In this document: positions 1 through 48,432 of the stretch, piece by piece | Layout: the number at the start of each line of letters is the position of its first letter | Numbering within the stretch: position 1 is the first letter of the stretch | From: a virus | Direction: 5' to 3' (one strand) | IMG/VR virus record: IMGVR_UViG_3300035670_000336 | Coordinates: 1-48,432 of that record | DNA: 48,432 nucleotides | Notes under the pieces: generated by a model | Told to the model about the DNA's origin: nothing | Seen by the model: only the letters and a program-made list of their open reading frames with translations | The model's database searches: none | Program-made: the position numbers and the translations under genes

Positions 1-3000
1 TCCCTCAAATCAGCCGGGATCTGAAGGATGCTTCCAAGGCCGGCAATATCCTCAAAAACAGCTTTGAGGGTTCCGTTGGCGCAGTCGCAAAGCTGACCAA
101 CAGCCTGGCAAAGGTTGGCTTTGCTCTGTACGGCCTCCAGCAGATCACAGGCGCGCTACAGGGCGCCTTCGGTGGCTTCTTCAAGGCCACCATCGGGCAG
201 GAGATCGCTCTCAGAGAGCAGATTCTCAAGACTCAGACCGCGCTCGCCTCAACCAACGACGTCTTCCAGGGTGGAAGGAAGATCGAGGACCCTTACAAGG
301 CCATCGTGGCCTTGACAGGGGCGATTGAAAAGCGGATCGAGAGCATCCGTAAGCGCTCACTGGACCTTGCCGGCGTTACCAGCGGTGAGGTCGTCGAAGT
401 CTTCGGCATGGTGGCCCAACAGGTCGGGTCCATCGGAGGGAGCCTCAAGGACGCGGAAGACCTTGCGATTGCCTTCTCCGGCGCACTGGGAACCTTTGGC
501 ATCCCGCTCTACCAGGCTCGCCAAGAGATCGGATCAATCCTGCGCGGTGACATCACCACTGATTCCTACCTGGCTAAAGCGCTGGGAATCACCAATGAAG
601 ACGTCAAAAAGGCCAAGGAGAGCACTGAGGGTGTCGTTGGCTTCCTGAACAAGCGGCTGGCTACGGCTGTAGCCGGTCAAGCCATTGCAGCCAAGACGTT
701 CAGCGGTGTCACCTCGAACCTGCGCGACCTTGCAGAGCTGATCGGGAAGGATCTCGGTGCACCACTCGTAGATCCCCTCGTCGCAGGGCTGAACAAGGTT
801 TACAACCTGCTGAGCGGCGTCAAGAAGCAAGCGATGGATGCCGCCAAGGCCCTCGGCTCGGGCTTTGCCGGCGCAGCATCAATTATTGGCACCCAGTCCA
901 TCGGGAATGCGCGCTCCTTTAGCGGAGGTAACGCTCAAGCCCAGAGGGCAGCTGATGCCGCCGCGCAGACCATTGATCGTGTAGCCACCAAAATCCAGGC
1001 TCTGGCAGCCAAGGTCGCTGAGCCGCTGCGGAACGTCTTTGACCTACTGGTGAAAAGCATCGCCAGTCTGAGCCAGGGACTGGGGAGGCTCGCAGCAGGC
1101 TTCGTGGGCCTGAAGGTTGAAGTGTTCCAGCAGCTCCTGCAGGCATTCCAAAACCTGTTGGCTGCCGCACAGCCACTGATCTCTGCGACCTCGTCACTGC
1201 TCCAGCTCTACGGACAATTCCTGGAGCTTCCTGCGGTTCAGTACTTCAGCTCCCTGGCGGCCCAGTTCAAGCTGCTGGAGACAGTGGGTGTCATGGGCTT
1301 TGTGAAGCTCATAGCCACCGGCGTGGCCTTCACGCAGATGTGGAGGGGCGTGGTCGCCGCTGTCACGACGGCAGCTACAGCTATCGCCAGAGTACTCGGC
1401 CAGGCGCTGATAGCAGCCGGGACGCTGATGAACGCCTTAGGGCAATCCATCACCGCCCTGGTGGCCCGGTTAGGGGTCGCGATCCCAGCCATCAATCAGC
1501 TGGCTGCATCCCTGACAGCATCAGGTGCTGCCGCGAAAACGGCAGGTACGTCGATGGCGACCGCAAACGTCGCTGCCAACGCCCTAGGCAATGGTGTTAA
1601 GGCACTTGCGCTGAACGTCCTGAAGTTCAACGCGGTCCTGCTCATTATACAATTGTCAATTACGGCAATAGTTGATGCTTTTGGCCGTTGGCAACGCGCT
1701 CAGGAGAAAGTCGCGAGCGACAAGAGAGCTGCTAACGCTCTTAAGGATTTGAACGGAAGGCTAAGAGAAGTAGATGAAAATTCCTCAGCGGCAGCACGCG
1801 CTCAGAGAGAACTGGCAGAAAGCATTGTTACCGCAAAATTATCCGAACAAAAAGAAGCCTTTGCCGAAGCAGACAAGAAGGTAGAGGATCTAATCGAAGA
1901 AATCAAAAAGCTTAAAAAGGAACTTGCCGATAGAGAAGGCTTCGCATTTGGGCTGGATATTAGTGGCATAAATGCACTCAAGGAAGCAATTAGAGGCAGG
2001 GAAGCAGAATTACAAAAGCAGGTAGGCGCGCGCTTTGCTGCGGAAAAGGAATACACAGATACCCTGACCGCATACGAGAAGACAAAAAAGCGCGAAGCTC
2101 TTCAAGAGGAGGTCACAACACGGGCCAAAGCTCTCAGCGACCAGAATGAAAAGCTGGCTCAGCAGCAAATACAGCTCGGCCGCGAGGTCGCAAACGCCGA
2201 ATTCAGTGCCCGCATGGAGCTGGCGCGGGCACAAATCGAGGTGTTCCAAGCCGGGGAAGAGCTAAGGATTCGCCAGCTGGATATCTACAACCGGAAGCTG
2301 ATCGACGGTCAGGAAGGCGCTTCTGCTGCAGCACTGGAGGCGCTGAACACCTACCTAGTTGAAAAGGAGAAAGGCGAAACCAATATCGAGGCACGGCGGA
2401 GAGAATTCCAAATCCGTGCCGCTGAGATCGAAAGAGAGATCGAGAACTACAAGTTCGACATCGCCCAAAAGATCCTGGAGCTCAAAAAGCAGGGTGCCAA
2501 GATCGACATGGACGCTGCTGACTACGTCAAAAAGCAGCAAGAACTCGCCAACATGGGCGGCAACCCAGGCGCTGGTGGGGTGATGCTCCCCGGCGCTGCA
2601 GGAGCCACCGCCCGTGTCGGAAGCAGCGGACGTAGCACTGGTCCCCACCTCGACATCCGTGGGCCTAATAGGGAGAACGTAATCAAAGAGGCCGAAGCCA
2701 TCATCAAGGCTTGGCAGCAGATGGGCGTCAAGTACATGGTGCTGTCCAACATCAACAAGGACATCACAAGGGTCACCGACTCCGGGGAGCTCCGTCGTCT
2801 CCTGAAGTTGGAGCAGGAAGCCCACGACTCGACTCGCGGTCGCGCAAGAGGCGCCAGCAGCGGTGCTATCGACATCGCAGTCCCCATGGGCACACCGATT
2901 CCGGTGCCTGTGGGTCAGGTGGGCTTTGATCCCAGTGGTGGCGGTTACACGGCAGCTTCTGGGTTCGGGCTGGGCAACCGGTTCCTGCACCTCCAACAAG

Positions 3001-4523
3001 GCAGCAAAGCCACCGCTGCAGGCGCCGCTCCTGCTCGCCCGTCGATGGACACCGGGGCAGTCGCTGCCCCTTCAACTGCTGGGGTCGAGGCGGCTAAGCG
3101 CGGGTTGATTGGATTGAATGATCAGTTACTTCAGTTTGAGCGTCTGAATCAGCAGATAACTGACCAACAGAACCTGGAGCAGTTCTTCAAGACCCTTGCG
3201 CCCAAGATTCCAGTAGAGCAGTTCAAGGACGTCGTTATTCAGGTCCAGGCGTTTGCAACAGCGGCCAAGGAAGGCATGGATCCTGACAAGGTAGCTATTT
3301 ACGGGGAGCAGCTAGCGAAACTGAGAATCTACGAGCGCGAGATGGCTGAAGCCATCGAGGAGGCTGGAAAGCAAAGGGGCATGACGGCTGAGAAGCTCAA
3401 GAAAATCGAAGAAGAGCTTAAGAAGCGCTTCTATGGACCTGGAGGTACAAAAGAACAACTCGATACGGAGCTGCAGCTTCGTTTGCAGGCACTCGAAGCA
3501 GAGCGTCAAAAAGCGGCAATCATCGACTTGATGAATAAGACCCGTCAGAGTTCCCTTGGCACGACTCAGGGAATCATCACAGGAAATGCCGAGATGCAGG
3601 CGCAAACATATTACGACCCTCGGGAACAGCAAAGGATTCTAGCCGAGGGAGCAATTGCCTCTGAGGCTGCAAGGTTAGACCAGGAAAATGCAGACTGGCG
3701 TACTGGCACCGGTGAAGCATATGACGAACTAAGGGCAAAATTTGAAGAATTCCGGCAACAGAAACTCTTTGATGCAGAGCGTCAAGGGGAGTTTGAGGCC
3801 ATGCGAAATCAATTCCAGATGCTGAGTGATGTGGCGTCTGGGGTAGGCCAGGCCGTTGGACAGGCGTTCTCATTCGGTGTCCGAGACATTCTCACGGGGT
3901 CAAAGACGATCAAAGAAGTGCTGGCTGACATGTTCACAAGCATTGCCGACTCATTCTTCCAAATGGCACAGAAAATCATTGCAGACATGATCAAGATGCT
4001 CGTCCTCAAATCCTTGCTTGGCCTCTTTGGCAACACGATGGGAGGCGGTGGCGGTGGAATGCTGGGAGGGCTGTTTGGCGGAGACAGCAGCGCTGGCTTC
4101 AAAATGGACAGCCTGCTCACGTCAGGTGCATCAGCCAGCGGCGCAAATATGTTCATGGGTTCAGGTGCTGGGTTCGCCAGCGTATTTAGTAAGAACGGGA
4201 ACGTGCTAGTAGGGGGCTTCCAACCCTTTGCTGCTGGTGGTGTGGTTAAGAAGCCAACTCTGGGCCTGGTAGGGGAAGGTGCCTATAACGAGGCCATTGT
4301 TCCGCTCCCCAACGGCAAGGCGATTCCCGTAGAAATGCGTGGAGAGGGCGGTGGAACAGGCCCTATCACAACAAATATCACCGTGAACGTAGAAAGCTCC
4401 GGCAAGACCGAGACTGAAATGGGAGGGGATCAGGCCGGTAAACTCGGTAAAGCTCTTGATAATGCAGTTAAGCGCGTAATTCTTGAAGAGAAACGTCCTG
4501 GAGGCATGCTGAGTGGCCGATAA
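1..4523 (+). CDS. Tail tape-measure protein, 5' end missing
   Basis: The reading frame is open from the first bases (first full codon at base 3), so the start lies outside the window; 1506 residues are visible. Tape-measure proteins set tail length and fill the tail tube. Seen: hydrophobic helices in the first third, a long charged coiled coil around residues 560-840, a peptidase-M23-like segment around 870-995 (see findings), a glycine-rich stretch near 1340, and a C-terminal block (AAGGVVKKPTLGLVGEG followed by an acidic, Pro-rich stretch) typical of lambda-type tape measures. It is by far the largest gene and directly precedes the tail-tip genes, as in lambda H. Its stop overlaps the next start by 11 bases. 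Confidence 0.92.
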   Translation, partial: PQISRDLKDASKAGNILKNSFEGSVGAVAKLTNSLAKVGFALYGLQQITGALQGAFGGFFKATIGQEIALREQILKTQTALASTNDVFQGGRKIEDPYKAIVALTGAIEKRIESIRKRSLDLAGVTSGEVVEVFGMVAQQVGSIGGSLKDAEDLAIAFSGALGTFGIPLYQARQEIGSILRGDITTDSYLAKALGITNEDVKKAKESTEGVVGFLNKRLATAVAGQAIAAKTFSGVTSNLRDLAELIGKDLGAPLVDPLVAGLNKVYNLLSGVKKQAMDAAKALGSGFAGAASIIGTQSIGNARSFSGGNAQAQRAADAAAQTIDRVATKIQALAAKVAEPLRNVFDLLVKSIASLSQGLGRLAAGFVGLKVEVFQQLLQAFQNLLAAAQPLISATSSLLQLYGQFLELPAVQYFSSLAAQFKLLETVGVMGFVKLIATGVAFTQMWRGVVAAVTTAATAIARVLGQALIAAGTLMNALGQSITALVARLGVAIPAINQLAASLTASGAAAKTAGTSMATANVAANALGNGVKALALNVLKFNAVLLIIQLSITAIVDAFGRWQRAQEKVASDKRAANALKDLNGRLREVDENSSAAARAQRELAESIVTAKLSEQKEAFAEADKKVEDLIEEIKKLKKELADREGFAFGLDISGINALKEAIRGREAELQKQVGARFAAEKEYTDTLTAYEKTKKREALQEEVTTRAKALSDQNEKLAQQQIQLGREVANAEFSARMELARAQIEVFQAGEELRIRQLDIYNRKLIDGQEGASAAALEALNTYLVEKEKGETNIEARRREFQIRAAEIEREIENYKFDIAQKILELKKQGAKIDMDAADYVKKQQELANMGGNPGAGGVMLPGAAGATARVGSSGRSTGPHLDIRGPNRENVIKEAEAIIKAWQQMGVKYMVLSNINKDITRVTDSGELRRLLKLEQEAHDSTRGRARGASSGAIDIAVPMGTPIPVPVGQVGFDPSGGGYTAASGFGLGNRFLHLQQGSKATAAGAAPARPSMDTGAVAAPSTAGVEAAKRGLIGLNDQLLQFERLNQQITDQQNLEQFFKTLAPKIPVEQFKDVVIQVQAFATAAKEGMDPDKVAIYGEQLAKLRIYEREMAEAIEEAGKQRGMTAEKLKKIEEELKKRFYGPGGTKEQLDTELQLRLQALEAERQKAAIIDLMNKTRQSSLGTTQGIITGNAEMQAQTYYDPREQQRILAEGAIASEAARLDQENADWRTGTGEAYDELRAKFEEFRQQKLFDAERQGEFEAMRNQFQMLSDVASGVGQAVGQAFSFGVRDILTGSKTIKEVLADMFTSIADSFFQMAQKIIADMIKMLVLKSLLGLFGNTMGGGGGGMLGGLFGGDSSAGFKMDSLLTSGASASGANMFMGSGAGFASVFSKNGNVLVGGFQPFAAGGVVKKPTLGLVGEGAYNEAIVPLPNGKAIPVEMRGEGGGTGPITTNITVNVESSGKTETEMGGDQAGKLGKALDNAVKRVILEEKRPGGMLSGR

Positions 4524-4869
4524 AGCACTATCCCTTGACTTGACTATCAACGTCAGCGAAAAGGTTTTCCACAGGGTTAAGAAGTACGGTTTTGGCGATG
4601 GGTATGAGCAGATTCAAAAAGATGGCATCAACTCAAGATCGACAGAGTACGAAATAACCACTAAGCCGCTGTCCTCCAGTGACGCCTCCACACTTAAAAC
4701 AAACTTGGACTCAGTAGCTACAGGTGATTACTTTGTAGCTACGCTTAGCCCCTTTTCAACTACGTCAAAGCGCTACCGACTAAAGAACGGCTCGTACACC
4801 GAACAGTTGCTTCCATCAACAGCACGCCACATATTTACTTTTACACTCCAAGAAGCATTCGCCCCGTAG
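4513..4869 (+). CDS. Minor tail protein, lambda gpM-like
   Basis: 118 residues with a GTG start overlapping the tape-measure stop. The segment YGFGDGYEQIQKDGIN matches the hallmark of the phage minor tail family that includes lambda M (FGDGYxQ..DGIN). Lambda M helps build the tail tip on which the tube polymerises. Its position straight after the tape measure and before the L-, K- and I/J-like genes is the lambda order. The start follows from the overlap and the length usual for the family. Confidence 0.85.
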   Translation: MADKALSLDLTINVSEKVFHRVKKYGFGDGYEQIQKDGINSRSTEYEITTKPLSSSDASTLKTNLDSVATGDYFVATLSPFSTTSKRYRLKNGSYTEQLLPSTARHIFTFTLQEAFAP

Positions 4870-4871
4870 AA

Positions 4872-5804
4872 ATGGCACGCTACCCTGTTGTGAATACCGG
4901 CACCCTTGACGTCACCCTGCCTAAAACAACTGACGTACTAGATGCCATCAAGGTGTTAGAGGAAGCGGAGACTGACTTCTACAACCTCCGGAGAGATTTG
5001 ATAAATGGCTACCCAGGCAAGATTAAAGACATAACAGCTGCAGAAGTAGAAAAGATATACGACAGCAAAATAGGGACTGAACCCTGGAGATATACCGAGA
5101 TCTACAACGATTCTGGTTCAGTAGCTAAATCCAACGACTATCCCAGTCCCTCAGTTATCACGTCGTATGGTTTTGGTAGCGTCAATGAGTTAGCAGAAAG
5201 CACTGCAAATTGCTTCTGGATAGACATGGGCTGGGAAAACACACCCCAATCCACACCGAGCGGTGGGTACCCATATATCCACACAGACGAAGTGGAAGAT
5301 CCAGATACATTCGTAATGTCGGATGTACCAACTCTGTTTAGATTTCTAAGCGTTAGAGGAGCGGCTTGGATTGATCTGGCTGCTGGGGAGGATGGTGGAG
5401 CATACAACAGTTTATTCAGTAGCCGAGGGACCAAGAAAGTCCATCAGGACAGTACCCTTCTAGGCGTGCTGTACGGTGGCTGGGACGGCAAGACTGACTA
5501 TTACGAAGGTTTTGGCATTTCCCCAGTTGCCCATGAGGGTAAAGGGGGGCTGTCAGACTGGCAGGCTCACATGTGCAAACTAGTAGGCAAGGCTTGGGAT
5601 GATTCCGTAGGCGGTGCACTACAGGATTACAAAGACCGCCTAAAAGAATATCAAGATGACACAAAGGCAGCGGCCAGCATTGTCTTGAACACAACGTCTA
5701 TAAAAGGGCCTTGGGACGGGTACACGCAGACAGCAGCACTGAGCATGAACAAGCCTGGTGTCCTTAAGGCCTCACTGGTACAGGAGTTGCGAGGGATTAA
5801 CTAA
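4872..5804 (+). CDS. Tail-region protein of unknown function
   Basis: 310 residues, not recognised. It starts two bases after the gpM-like stop and ends in a TAATG overlap with the gpL-like gene, so it is part of the tail-tip operon. The N-terminal half has a helical, charged segment around residues 25-65; the rest is rich in Gly, Trp and aromatic residues (for example GVLYGGWDGKTDYYEGFG), suggesting a beta-rich structural domain. It sits between the M and L homologues, where lambda has no extra gene, so it may be an added tail-tip decoration. No enzymatic motif seen. Confidence 0.75.
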   Translation: MARYPVVNTGTLDVTLPKTTDVLDAIKVLEEAETDFYNLRRDLINGYPGKIKDITAAEVEKIYDSKIGTEPWRYTEIYNDSGSVAKSNDYPSPSVITSYGFGSVNELAESTANCFWIDMGWENTPQSTPSGGYPYIHTDEVEDPDTFVMSDVPTLFRFLSVRGAAWIDLAAGEDGGAYNSLFSSRGTKKVHQDSTLLGVLYGGWDGKTDYYEGFGISPVAHEGKGGLSDWQAHMCKLVGKAWDDSVGGALQDYKDRLKEYQDDTKAAASIVLNTTSIKGPWDGYTQTAALSMNKPGVLKASLVQELRGIN

Positions 5805-6445
5805 TGAAAGAGGACGCCCTAGTAAACCTGTACATAATTGACGGAAGCCATCTGAGCACTTCCTGGGGCGGGAAGATCTACTTGGTCTCTCCGGAACAAA
5901 CGGGGGGTAAGGTGGTCAAGTTTATTGACGAGAGAATAGACAGCACGAAGCTGGTTAATTACCAACCAGTCCCAATAGCCGCGACCGACTTTAAGCTCAC
6001 AGGCAGCAACAGGCTCCCAAACCCCAAGGTTGCAATAGGTAATGTCGACGGTCAGTTAACAAATCTGTCCTATGACTTTGAAGATCTCATAGGATTTAAG
6101 TTTTGGCGGATTCGGACCTACGCTAAATACCTACATTCGGTTGGCGGCACAAGTGTATCAACTTACGATCCGTCAGCAGTCTTCGCGCCAGAACTTTGGT
6201 ATTTCAATAGAAAGACAGAAGAAACAAATCTGGGTGTCATCTACGAACTAGCGTCGGCAATGGATTTGGAGGGGCTACAAATACCCTCAAGGAAGCTATA
6301 TTCCAACTACTGCCCTTTTGCGTACGGAAGTCCTGAATGTGGATCCACATCATCTAAAACCACATGCGCCAAAACCCTATCAGACTGTAAAGAGAGAAAT
6401 TCTGAGCCCTTCCCATTCGGGGGATTCCCCGCCGCCACCTCATGA
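5804..6445 (+). CDS. Minor tail protein, lambda gpL-like, with four cysteines
   Basis: 213 residues. The middle (DFKLTGSNRLPNPKVAIGNV) and the C-terminal cysteine region match the phage minor tail L family. Four cysteines at 170, 179, 188 and 195 have the spacing expected of the lambda L C-terminal domain, which is known to bind an iron-sulfur cluster; I infer the same here. In lambda, L joins I, J and K in the tail-tip initiator. The start ATG overlaps the upstream stop as TAATG, and the 3' end overlaps the gpK-like start by four bases, suggesting translational coupling. Confidence 0.88.
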   Translation: MKEDALVNLYIIDGSHLSTSWGGKIYLVSPEQTGGKVVKFIDERIDSTKLVNYQPVPIAATDFKLTGSNRLPNPKVAIGNVDGQLTNLSYDFEDLIGFKFWRIRTYAKYLHSVGGTSVSTYDPSAVFAPELWYFNRKTEETNLGVIYELASAMDLEGLQIPSRKLYSNYCPFAYGSPECGSTSSKTTCAKTLSDCKERNSEPFPFGGFPAATS

Positions 6446-6780
6446 AGCTCTATAGGGAGATTGCTGAGCACGCGCTCGCAGCGCTTCCGGACGAAGCGTG
6501 CGGGTGCATTGTGGGTGACCAAGCGATCCGGTGTGAGAACACATCTAACAGGCCAGATGTCAGCTTTGTTCTCTCGGCCGAGGACTACATGAAGTACAGG
6601 CCAAAGGAGATATTTCACTCGCACCCTAAAGGCATGAAAGGGTTTAGCGATCACGATATTGCTGTAGCTGCCAATATGGAATTGGTCTCCTACCTATATG
6701 TAGTAGAGGCTGACAGACTGGAGCGCTGGTCTGCAGAAGAAGGGTTAGCCGTCTACGAGAAGATTCTAGGCTCATCATGA
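6442..6780 (+). CDS. Tail-tip JAB/MPN metalloprotease, lambda gpK N-domain-like
   Basis: 112 residues forming a JAMM/MPN+ domain: E18 in DEACGCIVG, H59 and H61 in FHSHP, S69 and D72 in FSDHD. These are the zinc ligands and catalytic residues of the family. Lambda K carries this JAB domain plus a C-terminal NlpC/P60 peptidase; here the protein ends after JAB, so only half of K is present. The family role is proteolysis or peptidoglycan remodelling at the tail tip. Four-base ATGA-type overlaps with both neighbours show a tightly coupled operon. Confidence 0.88.
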   Translation: MKLYREIAEHALAALPDEACGCIVGDQAIRCENTSNRPDVSFVLSAEDYMKYRPKEIFHSHPKGMKGFSDHDIAVAANMELVSYLYVVEADRLERWSAEEGLAVYEKILGSS

Positions 6781-9317
6781 AGATCATCCTCGAGGGCGTC
6801 GCAGGCAAGAAATTCGGGAGAGAGTACAACCTCAACGTCCAGAACCCCAATGACGCTATAAGAGCTCTATGCCACAAGATCCCAGGATTCCGCACTTTTA
6901 TGGAGGGCTCCCATGAGTGCGGGATCTATTGGCGCGTACTAACCAACCGTAATAGGGAAGGAGTTAGTGCGGAAGAACTGGGGATGAACTGCACTGAACT
7001 TGTATTAGTACCAGTAATCACAGGCGCAATTGAGTGGAAGGATATTCTGAACATTTTCCTAGGCATTGTTCTGATTGTCTTTGCCTTTACAGGATTTGGC
7101 CTGGTTGCCTTTGGCGCTGCGGGCACAATTTCAGCGGGGATTCAGACAGCGATTGCCGCGTTAGGCTTTGGTTTACTATTCACGGGTGTTGCTGGTCTTC
7201 TGAGTCCAGGTACTCCGCAGGGTGATAATTACACTGAAGGCAAAGAAGCTGATGACGCCGTATTCGATGGGGCAATCGCCACAGCAAACGCTGGTACCCC
7301 TATACCACTTCTGTACGGAACCTTCTTATGTCAGAGCATTCCCGTTATCTCGTCTTACATCGATGACAACAAAGGCTATTATCTGGGCGTAATTTCTGAA
7401 GGTCAGATCGAGGGCCTTGCGGGTGACGCTAAGGACAACATATATCTAAACGGAGCCCGCCTGGCTTCGTCGAGTGTCGACAACATTGAGCTTACAGACG
7501 GGGCGCAAACCGCTCAACCATGCTCGTTCGTTAAGTCTGGTGGCTTTCACTTGTCAGCAGGCGCGTCATTGCAAGCAATGGATGGTTCAGATCCCAACCA
7601 GCAAATCATCCGCTCCTTTCAACAGCCCTACGCTGACACATTGAAAATTAGATTGCAGTACGGTCCTTGCTACTGCATCAATAGCTATGGAGCTGAGGGT
7701 ACAGCATGGACAAAATATGTTGATTACACGACGAGGGGCAAAACCAACTTTCTCAGATACATTGTCGACTGTATTGATGGAACGGGAACAACATTTTTTA
7801 GCGAGATCTACGAATGGGGGAACAAAGGGGCGGTAAAAGCAGCAAAACTTCAGATACTCGAAGTTGACATCAGTGGCGTCGAGCAGCCTATAAGTATCCG
7901 CATAACCAGACTAGATAGGGGAGCCCCACCGGATCCTGAAAATTCAGCAGGTGATAAGAGCAGTACGAGCTGGCAGTGGGTTAAAGGCGATGTCACATTT
8001 GTATCAGCAGACATTATGTGGAGCGAAAAGCTGCTCTACCCCAACACCTCTCTTCTGGGGCTGAAGTTCGACGTGTCAGAATTCACGCAGATGCCGACAA
8101 TTTACGCAAAGTGCAAGGGCCTCAAGGTTCCAACAATAAGCAGCAGTCTTACGATTAGCTATGCCTACAGCACCAACCCCGCGTACGTACTTTTAGACTT
8201 GCTGACCAACCCCAGATACGGCACGGGTGGTAGGAAATACACAAAAAGCAGCGGCAGTGGAGGGACAGTCATCCAACCCGGCATTCTAATGTCGGATGTA
8301 GATCTTGCTTCGTTCAGAGAAGCCGCTAAGTATTGCGAAGATAACTCGATCACATTTAATGGGGTCATTGATGGGTCATCGGATGCCTACGACTTGATCA
8401 AGGGCGTTGCTGCAGTATTCCAGGCGCAGATATTTTACGCCGGCGGAAAGATTGGAGTAGTTGTGGACAAACCATATACGTCAGAAGCCGACATAAAACT
8501 GTTTACTGAATCAAACGTGATTCAAGAGAAGGATGAAAAGGGTGAGGTCAAATCCCCATGCTTCACTTATGAAGGGGTAGCGAAAGCAGCAAGACGCACA
8601 GTTGCAGATGTTAGCTTTATAGACCCGAATCGTTTTTATCAAGAGACAAAGGTAGCCGTTAACCACCCGGAGGGTATAGAGCGCTACGGCTATCGCCCTG
8701 TGCAAATTAGGGCTCTGGGCTGCACAGATAAGAAACAAGCTAAGCGGCTGGGGAGATATACGATCGCAAGCAACATATACAACACAGAAACAGTTTCATT
8801 CAAGGTGGCGAGCGAGGGAATTCTTCTGCTGCCAGGAGATATCATCATGATCGCGGATGGCTATAAGACCCCCGGCACTTATGGCGGAAGGGTAAGTTCA
8901 GCATCTACTACATCCGTGACCATTGACCGGGATCTACCCAGCGGCAGCTATACCGGTTATCAAATGTATGTGTACGGCTCAACTGGAGTCTGCATGAAAG
9001 CCAGTGTTACAGGGAGGGCGGGAAGGATCATTTCTACAAGCGCCTACAGCTCAACTCCCACAACTCTACATTCATGGATTCTTGTAGATGAATCCGATGA
9101 TAAGGCGTTCCGGCTATACAGGGTACAAGAAGTTACAGAAGAGACAAACGGAACCTATCAGGTTGTAGCCATCAAATACGATCAAAGGAAGTATGACTTT
9201 ATGAATGATGAAACGAAGGATGACCTCTCGGCATTAGGCACCAATCTGTTTTCCCCTCTCGGATCACCGAAGCTCCTGCCAGGCGGGATTACATTTGGGC
9301 TATTGGTAAACCCATAA
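6777..9317 (+). CDS. Tail assembly protein I / central tip protein J fusion
   Basis: 846 residues. Residues 1-80 form a beta-grasp domain like lambda gpI (MKIILEGVAGKKFGREY, then FMEGSHECGIYWRVL and LVPVITGA). A hydrophobic Gly/Ala-rich stretch follows at about 95-145, then LSPGTPQG and NAGTPIPLLYGTFL, the C-terminal signature of gpI. Without a stop the chain continues into a gpJ-like tip protein (LLTNPRYGTG near residue 480, a catalogue-typical block of J). In lambda, I and J are separate genes. J is the tail spike/hub that touches the host receptor. The start overlaps the JAB gene by four bases. Confidence 0.83.
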   Translation: MKIILEGVAGKKFGREYNLNVQNPNDAIRALCHKIPGFRTFMEGSHECGIYWRVLTNRNREGVSAEELGMNCTELVLVPVITGAIEWKDILNIFLGIVLIVFAFTGFGLVAFGAAGTISAGIQTAIAALGFGLLFTGVAGLLSPGTPQGDNYTEGKEADDAVFDGAIATANAGTPIPLLYGTFLCQSIPVISSYIDDNKGYYLGVISEGQIEGLAGDAKDNIYLNGARLASSSVDNIELTDGAQTAQPCSFVKSGGFHLSAGASLQAMDGSDPNQQIIRSFQQPYADTLKIRLQYGPCYCINSYGAEGTAWTKYVDYTTRGKTNFLRYIVDCIDGTGTTFFSEIYEWGNKGAVKAAKLQILEVDISGVEQPISIRITRLDRGAPPDPENSAGDKSSTSWQWVKGDVTFVSADIMWSEKLLYPNTSLLGLKFDVSEFTQMPTIYAKCKGLKVPTISSSLTISYAYSTNPAYVLLDLLTNPRYGTGGRKYTKSSGSGGTVIQPGILMSDVDLASFREAAKYCEDNSITFNGVIDGSSDAYDLIKGVAAVFQAQIFYAGGKIGVVVDKPYTSEADIKLFTESNVIQEKDEKGEVKSPCFTYEGVAKAARRTVADVSFIDPNRFYQETKVAVNHPEGIERYGYRPVQIRALGCTDKKQAKRLGRYTIASNIYNTETVSFKVASEGILLLPGDIIMIADGYKTPGTYGGRVSSASTTSVTIDRDLPSGSYTGYQMYVYGSTGVCMKASVTGRAGRIISTSAYSSTPTTLHSWILVDESDDKAFRLYRVQEVTEETNGTYQVVAIKYDQRKYDFMNDETKDDLSALGTNLFSPLGSPKLLPGGITFGLLVNP

Positions 9318-9682
9318 TGAGCTTCAATTCAAAGATCACGATCAATTGGCCCTTCTTGGGCTATAGAGAATTTGTAATAACCGACCTTCTCTATCCCGGA
9401 ACGACTTTTGGTCAGTACGTCCCTGATACTAGGCTACTTCACTACGAAGTTGAGTACCAGACGGATGATGATCCTGATCAGTGGTTCAGCATGGGGAGGT
9501 CCGGGCAGAATAGCGCCCAACTGACTACTACGTTCGAAAGAGCCGTTAGAGTTAGGATTAGGGCAGCTTTACGCTCAGGCGAATTATCGCCATGGGAGAC
9601 ATCCGATTGGTTAGTGCTGTACGGGTTTACAGCCGACCTACGGGCGTATAGGAACATGACACCGTTTTTGGGAATCATCTAA
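9317..9682 (+). CDS. Small tail-tip protein, fibronectin-III-like
   Basis: 121 residues. The block HYEVEYQTDDDP..WFSMG..VRVRIRAALRSGELSPW has the strand pattern and closing motif of a fibronectin type III domain (YEVEY..., then VRVRI.A...G.SPWE). In lambda-like phages such domains are part of the gpJ C-terminus; here one appears as a separate gene right after the I-J fusion, starting in an ATG/stop overlap. Probably a structural add-on of the tip; the FN3 call is from pattern only. Confidence 0.65.
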   Translation: MSFNSKITINWPFLGYREFVITDLLYPGTTFGQYVPDTRLLHYEVEYQTDDDPDQWFSMGRSGQNSAQLTTTFERAVRVRIRAALRSGELSPWETSDWLVLYGFTADLRAYRNMTPFLGII

Positions 9683-10093
9683 ATGTCACTCTTTGGTAGA
9701 GACGCCAACGGTAACGACGCCTACATAAAAGCGTCGGGGGCAGGTACAGTCACGGATTCCTTTGTGACTTACCATGACATCTATAGCAATGACCTGAAAC
9801 AACAGGTTGCCAACCTTAATGCGTCTGGTGATGTTATCGGACTAGTATCGGGAAAAAAGTTACGCATCCTGAGCATCACAATGAGCGCAAGCCAGGAAGC
9901 CAGCATTAAATTCCAATCCGATGGAGTTGATGACGTCACCGGTAACTTCTATTTAGCTCAACGTGGGACAGTATCCATAAGCAACCCGCTCGGTGTATTC
10001 CAGACCGACATGGGTGAAAAGCTGAACGCTGTTATTACTTGGGCAGGTACAGCCGGCACAATTGGAATGACAGTTAGCTACCGAGAGGTCTAA
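9683..10093 (+). CDS. Small structural protein, unknown
   Basis: 136 residues, not recognised by name. It is beta-rich and polar, with alternating hydrophobic residues (RILSITMSASQEASIKFQ, KLNAVITWAGTAGTIGMTVSY) typical of small jelly-roll or sandwich virion proteins common in cyanophage tail regions. No signal peptide, membrane segment or enzymatic motif. It is packed one base after the FN3-like gene and overlaps the next gene by one base, so it belongs to the tail operon. Confidence 0.7.
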   Translation: MSLFGRDANGNDAYIKASGAGTVTDSFVTYHDIYSNDLKQQVANLNASGDVIGLVSGKKLRILSITMSASQEASIKFQSDGVDDVTGNFYLAQRGTVSISNPLGVFQTDMGEKLNAVITWAGTAGTIGMTVSYREV

Positions 10094-10836
10094 TGACCAG
10101 GGTATTTGGCCGTATATTTGAGGATGGAAGGTGCGGAGTGCTAGGCATCAAGCCCTCAAGGCCTTTTTTTGGGGCGGACAAATACGAGCGGCACTACCCG
10201 GTGATAAACGGTGAAATCGATATTGAGTTAACCCCTACCCCTGCTGGGGTGTACTACAACGTAGGATTCAAGGATGACGGCGATATTCGAGACACCATCT
10301 TCACACTAATGTGGAGGATACCGAATACTGGCGAAGTCAATCTCACCCGCTCACAAGACCCTAAATCAATTCCCGACAGCGGAAAGGACTCTCTGACAGC
10401 AGTGAGCAATCGACGCTTAGCAGGGGAACTGGCTGAAGCTCTAGCTGAAAAGTTAGAAATTCAGGCACAACTGGAGCAGCAAAAACAGATTATCGACAAA
10501 TTATCCACTCGAATCAAAGGGTTGGAAAAGTCAACCGAGGGCGCACTGAGCGCACGCGACAAAGAAATCGCGACACTTCGTCAGGCCACTGAACCAATCA
10601 TCAAGAAGGTATATGAGCGCATCCCGGTCCCACCAAAACCACTCCAAGAGCGCATCAACTTCCTTGAAGCGGAGAACAAGAGGCTGACCGAACTAAATGA
10701 TATCTATTACAAGTCTGTGCTTGAGCTACATCAGCTAAAGTTAGATAGAGCGCAGACAGCGAGTCTTCCACAGACTGTTGAAGATATACCGGACAACCCC
10801 CGGGCGCGCCTGATCCAGAAGTTAAGGGCTAAATAG
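10093..10836 (+). CDS. Tail-region protein with beta N-domain and long coiled coil
   Basis: 247 residues. Residues 1-95 look beta-rich; residues about 110-215 form a heptad-rich coiled coil (LAEALAEKLEIQAQLEQQKQ, then KLSTRIKGLEKS), interrupted by a Pro-rich hinge (RIPVPPKPL) near 175. This build suits a trimeric or dimeric stalk protein in the tail tip or fibre base. No family recognised. It overlaps the upstream stop by one base and lies two bases before the following gene. Confidence 0.72.
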   Translation: MTRVFGRIFEDGRCGVLGIKPSRPFFGADKYERHYPVINGEIDIELTPTPAGVYYNVGFKDDGDIRDTIFTLMWRIPNTGEVNLTRSQDPKSIPDSGKDSLTAVSNRRLAGELAEALAEKLEIQAQLEQQKQIIDKLSTRIKGLEKSTEGALSARDKEIATLRQATEPIIKKVYERIPVPPKPLQERINFLEAENKRLTELNDIYYKSVLELHQLKLDRAQTASLPQTVEDIPDNPRARLIQKLRAK

Positions 10837-10838
10837 CA

Positions 10839-11555
10839 ATGGCACTGGACCCTATTGCGATTACGGTGCGCGAGGGGGACAGCTTCGACGAGCTGTATCT
10901 CAACATCGAGAAGCCATGGGGTACACCCTATGACTACAGCAACTCGGTACTCGTAGCTGATATCCGTCGCTACTTCAACAGTACAACCGATGCTGCTGTT
11001 GACTCGTTTGGCATTGTTGAAATTGACCCCAGCGCCGGCGTCGTTCAACTCCGTTTGACCAGCCGTCAGACCGAGGCGCTCGGGCGTAACATCCCCCTCG
11101 CCTATGAAGAGCGCGGAATCTCCCAGTCTGGTATCTCATTCGGGGTTGACCCCTCGGACGAACCTCAAGGCAAGTTCTTGTGGGATTTACGGGAGTACTA
11201 CACCGTCCCTCAGGCCACCATCAACGGTGTCAGTTCGGGCACAGCCTTCACCAGCTCCGCCGGTGTAACAAGCAACCGTGTCCGCATCACCACCGCGACT
11301 CCGCATAAGTTGACTGAGCGTGATCAGATTCTGATCACAGGAACGGGGCAAACTGTTTACGACGGGGTTAATTTCTACTCCAACGATCTGGCAATCATTA
11401 GCAGCACAGTTTTTGAGCTTGTACCCACAACTGCGGGTGCACCTGTATTTTCTGTGGGTGCTAGCTCAGGTACAATATCGGTGTATAAAGAAGATACGTT
11501 GGCTATTGGAACACTTGAAGTGATCCCACGTATCTCACGAGATTCTGTTAGCTGA
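10839..11555 (+). CDS. Baseplate/fibre protein with BppU-like core and inserted FCCH-like domain
   Basis: 238 residues. The first about 128 residues and the last about 20 resemble the small BppU N-domain-like protein encoded at 26487-26828 on the other strand (ITVREGDSF...L, ...VADIRR..., GVVQLRLTS, KFLWDL). Between them, at about residues 130-215, sits a second domain (RITTATPHKLTERDQILITG...STVFELVPTTAGAPVF) like the FCCH-type 'HGFxxGDxVxxxG' domains seen in many phage proteins; a related copy is in the protein at 15334-16146. Such proteins usually join fibres to the tail. The operon context fits. Confidence 0.68.
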   Translation: MALDPIAITVREGDSFDELYLNIEKPWGTPYDYSNSVLVADIRRYFNSTTDAAVDSFGIVEIDPSAGVVQLRLTSRQTEALGRNIPLAYEERGISQSGISFGVDPSDEPQGKFLWDLREYYTVPQATINGVSSGTAFTSSAGVTSNRVRITTATPHKLTERDQILITGTGQTVYDGVNFYSNDLAIISSTVFELVPTTAGAPVFSVGASSGTISVYKEDTLAIGTLEVIPRISRDSVS

Positions 11556-11567
11556 GGTTGAGCCCTA

Positions 11568-13187
11568 ATGGCAACTGTTGAAGAAGGCGTAAGCGTAATT
11601 ACAGTAGGCCGCACTACGCCAATTCCGGCAGGTCAAGCCTCAAGCGCGAACTCCCTCCCTGTCGTGGTGGCGTCGGATCAAAGCCCGATCCCCATTCTCG
11701 ACAACCTCTCTGCACCGTCCCAAGTGCGGGACGACTTGCTGGGTATCCCAAGGGTTCAAACGCCCCTGGCGATCTTCGATGACACCAACCTCATCGATAT
11801 CGACCAAAACATCTGGGCTAAGAACCAGCAGCTAACAGGCGGCACCCGTGTCACTCAGGTCAACCACCTACTGCAGCAGTCGGCAGCAGAGATCCTGATC
11901 ACGCCGTCGGCCGCAAACGGGAATATCGCTAGCCTGATTACAAAACAGGCATTCCCGTATCAGACCGGGCGCATCACCTCGGCCTCGTTTGGCATCTCGA
12001 TGAGCCGAGATCCCAACGCCACCATCGAATTCGGTATGTTCGATGGCACCGATGGCTACTTCCTCCGCGTTGTCGGGGACGAGTTGTACTACGTTCGCCG
12101 CACAAGCTCTGGCGAGCGTCCCCAGGATCACCTAAACGGCTACACCGCACAGGGGACTGACCCTGTGACCTTCACAGTCGATGCTGCTGTCCTGGCCGCT
12201 CAACCCAACCGCACCGACCTCGGAACCATTTACAGACTGGTGTCTTCATCACCTACGGTGATGGAGGAGATCATCCCCCGCCGCTACTGGAACGGGGACA
12301 CCATGGTGGGGGAGGCAGGTGCCCTGCTCCTAGGCGCCGATGACAACTCCTCAGTGCACCGTCTGAGCCTCACCAATCTGGTTATGTGCCGTATTGAGTA
12401 CGGCTGGTACGGCGGGACGGGTTCTCGACTTCTTTTCTACGTCCCTATCGACGCGAATCTGGCCTCGGGTGAAAGCGTAAAGACTGCTAGGTGGGTCATC
12501 GCCCACAACCTGAACTGCTCGGACCGCATCCCCTACCCCTCACTGGGGAACCCGACGCTGCCCATGCAGTTCCGGATGGAGAAGACCGGCACCTTGTCGG
12601 CCAACGCCTATCTGCGCAAATACGGCGCCCAGATCTCCATCGATGGCGGCGACTACAGCAAGCTCTCGATCTACAGTCAAGACGGGGCGAAGATTACAGG
12701 AGTTGATACAGCAAGCTACAAGCCTCTGTTGGCTATCCGCATCAAGGAAAACATCACAAACAACCAGGGCGAGACCAAGCGCAACCTGATGCGCGTCTTC
12801 CCGCTGATCCTTTCGATGGTCAGCTCACATAGAGCGCAATTTATATTGATCAAAAACCCCGCGACTATGACTGACGCGGCAACAAACCCTGTCACGGCTT
12901 TCTCCAGCACAGGGACGCTTTCGGCGATTGAGTACAACTCACCGGCCAGCCCCTCAAATGCAATTACTGCCTTTACTGGCGGGGAGCAAATTGCCTCATT
13001 CTTCACCGGTGATGCTGACGCAAGCAACGTAGACTTGACTCAGATATTCGCATTTGCTCGTCAATACCTGACTCGCGAAGCTACCGCAGCATCCGGTACA
13101 GCTGGGGACGTTCTGGTGATTGCAGCACGCTCCGTTGATAACGCCACAAATACTTGTAAAGCCAGCCTCACCTGGGGTCAGCGCTGA
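11568..13187 (+). CDS. Large virion structural protein, paralogue 1
   Basis: 539 residues, paralogous to the next gene: shared blocks are RDDLLGIPR/RDMLGFPR, YQTGRITSASFGISMS/YQPGRIVRASLAVRMS, and IEYGWYG...ARWVIAHNL/IEWGWYG...ARWILAHEL. The shared core spans about residues 45-400; the C-terminal parts differ. The sequence is beta-rich and lacks enzymatic motifs. Proteins of this type are found in cyanophage tail/fibre regions, but the function is not known to me. Its stop overlaps the paralogue start, as expected for a tandem duplication in an operon. Confidence 0.75.
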   Translation: MATVEEGVSVITVGRTTPIPAGQASSANSLPVVVASDQSPIPILDNLSAPSQVRDDLLGIPRVQTPLAIFDDTNLIDIDQNIWAKNQQLTGGTRVTQVNHLLQQSAAEILITPSAANGNIASLITKQAFPYQTGRITSASFGISMSRDPNATIEFGMFDGTDGYFLRVVGDELYYVRRTSSGERPQDHLNGYTAQGTDPVTFTVDAAVLAAQPNRTDLGTIYRLVSSSPTVMEEIIPRRYWNGDTMVGEAGALLLGADDNSSVHRLSLTNLVMCRIEYGWYGGTGSRLLFYVPIDANLASGESVKTARWVIAHNLNCSDRIPYPSLGNPTLPMQFRMEKTGTLSANAYLRKYGAQISIDGGDYSKLSIYSQDGAKITGVDTASYKPLLAIRIKENITNNQGETKRNLMRVFPLILSMVSSHRAQFILIKNPATMTDAATNPVTAFSSTGTLSAIEYNSPASPSNAITAFTGGEQIASFFTGDADASNVDLTQIFAFARQYLTREATAASGTAGDVLVIAARSVDNATNTCKASLTWGQR

Positions 13188-15334
13188 TGACAACGGCCTA
13201 TCAACTCCCCGATGACATCGGGCGTAAACGTGTTGTACGCAATGGGGTTGAGGTTCAGGCCGCCTCAGAGTTTCCTTCTGGCCAAGCCCTAGGGGATCAG
13301 AGCCTCCCCATCGTGATGCCAAGGGAAGGCGCGGTCCTCCCCATCATCGATAACTACAGGTTCCCCAGCGAGGTGAACAGGGACATGCTCGGCTTCCCCC
13401 GAGCAACCCGTCCCTACAACTTCCTCACCCGTAACGACGCTTACGAGCTCACCAGTGAGGACTGGATTTACGACGTGACTGGCCTGAACGAGCGGCCGAA
13501 TATTGACGGAACCGAATCCGCCCGTTGGACCCAGCTCTCCGAAGCCAGCGCGTTTTACCCCGCAGCACCAAACGGGGAGATCAAATACAATCCCGCAGCG
13601 AGCTCGGCTCAGCTAATCCTGAACAGCAATGAGGGCGGCTTCCAAAGAGCCCGCATCGCCACCAAACAGCGCTATCGCTATCAACCCGGCCGCATCGTGC
13701 GCGCAAGCCTCGCGGTGCGTATGTCGACAGAGGCCACCCCTGTCAGCGTCAAGCGCCTATGGGGTGTTGGCGACCCCAACGACGGCTTCTTCTTGGAGTG
13801 CAGCGGCGACGGAGAAGGTGACCGCCTCCAGGTCGTTTACAGAACGAGCGGCGGTAATGGGCTCCGCTACGAGACGCGGGTCCCCCGGTCGCAATGGACC
13901 GGTGACCACGTCGATGGCTCGGGTCAATCCAGACAGACGCTGGATCTCAGCAAAACCTTCATGACCCTCATCGAATGGGGGTGGTATGGAGCAAGTGACG
14001 TCCGCTTCTATTTCTTCCTAGTCGATAAGGACGAGGAGCTCCCAACCTCGATCACTCAGATTCCGCGAGCAAGGTGGATCCTGGCACACGAGCTAATCCT
14101 GGCTGATCGTCAAAAAAGAAATGACTTAACCGAAGAAGATGGGTCAGGTTCATTCCGGACATATGACACCCCTTCCTTAAGCACACCAAGCCTTCCAATC
14201 TGGGTAGAGATAACAAACAGTGGCAATCTAGCCAGGTCGGAATACATAGAGCGCTATGGCGCATCTGTGCTTGTTGATGGTGGAGGAGAAGACAAAGCCA
14301 AGATCACTACAGTTGATGGCTCGTTCGGTCGAGCTGTAGAGCCCGTGATAGGTGGGAACTACAGCGGCGCTGGGCAGTCTGTAATGACACTCAGGAGCAA
14401 AGCCAGATTTTCAAACTCGGATGGCGTTCTGGTTGAGAACCTGCTCGTTACGAATCCACTCGTGCTCAACGCAACGGCGTCGGAAATGGTGGAACTCGAA
14501 ATCTGGAAAGATCCCACGATGGTGGAGCCCGAAGAGGCCGGGCACATTAACGGGAAACTGCCATATCGATCTGGTGATTACATATCCCCACTGAATCTAG
14601 TACCGCTCCTTATCACGAGCTTTGATGATGCCGGCAATGAATTTGCATTGACACAAGAGGACCCGACAGGCGAGTATTTAACAGTAGACACACGATACGA
14701 AAGCGGAGATCTACTGTCACTGGATGTGAGTTTTTACGACTACCGACTTGTAAAGGACGGAAAGAGACTTGGCAGCTTCATAGTTGGTCCGGCCGGATCA
14801 ACAATTGATCTTAGACCATTGTTTGGCGGACAACGAGAGCAAATAAGCTCAGAATTTGATAGCCCACCTGAATTCCCGACGAAATCTGACACCCTGACAG
14901 TAGAAGCATTTAGCTCTGGGACAGGGGAAATTCTTGTCGCCGCTGCATTCCCACAAAGGCTCTATGTGGGGCAAAGAGTCAGCAAGGGTACAACAAATTA
15001 CTATGTACACTCCCTGGTTAGCCCCAGGGGCTTTACGCTAAAAGCAGCTAAAGTAAATACAACGCCTGTCACAGCAGGCATTACGGCGGGCGATACACTT
15101 GTCGCTCACTACGAACTAGACCTATCCAGGAATGTAGCCAGCCGCCTCAAGCCTGTCTACAACACAGAAATTGTGTTCGTAGCTCGTCCATTTGAAGCCA
15201 GCTACACGCGCCTAGATAAGGCGGTTGAATACAATGCAGAATGGATGAATTTGGTGAACAGTACCAGTTCTGACAGTTACAGCATTCAATCCGCCCCGAC
15301 CGTCAACCTGTACCTCACGAACGGGGTGAGCTAA
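13187..15334 (+). CDS. Large virion structural protein, paralogue 2
   Basis: 715 residues. The N-terminal about 420 residues match the preceding 539-residue protein (motifs given there), with an insert in the first 100 residues and an extra about 250-residue beta-rich C-terminal region (YGSxxx-type strands, RVSKGTTNYYVHSLVS). Likely arose by tandem duplication and then diverged. No catalytic motif seen; a structural role in the tail or fibre base is inferred from context. It overlaps both neighbours by one base at ATG/stop junctions. Confidence 0.75.
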   Translation: MTTAYQLPDDIGRKRVVRNGVEVQAASEFPSGQALGDQSLPIVMPREGAVLPIIDNYRFPSEVNRDMLGFPRATRPYNFLTRNDAYELTSEDWIYDVTGLNERPNIDGTESARWTQLSEASAFYPAAPNGEIKYNPAASSAQLILNSNEGGFQRARIATKQRYRYQPGRIVRASLAVRMSTEATPVSVKRLWGVGDPNDGFFLECSGDGEGDRLQVVYRTSGGNGLRYETRVPRSQWTGDHVDGSGQSRQTLDLSKTFMTLIEWGWYGASDVRFYFFLVDKDEELPTSITQIPRARWILAHELILADRQKRNDLTEEDGSGSFRTYDTPSLSTPSLPIWVEITNSGNLARSEYIERYGASVLVDGGGEDKAKITTVDGSFGRAVEPVIGGNYSGAGQSVMTLRSKARFSNSDGVLVENLLVTNPLVLNATASEMVELEIWKDPTMVEPEEAGHINGKLPYRSGDYISPLNLVPLLITSFDDAGNEFALTQEDPTGEYLTVDTRYESGDLLSLDVSFYDYRLVKDGKRLGSFIVGPAGSTIDLRPLFGGQREQISSEFDSPPEFPTKSDTLTVEAFSSGTGEILVAAAFPQRLYVGQRVSKGTTNYYVHSLVSPRGFTLKAAKVNTTPVTAGITAGDTLVAHYELDLSRNVASRLKPVYNTEIVFVARPFEASYTRLDKAVEYNAEWMNLVNSTSSDSYSIQSAPTVNLYLTNGVS

Positions 15335-16146
15335 TGCCTGTTCTCGGATCAGACTTAATCAACACAGCGCCAAACGGCCAGCCCACCGACTTGGAGGATC
15401 GGGCATTTAGCTATGCGATGGGGACACAGATCTTTATTAACCCTGAAGACAACCCGACCGACGCTGTAGTTAGCTTTAAGTTGAATGCAGCACTGGTAAA
15501 CGGAACCCTCCCAACAGGAACATCCAATCTTGTGATTGGGTTGGCTACGGACTCTGAATTAAACACACTATCTGGTTGGACAGAAAATCATATAGCCACC
15601 CCGAATCCCAATCTGTTTGCAGTAGGTTTCGGGCGGCTCGCAACGGCGCCAGAGAAGATTGGGCTAAACATCGAGGGAACACAGGTTCTGACTATTGCTC
15701 GACCCCAGACAGTTACAGCAGTGAGCGAGGCAAGCAATACGCTGACCATTAACGGTCACCCCTTTGTCGTAGGCGATCGAGTATTAGTAAGCTCAACCGG
15801 GACAGTCCCCGGGGGACTAAGCTCCACTGTTGCTTACTTTGTAGTAAACGAGAGCCCAAATTCGATCAAGCTGTCTACAAGCCGTGCAGGGGCACTGGCT
15901 GGAAGCGAGATTGATATCCAGACGGCCGGCTCGGGTACAATTACTGTAGCCTCGGATGAGATTCTGACTCTCACCCGTGCCGGTAGTACTGGCAGTGTAA
16001 CCCTAAAGAGAGGGGACGTCACAGTAGCAACTTTCACCCAAACCAATGGTGCTAGTCCGCTAAGACTGTTCTACTGGAATCGCGAACAATCAGCGTCTAG
16101 CACAATACCAGTGCTGAAAGAAATCAAGGTGCGAGGTGCCATCTAA
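15334..16146 (+). CDS. Virion structural protein with FCCH-like domain
   Basis: 270 residues. Around residues 125-205 it carries NTLTINGHPFVVGDRVLVSS...YFVVNESPNSIKLSTSRAGALAG, a clear match to the FCCH-like domain repeated in many phage tail and fibre proteins. The flanking N-terminal 120 residues are unrecognised and beta-rich. A diverged copy of the same domain interrupts the protein at 10839-11555. Overlaps at both ends place it in the tail operon. The role is probably structural. Confidence 0.7.
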   Translation: MPVLGSDLINTAPNGQPTDLEDRAFSYAMGTQIFINPEDNPTDAVVSFKLNAALVNGTLPTGTSNLVIGLATDSELNTLSGWTENHIATPNPNLFAVGFGRLATAPEKIGLNIEGTQVLTIARPQTVTAVSEASNTLTINGHPFVVGDRVLVSSTGTVPGGLSSTVAYFVVNESPNSIKLSTSRAGALAGSEIDIQTAGSGTITVASDEILTLTRAGSTGSVTLKRGDVTVATFTQTNGASPLRLFYWNREQSASSTIPVLKEIKVRGAI

Positions 16147-18014
16147 TGGTCGCAACAAAGAACATTAACGATCTCAACGCGCTTGTCACGCCGCAGGCTG
16201 ACGACCTGTTACTGATCGTTGAGCGGCTAAGTGCGACCAGCACAGAAGCGAAGAAGATTACGTGGGCAAACGTTCAAGAAGCCATACAGGACATTGTTGG
16301 CAACCTAATCCAGAATGATCCTGCAAGCCCCAGCACGCTGACCGTTACCTATGACGATGCTAACGGCGCGCTAACGGCACACGTCTTAGATGACACGTCG
16401 ACTCAGCGCTCACGGTATTCAGAGGCAGGCACAGTTGTCTCAACACGCCAAGAGGCAAATTTCGTAAATGGCGTCGGTATAAATGTCGATATTGCTGATA
16501 ATTCGGTTAACAATCGAGCGGATATTACGGTCAAGAACACCGGGATTGTAAACGCCGAGAACAACTCGGTCACTGGAACAGCATATGAGTTTTTATCGAG
16601 TGTAACGACGGAAGCCGATGGTTCTAAAACACTCGAACTGCGGCCAATCAAGCTGGGCTCAAACCAGTTAAGTGCGACCTATAGCGACTCTGGCGCCGCT
16701 GTAACTCTGGATTTAATTCCAGGGAACATAGACATCAATAGCCTGAATACAACGACCCCTCTATCAGTATCGGTAGGAGGCACGGGTGCAAATAACGCGG
16801 CGACAGCACGCAACAACCTTGGTGCAGCAAAGCTAGGAGCCAACTCGGATATCAGCAGCCTATCCGGACTGACGACTCCGCTATCGATCTCGCAGGGCGG
16901 TTCGGGTTCAAACACAGCCGACGGTGCTCTGCGTAATCTACTGGGCCTTAACTCCGCAGTCGGCGTTGGTGCTATCGGCGAGCAGCTGGTGTATCAAGGC
17001 TCGGTCCTGGTATCCGGTTCTTACAGAGCCGAATTCAAGGGAATTAAGCCCACAAGTAGCAATTACATCACGGTAGCCACTGACGGCTCTGATATTGCGC
17101 TGGGCGCCAATCCCAACAACATTTTTGATGGAATCAACGGTACCCGAAACGCGAATGGCGCTCGGATTACTAACGCTGGTTCACCAATCAACTCAAGCGA
17201 TCTCGCGACAAAAGCCTACGTTGACGCGCAAACGACTGGTCTGGATGTAAAAGGGTCTGTAAGAGCAGCTACCACAAGCAATCTCGCTGCAAGTTACTCG
17301 AGTGTCAGTCAGACTCTGACAGCAAACTCAAACGGTGCCATCGCGATTGATGGAGAAAGCCTTGCTCTTAATGACCGTGTTCTGGTAAAGGATCAGACAA
17401 CTCAGACAGAAAACGGGATCTATAGAGTATCCACGCAAGGTACCGCTAGCACACCATACGAGCTGACAAGGGCTGATGATTTCAACACATCTGCTGAGGC
17501 CGGTGCCGGCGCCTTTACCTATGTAGAGGCTGGTGCCACAAACCAGGGTAGATCCTTTGTCCAAACGACTCGTAACGTAACACTGGATAGCAGCAATGTA
17601 GTCTTCAGTGTCTTTGGTGAGTCAGCGATTGGTACGAACTCCATCGCGAACGACAAGCTGCAGCAAGTCACAGAGGCCACCGTCAAGGGGCGGGCTTCCG
17701 GTTCAGGTTCTGGGAACGTTACGGATCTCAGCGCCGATCAACTTATAGGTGTCTTGAACGCTGCGACAGGCAGCACCATTAATGCCGCTCGACTGTCATT
17801 ACCAGCCACAGCAGACACCAATGCACGAATTGCTGTCCTGAAGAACGCCGATACTACCCCGACTGGCACCAGGAGAAGTGTGCGTTTCATTGAAGGAACA
17901 AATGTGGTGCTGACGGTAAACGACGATGCAGCTAATGAAGAAGTTGAGGTGACTATTGCTGCAGCTACTCAAGCAGCGTCAGTATCCGTAGGATTGCTGA
18001 TGGCGCTCGGCTAA
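16146..18014 (+). CDS. Tail fibre protein with PLSxxxGGTGxNN repeats
   Basis: 622 residues. Two copies of a well-known fibre repeat occur near residues 200-255: TTPLSVSVGGTGANNAATAR and TTPLSISQGGSGSNTADGAL, each followed by NNLG/RNLLG. Later sections contain a LATKAYVD element (around 350), another hallmark of phage tail fibres. The protein ends in SVSVGLLMALG, similar to the C-terminus of the fibre at 23640-24575. Likely a trimeric fibre binding the host surface. The start ATG overlaps the upstream stop. Confidence 0.85.
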   Translation: MVATKNINDLNALVTPQADDLLLIVERLSATSTEAKKITWANVQEAIQDIVGNLIQNDPASPSTLTVTYDDANGALTAHVLDDTSTQRSRYSEAGTVVSTRQEANFVNGVGINVDIADNSVNNRADITVKNTGIVNAENNSVTGTAYEFLSSVTTEADGSKTLELRPIKLGSNQLSATYSDSGAAVTLDLIPGNIDINSLNTTTPLSVSVGGTGANNAATARNNLGAAKLGANSDISSLSGLTTPLSISQGGSGSNTADGALRNLLGLNSAVGVGAIGEQLVYQGSVLVSGSYRAEFKGIKPTSSNYITVATDGSDIALGANPNNIFDGINGTRNANGARITNAGSPINSSDLATKAYVDAQTTGLDVKGSVRAATTSNLAASYSSVSQTLTANSNGAIAIDGESLALNDRVLVKDQTTQTENGIYRVSTQGTASTPYELTRADDFNTSAEAGAGAFTYVEAGATNQGRSFVQTTRNVTLDSSNVVFSVFGESAIGTNSIANDKLQQVTEATVKGRASGSGSGNVTDLSADQLIGVLNAATGSTINAARLSLPATADTNARIAVLKNADTTPTGTRRSVRFIEGTNVVLTVNDDAANEEVEVTIAAATQAASVSVGLLMALG

Positions 18015-18057
18015 CTCGTTAGAATTAGCAGAGACCTAGACACTTTGCAAGCCAGAT

Positions 18058-18396
18058 ATGGCTGAAACTTTTGCCAACGCCAAAGCCAGGCTGACTTCGA
18101 GTTCGGAGACGGATATCTTGGCTGCAGTGCCTTCAGGCACAACCCGTATTGTGCTGTCAGTGTTGGCCTGCAACACTATCAATACGACAAGCGCGGTTGA
18201 CTGCACGCTGAAGATTACTAACAGCTCTAATACAACACTGGCAGAGCTCGCACACACGATCCCCATCCCTGCAGACTCCTCGCTGGAACTGGTTTCGTCA
18301 AAGCTGGTTTTAACTGCAGGAGATAAGTTGAGAGGGATCTCAAACAACGCCAGCGGACTACTGGACTTCGTGGTCTCGTATCTGGATATCAGCTGA
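18058..18396 (+). CDS. Small virion protein of a type common in cyanophages
   Basis: 112 residues. The pattern (ILAAVPSGTTRIVLSVLACN, NTTLAELAHTIPIPADSSLEL, then KLVLTAGDKLRGISN) is typical of small beta-sandwich proteins found next to fibre genes in many cyanophages. I know no proven function; a fibre-tip or decoration role is likely. There is a 43-base gap before it with no clear terminator. Confidence 0.72.
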   Translation: MAETFANAKARLTSSSETDILAAVPSGTTRIVLSVLACNTINTTSAVDCTLKITNSSNTTLAELAHTIPIPADSSLELVSSKLVLTAGDKLRGISNNASGLLDFVVSYLDIS

Positions 18397-18404
18397 AGAC
18401 TTAG

Positions 18405-19679
18405 ATGGCTGCTAAGAATGACAGCTCGGGTGGGTACACCGGCCCATCACCGACTCAGAACAGCTCGGCTTGCCCTGGCACGCACTCTACGCGATACAGG
18501 GAGGAAAGAAAAAGAAGCGGGAACTGGCCGTCAGGGATTACGTTAACTTCGACGTACTCTGCGGGGGATTTCGCAGTCACAGGGGGCTTTACAGCGAGTC
18601 TGCCAACCATTCCATTCAGCGCCTCCGTGGAGGGCAACGGAGGAGTGGTAGAGCTAAGGAGAGTAAGTGATAACAACCTAAGGACCAGTTGGACGCTGAC
18701 GGCCGGTACTACATCCGGTACTAACTGGAGCATCTCAGGATCGAGCCTGACCCTTACTGTTCCCTCCAGTGCCACAAGTGGATTGAGTGCGGGTACGGCA
18801 TTGCAGCTAGTGCTACCAGCGCAGGCAGTAAGAACTCCCGATGGCTTCACCCATGAAGACTCCGTTGTGATTAACGGTAGTGTTCAAGGTTATGGAGACA
18901 GCGCTGGTTCTGCCGCCGCTTCAGCAAAAGCGCTGCAGCAAGTCACCGGCACAACAACTAGTGGTAACTACTGGATCAAAAATGTTGACGGCACGGCAGC
19001 CAGGCAGCTGTACTGTGACATGAGCACAGATGGGGGTGGCTGGACCCGTTGGTTCAACCAACCTAGTGTGTCTACAGCTGGCACATACCCGTCATACGCC
19101 ATCTCAAATTACAATCTGGCGAGCTTCAATACTGATACCAGCCACTACAGCGCCGCTTCCCACAGGAAGAATCGAGCTGACAACCATAGCTCTGGCGGAA
19201 GACTGGATTATCTGTTTGAGCAGACTACGGGAAACTATAAGTTCCGTGTCCGAGGATTCATGGAGGGTGATCCAGGTGCCGGTAATAGAAATGGTGCAAA
19301 CATAAGCAACATTTCATCCTCACACTTTGACTTTGGCTGGTTTAACAACACGACAACTCCAGTCGGATGGCCAGGATACTCAAATAGCTCAAGCACTTAT
19401 TGCGTCTCTTCTCAGAATATCCATCCTTATCTGAGCGGCAATAGCAGCTGGAATAGTGGAACCTTCACCATGCTCCGAGGCTACCACTCAGATCCAGGCA
19501 CCTCCGCTGGCTGCGGGGACCACTGTGGCAATACTAGAAGGTACTGGCACATCATGCCTTCAATTGCATATCAGGAGAATTGCTTTAGCAGCTATTACTC
19601 TGTGAGTGGCAACTCTGGAGCAGGCACCCTGCGTGTCTATTACAGAGAAGTTGGTACATTAGGTTCAGGATCCCTGTAG
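18405..19679 (+). CDS. Fibrinogen-like (FReD) tail fibre protein, paralogue A
   Basis: 424 residues. The N-terminal 20 residues (MAAKNDSSGGYTGPSPTQNS) match the paralogue at 20546-21784. Residues about 50-150 resemble a bacterial Ig-like (SbsA-type) domain ending in VRTPDGF. From about 185 a fibrinogen-related domain begins: SGNYWIKNVDG, then QLYCDMSTDGGGWTRWFNQ. The C-terminal half is rich in Cys, Trp, Tyr, Asn and Gly (SAGCGDHCGNTRRYWHIMPS). FReD domains bind sugars or acetyl groups, so this is a good candidate receptor-binding protein. The last gene pairs in this region all concern host recognition. Confidence 0.85.
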   Translation: MAAKNDSSGGYTGPSPTQNSSACPGTHSTRYREERKRSGNWPSGITLTSTYSAGDFAVTGGFTASLPTIPFSASVEGNGGVVELRRVSDNNLRTSWTLTAGTTSGTNWSISGSSLTLTVPSSATSGLSAGTALQLVLPAQAVRTPDGFTHEDSVVINGSVQGYGDSAGSAAASAKALQQVTGTTTSGNYWIKNVDGTAARQLYCDMSTDGGGWTRWFNQPSVSTAGTYPSYAISNYNLASFNTDTSHYSAASHRKNRADNHSSGGRLDYLFEQTTGNYKFRVRGFMEGDPGAGNRNGANISNISSSHFDFGWFNNTTTPVGWPGYSNSSSTYCVSSQNIHPYLSGNSSWNSGTFTMLRGYHSDPGTSAGCGDHCGNTRRYWHIMPSIAYQENCFSSYYSVSGNSGAGTLRVYYREVGTLGSGSL

Positions 19680-19683
19680 GCTC

Positions 19684-20544
19684 ATGTTGTACTCCTATCA
19701 AGGCAAAGAGCCGCAGGAACTCCCAGAAAGAATCAAGTTCCCTGACGGCCGCACGCACTATCTTGCAGAGAACTCTCTCACCGACGAAGAGCTAGAACTG
19801 GCAGGCTGGATTGGTCCTATCGCGCAGCCTCCTTACCAGCAAGGGACCGAAAAACGTGTCTGGGACTCTGAGACGCTGAGTTACCAAGTGCAGCCTCTGA
19901 CTGACGCCGAAAAAGAGGCTTTATGGGTTACTAAACAGGCTAGCAACAGCCAACAGATTGCTGAGCTAAGGGCAATTGCTCACATTAGGCGAGAACAGCT
20001 CATCGAACTCGGGGTAGGGGTCGAGGCTATCGATAGTTTCCTGACGCTCCTAGGGGCTGCAGAACTAAACAGTACCAACCCGTTTGAGCTCAGGTTGCCC
20101 TCAGTCTCACTATTGGGTGTCGCTCCTGGCATCGTGAGTCTGGAGGACCCCTTCACCGAATGGCTGAAAGCCAACTACGAGTCCAATTTGGAACATGGCT
20201 ACAAAGTAGTCATCAACGAATTAGAAGTTACGGATGCTGCTCTATTTGAAGCGCATAAGCAGGCCGTCACCAACACATTCTTGCAAGAATATCTTTCCAC
20301 CTCCTTTACTGCCCTTGCATTTGTAGCTTCGTTTAACGATAACTTTAACGGCACAGGTGAGCTTCAGATCGCAGTAATGGGTGATGCAGACGGAGCACGT
20401 ATTACATCTGATGGTGAAGAGCTATCCCTTGCAGAAAACAAAGCGCTCCTTAAAGGGCGGGGGAGTCACACAGTAGAAGTAACTCCACTGCTTGCCAACG
20501 AGCCTTGCGGCAGAACTGAGAAAACAGAAATCACACTTATTTGA
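19684..20544 (+). CDS. Probable tail fibre assembly protein
   Basis: 286 residues. The N-terminal 80 residues (PERIKFPDGRTHYL, LTDEELELAGWIGPI, YQQGTEKRVWDSETLSYQV) match the start of tail-fibre-assembly and related phage proteins that lie next to fibre genes. The remainder contains alpha-helical segments and a C-terminal beta part of unknown role. It sits exactly between two paralogous FReD fibres, with four bases before it and one after, which fits a chaperone serving both. The call rests on the N-terminus and context. Confidence 0.62.
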   Translation: MLYSYQGKEPQELPERIKFPDGRTHYLAENSLTDEELELAGWIGPIAQPPYQQGTEKRVWDSETLSYQVQPLTDAEKEALWVTKQASNSQQIAELRAIAHIRREQLIELGVGVEAIDSFLTLLGAAELNSTNPFELRLPSVSLLGVAPGIVSLEDPFTEWLKANYESNLEHGYKVVINELEVTDAALFEAHKQAVTNTFLQEYLSTSFTALAFVASFNDNFNGTGELQIAVMGDADGARITSDGEELSLAENKALLKGRGSHTVEVTPLLANEPCGRTEKTEITLI

Positions 20545-20545
20545 G

Positions 20546-21784
20546 ATGGCTTCGATTAACGATTCACAGGGTGGCTATCTGGCTGCTCGTCCAACTCAGA
20601 ACTCGAGCAACCACCCCGGTGTGCAAGGACAGGAGTACAACTCCGTAACAAGGCGGAGAGGACTCCAGCCATCGAATAAAGCTGCCGCAACGGTAACCTC
20701 AACTAGTAGCACCTTATCTGGAACTGGCGCATTAGCAGTTGTCTTTTCAGAAGCAATTACGGGGAACGGCGGGACAATCTCGCTATCTGGAGACCTCGGC
20801 AGCACCACGCTTACTGTGGCTGCAGGGGCGAGCTCAGGTACAGGATGGAGCATCTCTGGAAGTACGCTGAGTATTACCGGATGGGATGCTTATGTAAGCG
20901 CCAACAGCAGCCTGACATTTAGCTGCTCTACCGGATGCTTCAGAACAGTAGAGGGCTTTGCGGCCAATAGCTTCAGTAGTAGCGCCATAAGAAGAGCTTC
21001 TGGGACCAGCAGCAGTGATGCAGCCGGTTCTGCAAAATCGCTTCTGAATTCAGGCGTTACCTCCTCTGGAAACTACTGGATCAGAAATGTTGATGGCTCA
21101 AACGCGAGGCAACTGTACTGCGATATGACCACAGATGGTGGAGGATGGACGCGGTATTTTAATCAACCAGGAATAGATAATAGCAGCCAGACCTACCCAA
21201 GCTATGCCTCCACGAACTACAATCTGACGTCCTTTGACACGGACACAGGGCATTACAATGCCTTCAATTATATGGAGGGACGCAGAACGTACAGCACTAA
21301 TGGACGACTTGAGTACCTACTAGAACAAACAACGGGGAACTATAAATTCGCTCTCGATAGCTTCGCTGAAGGCGACCCGGGAGTTGGATCTCGCAACGCT
21401 CGGAACATCAGCAATATCTCGAGTGGTCACTTTGACTTCGGATGGTTTAATAACAGTACAAACGGATACTGGGCTGGAAGACTAAGCAATACGAGCTCTA
21501 CATGTGTTAGCTCCCAGAACATTGTCCATGGCGTTGCTGGCTACACCACTGGGTGGAATAGTGGATACTTTAATGTGTGGAGAGGGTATCACGTAGATTG
21601 CTGCAGCTCGGGTGGATGTGGAGACCACTGCGGCAATGTTAGAAGGTACTGGTATATCTTTCCTTGGATCGGTGTTCGACAGTGGTGCTATAGCGGCTAC
21701 AACGATTGGAGTGGCAACGCTGGGGGAGGGACAGTAAGAGTGTATTTCAGGGAAAAGGGCACCTTATCCTCTAGTGCCTACTAA
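20546..21784 (+). CDS. Fibrinogen-like (FReD) tail fibre protein, paralogue B
   Basis: 412 residues from the ATG at 20546. The same frame is open further upstream, but this start aligns exactly with the start of paralogue A (MASINDSQGGYLAARPTQNS) and lies one base after the upstream stop. The Ig-like domain (about residues 45-145) is followed by the FReD signature SGNYWIRNVDG and QLYCDMTTDGGGWTRYFNQ, then SGGCGDHCGNVRRYWYIFPW. It differs from A mainly in the distal loops between shared motifs, as expected of alternative or co-displayed adhesins. The 3' end overlaps the convergent thioredoxin-like gene by four bases. Confidence 0.85.
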   Translation: MASINDSQGGYLAARPTQNSSNHPGVQGQEYNSVTRRRGLQPSNKAAATVTSTSSTLSGTGALAVVFSEAITGNGGTISLSGDLGSTTLTVAAGASSGTGWSISGSTLSITGWDAYVSANSSLTFSCSTGCFRTVEGFAANSFSSSAIRRASGTSSSDAAGSAKSLLNSGVTSSGNYWIRNVDGSNARQLYCDMTTDGGGWTRYFNQPGIDNSSQTYPSYASTNYNLTSFDTDTGHYNAFNYMEGRRTYSTNGRLEYLLEQTTGNYKFALDSFAEGDPGVGSRNARNISNISSGHFDFGWFNNSTNGYWAGRLSNTSSTCVSSQNIVHGVAGYTTGWNSGYFNVWRGYHVDCCSSGGCGDHCGNVRRYWYIFPWIGVRQWCYSGYNDWSGNAGGGTVRVYFREKGTLSSSAY

Positions 21785-22137
21785 TTGAGCGCTGTTTCGA
21801 TGAGCCCAGCGACTATCTCTCTAAACCTTGCCTTGGGAGCAGCTCCTTGGTACCTAGCCTTAACAATAGAACCCGATTCTGAGCGCTGGACCAGAAGGTA
21901 TGTAGGCCAGGCATAGACGCCTTGATCGCAATCAAGGCATTCAGCTGCTTTTCTCACTTCGGCATCAGCGACTACATACTCAGCAAATAGTTGTGTATTG
22001 GGGTCGTCAGGGAAATCCTCTGGGTAGCACTCTTCGAAGCTCAGCCCAAGTTCCTCAGCAACACGATGATCATGGAAGCCCATCCTGTGACATAGCCCAC
22101 ATGAAGTAGAACTGTACTTAATCAGAAGATTAGTCAT
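21781..22137 (-). CDS. Thioredoxin/glutaredoxin-like protein
   Basis: 118 residues. A CxxC active site (SSTSCGLCHRM, Cys13 and Cys16) follows the first beta strand and a cis-proline candidate occurs in VYAWPTYLLV, as in the thioredoxin fold. Family role: dithiol/disulfide exchange. It might reduce the phage class II RNR, or the cysteine-rich FReD fibres nearby; both are guesses. It overlaps the upstream oxygenase gene by eight bases and is the last gene of the minus-strand fibre operon. Confidence 0.82.
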   Translation of the reverse strand: MTNLLIKYSSTSCGLCHRMGFHDHRVAEELGLSFEECYPEDFPDDPNTQLFAEYVVADAEVRKAAECLDCDQGVYAWPTYLLVQRSESGSIVKARYQGAAPKARFREIVAGLIETALN

Positions 22138-22810
22138 ATTGAATGGTGGGAGAGCATGGCGGTCGTTCGCTATCGAGCAAACTTAACTCAGGCAAGGAAT
22201 ACAGAGAAGCATCAGCCGCGTAGTGAACGTAGCGCTTGGAATCCTCAATCAGAAAGTCGAGGGCTCGAATACCATCCGGGTATAAATCAAAATTGAGGGT
22301 AACCCTATTACCAGGCCCAGGGTTAGGGTTTGTGCCGTGAATGAGGTTAGAAGGAAACAAAAGAAGTCTCCCAGGCTCATCTTCCATCCAAGTCCAGGGG
22401 TGCCCCGGGCCATCTAGACCCAAAGCAAGTCCCTTAAAGCCCTCGACCGTCCGTAAACATAGAGTGCCTGAAATAAACAGATCCGGAGACTCTGTTGAGC
22501 TGTGTTGGTGAGAGTCAATCCATTCCCCAGGGCGATAAATAGAGGCCCAACACCCCGCTGTAAAACCTCGGCTATAGCCAAGCTCCTCTAAAGCTGCCTG
22601 AATTGCCGGAACAATTTCATCACCCAAAGAAGTTTGAAGCCAGTTGAACTGATCAAACCCTTCCGGCCATTGATGGGGGAGATGACAGCCCCCATCCACG
22701 AAGTCGTCCTTATTTTCCTCAACTAAACGTGCAAGAACCCCAGCTCTCTCAGGGGGTAGAACTCTCGAGTTGTACAGTACAGAGAGCGCCCCTGGCACCT
22801 CAGTTTTCAT
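22130..22810 (-). CDS. 2OG-Fe(II) oxygenase
   Basis: 226 residues. Metal ligands are visible as H101 and H103 in DSHQHSS and H158 in SNLIHGT; R169 in NRVTLNFDL is the likely 2-oxoglutarate anchor. The surrounding pattern (SGTLCL, GRLLLFPSNLIHGTNPN) matches the 2OG-Fe(II) oxygenase family frequent in marine phages. The substrate is unknown. It overlaps the DUF6065-like gene by 11 bases and the thioredoxin-like gene by eight, so the three are translated together. It is one of three oxygenases of this superfamily in the window. Confidence 0.85.
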   Translation of the reverse strand: MKTEVPGALSVLYNSRVLPPERAGVLARLVEENKDDFVDGGCHLPHQWPEGFDQFNWLQTSLGDEIVPAIQAALEELGYSRGFTAGCWASIYRPGEWIDSHQHSSTESPDLFISGTLCLRTVEGFKGLALGLDGPGHPWTWMEDEPGRLLLFPSNLIHGTNPNPGPGNRVTLNFDLYPDGIRALDFLIEDSKRYVHYAADASLYSLPELSLLDSERPPCSPTIQYD

Positions 22811-23594
22811 TACTCTGTCGAATAGATGTAAGTTTCGAAAGGAAGCTCCACTTATCTGCTACGGCTTTGCGCAGCATAAAGTAAGGACAACGACTGCGTT
22901 CGGCGGCGGGATCAAGCTCCCCACCTTGCTCCAATGAGAAATTGGTTCTCATCATCGGAAGGACACGAATAATGGGAGTACCCGCAGGGATCAAATGCTC
23001 ACCTGGAGGTCCTTGCCACTCAAAAATCCACTTAAGGTCCAAGGGGTATTCATCAACAGGAACAACTCCCGAGAAAGTCCTCCAAGGACGGTCAAAGTAG
23101 CCAGGCACCGGCTCATAAAGTACGGACACCCCCGGATCCCCAGTAATTGTCCAGGGAGCACTTAGCTTGATTAAGGACTTAGAGCTTATGCCTGAGTCGT
23201 CTCCAAACATCATTGAGACATCGAACCCATGAACGTGCTCATCGAAGGAAGCATCACCATGGTTAACTTTGACGTCTCCATCTTCAGTTTTGATAAGCAA
23301 AACATCGGTCCAGAGGCGAATGATATAACCACTCGTCATCCAGTCTTGAACTGCTGGACAACCTTTAACAGTAGGTTGCTTGATCTCAGCAGCATCCTTC
23401 TTTGAAAAGGCCCCCCAGAACTTAGGGTCATAGACGTTGCCAAACCGGTGGGGATGCTTCTTAGGATCTACGGTGTAGTCAATCTCCTTCCACCAGTTTG
23501 GCAACTCTCTGGTAGCCACGGCCGGTGGGGGAATCACTCCCCTAAAACGGTCATCTCTCAGGTGTAAATAAAGACTTTTTCTGCTGGGGGTCAT
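22800..23594 (-). CDS. DUF6065-like marine phage protein
   Basis: 264 residues. The start (LYLHLRDDRFRGVIPPPAV) and the internal motifs LPNWWKEIDY, KGCPAVQDWMTSGYIIRLWTD and MMRTNFSLE are those of a conserved protein often found near 2OG oxygenase and fibre genes in marine phages, which I recall as DUF6065; function unknown. No membrane segment or signal peptide. A perfect 17-bp palindrome overlaps its start codon. It is the first of the three-gene set ending the minus-strand operon. Confidence 0.65.
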   Translation of the reverse strand: MTPSRKSLYLHLRDDRFRGVIPPPAVATRELPNWWKEIDYTVDPKKHPHRFGNVYDPKFWGAFSKKDAAEIKQPTVKGCPAVQDWMTSGYIIRLWTDVLLIKTEDGDVKVNHGDASFDEHVHGFDVSMMFGDDSGISSKSLIKLSAPWTITGDPGVSVLYEPVPGYFDRPWRTFSGVVPVDEYPLDLKWIFEWQGPPGEHLIPAGTPIIRVLPMMRTNFSLEQGGELDPAAERSRCPYFMLRKAVADKWSFLSKLTSIRQSNEN

Positions 23595-23606
23595 AGGTCC
23601 TATGAC
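23590..23606. promoter_or_regulatory. Perfect 17-bp palindrome at a start codon
   Basis: Arms GTCATAGG and CCTATGAC flank a single central base. The element covers the start codon (ATG at 23594, minus strand) of the DUF6065-like gene. It could be an operator or a hairpin controlling translation of the three accessory genes apart from the fibre genes upstream of them. Not shown to be either. Confidence 0.45.
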
Positions 23607-23639
23607 GTACAGCCGAATGTAGCAAGAGAGCGCAGATGC

Positions 23640-24575
23640 TCACCCCAAGGCGAGCGCGACCCCAATCGAAGCCCCAGCAGCGATAGTCATCCACGACAAA
23701 TTGGCAGATCCATCTGTTCGCAAGACTTGATTAGCGGAGCCGTCGCTGGCAGGTAGCGTCCAGGTGACATTGGCCGAAATGTCCGCCGGTGCCCTAAACG
23801 CCACCCAATTGCTGCTGTTGGAATCGGCGAAACGAATCGGAGCCTGCGCGCTGAGTGTGACGCTACTCGTAAAGACCGGGGAATCGGCAGGAGCCCTAGA
23901 AGTATCGATTGCGTGAACGTGATCAGCGCGAGCGTACTTGAGCGAAGTACCAACCGCAGCCGTACCATTTGTAACGGGGGTGCTATTGGCGGCCTGCCCA
24001 AGAACAAAAGCTGTCGTAGCAATTTGCGTCGTATTGCTATCAGCTGCTGCTGTCGGAGCAGCAGGTATGCCGGTTAGCGTGGGACTAGCCAGGTTGGCCT
24101 TCGAGGTATCCGAGGCATGAACGTGGTCAGCTCTCGCGTATTTAACTGAAGTTCCCACAGCCGCCACGCCGTCCATAACGGGCGCCGAACTGCTTGCCTG
24201 ACCTACAACAAAAGCAGTGGTAGCGAGCTGCGTCGTGTTTGTATCCGCAGCCGCAGTGGGGGCCGCAGGCGTCCCTGTGAACGTCGGGCTGGCGACGTTT
24301 GCCTTAGTTGTATCTGATGCGTGAACATGGTCTTCACGCGAAAAACGGGTTGCCGTTCCGACAGCAGCCGTGCCATTCACCGCTGGGGTATTGTTACCTG
24401 CCTGGCCTAAAACAAAAGCAGTAGTAGCAATCTGCGTCGTATTGGAATTAACAGCTGCAGTAGGTGCTGTGGGTGTGCCAGTTAAGGCTGGTGATGCCTT
24501 AGAAGCCAGTCCATCTACATCTACTGTTTGAGTACTGGTCGTAATTTGGTCGACCTTTACTGTTCCGTACGGCAT
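23640..24575 (-). CDS. Tail fibre protein with three internal repeats
   Basis: 311 residues. Three tandem repeats of about 67 residues cover residues 25-230: SPxxTGxPxAPTAA, then NTTQIATTAFVLGQA, then KYARADHVHASDTSKA with small changes. These are classic phage fibre elements (the TAFV and DHVH motifs). The C-terminus (residues 240-311) has a different beta region and ends SIGVALALG, similar to the fibre at 16146-18014. Probably a trimeric shaft. It is separated by 45 bases from the DUF6065-like gene and by one base from the upstream gene. Confidence 0.87.
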   Translation of the reverse strand: MPYGTVKVDQITTSTQTVDVDGLASKASPALTGTPTAPTAAVNSNTTQIATTAFVLGQAGNNTPAVNGTAAVGTATRFSREDHVHASDTTKANVASPTFTGTPAAPTAAADTNTTQLATTAFVVGQASSSAPVMDGVAAVGTSVKYARADHVHASDTSKANLASPTLTGIPAAPTAAADSNTTQIATTAFVLGQAANSTPVTNGTAAVGTSLKYARADHVHAIDTSRAPADSPVFTSSVTLSAQAPIRFADSNSSNWVAFRAPADISANVTWTLPASDGSANQVLRTDGSANLSWMTIAAGASIGVALALG

Positions 24576-24576
24576 T

Positions 24577-24909
24577 TCAGATAACTGCCCAGGTTGCGTT
24601 GGTGGGCACCTCCACGGTCACCCCAGTGGCCACTTCAACTGGGCCTACCGATACTCCATTGTATCCAGAGGTCAAAACAATACTTTCTGAGATTGTTTGC
24701 TGACAAAGCAGAATAGCCCCGGAGGCGGAGGAGGAAGTTCCACCGCCTGAGGAACCAATCTCAACAATAGAGGCCACACCCCCGGACTCTTTTCGGGTGA
24801 ATAACTTGCCGTCAGCAATATTGACAGCCAATTCACCCGCGCTTACGTCGGAAAGCGTAGGGATCTTCCCAGCTACTGAACTCCGCTTAATCCGGATGGT
24901 GTTGGCCAT
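24577..24909 (-). CDS. Small tail fibre/attachment protein
   Basis: 110 residues. The N-terminus (IRIKRSSVAGKIPTLSDV, then SAGELAVNIADGKLFTR) is the same module as that of the next upstream gene (LKIKRRASSGAAGAPSALKAGELAYNE), common at the start of cyanophage fibre proteins and thought to attach them to the tail. A Gly/Ser linker (residues 52-62) leads to a short beta C-domain. Probably a short fibre or fibre base. Confidence 0.78.
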   Translation of the reverse strand: MANTIRIKRSSVAGKIPTLSDVSAGELAVNIADGKLFTRKESGGVASIVEIGSSGGGTSSSASGAILLCQQTISESIVLTSGYNGVSVGPVEVATGVTVEVPTNATWAVI

Positions 24910-24916
24910 TTAGTAA

Positions 24917-26206
24917 TCAGAAGCTCCCGCCATCGAGAGTCACATTATCGATGGTGTTGCCGCTGCCAGTAATGGCCACGTTGCTCATCACGCGAGAAGA
25001 GCTGAGAACCTCGGTACCTCCGATCTTGTAACCGCCAGTAGTGACGTTGACTGCCTGGTTAAAGGTCCAAGAGGACGTGGCACTCAGCCAGGTAATCGTG
25101 TAATCCGAGGCGCCCTTAAGGGTGATACCACCCCCATTGGCTGTGGTGTCAGTCGGAGAAGCAGTGTCACCAAGGACGATGTTGATGTCCTCGACCTTCA
25201 CCTCAGTGGTGGAAAGGCTGGTCAAGGCGCCATTAACGGTCAGATCACCGGTAACAGTCAGATTCCGGCCAACAGCCAGATCCTGTGTGATCTGAACGTC
25301 ATCTGGCAAACCAATGGTGAAGGTCCCGGTTCCGGTATCGGTGGCAACTCCCACCTCACCAGCAGTACCCTGCAGGGTGATGGTGCTACCCAGCGAAGTA
25401 GTAACCGTGCTGGTTGTGGTGCTACCGCCCAACGGTGTCGCCACACCGTTGATGGTGATGCTGCTGTTAGCCAGCGCGCTATTTGGGATCGCGGTGAGGC
25501 TGATTACCCCAGTGCTGTTGTCGTAGGCGACACCAGTGGAGGGCGAAGCTGCCGAGATGGCACCCCGTGCCCGGGCGTTGGTGAAGTAGAGGTTGCTGCT
25601 GCCCTCACCGACATCATCAGTGTCGAGCGTGACACTGCCACCAAGGCTGACCGAGTTTGAGTTGACGGTAACCGAGCTGTTAGCCAGCGAGCTGTTGGGG
25701 ACAGCACTCAGAGCTACAACACCAGTCGAGGAGTTGTAAGTAACACCAGAAGCGGTCGTAGCACTGAGGTGTGCGCGAACCTCTGCTGCCGACGGACCTG
25801 TGTAGGTAATGACACCTGTCGAACTGTCGTACGACAGCGACCCGTCTCCGCCAGCATCAGTGACCGAAATCGAGCCACGGGCGCGAGCATCAGTGTAATA
25901 AAGGTTCGAACCCTCAGTAACTTCGTTGGTATCAAGACCTGTGACGGTTGCCGAACCAAAGGCAACAGTACCGGTGAAAGTCTTATTACCGCTAATGGTC
26001 TGCGCGGTAGTCAGCGTGGCATAAGAGCCAGAGCCCGCAATAGCAACGATGCTAGTAGCGTTTCCGCTACCGTCATCGCCATAGCCGTAGTAAAGGGAAT
26101 TATCCCCAGTATTTTCGTTGTAAGCGAGTTCCCCCGCCTTCAGAGCTGACGGAGCTCCTGCAGCCCCAGAACTGGCTCTGCGTTTAATCTTGAGAGTGAC
26201 AGCCAT
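24917..26206 (-). CDS. Tail fibre protein with TDARARG repeats
   Basis: 429 residues. The N-terminal anchor module (LKIKRRASSGA...GELAYNE) is followed by a beta-rich shaft with two copies of EGSxNLYxTxARARGxIS (near residues 98 and 203) and paired blocks PNSSLANSSVTVNSNSVSLGG and PNSALANSSITINGVATPLGG. Near residue 310 is DLAVGRNLTVTGDLTVNGAL, a motif shared by many phage fibres. The C-terminus is TIDNVTLDGGSF; the next upstream small protein ends in a similar TITGGAF. Overlap with the upstream gene is one base. Confidence 0.85.
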   Translation of the reverse strand: MAVTLKIKRRASSGAAGAPSALKAGELAYNENTGDNSLYYGYGDDGSGNATSIVAIAGSGSYATLTTAQTISGNKTFTGTVAFGSATVTGLDTNEVTEGSNLYYTDARARGSISVTDAGGDGSLSYDSSTGVITYTGPSAAEVRAHLSATTASGVTYNSSTGVVALSAVPNSSLANSSVTVNSNSVSLGGSVTLDTDDVGEGSSNLYFTNARARGAISAASPSTGVAYDNSTGVISLTAIPNSALANSSITINGVATPLGGSTTTSTVTTSLGSTITLQGTAGEVGVATDTGTGTFTIGLPDDVQITQDLAVGRNLTVTGDLTVNGALTSLSTTEVKVEDINIVLGDTASPTDTTANGGGITLKGASDYTITWLSATSSWTFNQAVNVTTGGYKIGGTEVLSSSRVMSNVAITGSGNTIDNVTLDGGSF

Positions 26207-26490
26207 TAGAAGGCACCTCCAGTAATAGTGAGATCATTTTCGAGTTCATTAGTGGGGATAAATGTTGTCCCATCCCACTCAAGAACTTTTCCGATGTCCC
26301 CTGAGTTCAGGGCATCTAGCGCAGCGATATCGAAGTAACCGAGCTCGGCACTAGAAGGGCCTTGAGGGCCTTGCGCTGTGAGAGTCACAACATGTGTGAC
26401 CGGTTTTCTGACCTCAACAGAGGTCTCAGATTCGGTCACCTTGAGCACACTAGAAAGTGTGCGAGAAACCTGGACTTGGTTGAAGATCAT
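26206..26490 (-). CDS. Small fibre-region protein with a GPQGP motif
   Basis: 94 residues. About residue 45 is a short collagen-like GPQGP, often present in phage fibre linkers, followed by the segment ALDALNSGDIGKVLEWDGTTF, seen in many cyanophage fibre proteins. It ends NDLTITGGAF, similar to the C-terminus of the neighbouring fibre. The start overlaps the upstream gene by four bases. Structural role inferred. Confidence 0.72.
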   Translation of the reverse strand: MIFNQVQVSRTLSSVLKVTESETSVEVRKPVTHVVTLTAQGPQGPSSAELGYFDIAALDALNSGDIGKVLEWDGTTFIPTNELENDLTITGGAF

Positions 26491-26828
26491 GCCACCCCCG
26501 TGAAGCCAGGATCCAGGAAAGCCCTACCCTGCAGGATGTAGTACTTGTCTCCGCCGGGTTCAGTAATAAGGATGTCGTATTGACACTCACTCGTAATGCC
26601 AGCCGTCACAGAGGCAGGGATTTTGATACGAAACTTACCTACAGACTGATCAACCCAACTAGTCGTAAACGAGGCTACATCCGTGGTGTTAAGGCGATTA
26701 ACTAGCTTCCCAGCCACGAGGTACCCAGTCATATCAACACCAGCCCCAGACGAATCCTTGTACTGGAGATCCAGGGAAAAAGTAGCACCCTGATGAATCG
26801 TGATGTCGTATGTACCCGGCTCAATCAC
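26487..26828 (-). CDS. BppU N-domain-like baseplate/fibre connector
   Basis: 113 residues with a GTG start. The pattern YDITIHQGATFSLDLQYKDS, VAGKLVNR, GKFRIKIPASVTAGI, CQYDILI is typical of BppU N-terminal-like domains, which plug fibres into baseplates. The first and last parts of the protein at 10839-11555 look related. First gene of the minus-strand fibre operon; the gap upstream is a divergent promoter region. Confidence 0.7.
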   Translation of the reverse strand: MIEPGTYDITIHQGATFSLDLQYKDSSGAGVDMTGYLVAGKLVNRLNTTDVASFTTSWVDQSVGKFRIKIPASVTAGITSECQYDILITEPGGDKYYILQGRAFLDPGFTGVA

Positions 26829-26900
26829 AGCCTGAAAGCCAGTCTATAAATATAGTTTAGGACACAGAACTCGTTATAGTAAGAGAAAAGCGCTTTACCA
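26829..26900. promoter_or_regulatory. Divergent promoter region between fibre operon and lysis cassette
   Basis: A 72-base AT-rich gap between genes transcribed away from each other. It contains TATAAATA at 26845-26852 and TATAGT at 26875-26880, both good -10 candidates; no strong -35 is visible for either direction. The first resembles a T4-type late promoter, but no T4-like sigma factor gene is seen in the window. Function inferred from gene orientation. Confidence 0.4.
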
Positions 26901-27206
26901 GTGGAACCGGTTCTACCCCTGAGCCTTGTGCTCAGCCTTGTTGGAGGAGCCGCATCCGCGCTTCTTACTCTTGGAAAGCGCTTTGAAGAAATGGAGAAGG
27001 GAAGCAATAACAGGATCGAAAGTATTGATCACCGAATCGACGCCATCGAGCTACGGCTGGCCAGAGAGTATGTGGGGAAAGAAGATTTGGCAGCAGTACT
27101 AGAGCGTTTGGACAATCGTATTGACAGAATGGATTACAAACTCGATCAGATTCTGATTGGTTACAATAAGACAGCTCCGACAGGTCATGTTCATGGGCCT
27201 TATTGA
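26901..27206 (+). CDS. Small membrane-anchored coiled-coil protein, holin/lysis candidate
   Basis: 101 residues. One N-terminal hydrophobic helix (residues 3-24: PLSLVLSLVGGAASALLTLG) is followed by a charged coiled coil (KRFEEMEKGSNNRIESIDHR, to residue 90). This build is like phage membrane proteins placed just before holin and endolysin genes, but no family can be named. It overlaps the next small membrane protein gene. Lysis role inferred from position 5' of the endolysin. Confidence 0.7.
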   Translation: MEPVLPLSLVLSLVGGAASALLTLGKRFEEMEKGSNNRIESIDHRIDAIELRLAREYVGKEDLAAVLERLDNRIDRMDYKLDQILIGYNKTAPTGHVHGPY

Positions 27207-27351
27207 ATCCCCCATCTTTTGGGTAGTTCTCGCTGCGGTATCCGAGATTCTGGCTCTGATCCCCAGCGAAAAAGTCCGCTCAAACTCAATTATTCAGCTC
27301 GTAGCCTCCGCGCTTGAGCTTCTGCTTCGCTCTAAAGGCGGAAAAAAGTAG
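27193..27351 (+). CDS. 52-residue membrane protein, holin candidate
   Basis: One hydrophobic segment (PIFWVVLAAVSEILALIP) and a second amphipathic or hydrophobic one (IIQLVASALELLL), then a basic tail (RSKGGKK). Size, topology and place just before the endolysin suit a small holin. ATG at 27187 or 27193 are both possible starts; both lie inside the 3' end of the upstream gene. The last sense codons before the TAG form the slippery heptamer A AAA AAG, so a -1 shift would extend the protein by 80 residues (next entries). Confidence 0.65.
   Translation: MGLIESPIFWVVLAAVSEILALIPSEKVRSNSIIQLVASALELLLRSKGGKK
27342..27348 (+). promoter_or_regulatory. Candidate -1 ribosomal frameshift site A AAA AAG
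   Basis: The heptamer stands in the correct register (GGA AAA AAG TAG), directly before the stop codon of the small membrane protein. Thirteen bases further on, CTCCTC (27362-27367) can pair with GAGGAG (27381-27386) to make a 6-bp stem, a possible stimulator although the spacer is longer than usual. The -1 frame is open for 80 codons. Confidence 0.45.
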
Positions 27352-27590
27352 AAATCCGTTTCTCCTCTCGTTCATGGCAGGAGGAGTTTCGTCGTTGGGC
27401 ACAAGCCAAGAAGTTCTACGCAACGCTCCCAGCAAAGCTGGATCGGGCGGAGGAAGATTGGCATAAAAGCCAACCGACGCCTCCAGCACCTCAAATCATA
27501 GAAAGCCTTCCAGATGGATCCAAAGCCCAAGAGCTTTTGGGAGGGGAAATCCGTATCAGGGCACCTTGGATAAACGATGACGATGGCTGA
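27348..27590 (+). CDS. Frame -1 extension of the small membrane protein (candidate)
   Basis: This frame is open from 27336 to the TGA at 27588-27590. It has no ATG or GTG, and its only TTG comes near the end, yet it reads like a real protein: an amphipathic charged helix (SWQEEFRRWAQAKKFYATLP), a Pro-rich linker (SQPTPPAPQ), and an acidic end overlapping the endolysin start. It fills the otherwise empty 230 bases between the membrane protein and the endolysin. Best explanation: it is made by -1 frameshifting at 27342-27348, giving a 132-residue membrane-anchored fusion. Alternatives: a non-standard start (ATC at 27354) or a sequencing error that split one gene. Confidence 0.5.
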   Translation, partial: VEIRFSSRSWQEEFRRWAQAKKFYATLPAKLDRAEEDWHKSQPTPPAPQIIESLPDGSKAQELLGGEIRIRAPWINDDDG

Positions 27591-28761
27591 CCTGACGTTT
27601 GCTCCTGAAAAGCTCAGGGATTTCTTCAGGTATTTCAATCCTGAGAACCCAAAGCACCTTGCAGCTGTGGACCTGTTGCAGGAGCACGTCACAAAAGCAG
27701 ACCCCTCCCTGATGACTGATCAGGCGGACTGGGTTGGGCTATTCCGTGCCCCCAGCTCTCCTCCGCCCACTACCACAGTGGAAAACACCTGGGCAGGTAT
27801 CGCGGCTGCTGCTGCCCAAGCAGGCTGCAAGTTTCCCGACGTACTTGCTGCTCAGTGGGCACTCGAATCTGGTTTCGGACGATACCCGGCTGGCCGCTTC
27901 AACTACTGGGGAATAAAAGCAACTGGACGCACCAAAGGAACTATCAAAGAAACAAAGGAGTTCATCGACGGAAAGTGGATCACAATTCAGGCTAACTTCC
28001 GGAACTTCGCGTCAATCCAGGAAGGTGTCGAATTCCTCGTCACCCGCTGGTACAAAGACTATCAGAACTACAAGGGTGTCAACCGAGCTACGACCCGCGA
28101 AGAAGCAACCCGCCTCCTGGTCCAAGAGGGATACGCAACGGATCCCACATACAGCTCAAAACTGCAGAAGCTCCTTGAGCAGTACGCCCCGGACGGAGAC
28201 CAGCCCACTGATCCTGTAGCTAAAGAGCTAAGCCTCCCCGTACCTTTTTTCTCCCAGCTCGACTCCGACACAGACCAGGGCTACCGGATGTGCTTCTCCA
28301 GCACTTGTGCCATGGCCGTGGAGTTCCTACGCCCAGGGAAACTGCAAACGGCGCAGAAGGACGACTTCTATCTGCGACGTGTTCAGCAGTACGGCGACAC
28401 CACGGATTACAAGGCTCAGCTCAAAGCAATGGAATACTTCGGTGTGAGGGGTTCCTACAGGCAGAACCTTGACATCTCCGATATTCGTGCTCAGTTGCAG
28501 AAGAGGATTCCTGTTCCCATCGGTATCCTTCACAAAGGTCCAAGTTCCGCCCCCACGGGAACGGGCCATTGGCTTTTAGTGGTCGGGCTAACAGACAAGC
28601 ACTTCATTGTGAATGATCCCTACGGCGAGATGAACGTCTCTGCTGGTGGCTACCTGGCCAACACAAACGGTGATCACCTGAAGTACTCGGTAAAAAATCT
28701 GCTCCCTCGCTGGGCCGTTGAAGGAAGCGGTACTGGGTGGGGCATTCTCCTTAACAAGTAA
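27583..28761 (+). CDS. Bifunctional endolysin: GH73 glucosaminidase + C39-like peptidase
   Basis: 392 residues from ATG 27583; ATG 27577 is an alternative adding two residues. Residue numbers below count from 27577. Residues 70-203 form a GH73 (FlgJ-type) domain: the catalytic glutamate is probably E97 in WALESGFGRYP, followed by FNYWGIKA and the distal TRWYKDYQNYKGV. Residues 220-394 resemble a C39-like cysteine peptidase: C239 or C244 in YRMCFSSTCAMAVEF, H331 in TGHWLLVVG, D347 in IVNDPYGE. Together they could cut both glycan and peptide bonds of peptidoglycan. No signal peptide is seen, so it needs a holin. It follows the holin-candidate genes. Confidence 0.87.
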   Translation: MADLTFAPEKLRDFFRYFNPENPKHLAAVDLLQEHVTKADPSLMTDQADWVGLFRAPSSPPPTTTVENTWAGIAAAAAQAGCKFPDVLAAQWALESGFGRYPAGRFNYWGIKATGRTKGTIKETKEFIDGKWITIQANFRNFASIQEGVEFLVTRWYKDYQNYKGVNRATTREEATRLLVQEGYATDPTYSSKLQKLLEQYAPDGDQPTDPVAKELSLPVPFFSQLDSDTDQGYRMCFSSTCAMAVEFLRPGKLQTAQKDDFYLRRVQQYGDTTDYKAQLKAMEYFGVRGSYRQNLDISDIRAQLQKRIPVPIGILHKGPSSAPTGTGHWLLVVGLTDKHFIVNDPYGEMNVSAGGYLANTNGDHLKYSVKNLLPRWAVEGSGTGWGILLNK

Positions 28762-28925
28762 TGGCAGCCAAAGTAAAGAAAGGGCTTAGTGGCACCATCC
28801 ACATAGCTGGCAAACCCAAGAGAACCCGCATTGGTGATGGCTGGCGCGTCCGGAACCGAGTCTTCTCTGGACGGACAAAGCGCTCTAGCGCTCGCAAGAA
28901 ATATCGCGGGCAGGGTCGAGGCTAA
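28761..28925 (+). CDS. Small very basic protein (54 residues)
   Basis: The ATG overlaps the endolysin stop (TAATG), so it is translationally coupled. The sequence is extremely rich in Arg and Lys (for example RTRIGDGWRVRNRVFSGRTK and SSARKKYRGQGRG), suggesting binding to nucleic acid or membrane. I do not recognise a family. It ends in a four-base overlap with a convergent gene. The overlap, the base composition and the lack of stops support it as real. Confidence 0.6.
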   Translation: MAAKVKKGLSGTIHIAGKPKRTRIGDGWRVRNRVFSGRTKRSSARKKYRGQGRG

Positions 28926-29065
28926 CCCACCAGTCGAAGTAAACCATCGGCATAGAACGCCAGCACAGCCCACCCAACAATGGCGGAGATGATGCTGGCG
29001 TTCCTGTTGTGTTGTCGAATCGCTGTGTCGATCATCTCCTGAACTTCGTCTCGGGAGAGCGTCAC
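28922..29065 (-). CDS. Small membrane protein (47 residues)
   Basis: GTG start at 29065, chosen because a Shine-Dalgarno-like CAGGAG precedes it and the upstream gene stops five bases before. It has a short charged N-terminus (SRDEVQEMIDTAIRQHNRN) and one membrane helix (ASIISAIVGWAVLAFYADGLL). A longer open frame upstream of the GTG overlaps the neighbouring gene and looks spurious. Possibly a lysis or superinfection-related protein, given its place next to the lysis genes; not known. Confidence 0.55.
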   Translation of the reverse strand: MTLSRDEVQEMIDTAIRQHNRNASIISAIVGWAVLAFYADGLLRLVG

Positions 29066-29069
29066 AGCC

Positions 29070-29261
29070 TCACTCCTGAAATCGTTTCCAACCTGTGGCA
29101 AGTGCGTAGATCTCAGGATTGGCCTCAAGAGGAGCCATCTCAGAGAAGCCACGTTTCCAGCCGTGATTCTTCATCACGACCTCGACCTCGTCTTTGATCT
29201 GATTGAGATCTTCCAAGGTACCGGTAAAGCGAAAACGTACGTACCTAACCTTTTCACCCAT
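29070..29261 (-). CDS. Small protein, unknown (63 residues)
   Basis: A small mixed alpha/beta protein (KVRYVRFRFTGTLEDLNQIK, then EVVMKNHGWKRGF). Its start overlaps the end of the DUF3310 gene by eight bases and its stop is five bases before the next gene, so it is in a three-gene minus-strand operon. No family recognised. Confidence 0.6.
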   Translation of the reverse strand: MGEKVRYVRFRFTGTLEDLNQIKDEVEVVMKNHGWKRGFSEMAPLEANPEIYALATGWKRFQE

Positions 29262-29589
29262 GACGAAGGGTCGCGTCGCAATTCAATTCTTTGTGCAACT
29301 CGATTGCAGTATCAAGACTTTGGCGGGCCTTAATCAGATCTTCTAGCTGCTTATCCGGCGTTCCCTTGTATTTATGGGGATAGCGCTGAATATACTTTAT
29401 CGAATTGATGAGGACATAGATAAGCTTGCCCTCTTTGCCATACATCGACTCCCCGACGTCATAGGGAGACACCGCGCCTTTCCTGTAGTGCTCAGGCTTA
29501 GCCACAACATCCTGAGCAGCTCCCAGGTTTAAGACAAGATGATCATTTCCCGAGGCTCCAAAGACTGGCCCAAACATTTGCCGATACAT
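29254..29589 (-). CDS. DUF3310 protein
   Basis: 111 residues. Residues 28-105 match the DUF3310 pattern: VVAKPEHYRKG, then GKLIYVLINSIKYIQRYPHK, then QLEDLIKARQSLDTAIEL. Such proteins are sometimes labelled nucleotide kinase in phages, without firm proof. The first about 25 residues are not conserved-looking and the real start may be internal (the ATG five codons in, or GTG). It is the first gene of a small minus-strand operon. Confidence 0.75.
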   Translation of the reverse strand: MYRQMFGPVFGASGNDHLVLNLGAAQDVVAKPEHYRKGAVSPYDVGESMYGKEGKLIYVLINSIKYIQRYPHKYKGTPDKQLEDLIKARQSLDTAIELHKELNCDATLRHG

Positions 29590-29613
29590 TTGATGCAGCC
29601 AAATGTACCAATT

Positions 29614-29808
29614 ATGAATTGGGAGCTAATCATCCGGACCAATGAAAAAGGTGCGGGTGAACTCATCAGCCAAATCCTCGAGGCAGACATCCCCTACGAG
29701 CAGGTCCTGATCAAAAGCCCAGACGCACCACGGGGCGTAGTGATGCTGCCCTATACGGAGCGCTTACAGGAAGCACTAGCCCTCCAATCCTTTGACGCAG
29801 CGTCATAA
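29614..29808 (+). CDS. Small protein, unknown (64 residues)
   Basis: From the ATG at 29614 (MNWELIIRTNEKGAGELISQ). It has an alpha/beta pattern with a mid-region PYEQVLIKSPDAPRGVVMLP. The frame is open upstream but that part overlaps the divergent DUF3310 gene and is less protein-like. No family recognised. Alone in its orientation between the small minus-strand operon and the non-coding region. Confidence 0.5.
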   Translation: MNWELIIRTNEKGAGELISQILEADIPYEQVLIKSPDAPRGVVMLPYTERLQEALALQSFDAAS

Positions 29809-30223
29809 GGAGCGAACCTGTCGCTGACAGTTGCCACCATCTCAGAGCACGCCAAAGCAAGCTCTGACACCCAGCAGCACAAAGCAAAAGCGGTACGACG
29901 CATCGGTCGAATTAGCGAACGAAATCAATGTATGGGGTTTGGTGGGGTCTGAAACGCGCTCGGCACACCAGCCACAGTGTTAAGGCGGGCTTATACCCCT
30001 AAAGCAGCTGGGGACTAATGGGGGGGAAAAATGCGGCAAAAAATTAAAACGGATCTGTCAAGCCAGTCGTGACGCTGGTTTTCAGCGGCCTTGAGACAGA
30101 AAAAACTGCGGAAAACACTAGTAGTCAAAAAGCCCAGTCCCGAGCAGATCTCAGACTGAGCATTACTAATACTAATAACTGCTATAAAGCAAGCTAATCA
30201 AATAGTGGACGATCTGCCAACCG
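29809..30223. other. Long non-coding stretch before the DUF4278/tRNA/integrase region
   Basis: No convincing gene on either strand in 415 bases. It holds a G-run (30020-30026), several short AT-rich tracts, a hairpin with T-run at 30063-30082, a tandem ACTAAT repeat near 30165-30175 and a TATAAA box (30183-30188) without a good -35. It could hold attachment-site arms or regulatory RNA, but nothing more can be said. Confidence 0.5.
30063..30082 (+). terminator. Weak hairpin followed by TTTT
   Basis: CCAG and CTGG arms with an inner CG/CG pair, then TTTT. It could end transcription from the small gene at 29614-29808, but the stem is short and 250 bases downstream. Confidence 0.25.
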
Positions 30224-30406
30224 TCACCGTTCGAGGTGGTAGCCGTGCCCCCGGTACATGAGGTCCGCCGAGACGTGCTCCTGATGCGGTGCCTCGGCGT
30301 AAGGCACACCTCGGTACGCCTTCATCGAGATCATCTGGGCATCGCTCAGAGCCCGGTGACGGGTGATCTGGTCCTTGATCAGGGACAGGTGGTTGAGGAC
30401 GGTCAT
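30224..30406 (-). CDS. DUF4278-like small cyanobacterial protein
   Basis: 60 residues. Two YRG motifs (MKAYRGVPYAEAP and DLMYRGHGYHLER) separated by about 20 residues match the DUF4278 family of small proteins, which is common in cyanobacteria and of unknown function. GGAG stands six bases before the ATG. No partner gene is adjacent; the tRNA and integrase lie beyond it. Likely acquired from a cyanobacterial host, or retained as a small host-interaction factor. Confidence 0.65.
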   Translation of the reverse strand: MTVLNHLSLIKDQITRHRALSDAQMISMKAYRGVPYAEAPHQEHVSADLMYRGHGYHLER

Positions 30407-30461
30407 GGGTCACTCCAACAGCGGTCTGGCCCCCGTTGCCTGGCCGGACTCCAACTGCAGC

Positions 30462-30521
30462 GCAGGCTCGCCTGCACTCAACGTGATCCAATTTTAGAAA
30501 GAATGTAGCGGTTGTTACCGC
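30462..30521. repeat. Two small perfect inverted repeats upstream of the DUF4278 gene
   Basis: GCAGGC-TC-GCCTGC at 30462-30475 and GCGGT-TGTT-ACCGC at 30508-30521. Both lie between the DUF4278-like gene (minus strand) and the tRNA. A TAAAAT box (30492-30497 on the minus strand) lies between them. They may be operators of that gene or part of the attachment region. Confidence 0.35.
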
Positions 30522-30577
30522 ACGAACCTTTTGCGAGCCGCGTTACAGTGGCGGCACCCTGTCACTGCAAGGGTTTT

Positions 30578-30651
30578 GGGCCGTTAGCTCAGCTGGATAG
30601 AGCAAGTACCTTCTAAGTACTCGGTCGCTGGTTCAAGTCCAGCACGGCCCG
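30578..30651 (+). tRNA. tRNA-Arg (anticodon UCU)
   Basis: A complete cloverleaf: 7-bp acceptor stem (GGGCCGT with ACGGCCC), D arm GCTC/GAGC, anticodon stem AGTAC/GTACT with loop CTTCTAA giving anticodon TCT, T arm GCTGG-TTCAAGT-CCAGC, discriminator G. CCA is not encoded, as is usual in cyanobacteria. It reads AGA/AGG codons, rare in GC-richer Synechococcus but used by the phage. Being full length and next to an integrase it could be either a functional phage tRNA or the attP/attL copy of a host tRNA gene. Confidence 0.93.
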
Positions 30652-30673
30652 TCCTCTCACCGCCTCAACATCC

Positions 30674-30828
30674 AGTCCTGGACTGCAGTGCTGAGTAAAG
30701 CCCAAGTAGAGACAGCTTGAGAAACCCAGTCGTTGACAGGGGTCTTAGTCTGCCTTCTAAGCCGCGCAAAAGCCGCTTGGGCACTGACTTGAGACACGAG
30801 TACAAAACAGGACACAAGTCCTGGACTG
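30674..30828. repeat. 12-bp direct repeat between tRNA and integrase
   Basis: AGTCCTGGACTG occurs at 30674-30685 and 30817-30828. Each copy is itself an inverted repeat (AGTCC-T-GGACT). Candidates for integrase arm sites or for a repressor controlling the integrase; they bracket the putative integrase promoter. Confidence 0.45.
30733..30761 (+). promoter_or_regulatory. Putative integrase promoter
   Basis: A perfect -35 TTGACA (30733-30738), 17-base spacer, and -10-like TCTAAG (30756-30761; 4 of 6 matches). It lies about 130 bases before the integrase start and between the two 12-bp repeats. Confidence 0.45.
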
Positions 30829-30888
30829 GGATTCCTTGCGCTGCAAGCAGTCTCATCCTATTTTGGACAGGCGCTGCAGAGTAGAGAA

Positions 30889-31980
30889 ATGAGTAGACAA
30901 CAACGCCTGGCTCCCTGGCAGGAGCGGAACCATATCCTCGCTGAGATGGGCTGCCGATTCAGGCTACGCTTGACATCTCAATCACCGATCTATTACGTCC
31001 GCGCCACGCAACCATTTGCGGACGGCACAAAGATCAAGTCAACGTGTATAGATTCTCGGGAGTCTGATGCCCTGAACCGGGCCTTCCGCTTCTGTCTGGA
31101 GCTGGAGGAGACCCCCTCCCTGATCGAGCGCAAGCCCTCCCAAGCAGGGAGCCTTGAGGATCTAACCGGCTGGTCGGCGCTGACCTTCCGCCTGAAGGAG
31201 CACCTAACCCGGCGCAGCACCACCATCCACACGGACTACGCCCGGCACATCCGAGAGCTGCAGGCGCTCAAGGGCTCTGTCAGTCCAGAAGCCATTAAGA
31301 GGTGGGTACTCCGCGCCCCCTACGACAGTCGCGAACGACTACGGCGGGTCACCACAGCCCGCCGCCTCTACGAGATCGGGTTGGGCATCGAACGGGATTG
31401 GCTCGACCGCACCCGAGCGGAGAGCACCTTCAGCGCCAACAAGATCCTCGACCCCAGGGACCTGCCATCCGATGAGCAGGTCGGGGCCTTTGTCGACAGC
31501 CTGAACGAGGGAGCGTGGAAAACCGCGATGGGTCTAATCGCAACCTACGGCCTCCGCAACCACGAGGTCTTCCGCCTTGAATCCCGCCCCGACGCCAAAG
31601 GTTGGATCGAGATCTCCGCGAACTCCAAGACCGGATACCGCCCGGTGATGCCCGCCCATCCGGAGTGGATCGAGCGCTGGAACCTTCGCTCCGGTGAGCT
31701 GCCCGAGTTCGTGGCCGAATCCAGCCACCGAGAGCTGGGCAGCAAGGTCTCCACCTTCTTCACCCGGTGGAAGCACCTAGCCAAATGGAACAGCCCTTCG
31801 AGCTACGACCTCCGCCACGCCTACGCAGCCCGGCTCCACACGCACCCGACATACAGCCACGTCAGGACCGAAGACGCCGCCCAGCTCATGGGTCACGGCG
31901 TGGATGTCCACAAGAAAACGTATCTGAAATGGTGCAAGAAGGAGGATCTCAAGCGTTCAATCCAGGCCCGCCTGACCTAG
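30889..31980 (+). CDS. int: Tyrosine site-specific integrase
   Basis: 363 residues. The catalytic residues of tyrosine recombinases are visible: R223 (YGLRNHEV), K247 (ANSKTGYR), R309 and H310 in SYDLRHAYAAR (the usual His of HxxR is Tyr306 here, a change seen in some integrases), H336 (LMGHGVDV) and nucleophile Y345 (KKTYLKW). The N-terminal half, with a helical core-binding-like region around 95-175, is unremarkable. It makes the phage potentially temperate. It lies 237 bases downstream of tRNA-Arg in the same orientation, the usual arrangement of phages integrating in tRNA genes. It converges on a small minus-strand gene with a four-base overlap. Confidence 0.9.
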   Translation: MSRQQRLAPWQERNHILAEMGCRFRLRLTSQSPIYYVRATQPFADGTKIKSTCIDSRESDALNRAFRFCLELEETPSLIERKPSQAGSLEDLTGWSALTFRLKEHLTRRSTTIHTDYARHIRELQALKGSVSPEAIKRWVLRAPYDSRERLRRVTTARRLYEIGLGIERDWLDRTRAESTFSANKILDPRDLPSDEQVGAFVDSLNEGAWKTAMGLIATYGLRNHEVFRLESRPDAKGWIEISANSKTGYRPVMPAHPEWIERWNLRSGELPEFVAESSHRELGSKVSTFFTRWKHLAKWNSPSSYDLRHAYAARLHTHPTYSHVRTEDAAQLMGHGVDVHKKTYLKWCKKEDLKRSIQARLT

Positions 31981-32159
31981 GCATACGGCCATGTCAGATC
32001 CACATCACTTCGCCACGCCTGCTCATCCAAGGGATTACGAGCGACATACTCCCTGAAAAGCACCTTCATCTTCTCTAGCGGAAGCTGCACTTCTGCAGAA
32101 ACATGAGCCACATTGCTCTGCCCCCGATACAGCATCTGAAATGCCTCCTCCAGCTGCAT
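31977..32159 (-). CDS. Small putative HTH protein (60 residues)
   Basis: A short helical protein (EEAFQMLYRGQSNVAHVSAE, then VQLPLEKMKVLFREYVAR) whose first 45 residues have the look of a helix-turn-helix. It is the closest minus-strand gene to the integrase and is preceded by a perfect 21-bp palindrome. This makes it a candidate regulator of integration or lysogeny; no family can be named. Confidence 0.6.
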   Translation of the reverse strand: MQLEEAFQMLYRGQSNVAHVSAEVQLPLEKMKVLFREYVARNPLDEQAWRSDVDLTWPYA

Positions 32160-32183
32160 GCCTAACTTCCAATGAACTTCTAA

Positions 32184-32378
32184 TTAACTCCTAATTTGAC
32201 TCAAATTAGGAATCGGTTTGGAGTTGTGATTCCAATGCCGCACCACACCGGCCACGATGAACATGTTGGTCAGCAAATAACTGAGCAGGATAAGAGAGCG
32301 GGTCAACGCAACCAAATCCGACTCTCGGCTACAGGGGCTGGCCTTCTCCCCCAAAGCCTTGGCCCAAATCCGCCACAT
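32184..32378 (-). CDS. Small membrane protein (64 residues)
   Basis: The ATG overlaps the upstream stop as TGATG, which suggests coupled translation. A hydrophobic helix (SLILLSYLLTNMFIVAGVV) occupies about residues 28-46 and the N-terminus is charged. Function unknown. The perfect palindrome 32190-32210 is part of its coding 3' end. Confidence 0.5.
   Translation of the reverse strand: MWRIWAKALGEKASPCSRESDLVALTRSLILLSYLLTNMFIVAGVVRHWNHNSKPIPNLSQIRS
32190..32210. promoter_or_regulatory. Perfect 21-bp palindrome, operator candidate
   Basis: Arms CCTAATTTGA and TCAAATTAGG flank one base. It lies 31 bases upstream of the start of the small HTH-like gene (ATG 32159, minus strand) and inside the 3' end of the preceding gene. 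A related half, CTAATTAACTC, lies just beside it at 32181-32191. No T-run follows on either strand, so it is not a terminator; a dimeric repressor site is more likely. Confidence 0.5.
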
Positions 32379-32749
32379 CAGCCTGTGTATTTATCAGCGA
32401 TTTCAGCCTGGGCGCGTACGTAATTCGCAGCCTTAATAAACGTCTGGGACTGAAGTCGGTCCGCAACAGCCCTGAGCATCGCAGCGGCAGCTTCATTGAA
32501 TTCGTAGAAGCAGTCGTCGATCTGACTGTCGAAGGCACGCTCCATCTCGATCCAAAGCGGCATCGGCTCCACCTTGCGGTGATGCTCGATCCAGTCGGCC
32601 GAGAGACCTAGTTCCGCGTCACGGAATGCTTTGGCCATAGCCTCCATCACACCATCCGCAGCCACGTCCCACCAGTCACGCTCCCCGCCTGTGGCAGAAG
32701 CGGTCTGCATCGCCTCGACCAAGCGGGACCGCAGAGTCTGTTTAGTCAT
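32378..32749 (-). CDS. Helical phage protein, unknown
   Basis: 123 residues from ATG 32749; the longer open frame upstream overlaps the small membrane gene and looks like a shadow. It is acidic and helical (WWDVAADGVMEAMAKAFRDA, then FNEAAAAMLRAVADRLQS), without enzymatic motif. It starts one base after the stop of the 45-residue membrane protein and is in the same minus-strand operon. Confidence 0.65.
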   Translation of the reverse strand: MTKQTLRSRLVEAMQTASATGGERDWWDVAADGVMEAMAKAFRDAELGLSADWIEHHRKVEPMPLWIEMERAFDSQIDDCFYEFNEAAAAMLRAVADRLQSQTFIKAANYVRAQAEIADKYTG

Positions 32750-32750
32750 G

Positions 32751-32888
32751 TCAGAAATCGGGTGGTCCCCCACCTCCGTAAAAGATCCAAGCAGCAAAAA
32801 GGACTCCCAGGCAGGTCATAACCATGGTGATGTTGAACAGGATCAACCCGTCATAGAAAATGCCCGCCCAGCAAGTCAGATCACACAT
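32751..32888 (-). CDS. Small membrane protein (45 residues)
   Basis: Too short for most gene callers. The ATG at 32888 overlaps the upstream stop, and its TGA is one base before the next start. A long hydrophobic helix (LILFNITMVMTCLGVLFAAW) is followed by a Gly/Pro-rich end (YGGGGPPDF). Tight packing and a sensible membrane sequence support it. Function unknown. Confidence 0.6.
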   Translation of the reverse strand: MCDLTCWAGIFYDGLILFNITMVMTCLGVLFAAWIFYGGGGPPDF

Positions 32889-33228
32889 CAGCGGTAACTA
32901 CGACTGTCTTCGGTTCAGACGAGGAATCCTCCTCGTCCTCATCGAACGTGTCTTCCAGGAGCTTGAGGTCATACTCCTTAGCCACCTTCCGCATCAAAGC
33001 TTGATCGCGGTATTCATTGAAGGCCAGCTGACAGGCACCCCTGGCAATCACATGCTCATCAAAACCCTGGTAACGGAGGATCTTTTCAAAGGCAGTAAAC
33101 CAGGCATGAACACTACAATCGATCATGTCTGATTCAAAGCAGACGGTGTGAGTAGCCAGGGAGTCCAGCTCCTTGCCACCGGACTCCTCTATCTCAACCT
33201 TCACCTTGATGTGATAGTTGTCGTACAT
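32881..33228 (-). CDS. Acidic phage protein of unknown function
   Basis: 115 residues. An N-terminal beta region (DNYHIKVKVEIEE), a helical middle (SVHAWFTAFEKILRYQGFDE), and an acidic Ser-rich tail (DTFDEDEEDSSSEP). The start touches the RNR stop. The family is not recognised; its place directly after RNR suggests a role in nucleotide or DNA metabolism, but this is only context. Confidence 0.65.
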   Translation of the reverse strand: MYDNYHIKVKVEIEESGGKELDSLATHTVCFESDMIDCSVHAWFTAFEKILRYQGFDEHVIARGACQLAFNEYRDQALMRKVAKEYDLKLLEDTFDEDEEDSSSEPKTVVVTADV

Positions 33229-35507
33229 CAGCCTTTAGCAAGGGGAAGAAGACACTTATCGGAGTCGCAACCAGCAGGCCCAGCCTCCACCAGCTCACCA
33301 CTGTCGTACTTCTGCAAGGCAGCAAAGAAATCTGACGTGCTGCGGCGCTCAAGAACCTGAGCCTGCATTTCGTCGTAGCGAGCCTCATCAATCGGTTCAA
33401 ACGGCAGACGAGGGAAGGTCTCGTTGGCGTCGAAGCGGGCTAGCAGTGCAGCAGAAATGTAGCCATCACCGTTGTCGATGGCCTGATAGATCGCGTCCGC
33501 CAGCGGCTCGATCTCGTCCTCGCGGTACTCAATAGTCGCGGAAGTGTTGTGCGCGGTGTAGTACTTCTGCACTTGCATGTAGAAGTCAAATTGCGCCAGA
33601 GCTGAAAATTGGCTGATGTCCACCTGATCAGCACCCTCAATACCAGCCCAGCTCACGGCTGTGGGAATTTCCACCAGCCACTCGGTGCAGCGGGGATCGA
33701 ACGGATCATCGAGCAACCGACCTTCTTCGTCCTTGTCGGATTGGGAAGGAACCACGGTGTAACCGAAGTCGATGCAGGCCAGAGCCACCGGATCGTCCTT
33801 ACGGAAGGTAATCCGACGAATGAAACGGGTCGCCTTGGGAGGATGCCAACCCGAAGAGGCTCCGGTTAAGAGGCTCTTAGTGCCGGCGGGCTGAACAGTG
33901 GTGGAGCGATTGGGGACCCGCAACCCATGGCGCTCACAGTATTCGCGAACGGTTTGCTCAACCGTGTTGCGCCAACGCATCAGGTAAGCCTGTTCGGTTG
34001 CGCGGAAGGCTTTGCCCTCGTCTGTATTAGGACGCCCCTCTTCCCACCACTTGAGCCATGCGGTGCCAAAGGCGTGGACGAAGAAGTCAAAAAGACCGGT
34101 GAAGCTGACTCCCACGATGGGGTCCATTTCACGACTCTTCCGGTACCGCTCAACGACAAAGCGGTGGTTGAGAAGGGCTGCCACTGCAAGGCCAGCGGCC
34201 CGGAAGGCTTCGGTTTGAGCAATGGGGTCGGTGGGGTCGAGTCTGTTGAGGTGCACCTCAGAGAGGTTGCAGTGGAAGTCGGCGCCGAGGATCTCACCAC
34301 AAGGGTTGAGGCCGTAACGCCCCATCCGGTGCTGCATCTCCTCATAGGAGCAATCTGGTTGCTGCATCCACAGGTAGGAAGCGGCGGTATCAATACCCTC
34401 ATCGCAGTAAAGCTCGACAAAGGTCTTGCGCTGCTCCTTGGTCTTCAGGATGTCAGCATTGGAGCGAGCAATTGCCTCAGGAGCGAACTGAATCGCGCCC
34501 TCACCGGAATAGAACTGCTTCGTCACCGCCTCCAACACGATCTCGCGTGGGGGCTTGGTGTGGAACACACGGGTGTGATTGGCCATCCGAAGAACATCAC
34601 GCTCCGGATCGATGCGCCAGTTGCCATCGATGTCCTGCTGCCAAAGGTTGTCCTTGGCTACTGCAGCGGCGTAGTCGTCCGATGCGAACTGCCTCATGCC
34701 CGCTGACCGCCGGATGTTGCCAGCAACCACCACAGCAGCGGCCTCATCGATAAGCAGGCAGCACTCAACCGAGGTGAGCTGACGTCCCTGAGCTCGATTG
34801 ATGATTGCCGCCATCCGGCCGTAGAGCTCTTTGAGCTTGATCGGGTTCGAGGTGCCACCAAAACCTTTGAGCTTTTCTCCAGCAGGCCGCACATTCGCCA
34901 GATCAACAGTGACCTCCACTGCTTTTAACGGGTCAAGCACCTCATCACTGGCACACTCGAGCAGTGCCTGATAGCTATCGACCCAACCCTGGCGACTGTC
35001 ACCGACGCGGATGCTGACTTGGTTGCCCTTATAGGTGACGTGAGTGACCTCGCTTCTCTCACCTTCAGGAACAGTACCGATGTCAGAAACTGACACGATC
35101 TTGAAGGAGTTCCTGATCTTGGGAAGCTTCTTAATGCAGCGGTCCTCGATAATCGCCCCAGTACCGGAGCCCATCATCGCCAGGTCCATCATCAGACCGA
35201 AGGCTTCCCAATCCACAAGGTTGGTGGAGGTGCAGTTGTAGGCACCGGAGAAGTTCGAGGGATCCTCGATCCAGTCAGTGCCACCGACCCAAAGCCACCG
35301 ACCAGAGGGCAGAACCTTCTGCTGAGACTGCATGCGGCGAATGAGCTCTTGCTCTGGCGGTGTCAAGTTGCCAAGTTCAGCGATACCGCGAACGGTCCGC
35401 TCAACGACAGCCTCCCAGCTCTCACGCCCGTTGTCAGTTTTGCGGCTATAAGTCCTGTAAAAGACAGGGTTAGCTGCGGGGGCGAAGGAAGAGAAATCGC
35501 TGCTCAT
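33228..35507 (-). CDS. Class II (B12-dependent) ribonucleotide reductase, monomeric
   Basis: 759 residues from ATG 35507, which overlaps the upstream stop (ATGA); the longer open frame before it is a shadow of the membrane gene. It makes deoxynucleotides from ribonucleotides with adenosylcobalamin as radical source. Seen: C92 (YNCTSTN) and C413 (FHCNLSEV) as the redox pair, C403/E405 in NPCGEI for the thiyl radical and catalysis, and the C-terminal shuttle pair C747/C752 (GCDSDKC). The arrangement matches the Lactobacillus leichmannii type reductase common in cyanophages. It needs B12 or pseudo-B12 from the host. A phage thioredoxin-like protein lies elsewhere in the window. Confidence 0.92.
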   Translation of the reverse strand: MSSDFSSFAPAANPVFYRTYSRKTDNGRESWEAVVERTVRGIAELGNLTPPEQELIRRMQSQQKVLPSGRWLWVGGTDWIEDPSNFSGAYNCTSTNLVDWEAFGLMMDLAMMGSGTGAIIEDRCIKKLPKIRNSFKIVSVSDIGTVPEGERSEVTHVTYKGNQVSIRVGDSRQGWVDSYQALLECASDEVLDPLKAVEVTVDLANVRPAGEKLKGFGGTSNPIKLKELYGRMAAIINRAQGRQLTSVECCLLIDEAAAVVVAGNIRRSAGMRQFASDDYAAAVAKDNLWQQDIDGNWRIDPERDVLRMANHTRVFHTKPPREIVLEAVTKQFYSGEGAIQFAPEAIARSNADILKTKEQRKTFVELYCDEGIDTAASYLWMQQPDCSYEEMQHRMGRYGLNPCGEILGADFHCNLSEVHLNRLDPTDPIAQTEAFRAAGLAVAALLNHRFVVERYRKSREMDPIVGVSFTGLFDFFVHAFGTAWLKWWEEGRPNTDEGKAFRATEQAYLMRWRNTVEQTVREYCERHGLRVPNRSTTVQPAGTKSLLTGASSGWHPPKATRFIRRITFRKDDPVALACIDFGYTVVPSQSDKDEEGRLLDDPFDPRCTEWLVEIPTAVSWAGIEGADQVDISQFSALAQFDFYMQVQKYYTAHNTSATIEYREDEIEPLADAIYQAIDNGDGYISAALLARFDANETFPRLPFEPIDEARYDEMQAQVLERRSTSDFFAALQKYDSGELVEAGPAGCDSDKCLLPLAKG

Positions 35508-35728
35508 TGCTGGGGGATTAAGAAGGTAAGAGCGAGAACAAGGCCAGCGATTGGCCAGAAAGGTGTAGATGGCCATATCGCGTGAATGGCAAACGCAGCA
35601 AAAAGCGACAACCCAAGGCGCCAGGCAAAGACGAGGAACACCAGAACAGCCACAAAGCATGCAAGTGAGTGCATGTCTTTGAGCTCCTTCCGTGTCTCGT
35701 ACAAATCACGGAATACCGATTGGGTCAT
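35504..35728 (-). CDS. Small membrane protein upstream of RNR (74 residues)
   Basis: Two to three hydrophobic segments (SLACFVAVLVFLVFAW; LGLSLFAAFAIHAIW; FWPIAGLVLALTFLI) after a short charged N-terminus. Its stop overlaps the RNR start by four bases and its ATG overlaps the upstream stop, so it is in the RNR operon. Function unknown. Confidence 0.6.
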   Translation of the reverse strand: MTQSVFRDLYETRKELKDMHSLACFVAVLVFLVFAWRLGLSLFAAFAIHAIWPSTPFWPIAGLVLALTFLIPQQ

Positions 35729-36009
35729 AACTCGTCTTCGGCACCGTCGAAGACAACAGCTGCTTCCCTGAGCACGTCGGCGATATTGGGCTCACCACTG
35801 AGTGCACGAGCCTTTTGGCGGATGGTCTCGTTGGCATCCCAGATCAGGTCATCAACCACCCGACGCAGCGTGTCGAGGGGAAGAGTGACGTTCAGCTCGT
35901 TCTTGTAGTACGTGTCGACGTACTCCCACAGATCTGTATAGGAGTCCAGCGCCTGCTGAAAGGCGTCATGCCAAAGAGCTTCGTTGCCTTGGTGTTCGAT
36001 CAGTGCCAT
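35725..36009 (-). CDS. Helical acidic protein, unknown (94 residues)
   Basis: Mostly helical and acidic (ALWHDAFQQALDSYTDLWEY, then ADVLREAAVVFDGAEDEL). First gene of the RNR operon. Overlap of four bases with the membrane gene. No family recognised. Confidence 0.65.
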   Translation of the reverse strand: MALIEHQGNEALWHDAFQQALDSYTDLWEYVDTYYKNELNVTLPLDTLRRVVDDLIWDANETIRQKARALSGEPNIADVLREAAVVFDGAEDEL

Positions 36010-36037
36010 GACCGGCTGCCGGGTCCTCGCAGCTTAG

Positions 36038-36079
36038 CTCCGTTTGGATAAGTACGCCAGGCATTCCCGTTAGGATGAC
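36038..36079. promoter_or_regulatory. Regulatory segment sharing two elements with 43167-43210
   Basis: CTCCGTTTGGAT (36038-36049) is the reverse complement of the 12-mer at 43167-43178, and CATTCCCGTTAGGATGAC (36062-36079) matches CATCCCCCTTAGGATGGC (43193-43210) at 15 of 18 bases. In both places TAGGAT is 27 bases before a plus-strand start codon. It lies between divergent genes (36009 minus and 36098 plus) and is likely their promoter/operator. Confidence 0.5.
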
Positions 36080-36097
36080 AAGACAGGTTGGTCGCCC

Positions 36098-36268
36098 GTG
36101 ATCGAGCAGCTCTTCGACGAAAGCGGCACTGTCTACTACCGAGTCACCTTCCCGGACGGTACCCAAGCCTTCTGCGGTGCCTGCTGGATGGCAGACCTCT
36201 TCTTGCAGCGGTGGAACAATGAAAAGTACGCCGTGAACTATAGAGGCGCCAACCTCAAAGCTGACTAG
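36098..36268 (+). CDS. Small protein, unknown (56 residues)
   Basis: GTG start. Sequence TVYYRVTFPDGTQAFCGACW, then ADLFLQRWNNEKYAVNY: a compact alpha/beta protein with a CxxC (CGAC) that might bind metal, though only two cysteines exist. It has its own upstream element (TTAGGATG, 27 bases before). Plausible because the sequence is well behaved and alone in its region; no family recognised. Confidence 0.5.
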   Translation: MIEQLFDESGTVYYRVTFPDGTQAFCGACWMADLFLQRWNNEKYAVNYRGANLKAD

Positions 36269-36354
36269 CCCTCAACTGCTCCTGAAGTTTGAGTAACTGA
36301 AGCGTTATTACAGCCCGAGCACCTTGGCTTAAATAAGGACGCTGAAGCAGCTTT

Positions 36355-36567
36355 ATGAGAAACAGCAATTCCGAGCGCGGGTCTGATTCTGATACGGAAT
36401 GGGTGGATGGCTTGTCCATTGACTTCGACGAAGAGAACGGGACAGTGACCCTGGACTGGGAAGACGACTCCCCCTATGCAGAGCTCTGTAGGGATATCGA
36501 GAAAGACAACTCGCTCTTCGTCCAATTGCTAGAAAGCTATCTGAAAAGCCTCAAAGCAGATGAGTGA
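36355..36567 (+). CDS. Small very acidic protein (70 residues)
   Basis: Rich in Asp and Glu throughout (SIDFDEENGTVTLDWEDDSP). The GTVTLDWED part resembles a beta hairpin, and the C-terminus is helical (SLFVQLLESYLKSLKADE). Its stop overlaps the AbrB-like gene start by eight bases, so the two are a couple. An acidic protein next to a DNA-binding one could be a DNA mimic or a partner; speculation. Confidence 0.55.
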   Translation: MRNSNSERGSDSDTEWVDGLSIDFDEENGTVTLDWEDDSPYAELCRDIEKDNSLFVQLLESYLKSLKADE

Positions 36568-36769
36568 ACAGAGCTGGGTACTCCCCGTAGACGAGGACGG
36601 AGTCATCACGTTTCCCGCAGACCTGATCGACAAGATGGGTTGGTCGGAAGGCACAGTGCTCGAATGGGATATCCGAGAGGATGGTTCCATCAACCTGAAA
36701 GCCGCTACCGACGAGGTTCCTCAGGAAACTTCTGAGAAATGTAGGACTTCGCAGCCGTCAGAGTCCTGA
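36560..36769 (+). CDS. AbrB/MazE-like DNA-binding protein
   Basis: 69 residues. WVLPVDEDGVITFPADLIDK, then MGWSEGTVLEWDIREDGSINL is the swapped-hairpin AbrB (SpoVT) pattern, with the usual V.LP..DG.I..P..L...GW..G..L. Family role: transcription regulation or antitoxin. No toxin gene is adjacent, so regulation is more likely. The last 22 residues overlap, antisense, the 3' end of the minus-strand gene at 36705-36869. Confidence 0.75.
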   Translation: MSEQSWVLPVDEDGVITFPADLIDKMGWSEGTVLEWDIREDGSINLKAATDEVPQETSEKCRTSQPSES

Positions 36770-36869
36770 AGTAGTGGCGGCTGTTGTCGATAACGCAGAA
36801 CCAGGCAGCATCGTCGCCAACAGGGAACCCAACCTCAAAGACCCTGATACCCTTGTAGTCGTAGAACAT
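36705..36869 (-). CDS. Small protein, unknown (54 residues)
   Basis: YKGIRVFEVGFPVGDDAAWF, then RHYFRTLTAAKSYISQKF: a compact alpha/beta fold without known motif. The frame is open upstream to 36953, but that part overlaps the dCTP deaminase; ATG 36869 has AAGG nine bases before it, and ATG 36878 is another choice. It converges with the AbrB-like gene. No family named. Confidence 0.5.
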   Translation of the reverse strand: MFYDYKGIRVFEVGFPVGDDAAWFCVIDNSRHYFRTLTAAKSYISQKFPEEPRR

Positions 36870-37365
36870 CCTTCCCATCCTTGGCGAGTGATACGCCTGT
36901 ATCCCCAAAATATCGTCCCGAGTAGGGTTGCTTAGCAGGTTCGCTGTATTCAAAGAAGGTCAATTGAGCTATACGAAGGCCTGGATATAGCGGAATATAA
37001 CCATAATTCAAAATATTCTTAATCTCCAGAGTGATCCTCCCCTCGAACCCGCAGTCGATCAGTCCCGCCAGGGAATGATTAAGCCCCTCCCGAGCTCGGG
37101 TGCTCACGAGATGCAAGTGAGCTTCCACGTTGTCCGGAACTACAAGGTACTCAATAGTTTCTCCGAGCATGAACCACCCCGGAGCTAGGAGGAATGGATT
37201 GTCTTTTGAGTAATCAGCAAGGCTGACGGTGCGAAAACCATCCTTTGCTTCGAGGACAGCCTGATAACCCAGATGCACGTCGTAGCTACAAGGCTGCACG
37301 CATTCAGCGCTAAAAGGCCGGATCATGCCAGCCGCACAAAGTTCTGCAATACGACGGTCAATCAA
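36835..37365 (-). CDS. dcd: dCTP deaminase
   Basis: 176 residues from TTG 37365 (IDRRIAELCAAGMIRPFSAE), the start that fits the family and overlaps the stop of the small gene before it. It turns dCTP into dUTP, feeding dTMP synthesis through ThyX. Seen: QPCSYDVHLG near the N-terminus, STRAREGLNHSLAGLID (the catalytic Ser/Arg loop), GRITLEIKN with the active-site glutamate, and the distal PYSGRYFG. An upstream in-frame extension exists but does not look like Dcd. It forms the dNTP set with RNR and ThyX. Confidence 0.87.
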   Translation of the reverse strand: MIDRRIAELCAAGMIRPFSAECVQPCSYDVHLGYQAVLEAKDGFRTVSLADYSKDNPFLLAPGWFMLGETIEYLVVPDNVEAHLHLVSTRAREGLNHSLAGLIDCGFEGRITLEIKNILNYGYIPLYPGLRIAQLTFFEYSEPAKQPYSGRYFGDTGVSLAKDGKDVLRLQGYQGL

Positions 37366-37534
37366 AGCGGTGATAGCGGTGTTTACTTGTTCCCCGGTAC
37401 TTTTTCCGGAGCTGTCGTTTGGAGTGATACCAATCGAGGAAGTACTGGGCGTCATTGACCAGTCGATGCAGCAGGCCCTGAGGGAGCTGCTCAACTATTT
37501 GATCGAGCCTTAACTTGAGATCCTCACGGGTCAC
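37358..37534 (-). CDS. Small basic protein (58 residues)
   Basis: GTG start at 37534. Helical and basic (DLKLRLDQIVEQLPQGLLHR, then YFLDWYHSKRQLRKKYRG). Its TGA overlaps the TTG start of dcd, which supports both gene calls. Missed if one lets dcd start further upstream. No family named. Confidence 0.55.
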   Translation of the reverse strand: MTREDLKLRLDQIVEQLPQGLLHRLVNDAQYFLDWYHSKRQLRKKYRGTSKHRYHRFD

Positions 37535-37564
37535 TCAAACGTCTCTGTCGGGACAAGGATAGTC

Positions 37565-39391
37565 TTATTTAGCGGACCAGTCATCCCCGCACCCAGGCTC
37601 AGCAACGATGGGCACGTTGGTGATGCACACCTCATACGCCGCTTCCTCCATGCAGCGCTTCAAGGTTTCCATCGCCTCTTCAACACGGTCATCCGGCGCC
37701 TCCATCACGCATTCGTCATGCACACATGCGACTAGGCGAATATCCGGATTGACTACGAGATAGCTCTCCCACAGCATCGCCAGCGCCGCCTTCATGCAGT
37801 CCCCACCTGTACCTTGCACCTGTGTATTCAGGCGAACAGTAAAGCGATCTGTTTCCCCTGGAACAAGGAGACGACGACGTCCCATCAGGGTTTTGACCTG
37901 CAGTTCCGGTCGATTTCCCTGAGTTTTCTGCCAACCAATCAGCTGCGGATAGGCACGACGCCACTGAGAAAGCTTCTCTTCTGCCTCTTTGAGCGGCATG
38001 TCGACACCGTACTGGGCAACTGCTTGCTTTTGAATTGTTTTCGCACCCGCACCATAGAGGGCGCCAAAGTTAATAATTTTTGCGGAAGTCCGAGCAGACT
38101 TATCAATTTGATCCTCCGGTTTGTTCAGCATTAGAGAAGCTGTCCGCAGATGAAGATCGGCATCTTCCCGATACGCCTGGGCCATCCGCTCCTCACCGCT
38201 GCACTCTGCAGCAATCCGCAGCTCTAGCTGGGAGTAGTCCGCAATGATCAGCTTGTGACCCGGTGCAGCTCGAAAACCCTGACGGTGCTCTTTGCTTCGG
38301 TTGACCTGCTGAAGGTTGGGACCTGAGCAGGATGCCCGCCCCGTATCCGTTCCGCACTGTCGGTAAGAAGCACGAATCCGGTGATCTGGATACTCTTTGG
38401 CGTGACCAATCAGCTTCTCAATTTGTGAGCACTCAGTCGCCGCATGTTTGTAGCGAAGGTACTGACGGACAATCGGGTAATCAGGAGCCAGGAAAGCCAG
38501 AACGTTCTGATCAAGACTCCCCGTCACTGGCACCCCAGCTGCCCTAAACACAGGTGCCAACTGGGCTGGTGAGCGTAAGTTGAAGCCCTTGATCTTGTTT
38601 TTACCCCTGCCGTAGAACGCGGGGTGAATCATCACTTCGCCTGTTTCAGGGTTTTTGTACTCCTCCAGCACACCCAGCTCTTCGAAGTGGGAGACCACGT
38701 CCTTCTCGACCTCGTCACAGGCAGCTCGCCTGTCAACCAAAAGCTGCTCGTAGTGCTCAACATCTAGTAGGAAGCCGTTATACGTCATGCTGGCGAATGC
38801 TGGCAGACAGCGGCACTCCAGCTTGAAGATGTGAGTCAGCTCCTCTTTCTTGAGCTTTTCCCGCAACTTGTCGTACAGGGGGAACAGAAGCGCCACATCG
38901 CGGGAGGCGTAATCAAGCTGCTCCGGGGTGAACGGACCCTCGTGCCCAATGAAGCTCTTTTGCAGCTCCTTCTTGTCCTCAAGCCGAATAGCAAGGTAAC
39001 GCTGCACCAAGGAGCCGAGGTCATTCTTGTGCCTAAGCCCCAGATTGACCAGGCGTGCCCCAAGCATGGTGTCGAGGAGAGGTCCCCGCAGTGGAAGCCC
39101 ATTGGCCTCCAGGAACCCCCAGTCGAACGCCAGGTTCTGACCGAGCTTGGCGATTCGCGGAGCGGCAAGCACTGGCGCCAAATGACGGAGCTCATCCTTC
39201 AACTGACGGCAGTCAAAGACAAAAACCCTGTCAGGCAGCCCGATTTGAAGCAGCAGAAGCTGATCCACAATCGGATTGAGCCCGGTCGTCTCCACGTCGA
39301 CCGCCAGCATCCGAGCCTGAGCCAGCAGAGGTACGACCTCCCTGACTTTTGACCCACTGGTCACAAGCGTGAAAGTTGTCGGCGAGCTCAT
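37565..39391 (-). CDS. polA: DNA polymerase family A with 3'-5' exonuclease
   Basis: 608 residues. Residues 20-200: 3'-5' exonuclease (Exo I DVETTGLNP, Exo II LGQNLAFDWGFL, Exo III YASRDV). The polymerase domain follows: motif A LIIADYSQLELRIAAECS, motif B (RTSAKIINFGALYGAG), motif C VHDE. The residue equivalent to E. coli Phe762 is Phe (KIINFGALY). There is no 5'-3' exonuclease domain, as usual in phages. It is the replicative polymerase, next to the prim-pol/helicase. The N-terminus overlaps an upstream open frame by about 160 bases, so a later start (near MLAVDVETTG) cannot be ruled out. Confidence 0.95.
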   Translation of the reverse strand: MSSPTTFTLVTSGSKVREVVPLLAQARMLAVDVETTGLNPIVDQLLLLQIGLPDRVFVFDCRQLKDELRHLAPVLAAPRIAKLGQNLAFDWGFLEANGLPLRGPLLDTMLGARLVNLGLRHKNDLGSLVQRYLAIRLEDKKELQKSFIGHEGPFTPEQLDYASRDVALLFPLYDKLREKLKKEELTHIFKLECRCLPAFASMTYNGFLLDVEHYEQLLVDRRAACDEVEKDVVSHFEELGVLEEYKNPETGEVMIHPAFYGRGKNKIKGFNLRSPAQLAPVFRAAGVPVTGSLDQNVLAFLAPDYPIVRQYLRYKHAATECSQIEKLIGHAKEYPDHRIRASYRQCGTDTGRASCSGPNLQQVNRSKEHRQGFRAAPGHKLIIADYSQLELRIAAECSGEERMAQAYREDADLHLRTASLMLNKPEDQIDKSARTSAKIINFGALYGAGAKTIQKQAVAQYGVDMPLKEAEEKLSQWRRAYPQLIGWQKTQGNRPELQVKTLMGRRRLLVPGETDRFTVRLNTQVQGTGGDCMKAALAMLWESYLVVNPDIRLVACVHDECVMEAPDDRVEEAMETLKRCMEEAAYEVCITNVPIVAEPGCGDDWSAK

Positions 39392-39551
39392 GGAGCAAAG
39401 CGGGGTTCAGAAGGAAAAAAGAGCCCATCGGATGGACCTCGTCCATCAGGGCCAGCGTGATCTCCCCGGCTTCATCGCCCCATAGAGCGATGATCGAGCC
39501 CTCGCGTTCGGTCTCCGCGAAGAAACTCCCGGGTTCAGACGTAATAGGCAT
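39231..39551 (-). CDS. Small protein overlapping the polA start
   Basis: From ATG 39551 (MPITSEPGSFFAETEREG). The first about 70 residues (IIALWGDEAGEITLALMDEV, then MGSFFLLNPALLHELADNFH) look like a genuine small domain. The last about 50 residues (SQGGRTSAGSGSDAGGRRGD...) are read out of frame through the first 160 bases of polA and look like shadow coding. The gene is probably real with a trailing, meaningless C-terminus, or its true end is earlier through an unseen event. Function unknown. Confidence 0.5.
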   Translation of the reverse strand: MPITSEPGSFFAETEREGSIIALWGDEAGEITLALMDEVHPMGSFFLLNPALLHELADNFHACDQWVKSQGGRTSAGSGSDAGGRRGDDRAQSDCGSASAASNRAA

Positions 39552-39729
39552 CCCTGTAACCAAGCCACAGCAATTTATCTGGTCCGTTCTGAGATGGCAA
39601 CCCGTTCTTGTTTTGGCCTGGCCCGACCCATGGCGGTCGCCTCCAGAAGGAATACAAGCGTACTAGCGGCAGCTGTGGATGGGGCAAATATGCACAAAGT
39701 GCATAGGCGCTCAGATCAACTCCTCCCAC
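39535..39729 (-). CDS. Possible small protein between primase and polA
   Basis: 64 residues, open from ATG 39729, which overlaps the primase stop. The second half (NKNGLPSQNGPDKLLWLGYR) is protein-like, and the stop overlaps the next start. The first half (SAYALCAYLPHPQLPLVRLY) is less convincing. It would fill an otherwise empty 150-base gap. Uncertain. Confidence 0.3.
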   Translation of the reverse strand: MGGVDLSAYALCAYLPHPQLPLVRLYSFWRRPPWVGPGQNKNGLPSQNGPDKLLWLGYRDAYYV

Positions 39730-42314
39730 GAGGGAGGTTCACCCTCCAGGTCGTAAGGGGAGAGGTCTAGGTCCCCCTCAAAAGGGGCTTCCTCTACTCT
39801 CTCGCCAGAATTGTCTGATTTGGCAAAAACGTTGCCCTGACAGGATTCTTCAAATCCGACAGGCTCCTCGTGTCTGATTAGCGATAGGTGCACCTGATCA
39901 ACCTCATCCGTAGGCGGATGAAGGTCAGCAGCCGGATGGTCGTTTTCTAATCCGACAGGTAAGGCTGTCTGATTAGCTGTCTGATTTGAAAAACCTAGTA
40001 CGGGAGCGGGTTCTTGCAAATCAGACACACTTTCATGGATATCTCCTCGCGAGGCTGCTGGAAGTTTCGTGTTCGCGGCGGTAACAGCCGCGTAAACCTT
40101 CTCCCGCTTGCCCATCACCCTGTGTTGGTGCTCAGCGTCAAAAGACTCAATCAAGCCACGCTTCCGAAGCCTGGTGAGGCTCTTCTCTATGGCTTTATCT
40201 CCCATGGGCCGCATCAGCAGCGCCTCAAGCTCCTTACGGGTCCGTAGAACGCCCTGGGCGGTGTCTTCCCGCAACTGACCCAACACCTTGTCGATCACCG
40301 GTACAGAGCCACCCTGACGGACCCTGCGGACCGGGGTGTAGTCCTCCAGGTCCATGGTGAAGTCCTCGTTCAGCGTTGTAACGAGCTTGTCTCCCTCTCG
40401 GCCGTTCCGGCTCTTCCCAATCGTGATCACACGCTTTCGGAAGGACTCATCGCCGTACTCGTCGCTCTGGACCTCGCTGTCATCAAGTTTGCGGATCGAC
40501 CACGTCTCTGAAACGGCATCCCGAATCGAGCTGTGCCCCCTGAATCCGCCCTGGCGGTTGTTGTGGTGGATGATCAAGAAGCAGGTGGCCGGCCAAAGCA
40601 ACCCGTTGTTGTTCTCCAGCCAGTACAGCCCTGACGAGGCGATCTGCTTGTTGCCGTCGATGGTCGGTTGGCTCGCGCTGAGGGAGTCGATGACCACCAA
40701 AGCGGGCTGATAGCGGTTCAGCTCATCGACCAAGCGCTTCCGGTAGCTCATCCGGAACCCGTTCCAGACCCGCAGCCAGGAGTCGCGGTGGATGCCCTGG
40801 TCCTCGAATTGCTCCTCAAGGATCTCGGGGCTCTGGTCGGCGTTGCACCACAGCACCAGACCATCCCGCACCGGCACCTGCTCACCACGGATCTTGAAGG
40901 GAAGTCCCCGACCGACGTGTTTGGCGATCACCTGGCAGGCCAGCGACTTGCCGCAGCCACCATCCCCGTGAAACAGAACGGTGTTGGGCCGCTTCAGCAG
41001 GTCAGGGATCAGGTAGTCCGAGCCCTTGATCAGCTTCCGCCGCTCCTCCGGTCCAACAGGCGTGCCGCTGGTCTTGAAGTCGACGTCCTCCTGAAGGGCC
41101 AGCAGGATTTCGTCCGGCGTCATCCGGACCCCGTAGTCATGGGCGAGCTGCATTAGCTCCAACCGCTGCTCCGCCGGGTTACGGAACAGCTCGATGATGT
41201 TGTTCGCCGCCACCAGGAACGACGGGCCGCCTATCGGGTCGTACTTCTTGACCTCCTGAACCTTCTGGATATCACGGAAGTCCTCGGGGTACTTCACCCC
41301 AACGGCTCCAGCGATCTCGATCAGGTAGCCCTCCAGCGTCGCCCCCGCCGGATCACCAGCGTGGATATCCCGGGTCCGTAGGGCGTGCAGCAGTTGCAGC
41401 GCATCCCCACCGGTCTCCTCCTTATGGCAGTACCAGTTGAGGTTGGGCCACAGGGCAAAGCTCTTCCCGCTGTTGCTGTCATGGAAGGGACACCCCCCGA
41501 CCAGCACGTCGCTGTTGCCTCCCTCCGGTTGCAGGGGCTGGAACCCCTCTTCCCACACCTCTGAATAGAAGAGCTGATCGAAAGCGCTCTCATGCGCCGT
41601 CAGCTTTTCCAGCAGACCACCCTCCATAAAGAAGTGGCGTCGCATCTGCCGGTTGGTGAACTCCGTCGCCGCATCGCTCTTCTCCAGGTACGAGGCCGGT
41701 AGGAAGCTGTGGACCTCCTTGGGCTCCGCCTGATCCATCAGGAAGTTGACCAACCACCCCGGCGCTGGGGCAACCTTGCCCTCGTTGTACGAAATCCATT
41801 CGTAGGGCTGCTTGGTATCCGGGTGTTCAGAGCCGGGAATCACCGAGTAGCAGCCGTTGTATCGAACGCACACCTCCTCATCGGTGCCCTTCAGCTCCTC
41901 GACCATCTGGGCCTTGGTGAAGTTGGTGAGCAGCCCACGCAGGCTGTCGGGCACCTTGTAGACCAGTTGGCGACGACCAGGCCGGCCCCTCCAGGACATA
42001 GTCGCCGGATCCTCCACGCCAGGCCACTGCTCTCCTAGAAGGGCCTTGAACGCCTCTTCCGCCAGCGGACCATCGATATCAACCGCGATCAAACCGTTAC
42101 TGGCGTCGCCGGTGACCACACCGATACCTGTCCGGTGGGTGAGCTCCTCCCACTTGGACAACGCCTCCTGGGGCGACAGCGGATCCTTGGAGGTCCCAGC
42201 CCCGAAGGCCGCCTTCCCCCTCACCAAAACCCACTTCCAGTCTGCGGGGAGCATCTCCCGACGCAACTGCTCAATCGCCGCCAGGTTAGGTCCGAACATA
42301 AAAGCCATATCCAT
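39711..42314 (-). CDS. Prim-pol (AEP) primase / RecA-type helicase
   Basis: 867 residues. N-terminal AEP prim-pol: GIGVVTGDASNGLIAVDIDG with acidic D79 and D81. A zinc-finger-like element (CPFHDSNSGKSF then WYCHKEETGGD; C275, H278, C296, H297) follows. The helicase core has Walker A HGDGGCGKS (449-457) and Walker B ALVVIDSLS (538-545). A winged-helix-like part (LRTRKELEALLMRPMGDKAI, near 690-730) precedes a low-complexity tail from about 755, whose DNA contains seven iteron-like repeats. It primes and unwinds at the replication fork, and by analogy may bind its own origin. Confidence 0.85.
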   Translation of the reverse strand: MDMAFMFGPNLAAIEQLRREMLPADWKWVLVRGKAAFGAGTSKDPLSPQEALSKWEELTHRTGIGVVTGDASNGLIAVDIDGPLAEEAFKALLGEQWPGVEDPATMSWRGRPGRRQLVYKVPDSLRGLLTNFTKAQMVEELKGTDEEVCVRYNGCYSVIPGSEHPDTKQPYEWISYNEGKVAPAPGWLVNFLMDQAEPKEVHSFLPASYLEKSDAATEFTNRQMRRHFFMEGGLLEKLTAHESAFDQLFYSEVWEEGFQPLQPEGGNSDVLVGGCPFHDSNSGKSFALWPNLNWYCHKEETGGDALQLLHALRTRDIHAGDPAGATLEGYLIEIAGAVGVKYPEDFRDIQKVQEVKKYDPIGGPSFLVAANNIIELFRNPAEQRLELMQLAHDYGVRMTPDEILLALQEDVDFKTSGTPVGPEERRKLIKGSDYLIPDLLKRPNTVLFHGDGGCGKSLACQVIAKHVGRGLPFKIRGEQVPVRDGLVLWCNADQSPEILEEQFEDQGIHRDSWLRVWNGFRMSYRKRLVDELNRYQPALVVIDSLSASQPTIDGNKQIASSGLYWLENNNGLLWPATCFLIIHHNNRQGGFRGHSSIRDAVSETWSIRKLDDSEVQSDEYGDESFRKRVITIGKSRNGREGDKLVTTLNEDFTMDLEDYTPVRRVRQGGSVPVIDKVLGQLREDTAQGVLRTRKELEALLMRPMGDKAIEKSLTRLRKRGLIESFDAEHQHRVMGKREKVYAAVTAANTKLPAASRGDIHESVSDLQEPAPVLGFSNQTANQTALPVGLENDHPAADLHPPTDEVDQVHLSLIRHEEPVGFEESCQGNVFAKSDNSGERVEEAPFEGDLDLSPYDLEGEPPSWEELI
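39812..40027. repeat. Seven iteron-like 11-bp repeats, candidate replication origin
   Basis: The motif CWAATCMGACA (or its complement TGTCKGATTWG) occurs exactly at 39812-39822, 39851-39861, 39871-39881, 39947-39957, 39966-39976, 39978-39988 and 40017-40027. Four copies read TGTC... on the plus strand and three CWAATC... Within the coding strand of the primase the CWAATCAGACA copies fall in all three codon registers, so they are kept as DNA, not as protein. A 7-bp hairpin (TCATCCG-TAGG-CGGATGA, 39904-39921) lies in the middle. Lambda has its origin iterons inside its initiator gene O; the parallel suggests a replication origin here. Confidence 0.6.
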
Positions 42315-42340
42315 ACGAGGTCATCGTACGGAAGCTGTCC

Positions 42341-42357
42341 AGTCTTGGATCAAGACT
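42341..42357. promoter_or_regulatory. 17-bp inverted repeat in the primase/regulator divergent region
   Basis: Arms AGTCTTG and CAAGACT around GAT. It lies 27 bases before the primase start and 130 before the plus-strand regulator gene, in the 174-base divergent gap. Probably an operator, perhaps for the XRE-like protein. CCAGTCTTGGA beside it resembles CCAGTCCTGGA near the integrase. Confidence 0.45.
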
Positions 42358-42488
42358 CAAATTTGCAGCATGAGGTTCCCAAACTGTCCATTGCTGCCTA
42401 AGATCCAGTCCAGACCAAAATCCCAAGGCGCGGACTCATGCTTCTAACCGCACCTCCCCGTCCCAGCAGAACGGAGTTAGAGGAGACC

Positions 42489-43163
42489 ATGGACCAAGGC
42501 GCGATCAGCTTTTCGCGTTGGTTCAGCAGGGTCATGGACGGCAACGGTTGGTCCCATCCCACCCTGGTTGGCCTCTGCAAGCACGTCACAGGCGATAAAG
42601 CATTCCTCCACAGCAGCCAGATCGCTGGTCTCCGCGCCGCCCGTCTGAAAAGCCCCGGCCCCCGGAGCTTCGTCGCCCTGGAATACCTCTGGCGCGCCAT
42701 CGACGACTACCAGAAAGGCAAGGGCGCCGAGATCACCTTCGGCAACCTCGCTCCCCTAGTTGAGAAGGCCGAGATCATGCGGGACCCCGAGGGGAACCCC
42801 GCCAGCCTTGGCTACATGGTTGAGGTGTTCACCGGTCTGGTCCCCGTACCCATCGACCTCAACGTCGTGGACTTCAACGAGAACCAGGCCAAGATCATCA
42901 GCGACAACGCCGGCCGCCTGATCCGCCGGATGATGGTTCAGGCGAGGTGGGACCTGATCGACGACCTGCACCGTGTTGTCGACAAGTACTCCACCGATCC
43001 AGAAGTCCGCGCTGAAATGCGCGAGGTAATCGTGGGCCAAGCGGTCTGGGCGCCTGAAGACCTCCAAGCGCGTCTAACAGACCTAGGCAAGCTTCTGACA
43101 AAGGTCTTCGAGTACCGCCGGACGGTCCCCGAGCTGACCGACGAGCTCCTTAAGAAATACTGA
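42489..43163 (+). CDS. Putative XRE-like regulator
   Basis: 224 residues from ATG 42489, which has GGAG 9 bases before it; an upstream ATG in frame (42438) is less likely. The N-terminus (SRWFSRVMDGNGWSHPTLVG, then LHSSQIAGLRAARLKSPGPR) resembles a helix-turn-helix of the XRE class, with a later helical region of unknown role (about 100-224). It is divergent from the primase and next to an inverted repeat, so it may repress one or both directions. A repressor or early regulator is a fair guess, not proven. Confidence 0.6.
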   Translation: MDQGAISFSRWFSRVMDGNGWSHPTLVGLCKHVTGDKAFLHSSQIAGLRAARLKSPGPRSFVALEYLWRAIDDYQKGKGAEITFGNLAPLVEKAEIMRDPEGNPASLGYMVEVFTGLVPVPIDLNVVDFNENQAKIISDNAGRLIRRMMVQARWDLIDDLHRVVDKYSTDPEVRAEMREVIVGQAVWAPEDLQARLTDLGKLLTKVFEYRRTVPELTDELLKKY

Positions 43164-43166
43164 TAC

Positions 43167-43210
43167 ATCCAAACGGAGTTGCATGCCTCGTCCATCCCCC
43201 TTAGGATGGC
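43167..43210. promoter_or_regulatory. Regulatory segment sharing two elements with 36038-36079
   Basis: ATCCAAACGGAG (43167-43178) and CATCCCCCTTAGGATGGC (43193-43210) before the RHH gene repeat the pair found before the gene at 36098. TAGGAT (43202-43207) is 27 bases before the ATG at 43229. TTGCAT at 43179-43184 is a weak -35 with a 17-base spacer. Confidence 0.5.
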
Positions 43211-43228
43211 GACATTCGCATCCGCCCT

Positions 43229-43519
43229 ATGCCATCTCGGCAATACGGGGAGGCGAAGCGACGAAGGACCGTCTGGCTCACAGATCACTCCTTCTCGTTC
43301 CTGTCTGGACTAGCAGAGCGCAAAGGCCTCTCCCCTTCGGAAGTGCTTGAGCGCCTACTGCGCCAGCTGGAAGCTCTCACCAACGTCATCGTTACAGCCC
43401 CTATTCACCATGACCGTCACAACCCGCCCCCGCACTGCTCCCAAAGCAACCACGACCAACAGCTTTCTTCCGACGGCGCTCCGCACCCGTCTGGAGAAGG
43501 AGAAGCAAGCCGCTCTTGA
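43229..43519 (+). CDS. Ribbon-helix-helix protein
   Basis: 96 residues. RRRTVWLTDHSFSFLSGLAE, then RKGLSPSEVLERLLRQLEAL is a ribbon-helix-helix (CopG/MetJ class) DNA-binding domain in residues 10-52. The tail (residues 60-96, rich in His, Pro, Ser) is read out of frame through the first 110 bases of the SSB-like gene and looks functionless. Probably a small transcription regulator with its own promoter. Confidence 0.7.
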   Translation: MPSRQYGEAKRRRTVWLTDHSFSFLSGLAERKGLSPSEVLERLLRQLEALTNVIVTAPIHHDRHNPPPHCSQSNHDQQLSSDGAPHPSGEGEASRS

Positions 43520-44078
43520 GCGCGCCGCCTCTTCCGGTAATTACCTCCCCGTCCCCAAAGACGGTGAGAAAGTCGAGTTTCGCGTGATGTCCCCCTGCCG
43601 ATGGGGATGGGAGTGCTGGTTCACCGAAACCGTCGATGGTCAGGAGAAGCGCGCCGTAATGCGTTGGGACGCCGAAGCTCTGAATGAAGCCGGCTTCGAC
43701 GAGCCCCCTGCCGAGGAAATCCCTGAGACTGCTGCTGTTCGCAAGGACGGCACCCCGATCCTGAAGACCTTCGTTGCGATGGTCGTCTACAACTACGGGG
43801 AAAGCCGTTTCCAAATCTGGAACTTCACCCAGGTCTCTATCCGAGAGCAGTTCGAGAAGTTCTGTGAGAACCCCCGCTACGGCGACCCTCGCGGTTACGA
43901 CATCGAGTGGTCCCGTAAGGGCTCGACCATGAACGACACCGTTCACACCCTGATCGCTCTCCCTCCCGAAGAGACCGCCCAGGAGATCGTGGATCTCTAC
44001 GAAGATTTCACCTGTGACCTCCGCGCATATTGCATGAGCGCCCCGAGCGAGGAAGTCTTCGGTAAGCCTGCCTCCTGA
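43410..44078 (+). CDS. Putative single-stranded DNA-binding protein
   Basis: 222 residues from ATG 43410 (MTVTTRPRTAPKATTTNSFL); a longer frame upstream is a shadow of the RHH gene. The middle (EKVEFRVMSPCRWGWECWF, then FVAMVVYNYGESRFQIWNF) has the strands of an OB-fold. Similar proteins in cyanophages are annotated as ssDNA-binding, and its place in the replication region and strong terminator just behind it fit a highly made protein. The identity is inferred, not certain. Confidence 0.55.
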   Translation: MTVTTRPRTAPKATTTNSFLPTALRTRLEKEKQAALERAASSGNYLPVPKDGEKVEFRVMSPCRWGWECWFTETVDGQEKRAVMRWDAEALNEAGFDEPPAEEIPETAAVRKDGTPILKTFVAMVVYNYGESRFQIWNFTQVSIREQFEKFCENPRYGDPRGYDIEWSRKGSTMNDTVHTLIALPPEETAQEIVDLYEDFTCDLRAYCMSAPSEEVFGKPAS

Positions 44079-44093
44079 TATCCACATCCAGAC

Positions 44094-44122
44094 AGGGGGC
44101 TTCGGCCCCCTTATCCGTTTTT
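44094..44122 (+). terminator. Rho-independent terminator
   Basis: AGGGGGC-TTCG-GCCCCCT stem-loop with UUCG tetraloop, followed by TATCCG and TTTTT (44118-44122). It lies 16 bases after the SSB-like stop and ends that unit before the oxygenase gene. Confidence 0.88.
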
Positions 44123-44125
44123 GCT

Positions 44126-44710
44126 ATGCAAGGAATCGTCGAACAGTTCGTTGGCGTTTACGACGACGCGATAGCCCCTGAGCTATGCGACCTACTAGTC
44201 AAAGACCTTGAACTGAACTACACCTTGCAGCTGGCATTCAATAGAAAAAGGGCAGGAGTGAAGCCCGGAATGCTGATAGACGACGACTCAATTGACTACA
44301 ACTCGCCCGACGAAAGATGGGTCTTATCCGATGGTCGAGGAGCCATGACGTTGGTGCATTCAGTCAGCTGTTGCTTTGAGCATTACAAGACTGAGATGGG
44401 CGGCTTTATAGGAATGGAGCCCACCCATTTCAACGCTGTAAAGCTGCAAAGAACGGCCCCAGGTCAGGGATACCACGTTTGGCATTGTGAACAGGCCAGT
44501 CGTGACACAGCCCACAAGTTTATGTTCTACATCACCTATCTAAACGATGTTGAGGAAGGTGGTGAGACTGAATTTCTGCACCAGTCGCTTCGGGTTCAGG
44601 CAAAAAAAGGTCGAGTACTACTTGCTCCTGCCAGCTTCACTCACATGCACAGGGGCAACCAGCCCCTGAGCGGAGAGAAGTACATCGCCACTGGGTGGTT
44701 GGAATGGTAG
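44126..44710 (+). CDS. Prolyl-4-hydroxylase-like 2OG-Fe(II) oxygenase
   Basis: 194 residues. Metal ligands H120 and E122 (VWHCEQ, a Glu in place of the more usual Asp) and H173 or H175 in FTHMHRGN; K185 in GEKYIATGWLEW as 2-oxoglutarate anchor; GGETEFLHQ in between. This is the P4H-like family found in many cyanophages. Substrate unknown (proline in a phage or host protein, or another residue). It begins just behind a terminator, and its stop overlaps the nuclease start. Confidence 0.85.
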   Translation: MQGIVEQFVGVYDDAIAPELCDLLVKDLELNYTLQLAFNRKRAGVKPGMLIDDDSIDYNSPDERWVLSDGRGAMTLVHSVSCCFEHYKTEMGGFIGMEPTHFNAVKLQRTAPGQGYHVWHCEQASRDTAHKFMFYITYLNDVEEGGETEFLHQSLRVQAKKGRVLLAPASFTHMHRGNQPLSGEKYIATGWLEW

Positions 44711-45426
44711 ACACACCACCGGCACGGATCAAAGCGATCCCAAAATACGAAGCTGTACGCACCACGGTCAATGGCCATCGGGTGTACGCCACACCCCTCG
44801 GCTACAAGCCGAGCGTCACCACAGTCCTCCGCGACGACAGCAAATTCGACGGCTGGCGTAAGTGGCAAGGTGAACATCGAGCCACCGAAATCCTGAACCG
44901 CGCCTCTGCACGCGGCACCTGGACCCACGATTCCGCCGAGGTAAAGCTGCTAACTGGCCAAGACCCTGAGTTTCACTTCAGTTACCAGCCCTTCTACAAC
45001 TCGCTGAAACCATTCCTTGAAGGTATCGAAAAGCCGCTCCTGCTGGAGGGTGCCATCTGGAACAGCGACAACTATGCAGGAGCCTGTGACTGCATCGGCT
45101 ACATGCCTGATGACGACGATCAACCGACACTGATCGACTTCAAAACGGCGAACAAGCCTGTAACAGGCCCCAAGCTCTACGCCTACGAGATGCAAGTCGC
45201 CGCCTACATCAAGGCTGCCAACTTCACCTACCGCCGTGAAGGACTCTGTATCAAGCGTGGCCTGATCGCAGTCGCGATGCCCAACCGGGTTTGCCAGCTC
45301 CATGAGCTGAAACGCAACGACATTAACCAGCTCTATTGCCACTTCCTTGAGAAGTTGGAGGACTGGCATGACAAGCACAAACTCCCTTCCAACATCTCAA
45401 TGCCCACCAGTTCGCATGTGGCATAG
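44704..45426 (+). CDS. PD-(D/E)XK exonuclease
   Basis: 240 residues from ATG 44704, which overlaps the oxygenase stop. Motifs: GAIWNSDNYAGACDCIGYM (the GxxD motif), QPTLIDFKTANKP (D-X-K) and EMQVAAYIKAA (Q of the QxxxY motif), as in RecB/Cas4-type phage exonucleases. It probably degrades or resects DNA in phage recombination, alongside the SSB-like protein and RusA. Confidence 0.8.
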   Translation: MVDTPPARIKAIPKYEAVRTTVNGHRVYATPLGYKPSVTTVLRDDSKFDGWRKWQGEHRATEILNRASARGTWTHDSAEVKLLTGQDPEFHFSYQPFYNSLKPFLEGIEKPLLLEGAIWNSDNYAGACDCIGYMPDDDDQPTLIDFKTANKPVTGPKLYAYEMQVAAYIKAANFTYRREGLCIKRGLIAVAMPNRVCQLHELKRNDINQLYCHFLEKLEDWHDKHKLPSNISMPTSSHVA

Positions 45427-45432
45427 TTAACA

Positions 45433-45738
45433 ATGAGCCGACGCATCGCCGACTTCTTTCTCATCGACATGATCGAAGAACAGCACAAGTTCTCGATCGA
45501 TCAAATGGCTTTATTCTACGAAACAAGCACGGACGAGGTGATCAACGCCCTGACCCGGGCAAATGAACGCTATGCCAATAACCCTCTCTCAACTTGTTAC
45601 TGCAACACAGACGGCGACATCAGCCGATCTACTGCAGATCAAATACCTACGCAACCATGCGGGGATGTTCAGTGTCCTCCAAGGGAAGATCGGGTTGAAG
45701 GGTGCCAGGGAGTGGTTGCTGGGAGTGGCCCTCCTTGA
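45433..45738 (+). CDS. Small phage protein with out-of-frame tail
   Basis: 101 residues. The first about 53 (RRIADFFLIDMIEEQHKFSI, then DQMALFYETSTDEVINAL) are helical and protein-like; the rest (RSTADQIPTQPCGDVQCPPR...) is read out of frame through the next gene and looks functionless. Possibly an HTH-type domain. Unknown function. Confidence 0.5.
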   Translation: MSRRIADFFLIDMIEEQHKFSIDQMALFYETSTDEVINALTRANERYANNPLSTCYCNTDGDISRSTADQIPTQPCGDVQCPPREDRVEGCQGVVAGSGPP

Positions 45739-45784
45739 CCTCCAACGTCAATCCGCCCCCGGCATCAAGGAACCCGACGCTTAA
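45572..45784 (+). CDS. Small protein, unknown (70 residues)
   Basis: From ATG 45572. It is helical and neutral (ADLLQIKYLRNHAGMFSVLQ, then GAREWLLGVALLDLQRQSAP). Overlaps the preceding gene in a different frame by 167 bases. No family recognised. Confidence 0.5.
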   Translation: MPITLSQLVTATQTATSADLLQIKYLRNHAGMFSVLQGKIGLKGAREWLLGVALLDLQRQSAPGIKEPDA

Positions 45785-45849
45785 ACGCACTCGTTTGTGT
45801 TGAGCGTCGACGTAGTCGTAACTCCCTCGTTCCGTCTGCATCAGAAAAC

Positions 45850-46134
45850 GTGGCCCCCAAAGAAAGGTTTAGCAAGCAAGCGCCGCAGAAGGCGCACTCC
45901 CGCAAGGAAGTCGACATCGTTGGGCACCTCTATCAGGTGGGACAGCGAGTCTACCGCCGTCAGAACGCCTCAGCCCTTACGACATTCGGAAAACCCCGAA
46001 CCGGGACCATTGTCGGGCTGACCTGGAAACAGCAGAACAACGGATTCTATCCGAGTTACGCCGTCAAATTCGACAACAGCAGCGTGATTGACCAGACCGT
46101 GCTGCAAATGCGCCTCAACCTCCTCGATCCATGA
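45850..46134 (+). CDS. Small basic protein, SH3-like (94 residues)
   Basis: GTG start. A basic N-terminus (RFSKQAPQKAHSRKE) and a beta barrel-like pattern (VGHLYQVGQRVYRR, TGTIVGLTWKQQNNGFYPSY, AVKFDNSSVI) as in SH3-like/KOW domains. Such a protein may bind nucleic acid or partner proteins. Its stop overlaps the thyX start by four bases. Confidence 0.6.
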   Translation: MAPKERFSKQAPQKAHSRKEVDIVGHLYQVGQRVYRRQNASALTTFGKPRTGTIVGLTWKQQNNGFYPSYAVKFDNSSVIDQTVLQMRLNLLDP

Positions 46135-46814
46135 CGACTCTCCCCGGCCTGAAAGTCTGCCCCGAAGACGGTGGAGTCGCCCTTGACCGCCCCGTCACCC
46201 TCGTCCACTCCACCGCTGAAGCCGAGCGGTTGATCGTCAAATGCGCCCGTGTGTCGAACCAAGCAAACGACGAGAACTGGGAAACCGGCCCCAAGCTCCT
46301 GCGTTATCTGATCGAGCACAAGCACTGGAGCCCGTTCGAGCTCGCCTTCATGTGCATCCGCATAGAAACTACCCTCGACGTCGCCGCGCAGATCTGCCGC
46401 CACCGGAGCTTCGCCTTCCAGCAGTTCTCCTGCCGCTACGCCAAAACCGCCAAAGGCGAGGTCCCCCACTTCCGCCGCCAGGACCGCAAGAACCGCCAGA
46501 ACAGCTTCGACGACCTCACCACTGCTGAGCAGGACACAGCTCAGGACGTCGCGCAGAAAGCGATCGATCTGGCCTACGACACCTATGAGTCCCTCCTCAA
46601 CGCAGGTATTGCGAAGGAAACAGCCCGGCGCATCCTGCCGGTCTGCACCCCCACCACCGTCTACATGGCGGGCTCGGTGCGCTCCTTCATCCACTACATC
46701 CAAGTGAGAGCGCAGCCCGACACGCAAGCCGAGCATCGCCTGATCGCAGAAGAGATCCGGCATATCTTCTGCGCCAAATTTCCCATCACCGCAGAGGCGC
46801 TGGGATGGAACTGA
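46131..46814 (+). CDS. thyX: Flavin-dependent thymidylate synthase ThyX
   Basis: 227 residues. The ThyX motif RHRx7SxR is exact at R90-R102 (RHRSFAFQQFSCR); other family blocks are HWSPFELA (65-72), TARRILPVC (164-172) and RAQPDTQAEHRLIAEE (193-208). It turns dUMP into dTMP using FAD, NADPH and methylene-THF. Together with Dcd and RNR it supplies phage dTTP. Its stop overlaps the oxygenase gene by ten bases. Confidence 0.93.
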   Translation: MTTLPGLKVCPEDGGVALDRPVTLVHSTAEAERLIVKCARVSNQANDENWETGPKLLRYLIEHKHWSPFELAFMCIRIETTLDVAAQICRHRSFAFQQFSCRYAKTAKGEVPHFRRQDRKNRQNSFDDLTTAEQDTAQDVAQKAIDLAYDTYESLLNAGIAKETARRILPVCTPTTVYMAGSVRSFIHYIQVRAQPDTQAEHRLIAEEIRHIFCAKFPITAEALGWN

Positions 46815-47404
46815 TGGAAAGGATACATGTTACGCCCCAACACCTGTACAGAAAAAACGACCCAAGCTTTGTAGATGTATGTCTGAACAACTACAGAAAC
46901 CTGGAGTATAGGCAAGGAGCAGGCAACCTAATAACAAAACAGGATATCCACAACAAGTCAGCTTTTCTGCCTCTAACTCGATGGATAGAGACAGAAGGTC
47001 AGCGACTGATAGAGGGCCTTCTGATACCCGGAAAGCTAACCGTGGTTTCAATGTGGATAACGCAGTCTGACCCAGGGCAGCACCTCGCCCCACACACCCA
47101 CCCACTCTCCTTTGTGTCGGGGAGTTATTACTTCACCAGCAACCCCTCTCCCGTGATACTCCTGACAGAGAATCTGTGGCAGGAGTACCCGCTGGGCAAC
47201 GGCGATGATGTCGCCACGCCACTAGAAGTAAAGACTGGAGACTTAGTTTTCCTGCCGTCCAGAATGCGCCACGGGGTTTTACCAGTAAATGAGCACAGGG
47301 CTGTTCTTTCATTTAATGCAGTACTGACAGAGATAAATACTTGCAGCGGTCGTCATACAAGGACTATTGAAACCCGACCGGTAGTGGAGACACACCATGC
47401 ATGA
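46805..47404 (+). CDS. 2OG-Fe(II) oxygenase, second of this subtype
   Basis: 199 residues. Ligands H97 and H99 in APHTHPLSF, H156 in RMRHGVL, and R165 in HRAVLSFNAVL for 2-oxoglutarate; SGSYYF and GDLVFLPS between them fit the same subtype as the gene at 22130-22810. The base composition is clearly more AT-rich than thyX before it, a hint of later gain. Substrate unknown. It overlaps rusA by eight bases. Confidence 0.83.
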   Translation: MELMERIHVTPQHLYRKNDPSFVDVCLNNYRNLEYRQGAGNLITKQDIHNKSAFLPLTRWIETEGQRLIEGLLIPGKLTVVSMWITQSDPGQHLAPHTHPLSFVSGSYYFTSNPSPVILLTENLWQEYPLGNGDDVATPLEVKTGDLVFLPSRMRHGVLPVNEHRAVLSFNAVLTEINTCSGRHTRTIETRPVVETHHA

Positions 47405-47765
47405 AGAGGAGTTCCTACTACTCCGGGCTGAGATCGCTCCCAGACCAGCCTGCCGCCCACGCTTCCGGAGCAACGGCTGCGTCTACAACGACCCGAAGTA
47501 CAAGGAGTGGCTCGACGACTTCGCCCAGATCGTCCGCCGTGAGTGGCTAAAAGAGCCGTTGAGTCATGTGTCCCACATATCGATTATCTTCAATGGAGAA
47601 ACAAAAAGGGGGGATTTGGATAACTACTTAAAAGCAACGCTAGATGGACTTGTGTATGCGGGAGTTCTAAAAAACGACAACTTAAGAGTGCTCGATTCCA
47701 TACAGACAAGCTTTATACGCACATTAAATGGAGCGCCCTGGATAATCATTAAGATATACCCCTAG
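47397..47765 (+). CDS. RusA-like Holliday junction resolvase
   Basis: 122 residues. KRGDLDNYLKATLDGL with D73 and D75 and K79, then KNDNLRVLDSI (D94) match RusA catalytic acids. It cuts four-way DNA junctions before packaging. The N-terminal 55 codons are GC-rich and the rest AT-rich, so the gene may be a mosaic. It overlaps the oxygenase gene by eight bases. Confidence 0.82.
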   Translation: MHEEEFLLLRAEIAPRPACRPRFRSNGCVYNDPKYKEWLDDFAQIVRREWLKEPLSHVSHISIIFNGETKRGDLDNYLKATLDGLVYAGVLKNDNLRVLDSIQTSFIRTLNGAPWIIIKIYP

Positions 47766-47796
47766 GTAATCTAGGTGTGTGGCAATCGAATAGACG

Positions 47797-48288
47797 ATGA
47801 AGGCGCAGTCCTCGGACGAACTGCTCTTTAACCTTCACGAACTACGACCAGCCGATGCGATAAGAAGCTTCCGACGTTCCATCCTTGAGGATTACCCAGG
47901 ACACGGAACGTGTGCCTACTGCGGAAGAGCTTCCAAGAAATTCACACTCGATCACATCATCCCCCGTAGCAAGGGGGGTCCAACCCGTCGTTGGAACCTA
48001 AGCCGTGCGTGCGTCAACTGCAACGGCAACAAGTCCAACTACGACCTCCTGCCCTGGTACCGCCCTCAACTCTTCTGGACACAGGAGCGGGAGCGGACTG
48101 TCTTCGACTGGATGAGCGAGAACGTCAAGATGGACGCCATGAACGCCCTAACCCAGAGCCTGGCGAAGGGTACCCTCGACACCGAAGCACTCCGGGAGCT
48201 CACCGAGAAGACCTCGCATGACCGTTTCTGGGACGACTATTGCTCCCGTCACCCAGACGCCCTGGAATGCCGCATATACGATCTCTAA
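47797..48288 (+). CDS. HNH endonuclease
   Basis: 163 residues. Two CxxC pairs (CAYCG, C39/C42; CVNCN, C72/C75) bind zinc and LDHIIPRSKGG (D52, H53), WNLSRACVNCNGNKSN hold the HNH catalytic part. The C-terminal half is helical and unknown. HNH proteins near phage packaging genes assist the terminase; none is visible, but it could lie beyond the right edge. Confidence 0.85.
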   Translation: MKAQSSDELLFNLHELRPADAIRSFRRSILEDYPGHGTCAYCGRASKKFTLDHIIPRSKGGPTRRWNLSRACVNCNGNKSNYDLLPWYRPQLFWTQERERTVFDWMSENVKMDAMNALTQSLAKGTLDTEALRELTEKTSHDRFWDDYCSRHPDALECRIYDL

Positions 48289-48432
48289 ACGGGAAGTAGG
48301 GGTAGCGGGTTGACACCCCCAGAACCCAGCCCTAGACTCGGTCTATGTTTCTATGTATGTATATTTAATTACACAAGTCCAGCATTTTGTATAAGATATA
48401 AAACTACTAAATATAAAGTATTAATCAAGAGT
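48289..48432. other. Non-coding right edge
   Basis: 144 bases without a gene. The last 90 bases are very AT-rich and unlike the rest. It contains the promoter candidate below and a leader for a gene beyond the edge. Confidence 0.6.
48310..48338 (+). promoter_or_regulatory. Sigma-70-like promoter at the right edge
   Basis: Perfect TTGACA (48310-48315), 17-base spacer, TAGACT (48333-48338; 4 of 6 to TATAAT). Likely drives the next plus-strand gene, outside the window. Confidence 0.55.

Follow-up and report, generated by a model that had tools for sequence, protein, structure and literature searches.

Does a phage gene for a fused primase and helicase carry, inside its own coding sequence, the origin at which its product starts replication? 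The question is raised by the window, a 48,432-nucleotide stretch of viral DNA analysed here over its full length, in which one short word recurs within the last ~320 bases of a prim-pol/helicase gene (39711-42314, minus strand). Judged from sequence comparison, these repeats are probably the iterons of a phage replication origin lying in the 3' coding tail of the initiator's own gene, a reading to which we assign a probability of roughly 0.8. It had been put forward in the earlier note on this DNA and is now supported by selection on the repeats as DNA, the conserved architecture of the array, concerted switches of the iteron word between relatives, and co-variation of that word with the recognition helix of the protein itself.

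The putative initiator has 867 residues and Pfam matches to Prim-Pol (6e-20) and AAA_25 (3e-12). The gene, its domains and its neighbour are laid out as follows.

39711..42314, minus strand: open reading frame of the 867-aa initiator (AEP prim-pol, RepA-like helicase, winged helix, low-complexity iteron-bearing tail)
41754..42224, minus strand: Prim-Pol (AEP) domain, residues 31-187 (PF09250)
40653..41018, minus strand: RecA-fold helicase domain (AAA_25), residues 433-554 (PF13481)
40080..40304, minus strand: predicted winged-helix DNA-binding domain, residues ~671-745 (AlphaFold2, H1-H2-H3-wing)
40161..40196, minus strand: recognition helix H3, residues 707-718, KAIEKSLTRLRK (column scan)
37565..39391, minus strand: family-A DNA polymerase, the next replication gene downstream (PF00476, 4e-67)

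A model of a wider helicase segment (residues ~354-660), of moderate confidence (pLDDT 68), has RSF1010 RepA (1nlf) as its top Foldseek match (E 3.9e-9, TM 0.49-0.58), with KaiC and RadA close behind; the fold is of the RepA/KaiC/RadA type, so the exact subfamily is not settled. Ahead of the low-complexity tail, where a winged-helix-like part had been suspected, AlphaFold2 indeed predicts a winged helix. This model comprises the canonical H1, H2, H3 and two-strand wing (pLDDT 77-90 over most of the domain; overall confidence moderate, pLDDT 70) and matches MarR/PadR-type winged helices in Foldseek (best E 2e-3). Between the prim-pol and helicase domains, a segment at 41403-41492 (CPFH...WYCHKEETGGD) resembles by eye, with no Pfam match, a possibly degenerate DnaG-type CHC2 zinc motif. 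No homologue of the prim-pol was present among 50,697 records of cultured phages; its relatives were found in IMG/VR, plus one fragment in a MAG contig.

Genes near the prim-pol include, besides the family-A DNA polymerase, those for a dCTP deaminase, a class II ribonucleotide reductase, ThyX and RusA. The ten best phage hits of the reductase are all cyanophages (55-63% identity) and the tail-tip protein is best matched by that of the Synechococcus siphophage S-CBS4 (35%), which makes a cyanobacterial host likely. The interval between the prim-pol and polymerase genes varies: it holds a 110-aa ORF in the window (39231-39563) and a 153-aa ORF in relative L015 (8686-9147), and is almost absent in L012 (5387-5390).

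The motif count reproduced the array as it had been described, with seven exact copies of CWAATCMGACA at 39812-40027, four on the minus and three on the plus strand. In gene order, each an exact motif match, they are:

40017..40027, plus strand: iteron 1, CAAATCAGACA
39978..39988, minus strand: iteron 2, CAAATCAGACA
39966..39976, minus strand: iteron 3, CTAATCAGACA
39947..39957, plus strand: iteron 4, CTAATCCGACA
39871..39881, minus strand: iteron 5, CTAATCAGACA
39851..39861, plus strand: iteron 6, CAAATCCGACA
39812..39822, minus strand: iteron 7, CAAATCAGACA

Chance would yield 0.12 matches in the whole window, none of 100 shuffles gave seven, and the remainder of the window holds no exact copy. 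The same confinement was found in G001 (74,307 bases) and G002 (70,685 bases), which are probably complete circles because their ends overlap by 127 bases: each has its own type of word seven times, always inside the array. In all five long contigs (5/5), the top cluster of short repeats is the one in the prim-pol gene.

Several observations indicate that the repeats are under selection as DNA, as the earlier note had claimed from their codon registers. The four gene-sense copies of CWAATCAGACA stand in registers 2, 2, 1 and 0 and thus occupy all three, both strands are used, and no codon position in the rest of the gene is as well conserved as the iterons. Compared with the 94% identical relative L010 (L008-L010 are identical in the prim-pol gene and count as one relative), 0/77 iteron bases differ, against 44/270 other bases of the tail (Fisher p=9e-6) and 357/2257 other bases of the gene. 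When a comb of the seven sites was slid along the gene, zero differences from L010 were obtained only at the true place, give or take one base. Two further elements lie beside the iterons:

39887..39895, minus strand: another conserved DNA element, next to iteron 5, AGGTGCACC (reading AGGTRYACC in every relative)
40046..40055, minus strand: G+C-rich block upstream (in gene sense) of iteron 1, CCTCGCGAGG (alignment)

AGGTRYACC is kept in seven of seven sequences (the window and its counterparts in L010-L018). Its codon frame differs between the two clades, as do the residues it encodes, which again indicates selection on DNA; possibly the element is the site for a second factor. It is unique in G001, as one palindromic site, and in G004. 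The block upstream of iteron 1 (CCTCGCGRGGAGA) is conserved at the DNA level in most relatives.

In related phages, to which the earlier note had pointed, the place of the array held while the exact word did not: beyond L010 the window's word is absent and each relative has its own at the equivalent position. Where protein identity is 86%, 82% and ~55-60%, the words are GAATGCGACA, WAATGGGACA and CAGTGGGACA, respectively. By contig, AATGCGACA occurs seven times in L011 (86%), AATGGGACA seven times in L012 (82-83%) and is also the word of L014 (60%), and CAGTGGGACA is that of L015 (59%) and L018 (55%). All versions of the word share T-N-N-GACA, with most variation at the two bases preceding GACA. 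L011 and L012 keep the window's order, orientation and spacing within 1 bp (-,40,+,12,+,18,-,77,+,19,-,40,+), and in these ingroup relatives all seven copies have changed together. L014, L015 and L018 retain the distal '+19-40+' module and a tandem 12-bp array.

The layout is symmetric. Sites 1-7 and 2-6 form mirror pairs to the base, sites 3-6 and 4-5 define a second axis 5-6 bp from the first, and L015 and L018 share the outer dyad to within 1 bp. The array inside the gene also folds well (z -4.8), which is accounted for by its inverted iterons. The 7-bp hairpin reported between the copies does exist in the array spacer of the window (TCATCCG-CCTA-CGGATGA), yet it is not a conserved feature: it is lost in L010 and L012, and since its score is at shuffle level in L010, L011 and L012, we dropped it as an origin element. 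A pRN1-like stem-loop downstream was likewise discarded, the region 3' of the gene folding no better than shuffles (z -0.36). The GC-skew switch sought at the array was not seen; the skew extremes lie elsewhere, and skew is uninformative here. Within 1 kb of the array, no 40-bp window exceeds 65% AT in the window, L010, L011, L012 or L014, and AT-rich stretches ~0.75 kb away occur only in L015 and L018. An adjoining AT-rich unwinding element is not needed in every iteron system. The most AT-rich stretch of the window (48341-48430, about 80% AT over 60 bases) is at the contig end, about 8 kb from the iterons.

Which protein, then, reads the array? We scanned every alignable column of the prim-pol protein (n=745) for residues that follow the split set by the two bases preceding GACA, namely {window, L010} / {L011} / {L012, L014, L015, L018}. 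Only 3/745 columns fit, 707 (K/R/S), 710 (E/A/R) and 714 (T/E/Q), a result to be read with only about five independent iteron states known. All three fall within the 12-residue recognition helix (P=3e-6, the helix having first been spotted by eye and the whole protein scanned afterwards), and their spacing of i, i+3, i+7 places them on one helix face; residue 717 (R/R/E) fits a two-way split. Two alternative three-way partitions were matched by no column in any of three alignment modes, and in seven other shared proteins 2 columns in ~1,940 fit the iteron partition. L012 is 95.5% identical to L011 over residues 1-655, yet its helix residues and its GGGACA are those of the outgroup. The best explanation of this co-variation is that the array is read by the initiator's own C-terminal winged helix, whose binding to the iterons we infer. 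Pairings such as E710 with C hinted at a base-to-residue code valid for unrelated winged helices in general, but this was set aside as a DnaD-like loader (L076) misfits the simple alignment.

The main rival accepts this reader and changes its purpose: the winged helix would bind the sites for control (autorepression, copy number or incompatibility), and the true origin would lie elsewhere. The crr of P4 is such a control element for the P4 alpha protein. Co-variation of helix and word fits control sites equally well and cannot by itself separate the two readings; in the direction of transcription, the array sits between the genes for prim-pol and polymerase, an AT-rich element does not adjoin it, and skew does not mark it. 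However, seven dyad-arranged sites ~100-320 bp before a stop codon would make an unusual operator, and the probably complete G001 and G002 contain no second cluster of the same word, hence no alternative origin candidate for this winged helix. We therefore consider control alone improbable, if still deserving of serious attention. Far less likely is binding by some other phage or host protein, be it a transcription regulator, a partition protein or a host factor: uncharacterised proteins are encoded nearby (a 241-aa protein of a divergent gene and a 96-aa protein), but the column scan found in neither of them any residue with the iteron grouping, which led us to reject another phage regulator as reader, and a host factor leaves it unexplained why each lineage has its own word and why the word switches from one close relative to another. 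That the repeats are merely the DNA of a repetitive protein is hardly credible, for although the tail is of low complexity and iterons 2 and 3 encode its NQTANQT, the use of both strands and all three registers refutes this, the iterons are better conserved than any surrounding codon position, and the word switches together in relatives.

Returning to the origin reading, we consider a fuller version of it reasonably likely, if clearly less secure than the assignment of the iterons themselves: a one-protein initiator (prim-pol, RepA-like helicase and iteron-reading winged helix) with a dyad-symmetric bidirectional origin in the 3' coding end of its gene, and a replicon specificity that switches between sibling phages when three or four residues on a single face of the helix are substituted and seven sites change in concert. 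Here we infer binding, origin activity, DNA opening, bidirectionality and the order of events. A single polypeptide would unite the AEP prim-pol, the helicase resembling RSF1010 RepA and the C-terminal winged helix. The latter would bind the seven iterons in two near-coincident dyads (1-7/2-6 and 3-6/4-5) and thereby place helicase-primase assemblies in opposite orientations across the ~70-bp spacer; the RepA-like helicase would then open the DNA, the prim-pol make primers and the adjacent family-A polymerase elongate them. As this polymerase is also encoded next door, the "self-contained replicon" of the earlier note can be used only as a conditional term. The word of each lineage would be matched by residues 707/710/714, from which we would expect no cross-replication between sibling phages that differ in their word.

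Any iteron replicon poses the question of how its initiator and the multiple copies in its origin come to switch specificity in step, and the window family offers natural intermediates within one gene, with the same seven-site layout, different words and a helix that differs at matching positions. Swaps of a few residues and of a single DNA word would thus put the recognition code to a direct test; if our reading is true, these phages form a natural series for reading the code between winged helix and iteron. It would also provide a sequence-only route to origins in uncultivated phages of the window type and explain an odd-looking protein tail as driven by DNA.

When DNA was scanned for the pattern, the same words turned up in unrelated genes of other phages, which encode DnaD-like helicase loaders (phrog_2514): AATCAGACA in L076, AATCCGACA in L090 and AGTGGGACA in L055. 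Like the window's gene, these encode a winged helix followed by intragenic repeats, with shared words such as AATCAGACAGCAAATCAGACA (L076) and AATCCGACA (L090); unlike it, they are small and lack primase and helicase. Across 74 DnaD-like ORFs, the commonest 8-mer averages 3.8 copies versus 2.1 after codon shuffling, and because of this excess a winged helix with iterons behind it in the same gene looks like a widespread arrangement in phages. This makes the location of the iterons less novel and supports the mechanism. In these ORFs (L095-L214, also L055, L076 and L090) the repeats commonly stand around and after the winged helix and often end in ACA. Both the word and the recognition helix vary from one member to the next, so that the loaders form a much larger set for studying the code. 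In L076 (479-1954), a pair of near-identical winged-helix segments in tandem precedes NQTANQTANLTADLTADLT repeats, whose word is the window's own. Homology between the window's winged helix and those of the loaders could not be detected (no match at E<=0.001; hhalign probability 0.2% with L090), and a scan with the L090 loader as query found only itself. In L056, eleven GGGACA-type repeats (8852-9174) lie directly 3' of an unrelated D5-type primase-helicase gene (9187-11154, minus strand), likely another iteron origin at a primase 3' end. Several other matches of the pattern scan (e.g. the NGTS repeats of L042/L050) were discarded as origins and resemble repetitive protein genes instead.

Among known systems, lambda O has iterons inside the initiator's own gene, bound by O itself (PMC7466680), and in this the window is alike. 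However, O contains no primase or helicase and its iterons lie mid-gene beside an AT-rich region, whereas those of the window follow a C-terminal winged helix and have no AT-rich region adjoining; an O-type initiator test gave no O-family match, the gene itself encoding prim-pol and helicase. ORF904 of the Sulfolobus plasmid pRN1 combines AEP prim-pol, helicase and C-terminal winged helix in one polypeptide, with the origin at the gene's 3' end (PMC4234260). It thus shares prim-pol and winged helix with the window protein, but has an SF3 helicase in place of an AAA_25/RepA-like one, and its replication starts at a ~100-nt stem-loop that lies beyond the stop codon and has no iterons, while the window's iterons lie inside the coding region. 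In RSF1010, a RepA-type hexameric helicase, an AEP-type primase and an iteron reader (RepA, RepB' and RepC) act together at the oriV iterons (PMC4234260). The RepA-like RecA-fold helicase (AAA_25; 1nlf match) is common to both; in RSF1010 these are three separate proteins, whereas the window encodes a single polypeptide whose own gene contains the iterons.

SaPI Rep and SCCmec Cch2 read iterons at the 3' end of their genes through the C-terminal domain of a replication helicase (PMC7581432), but these are different helicases without a fused prim-pol, and their iterons lie downstream of the gene and not inside it. In the PLE satellite, the DNA-binding domain of RepA and the origin iterons co-vary and matching pairs are needed (PMC8263062). 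There the change comes by domain swapping at an intergenic origin, whereas the window family displays point changes in one helix and a concerted change of seven intragenic sites. Fusions of an AEP domain to a helicase of the RepA type are on record (PMC5862659), as is gp43 of corynephage BFK20, a replication protein of the prim-pol clade (PMC4538821); the accessible parts of both sources mention no iterons in the genes themselves. The open papers searched yielded no description of a prim-pol/RepA-like initiator whose coding tail contains the iterons, which is in itself weak evidence. Intragenic iterons as such are known from lambda O; what appears new here is their prim-pol and RepA-like version, with specificity switches that are tracked by the recognition helix.
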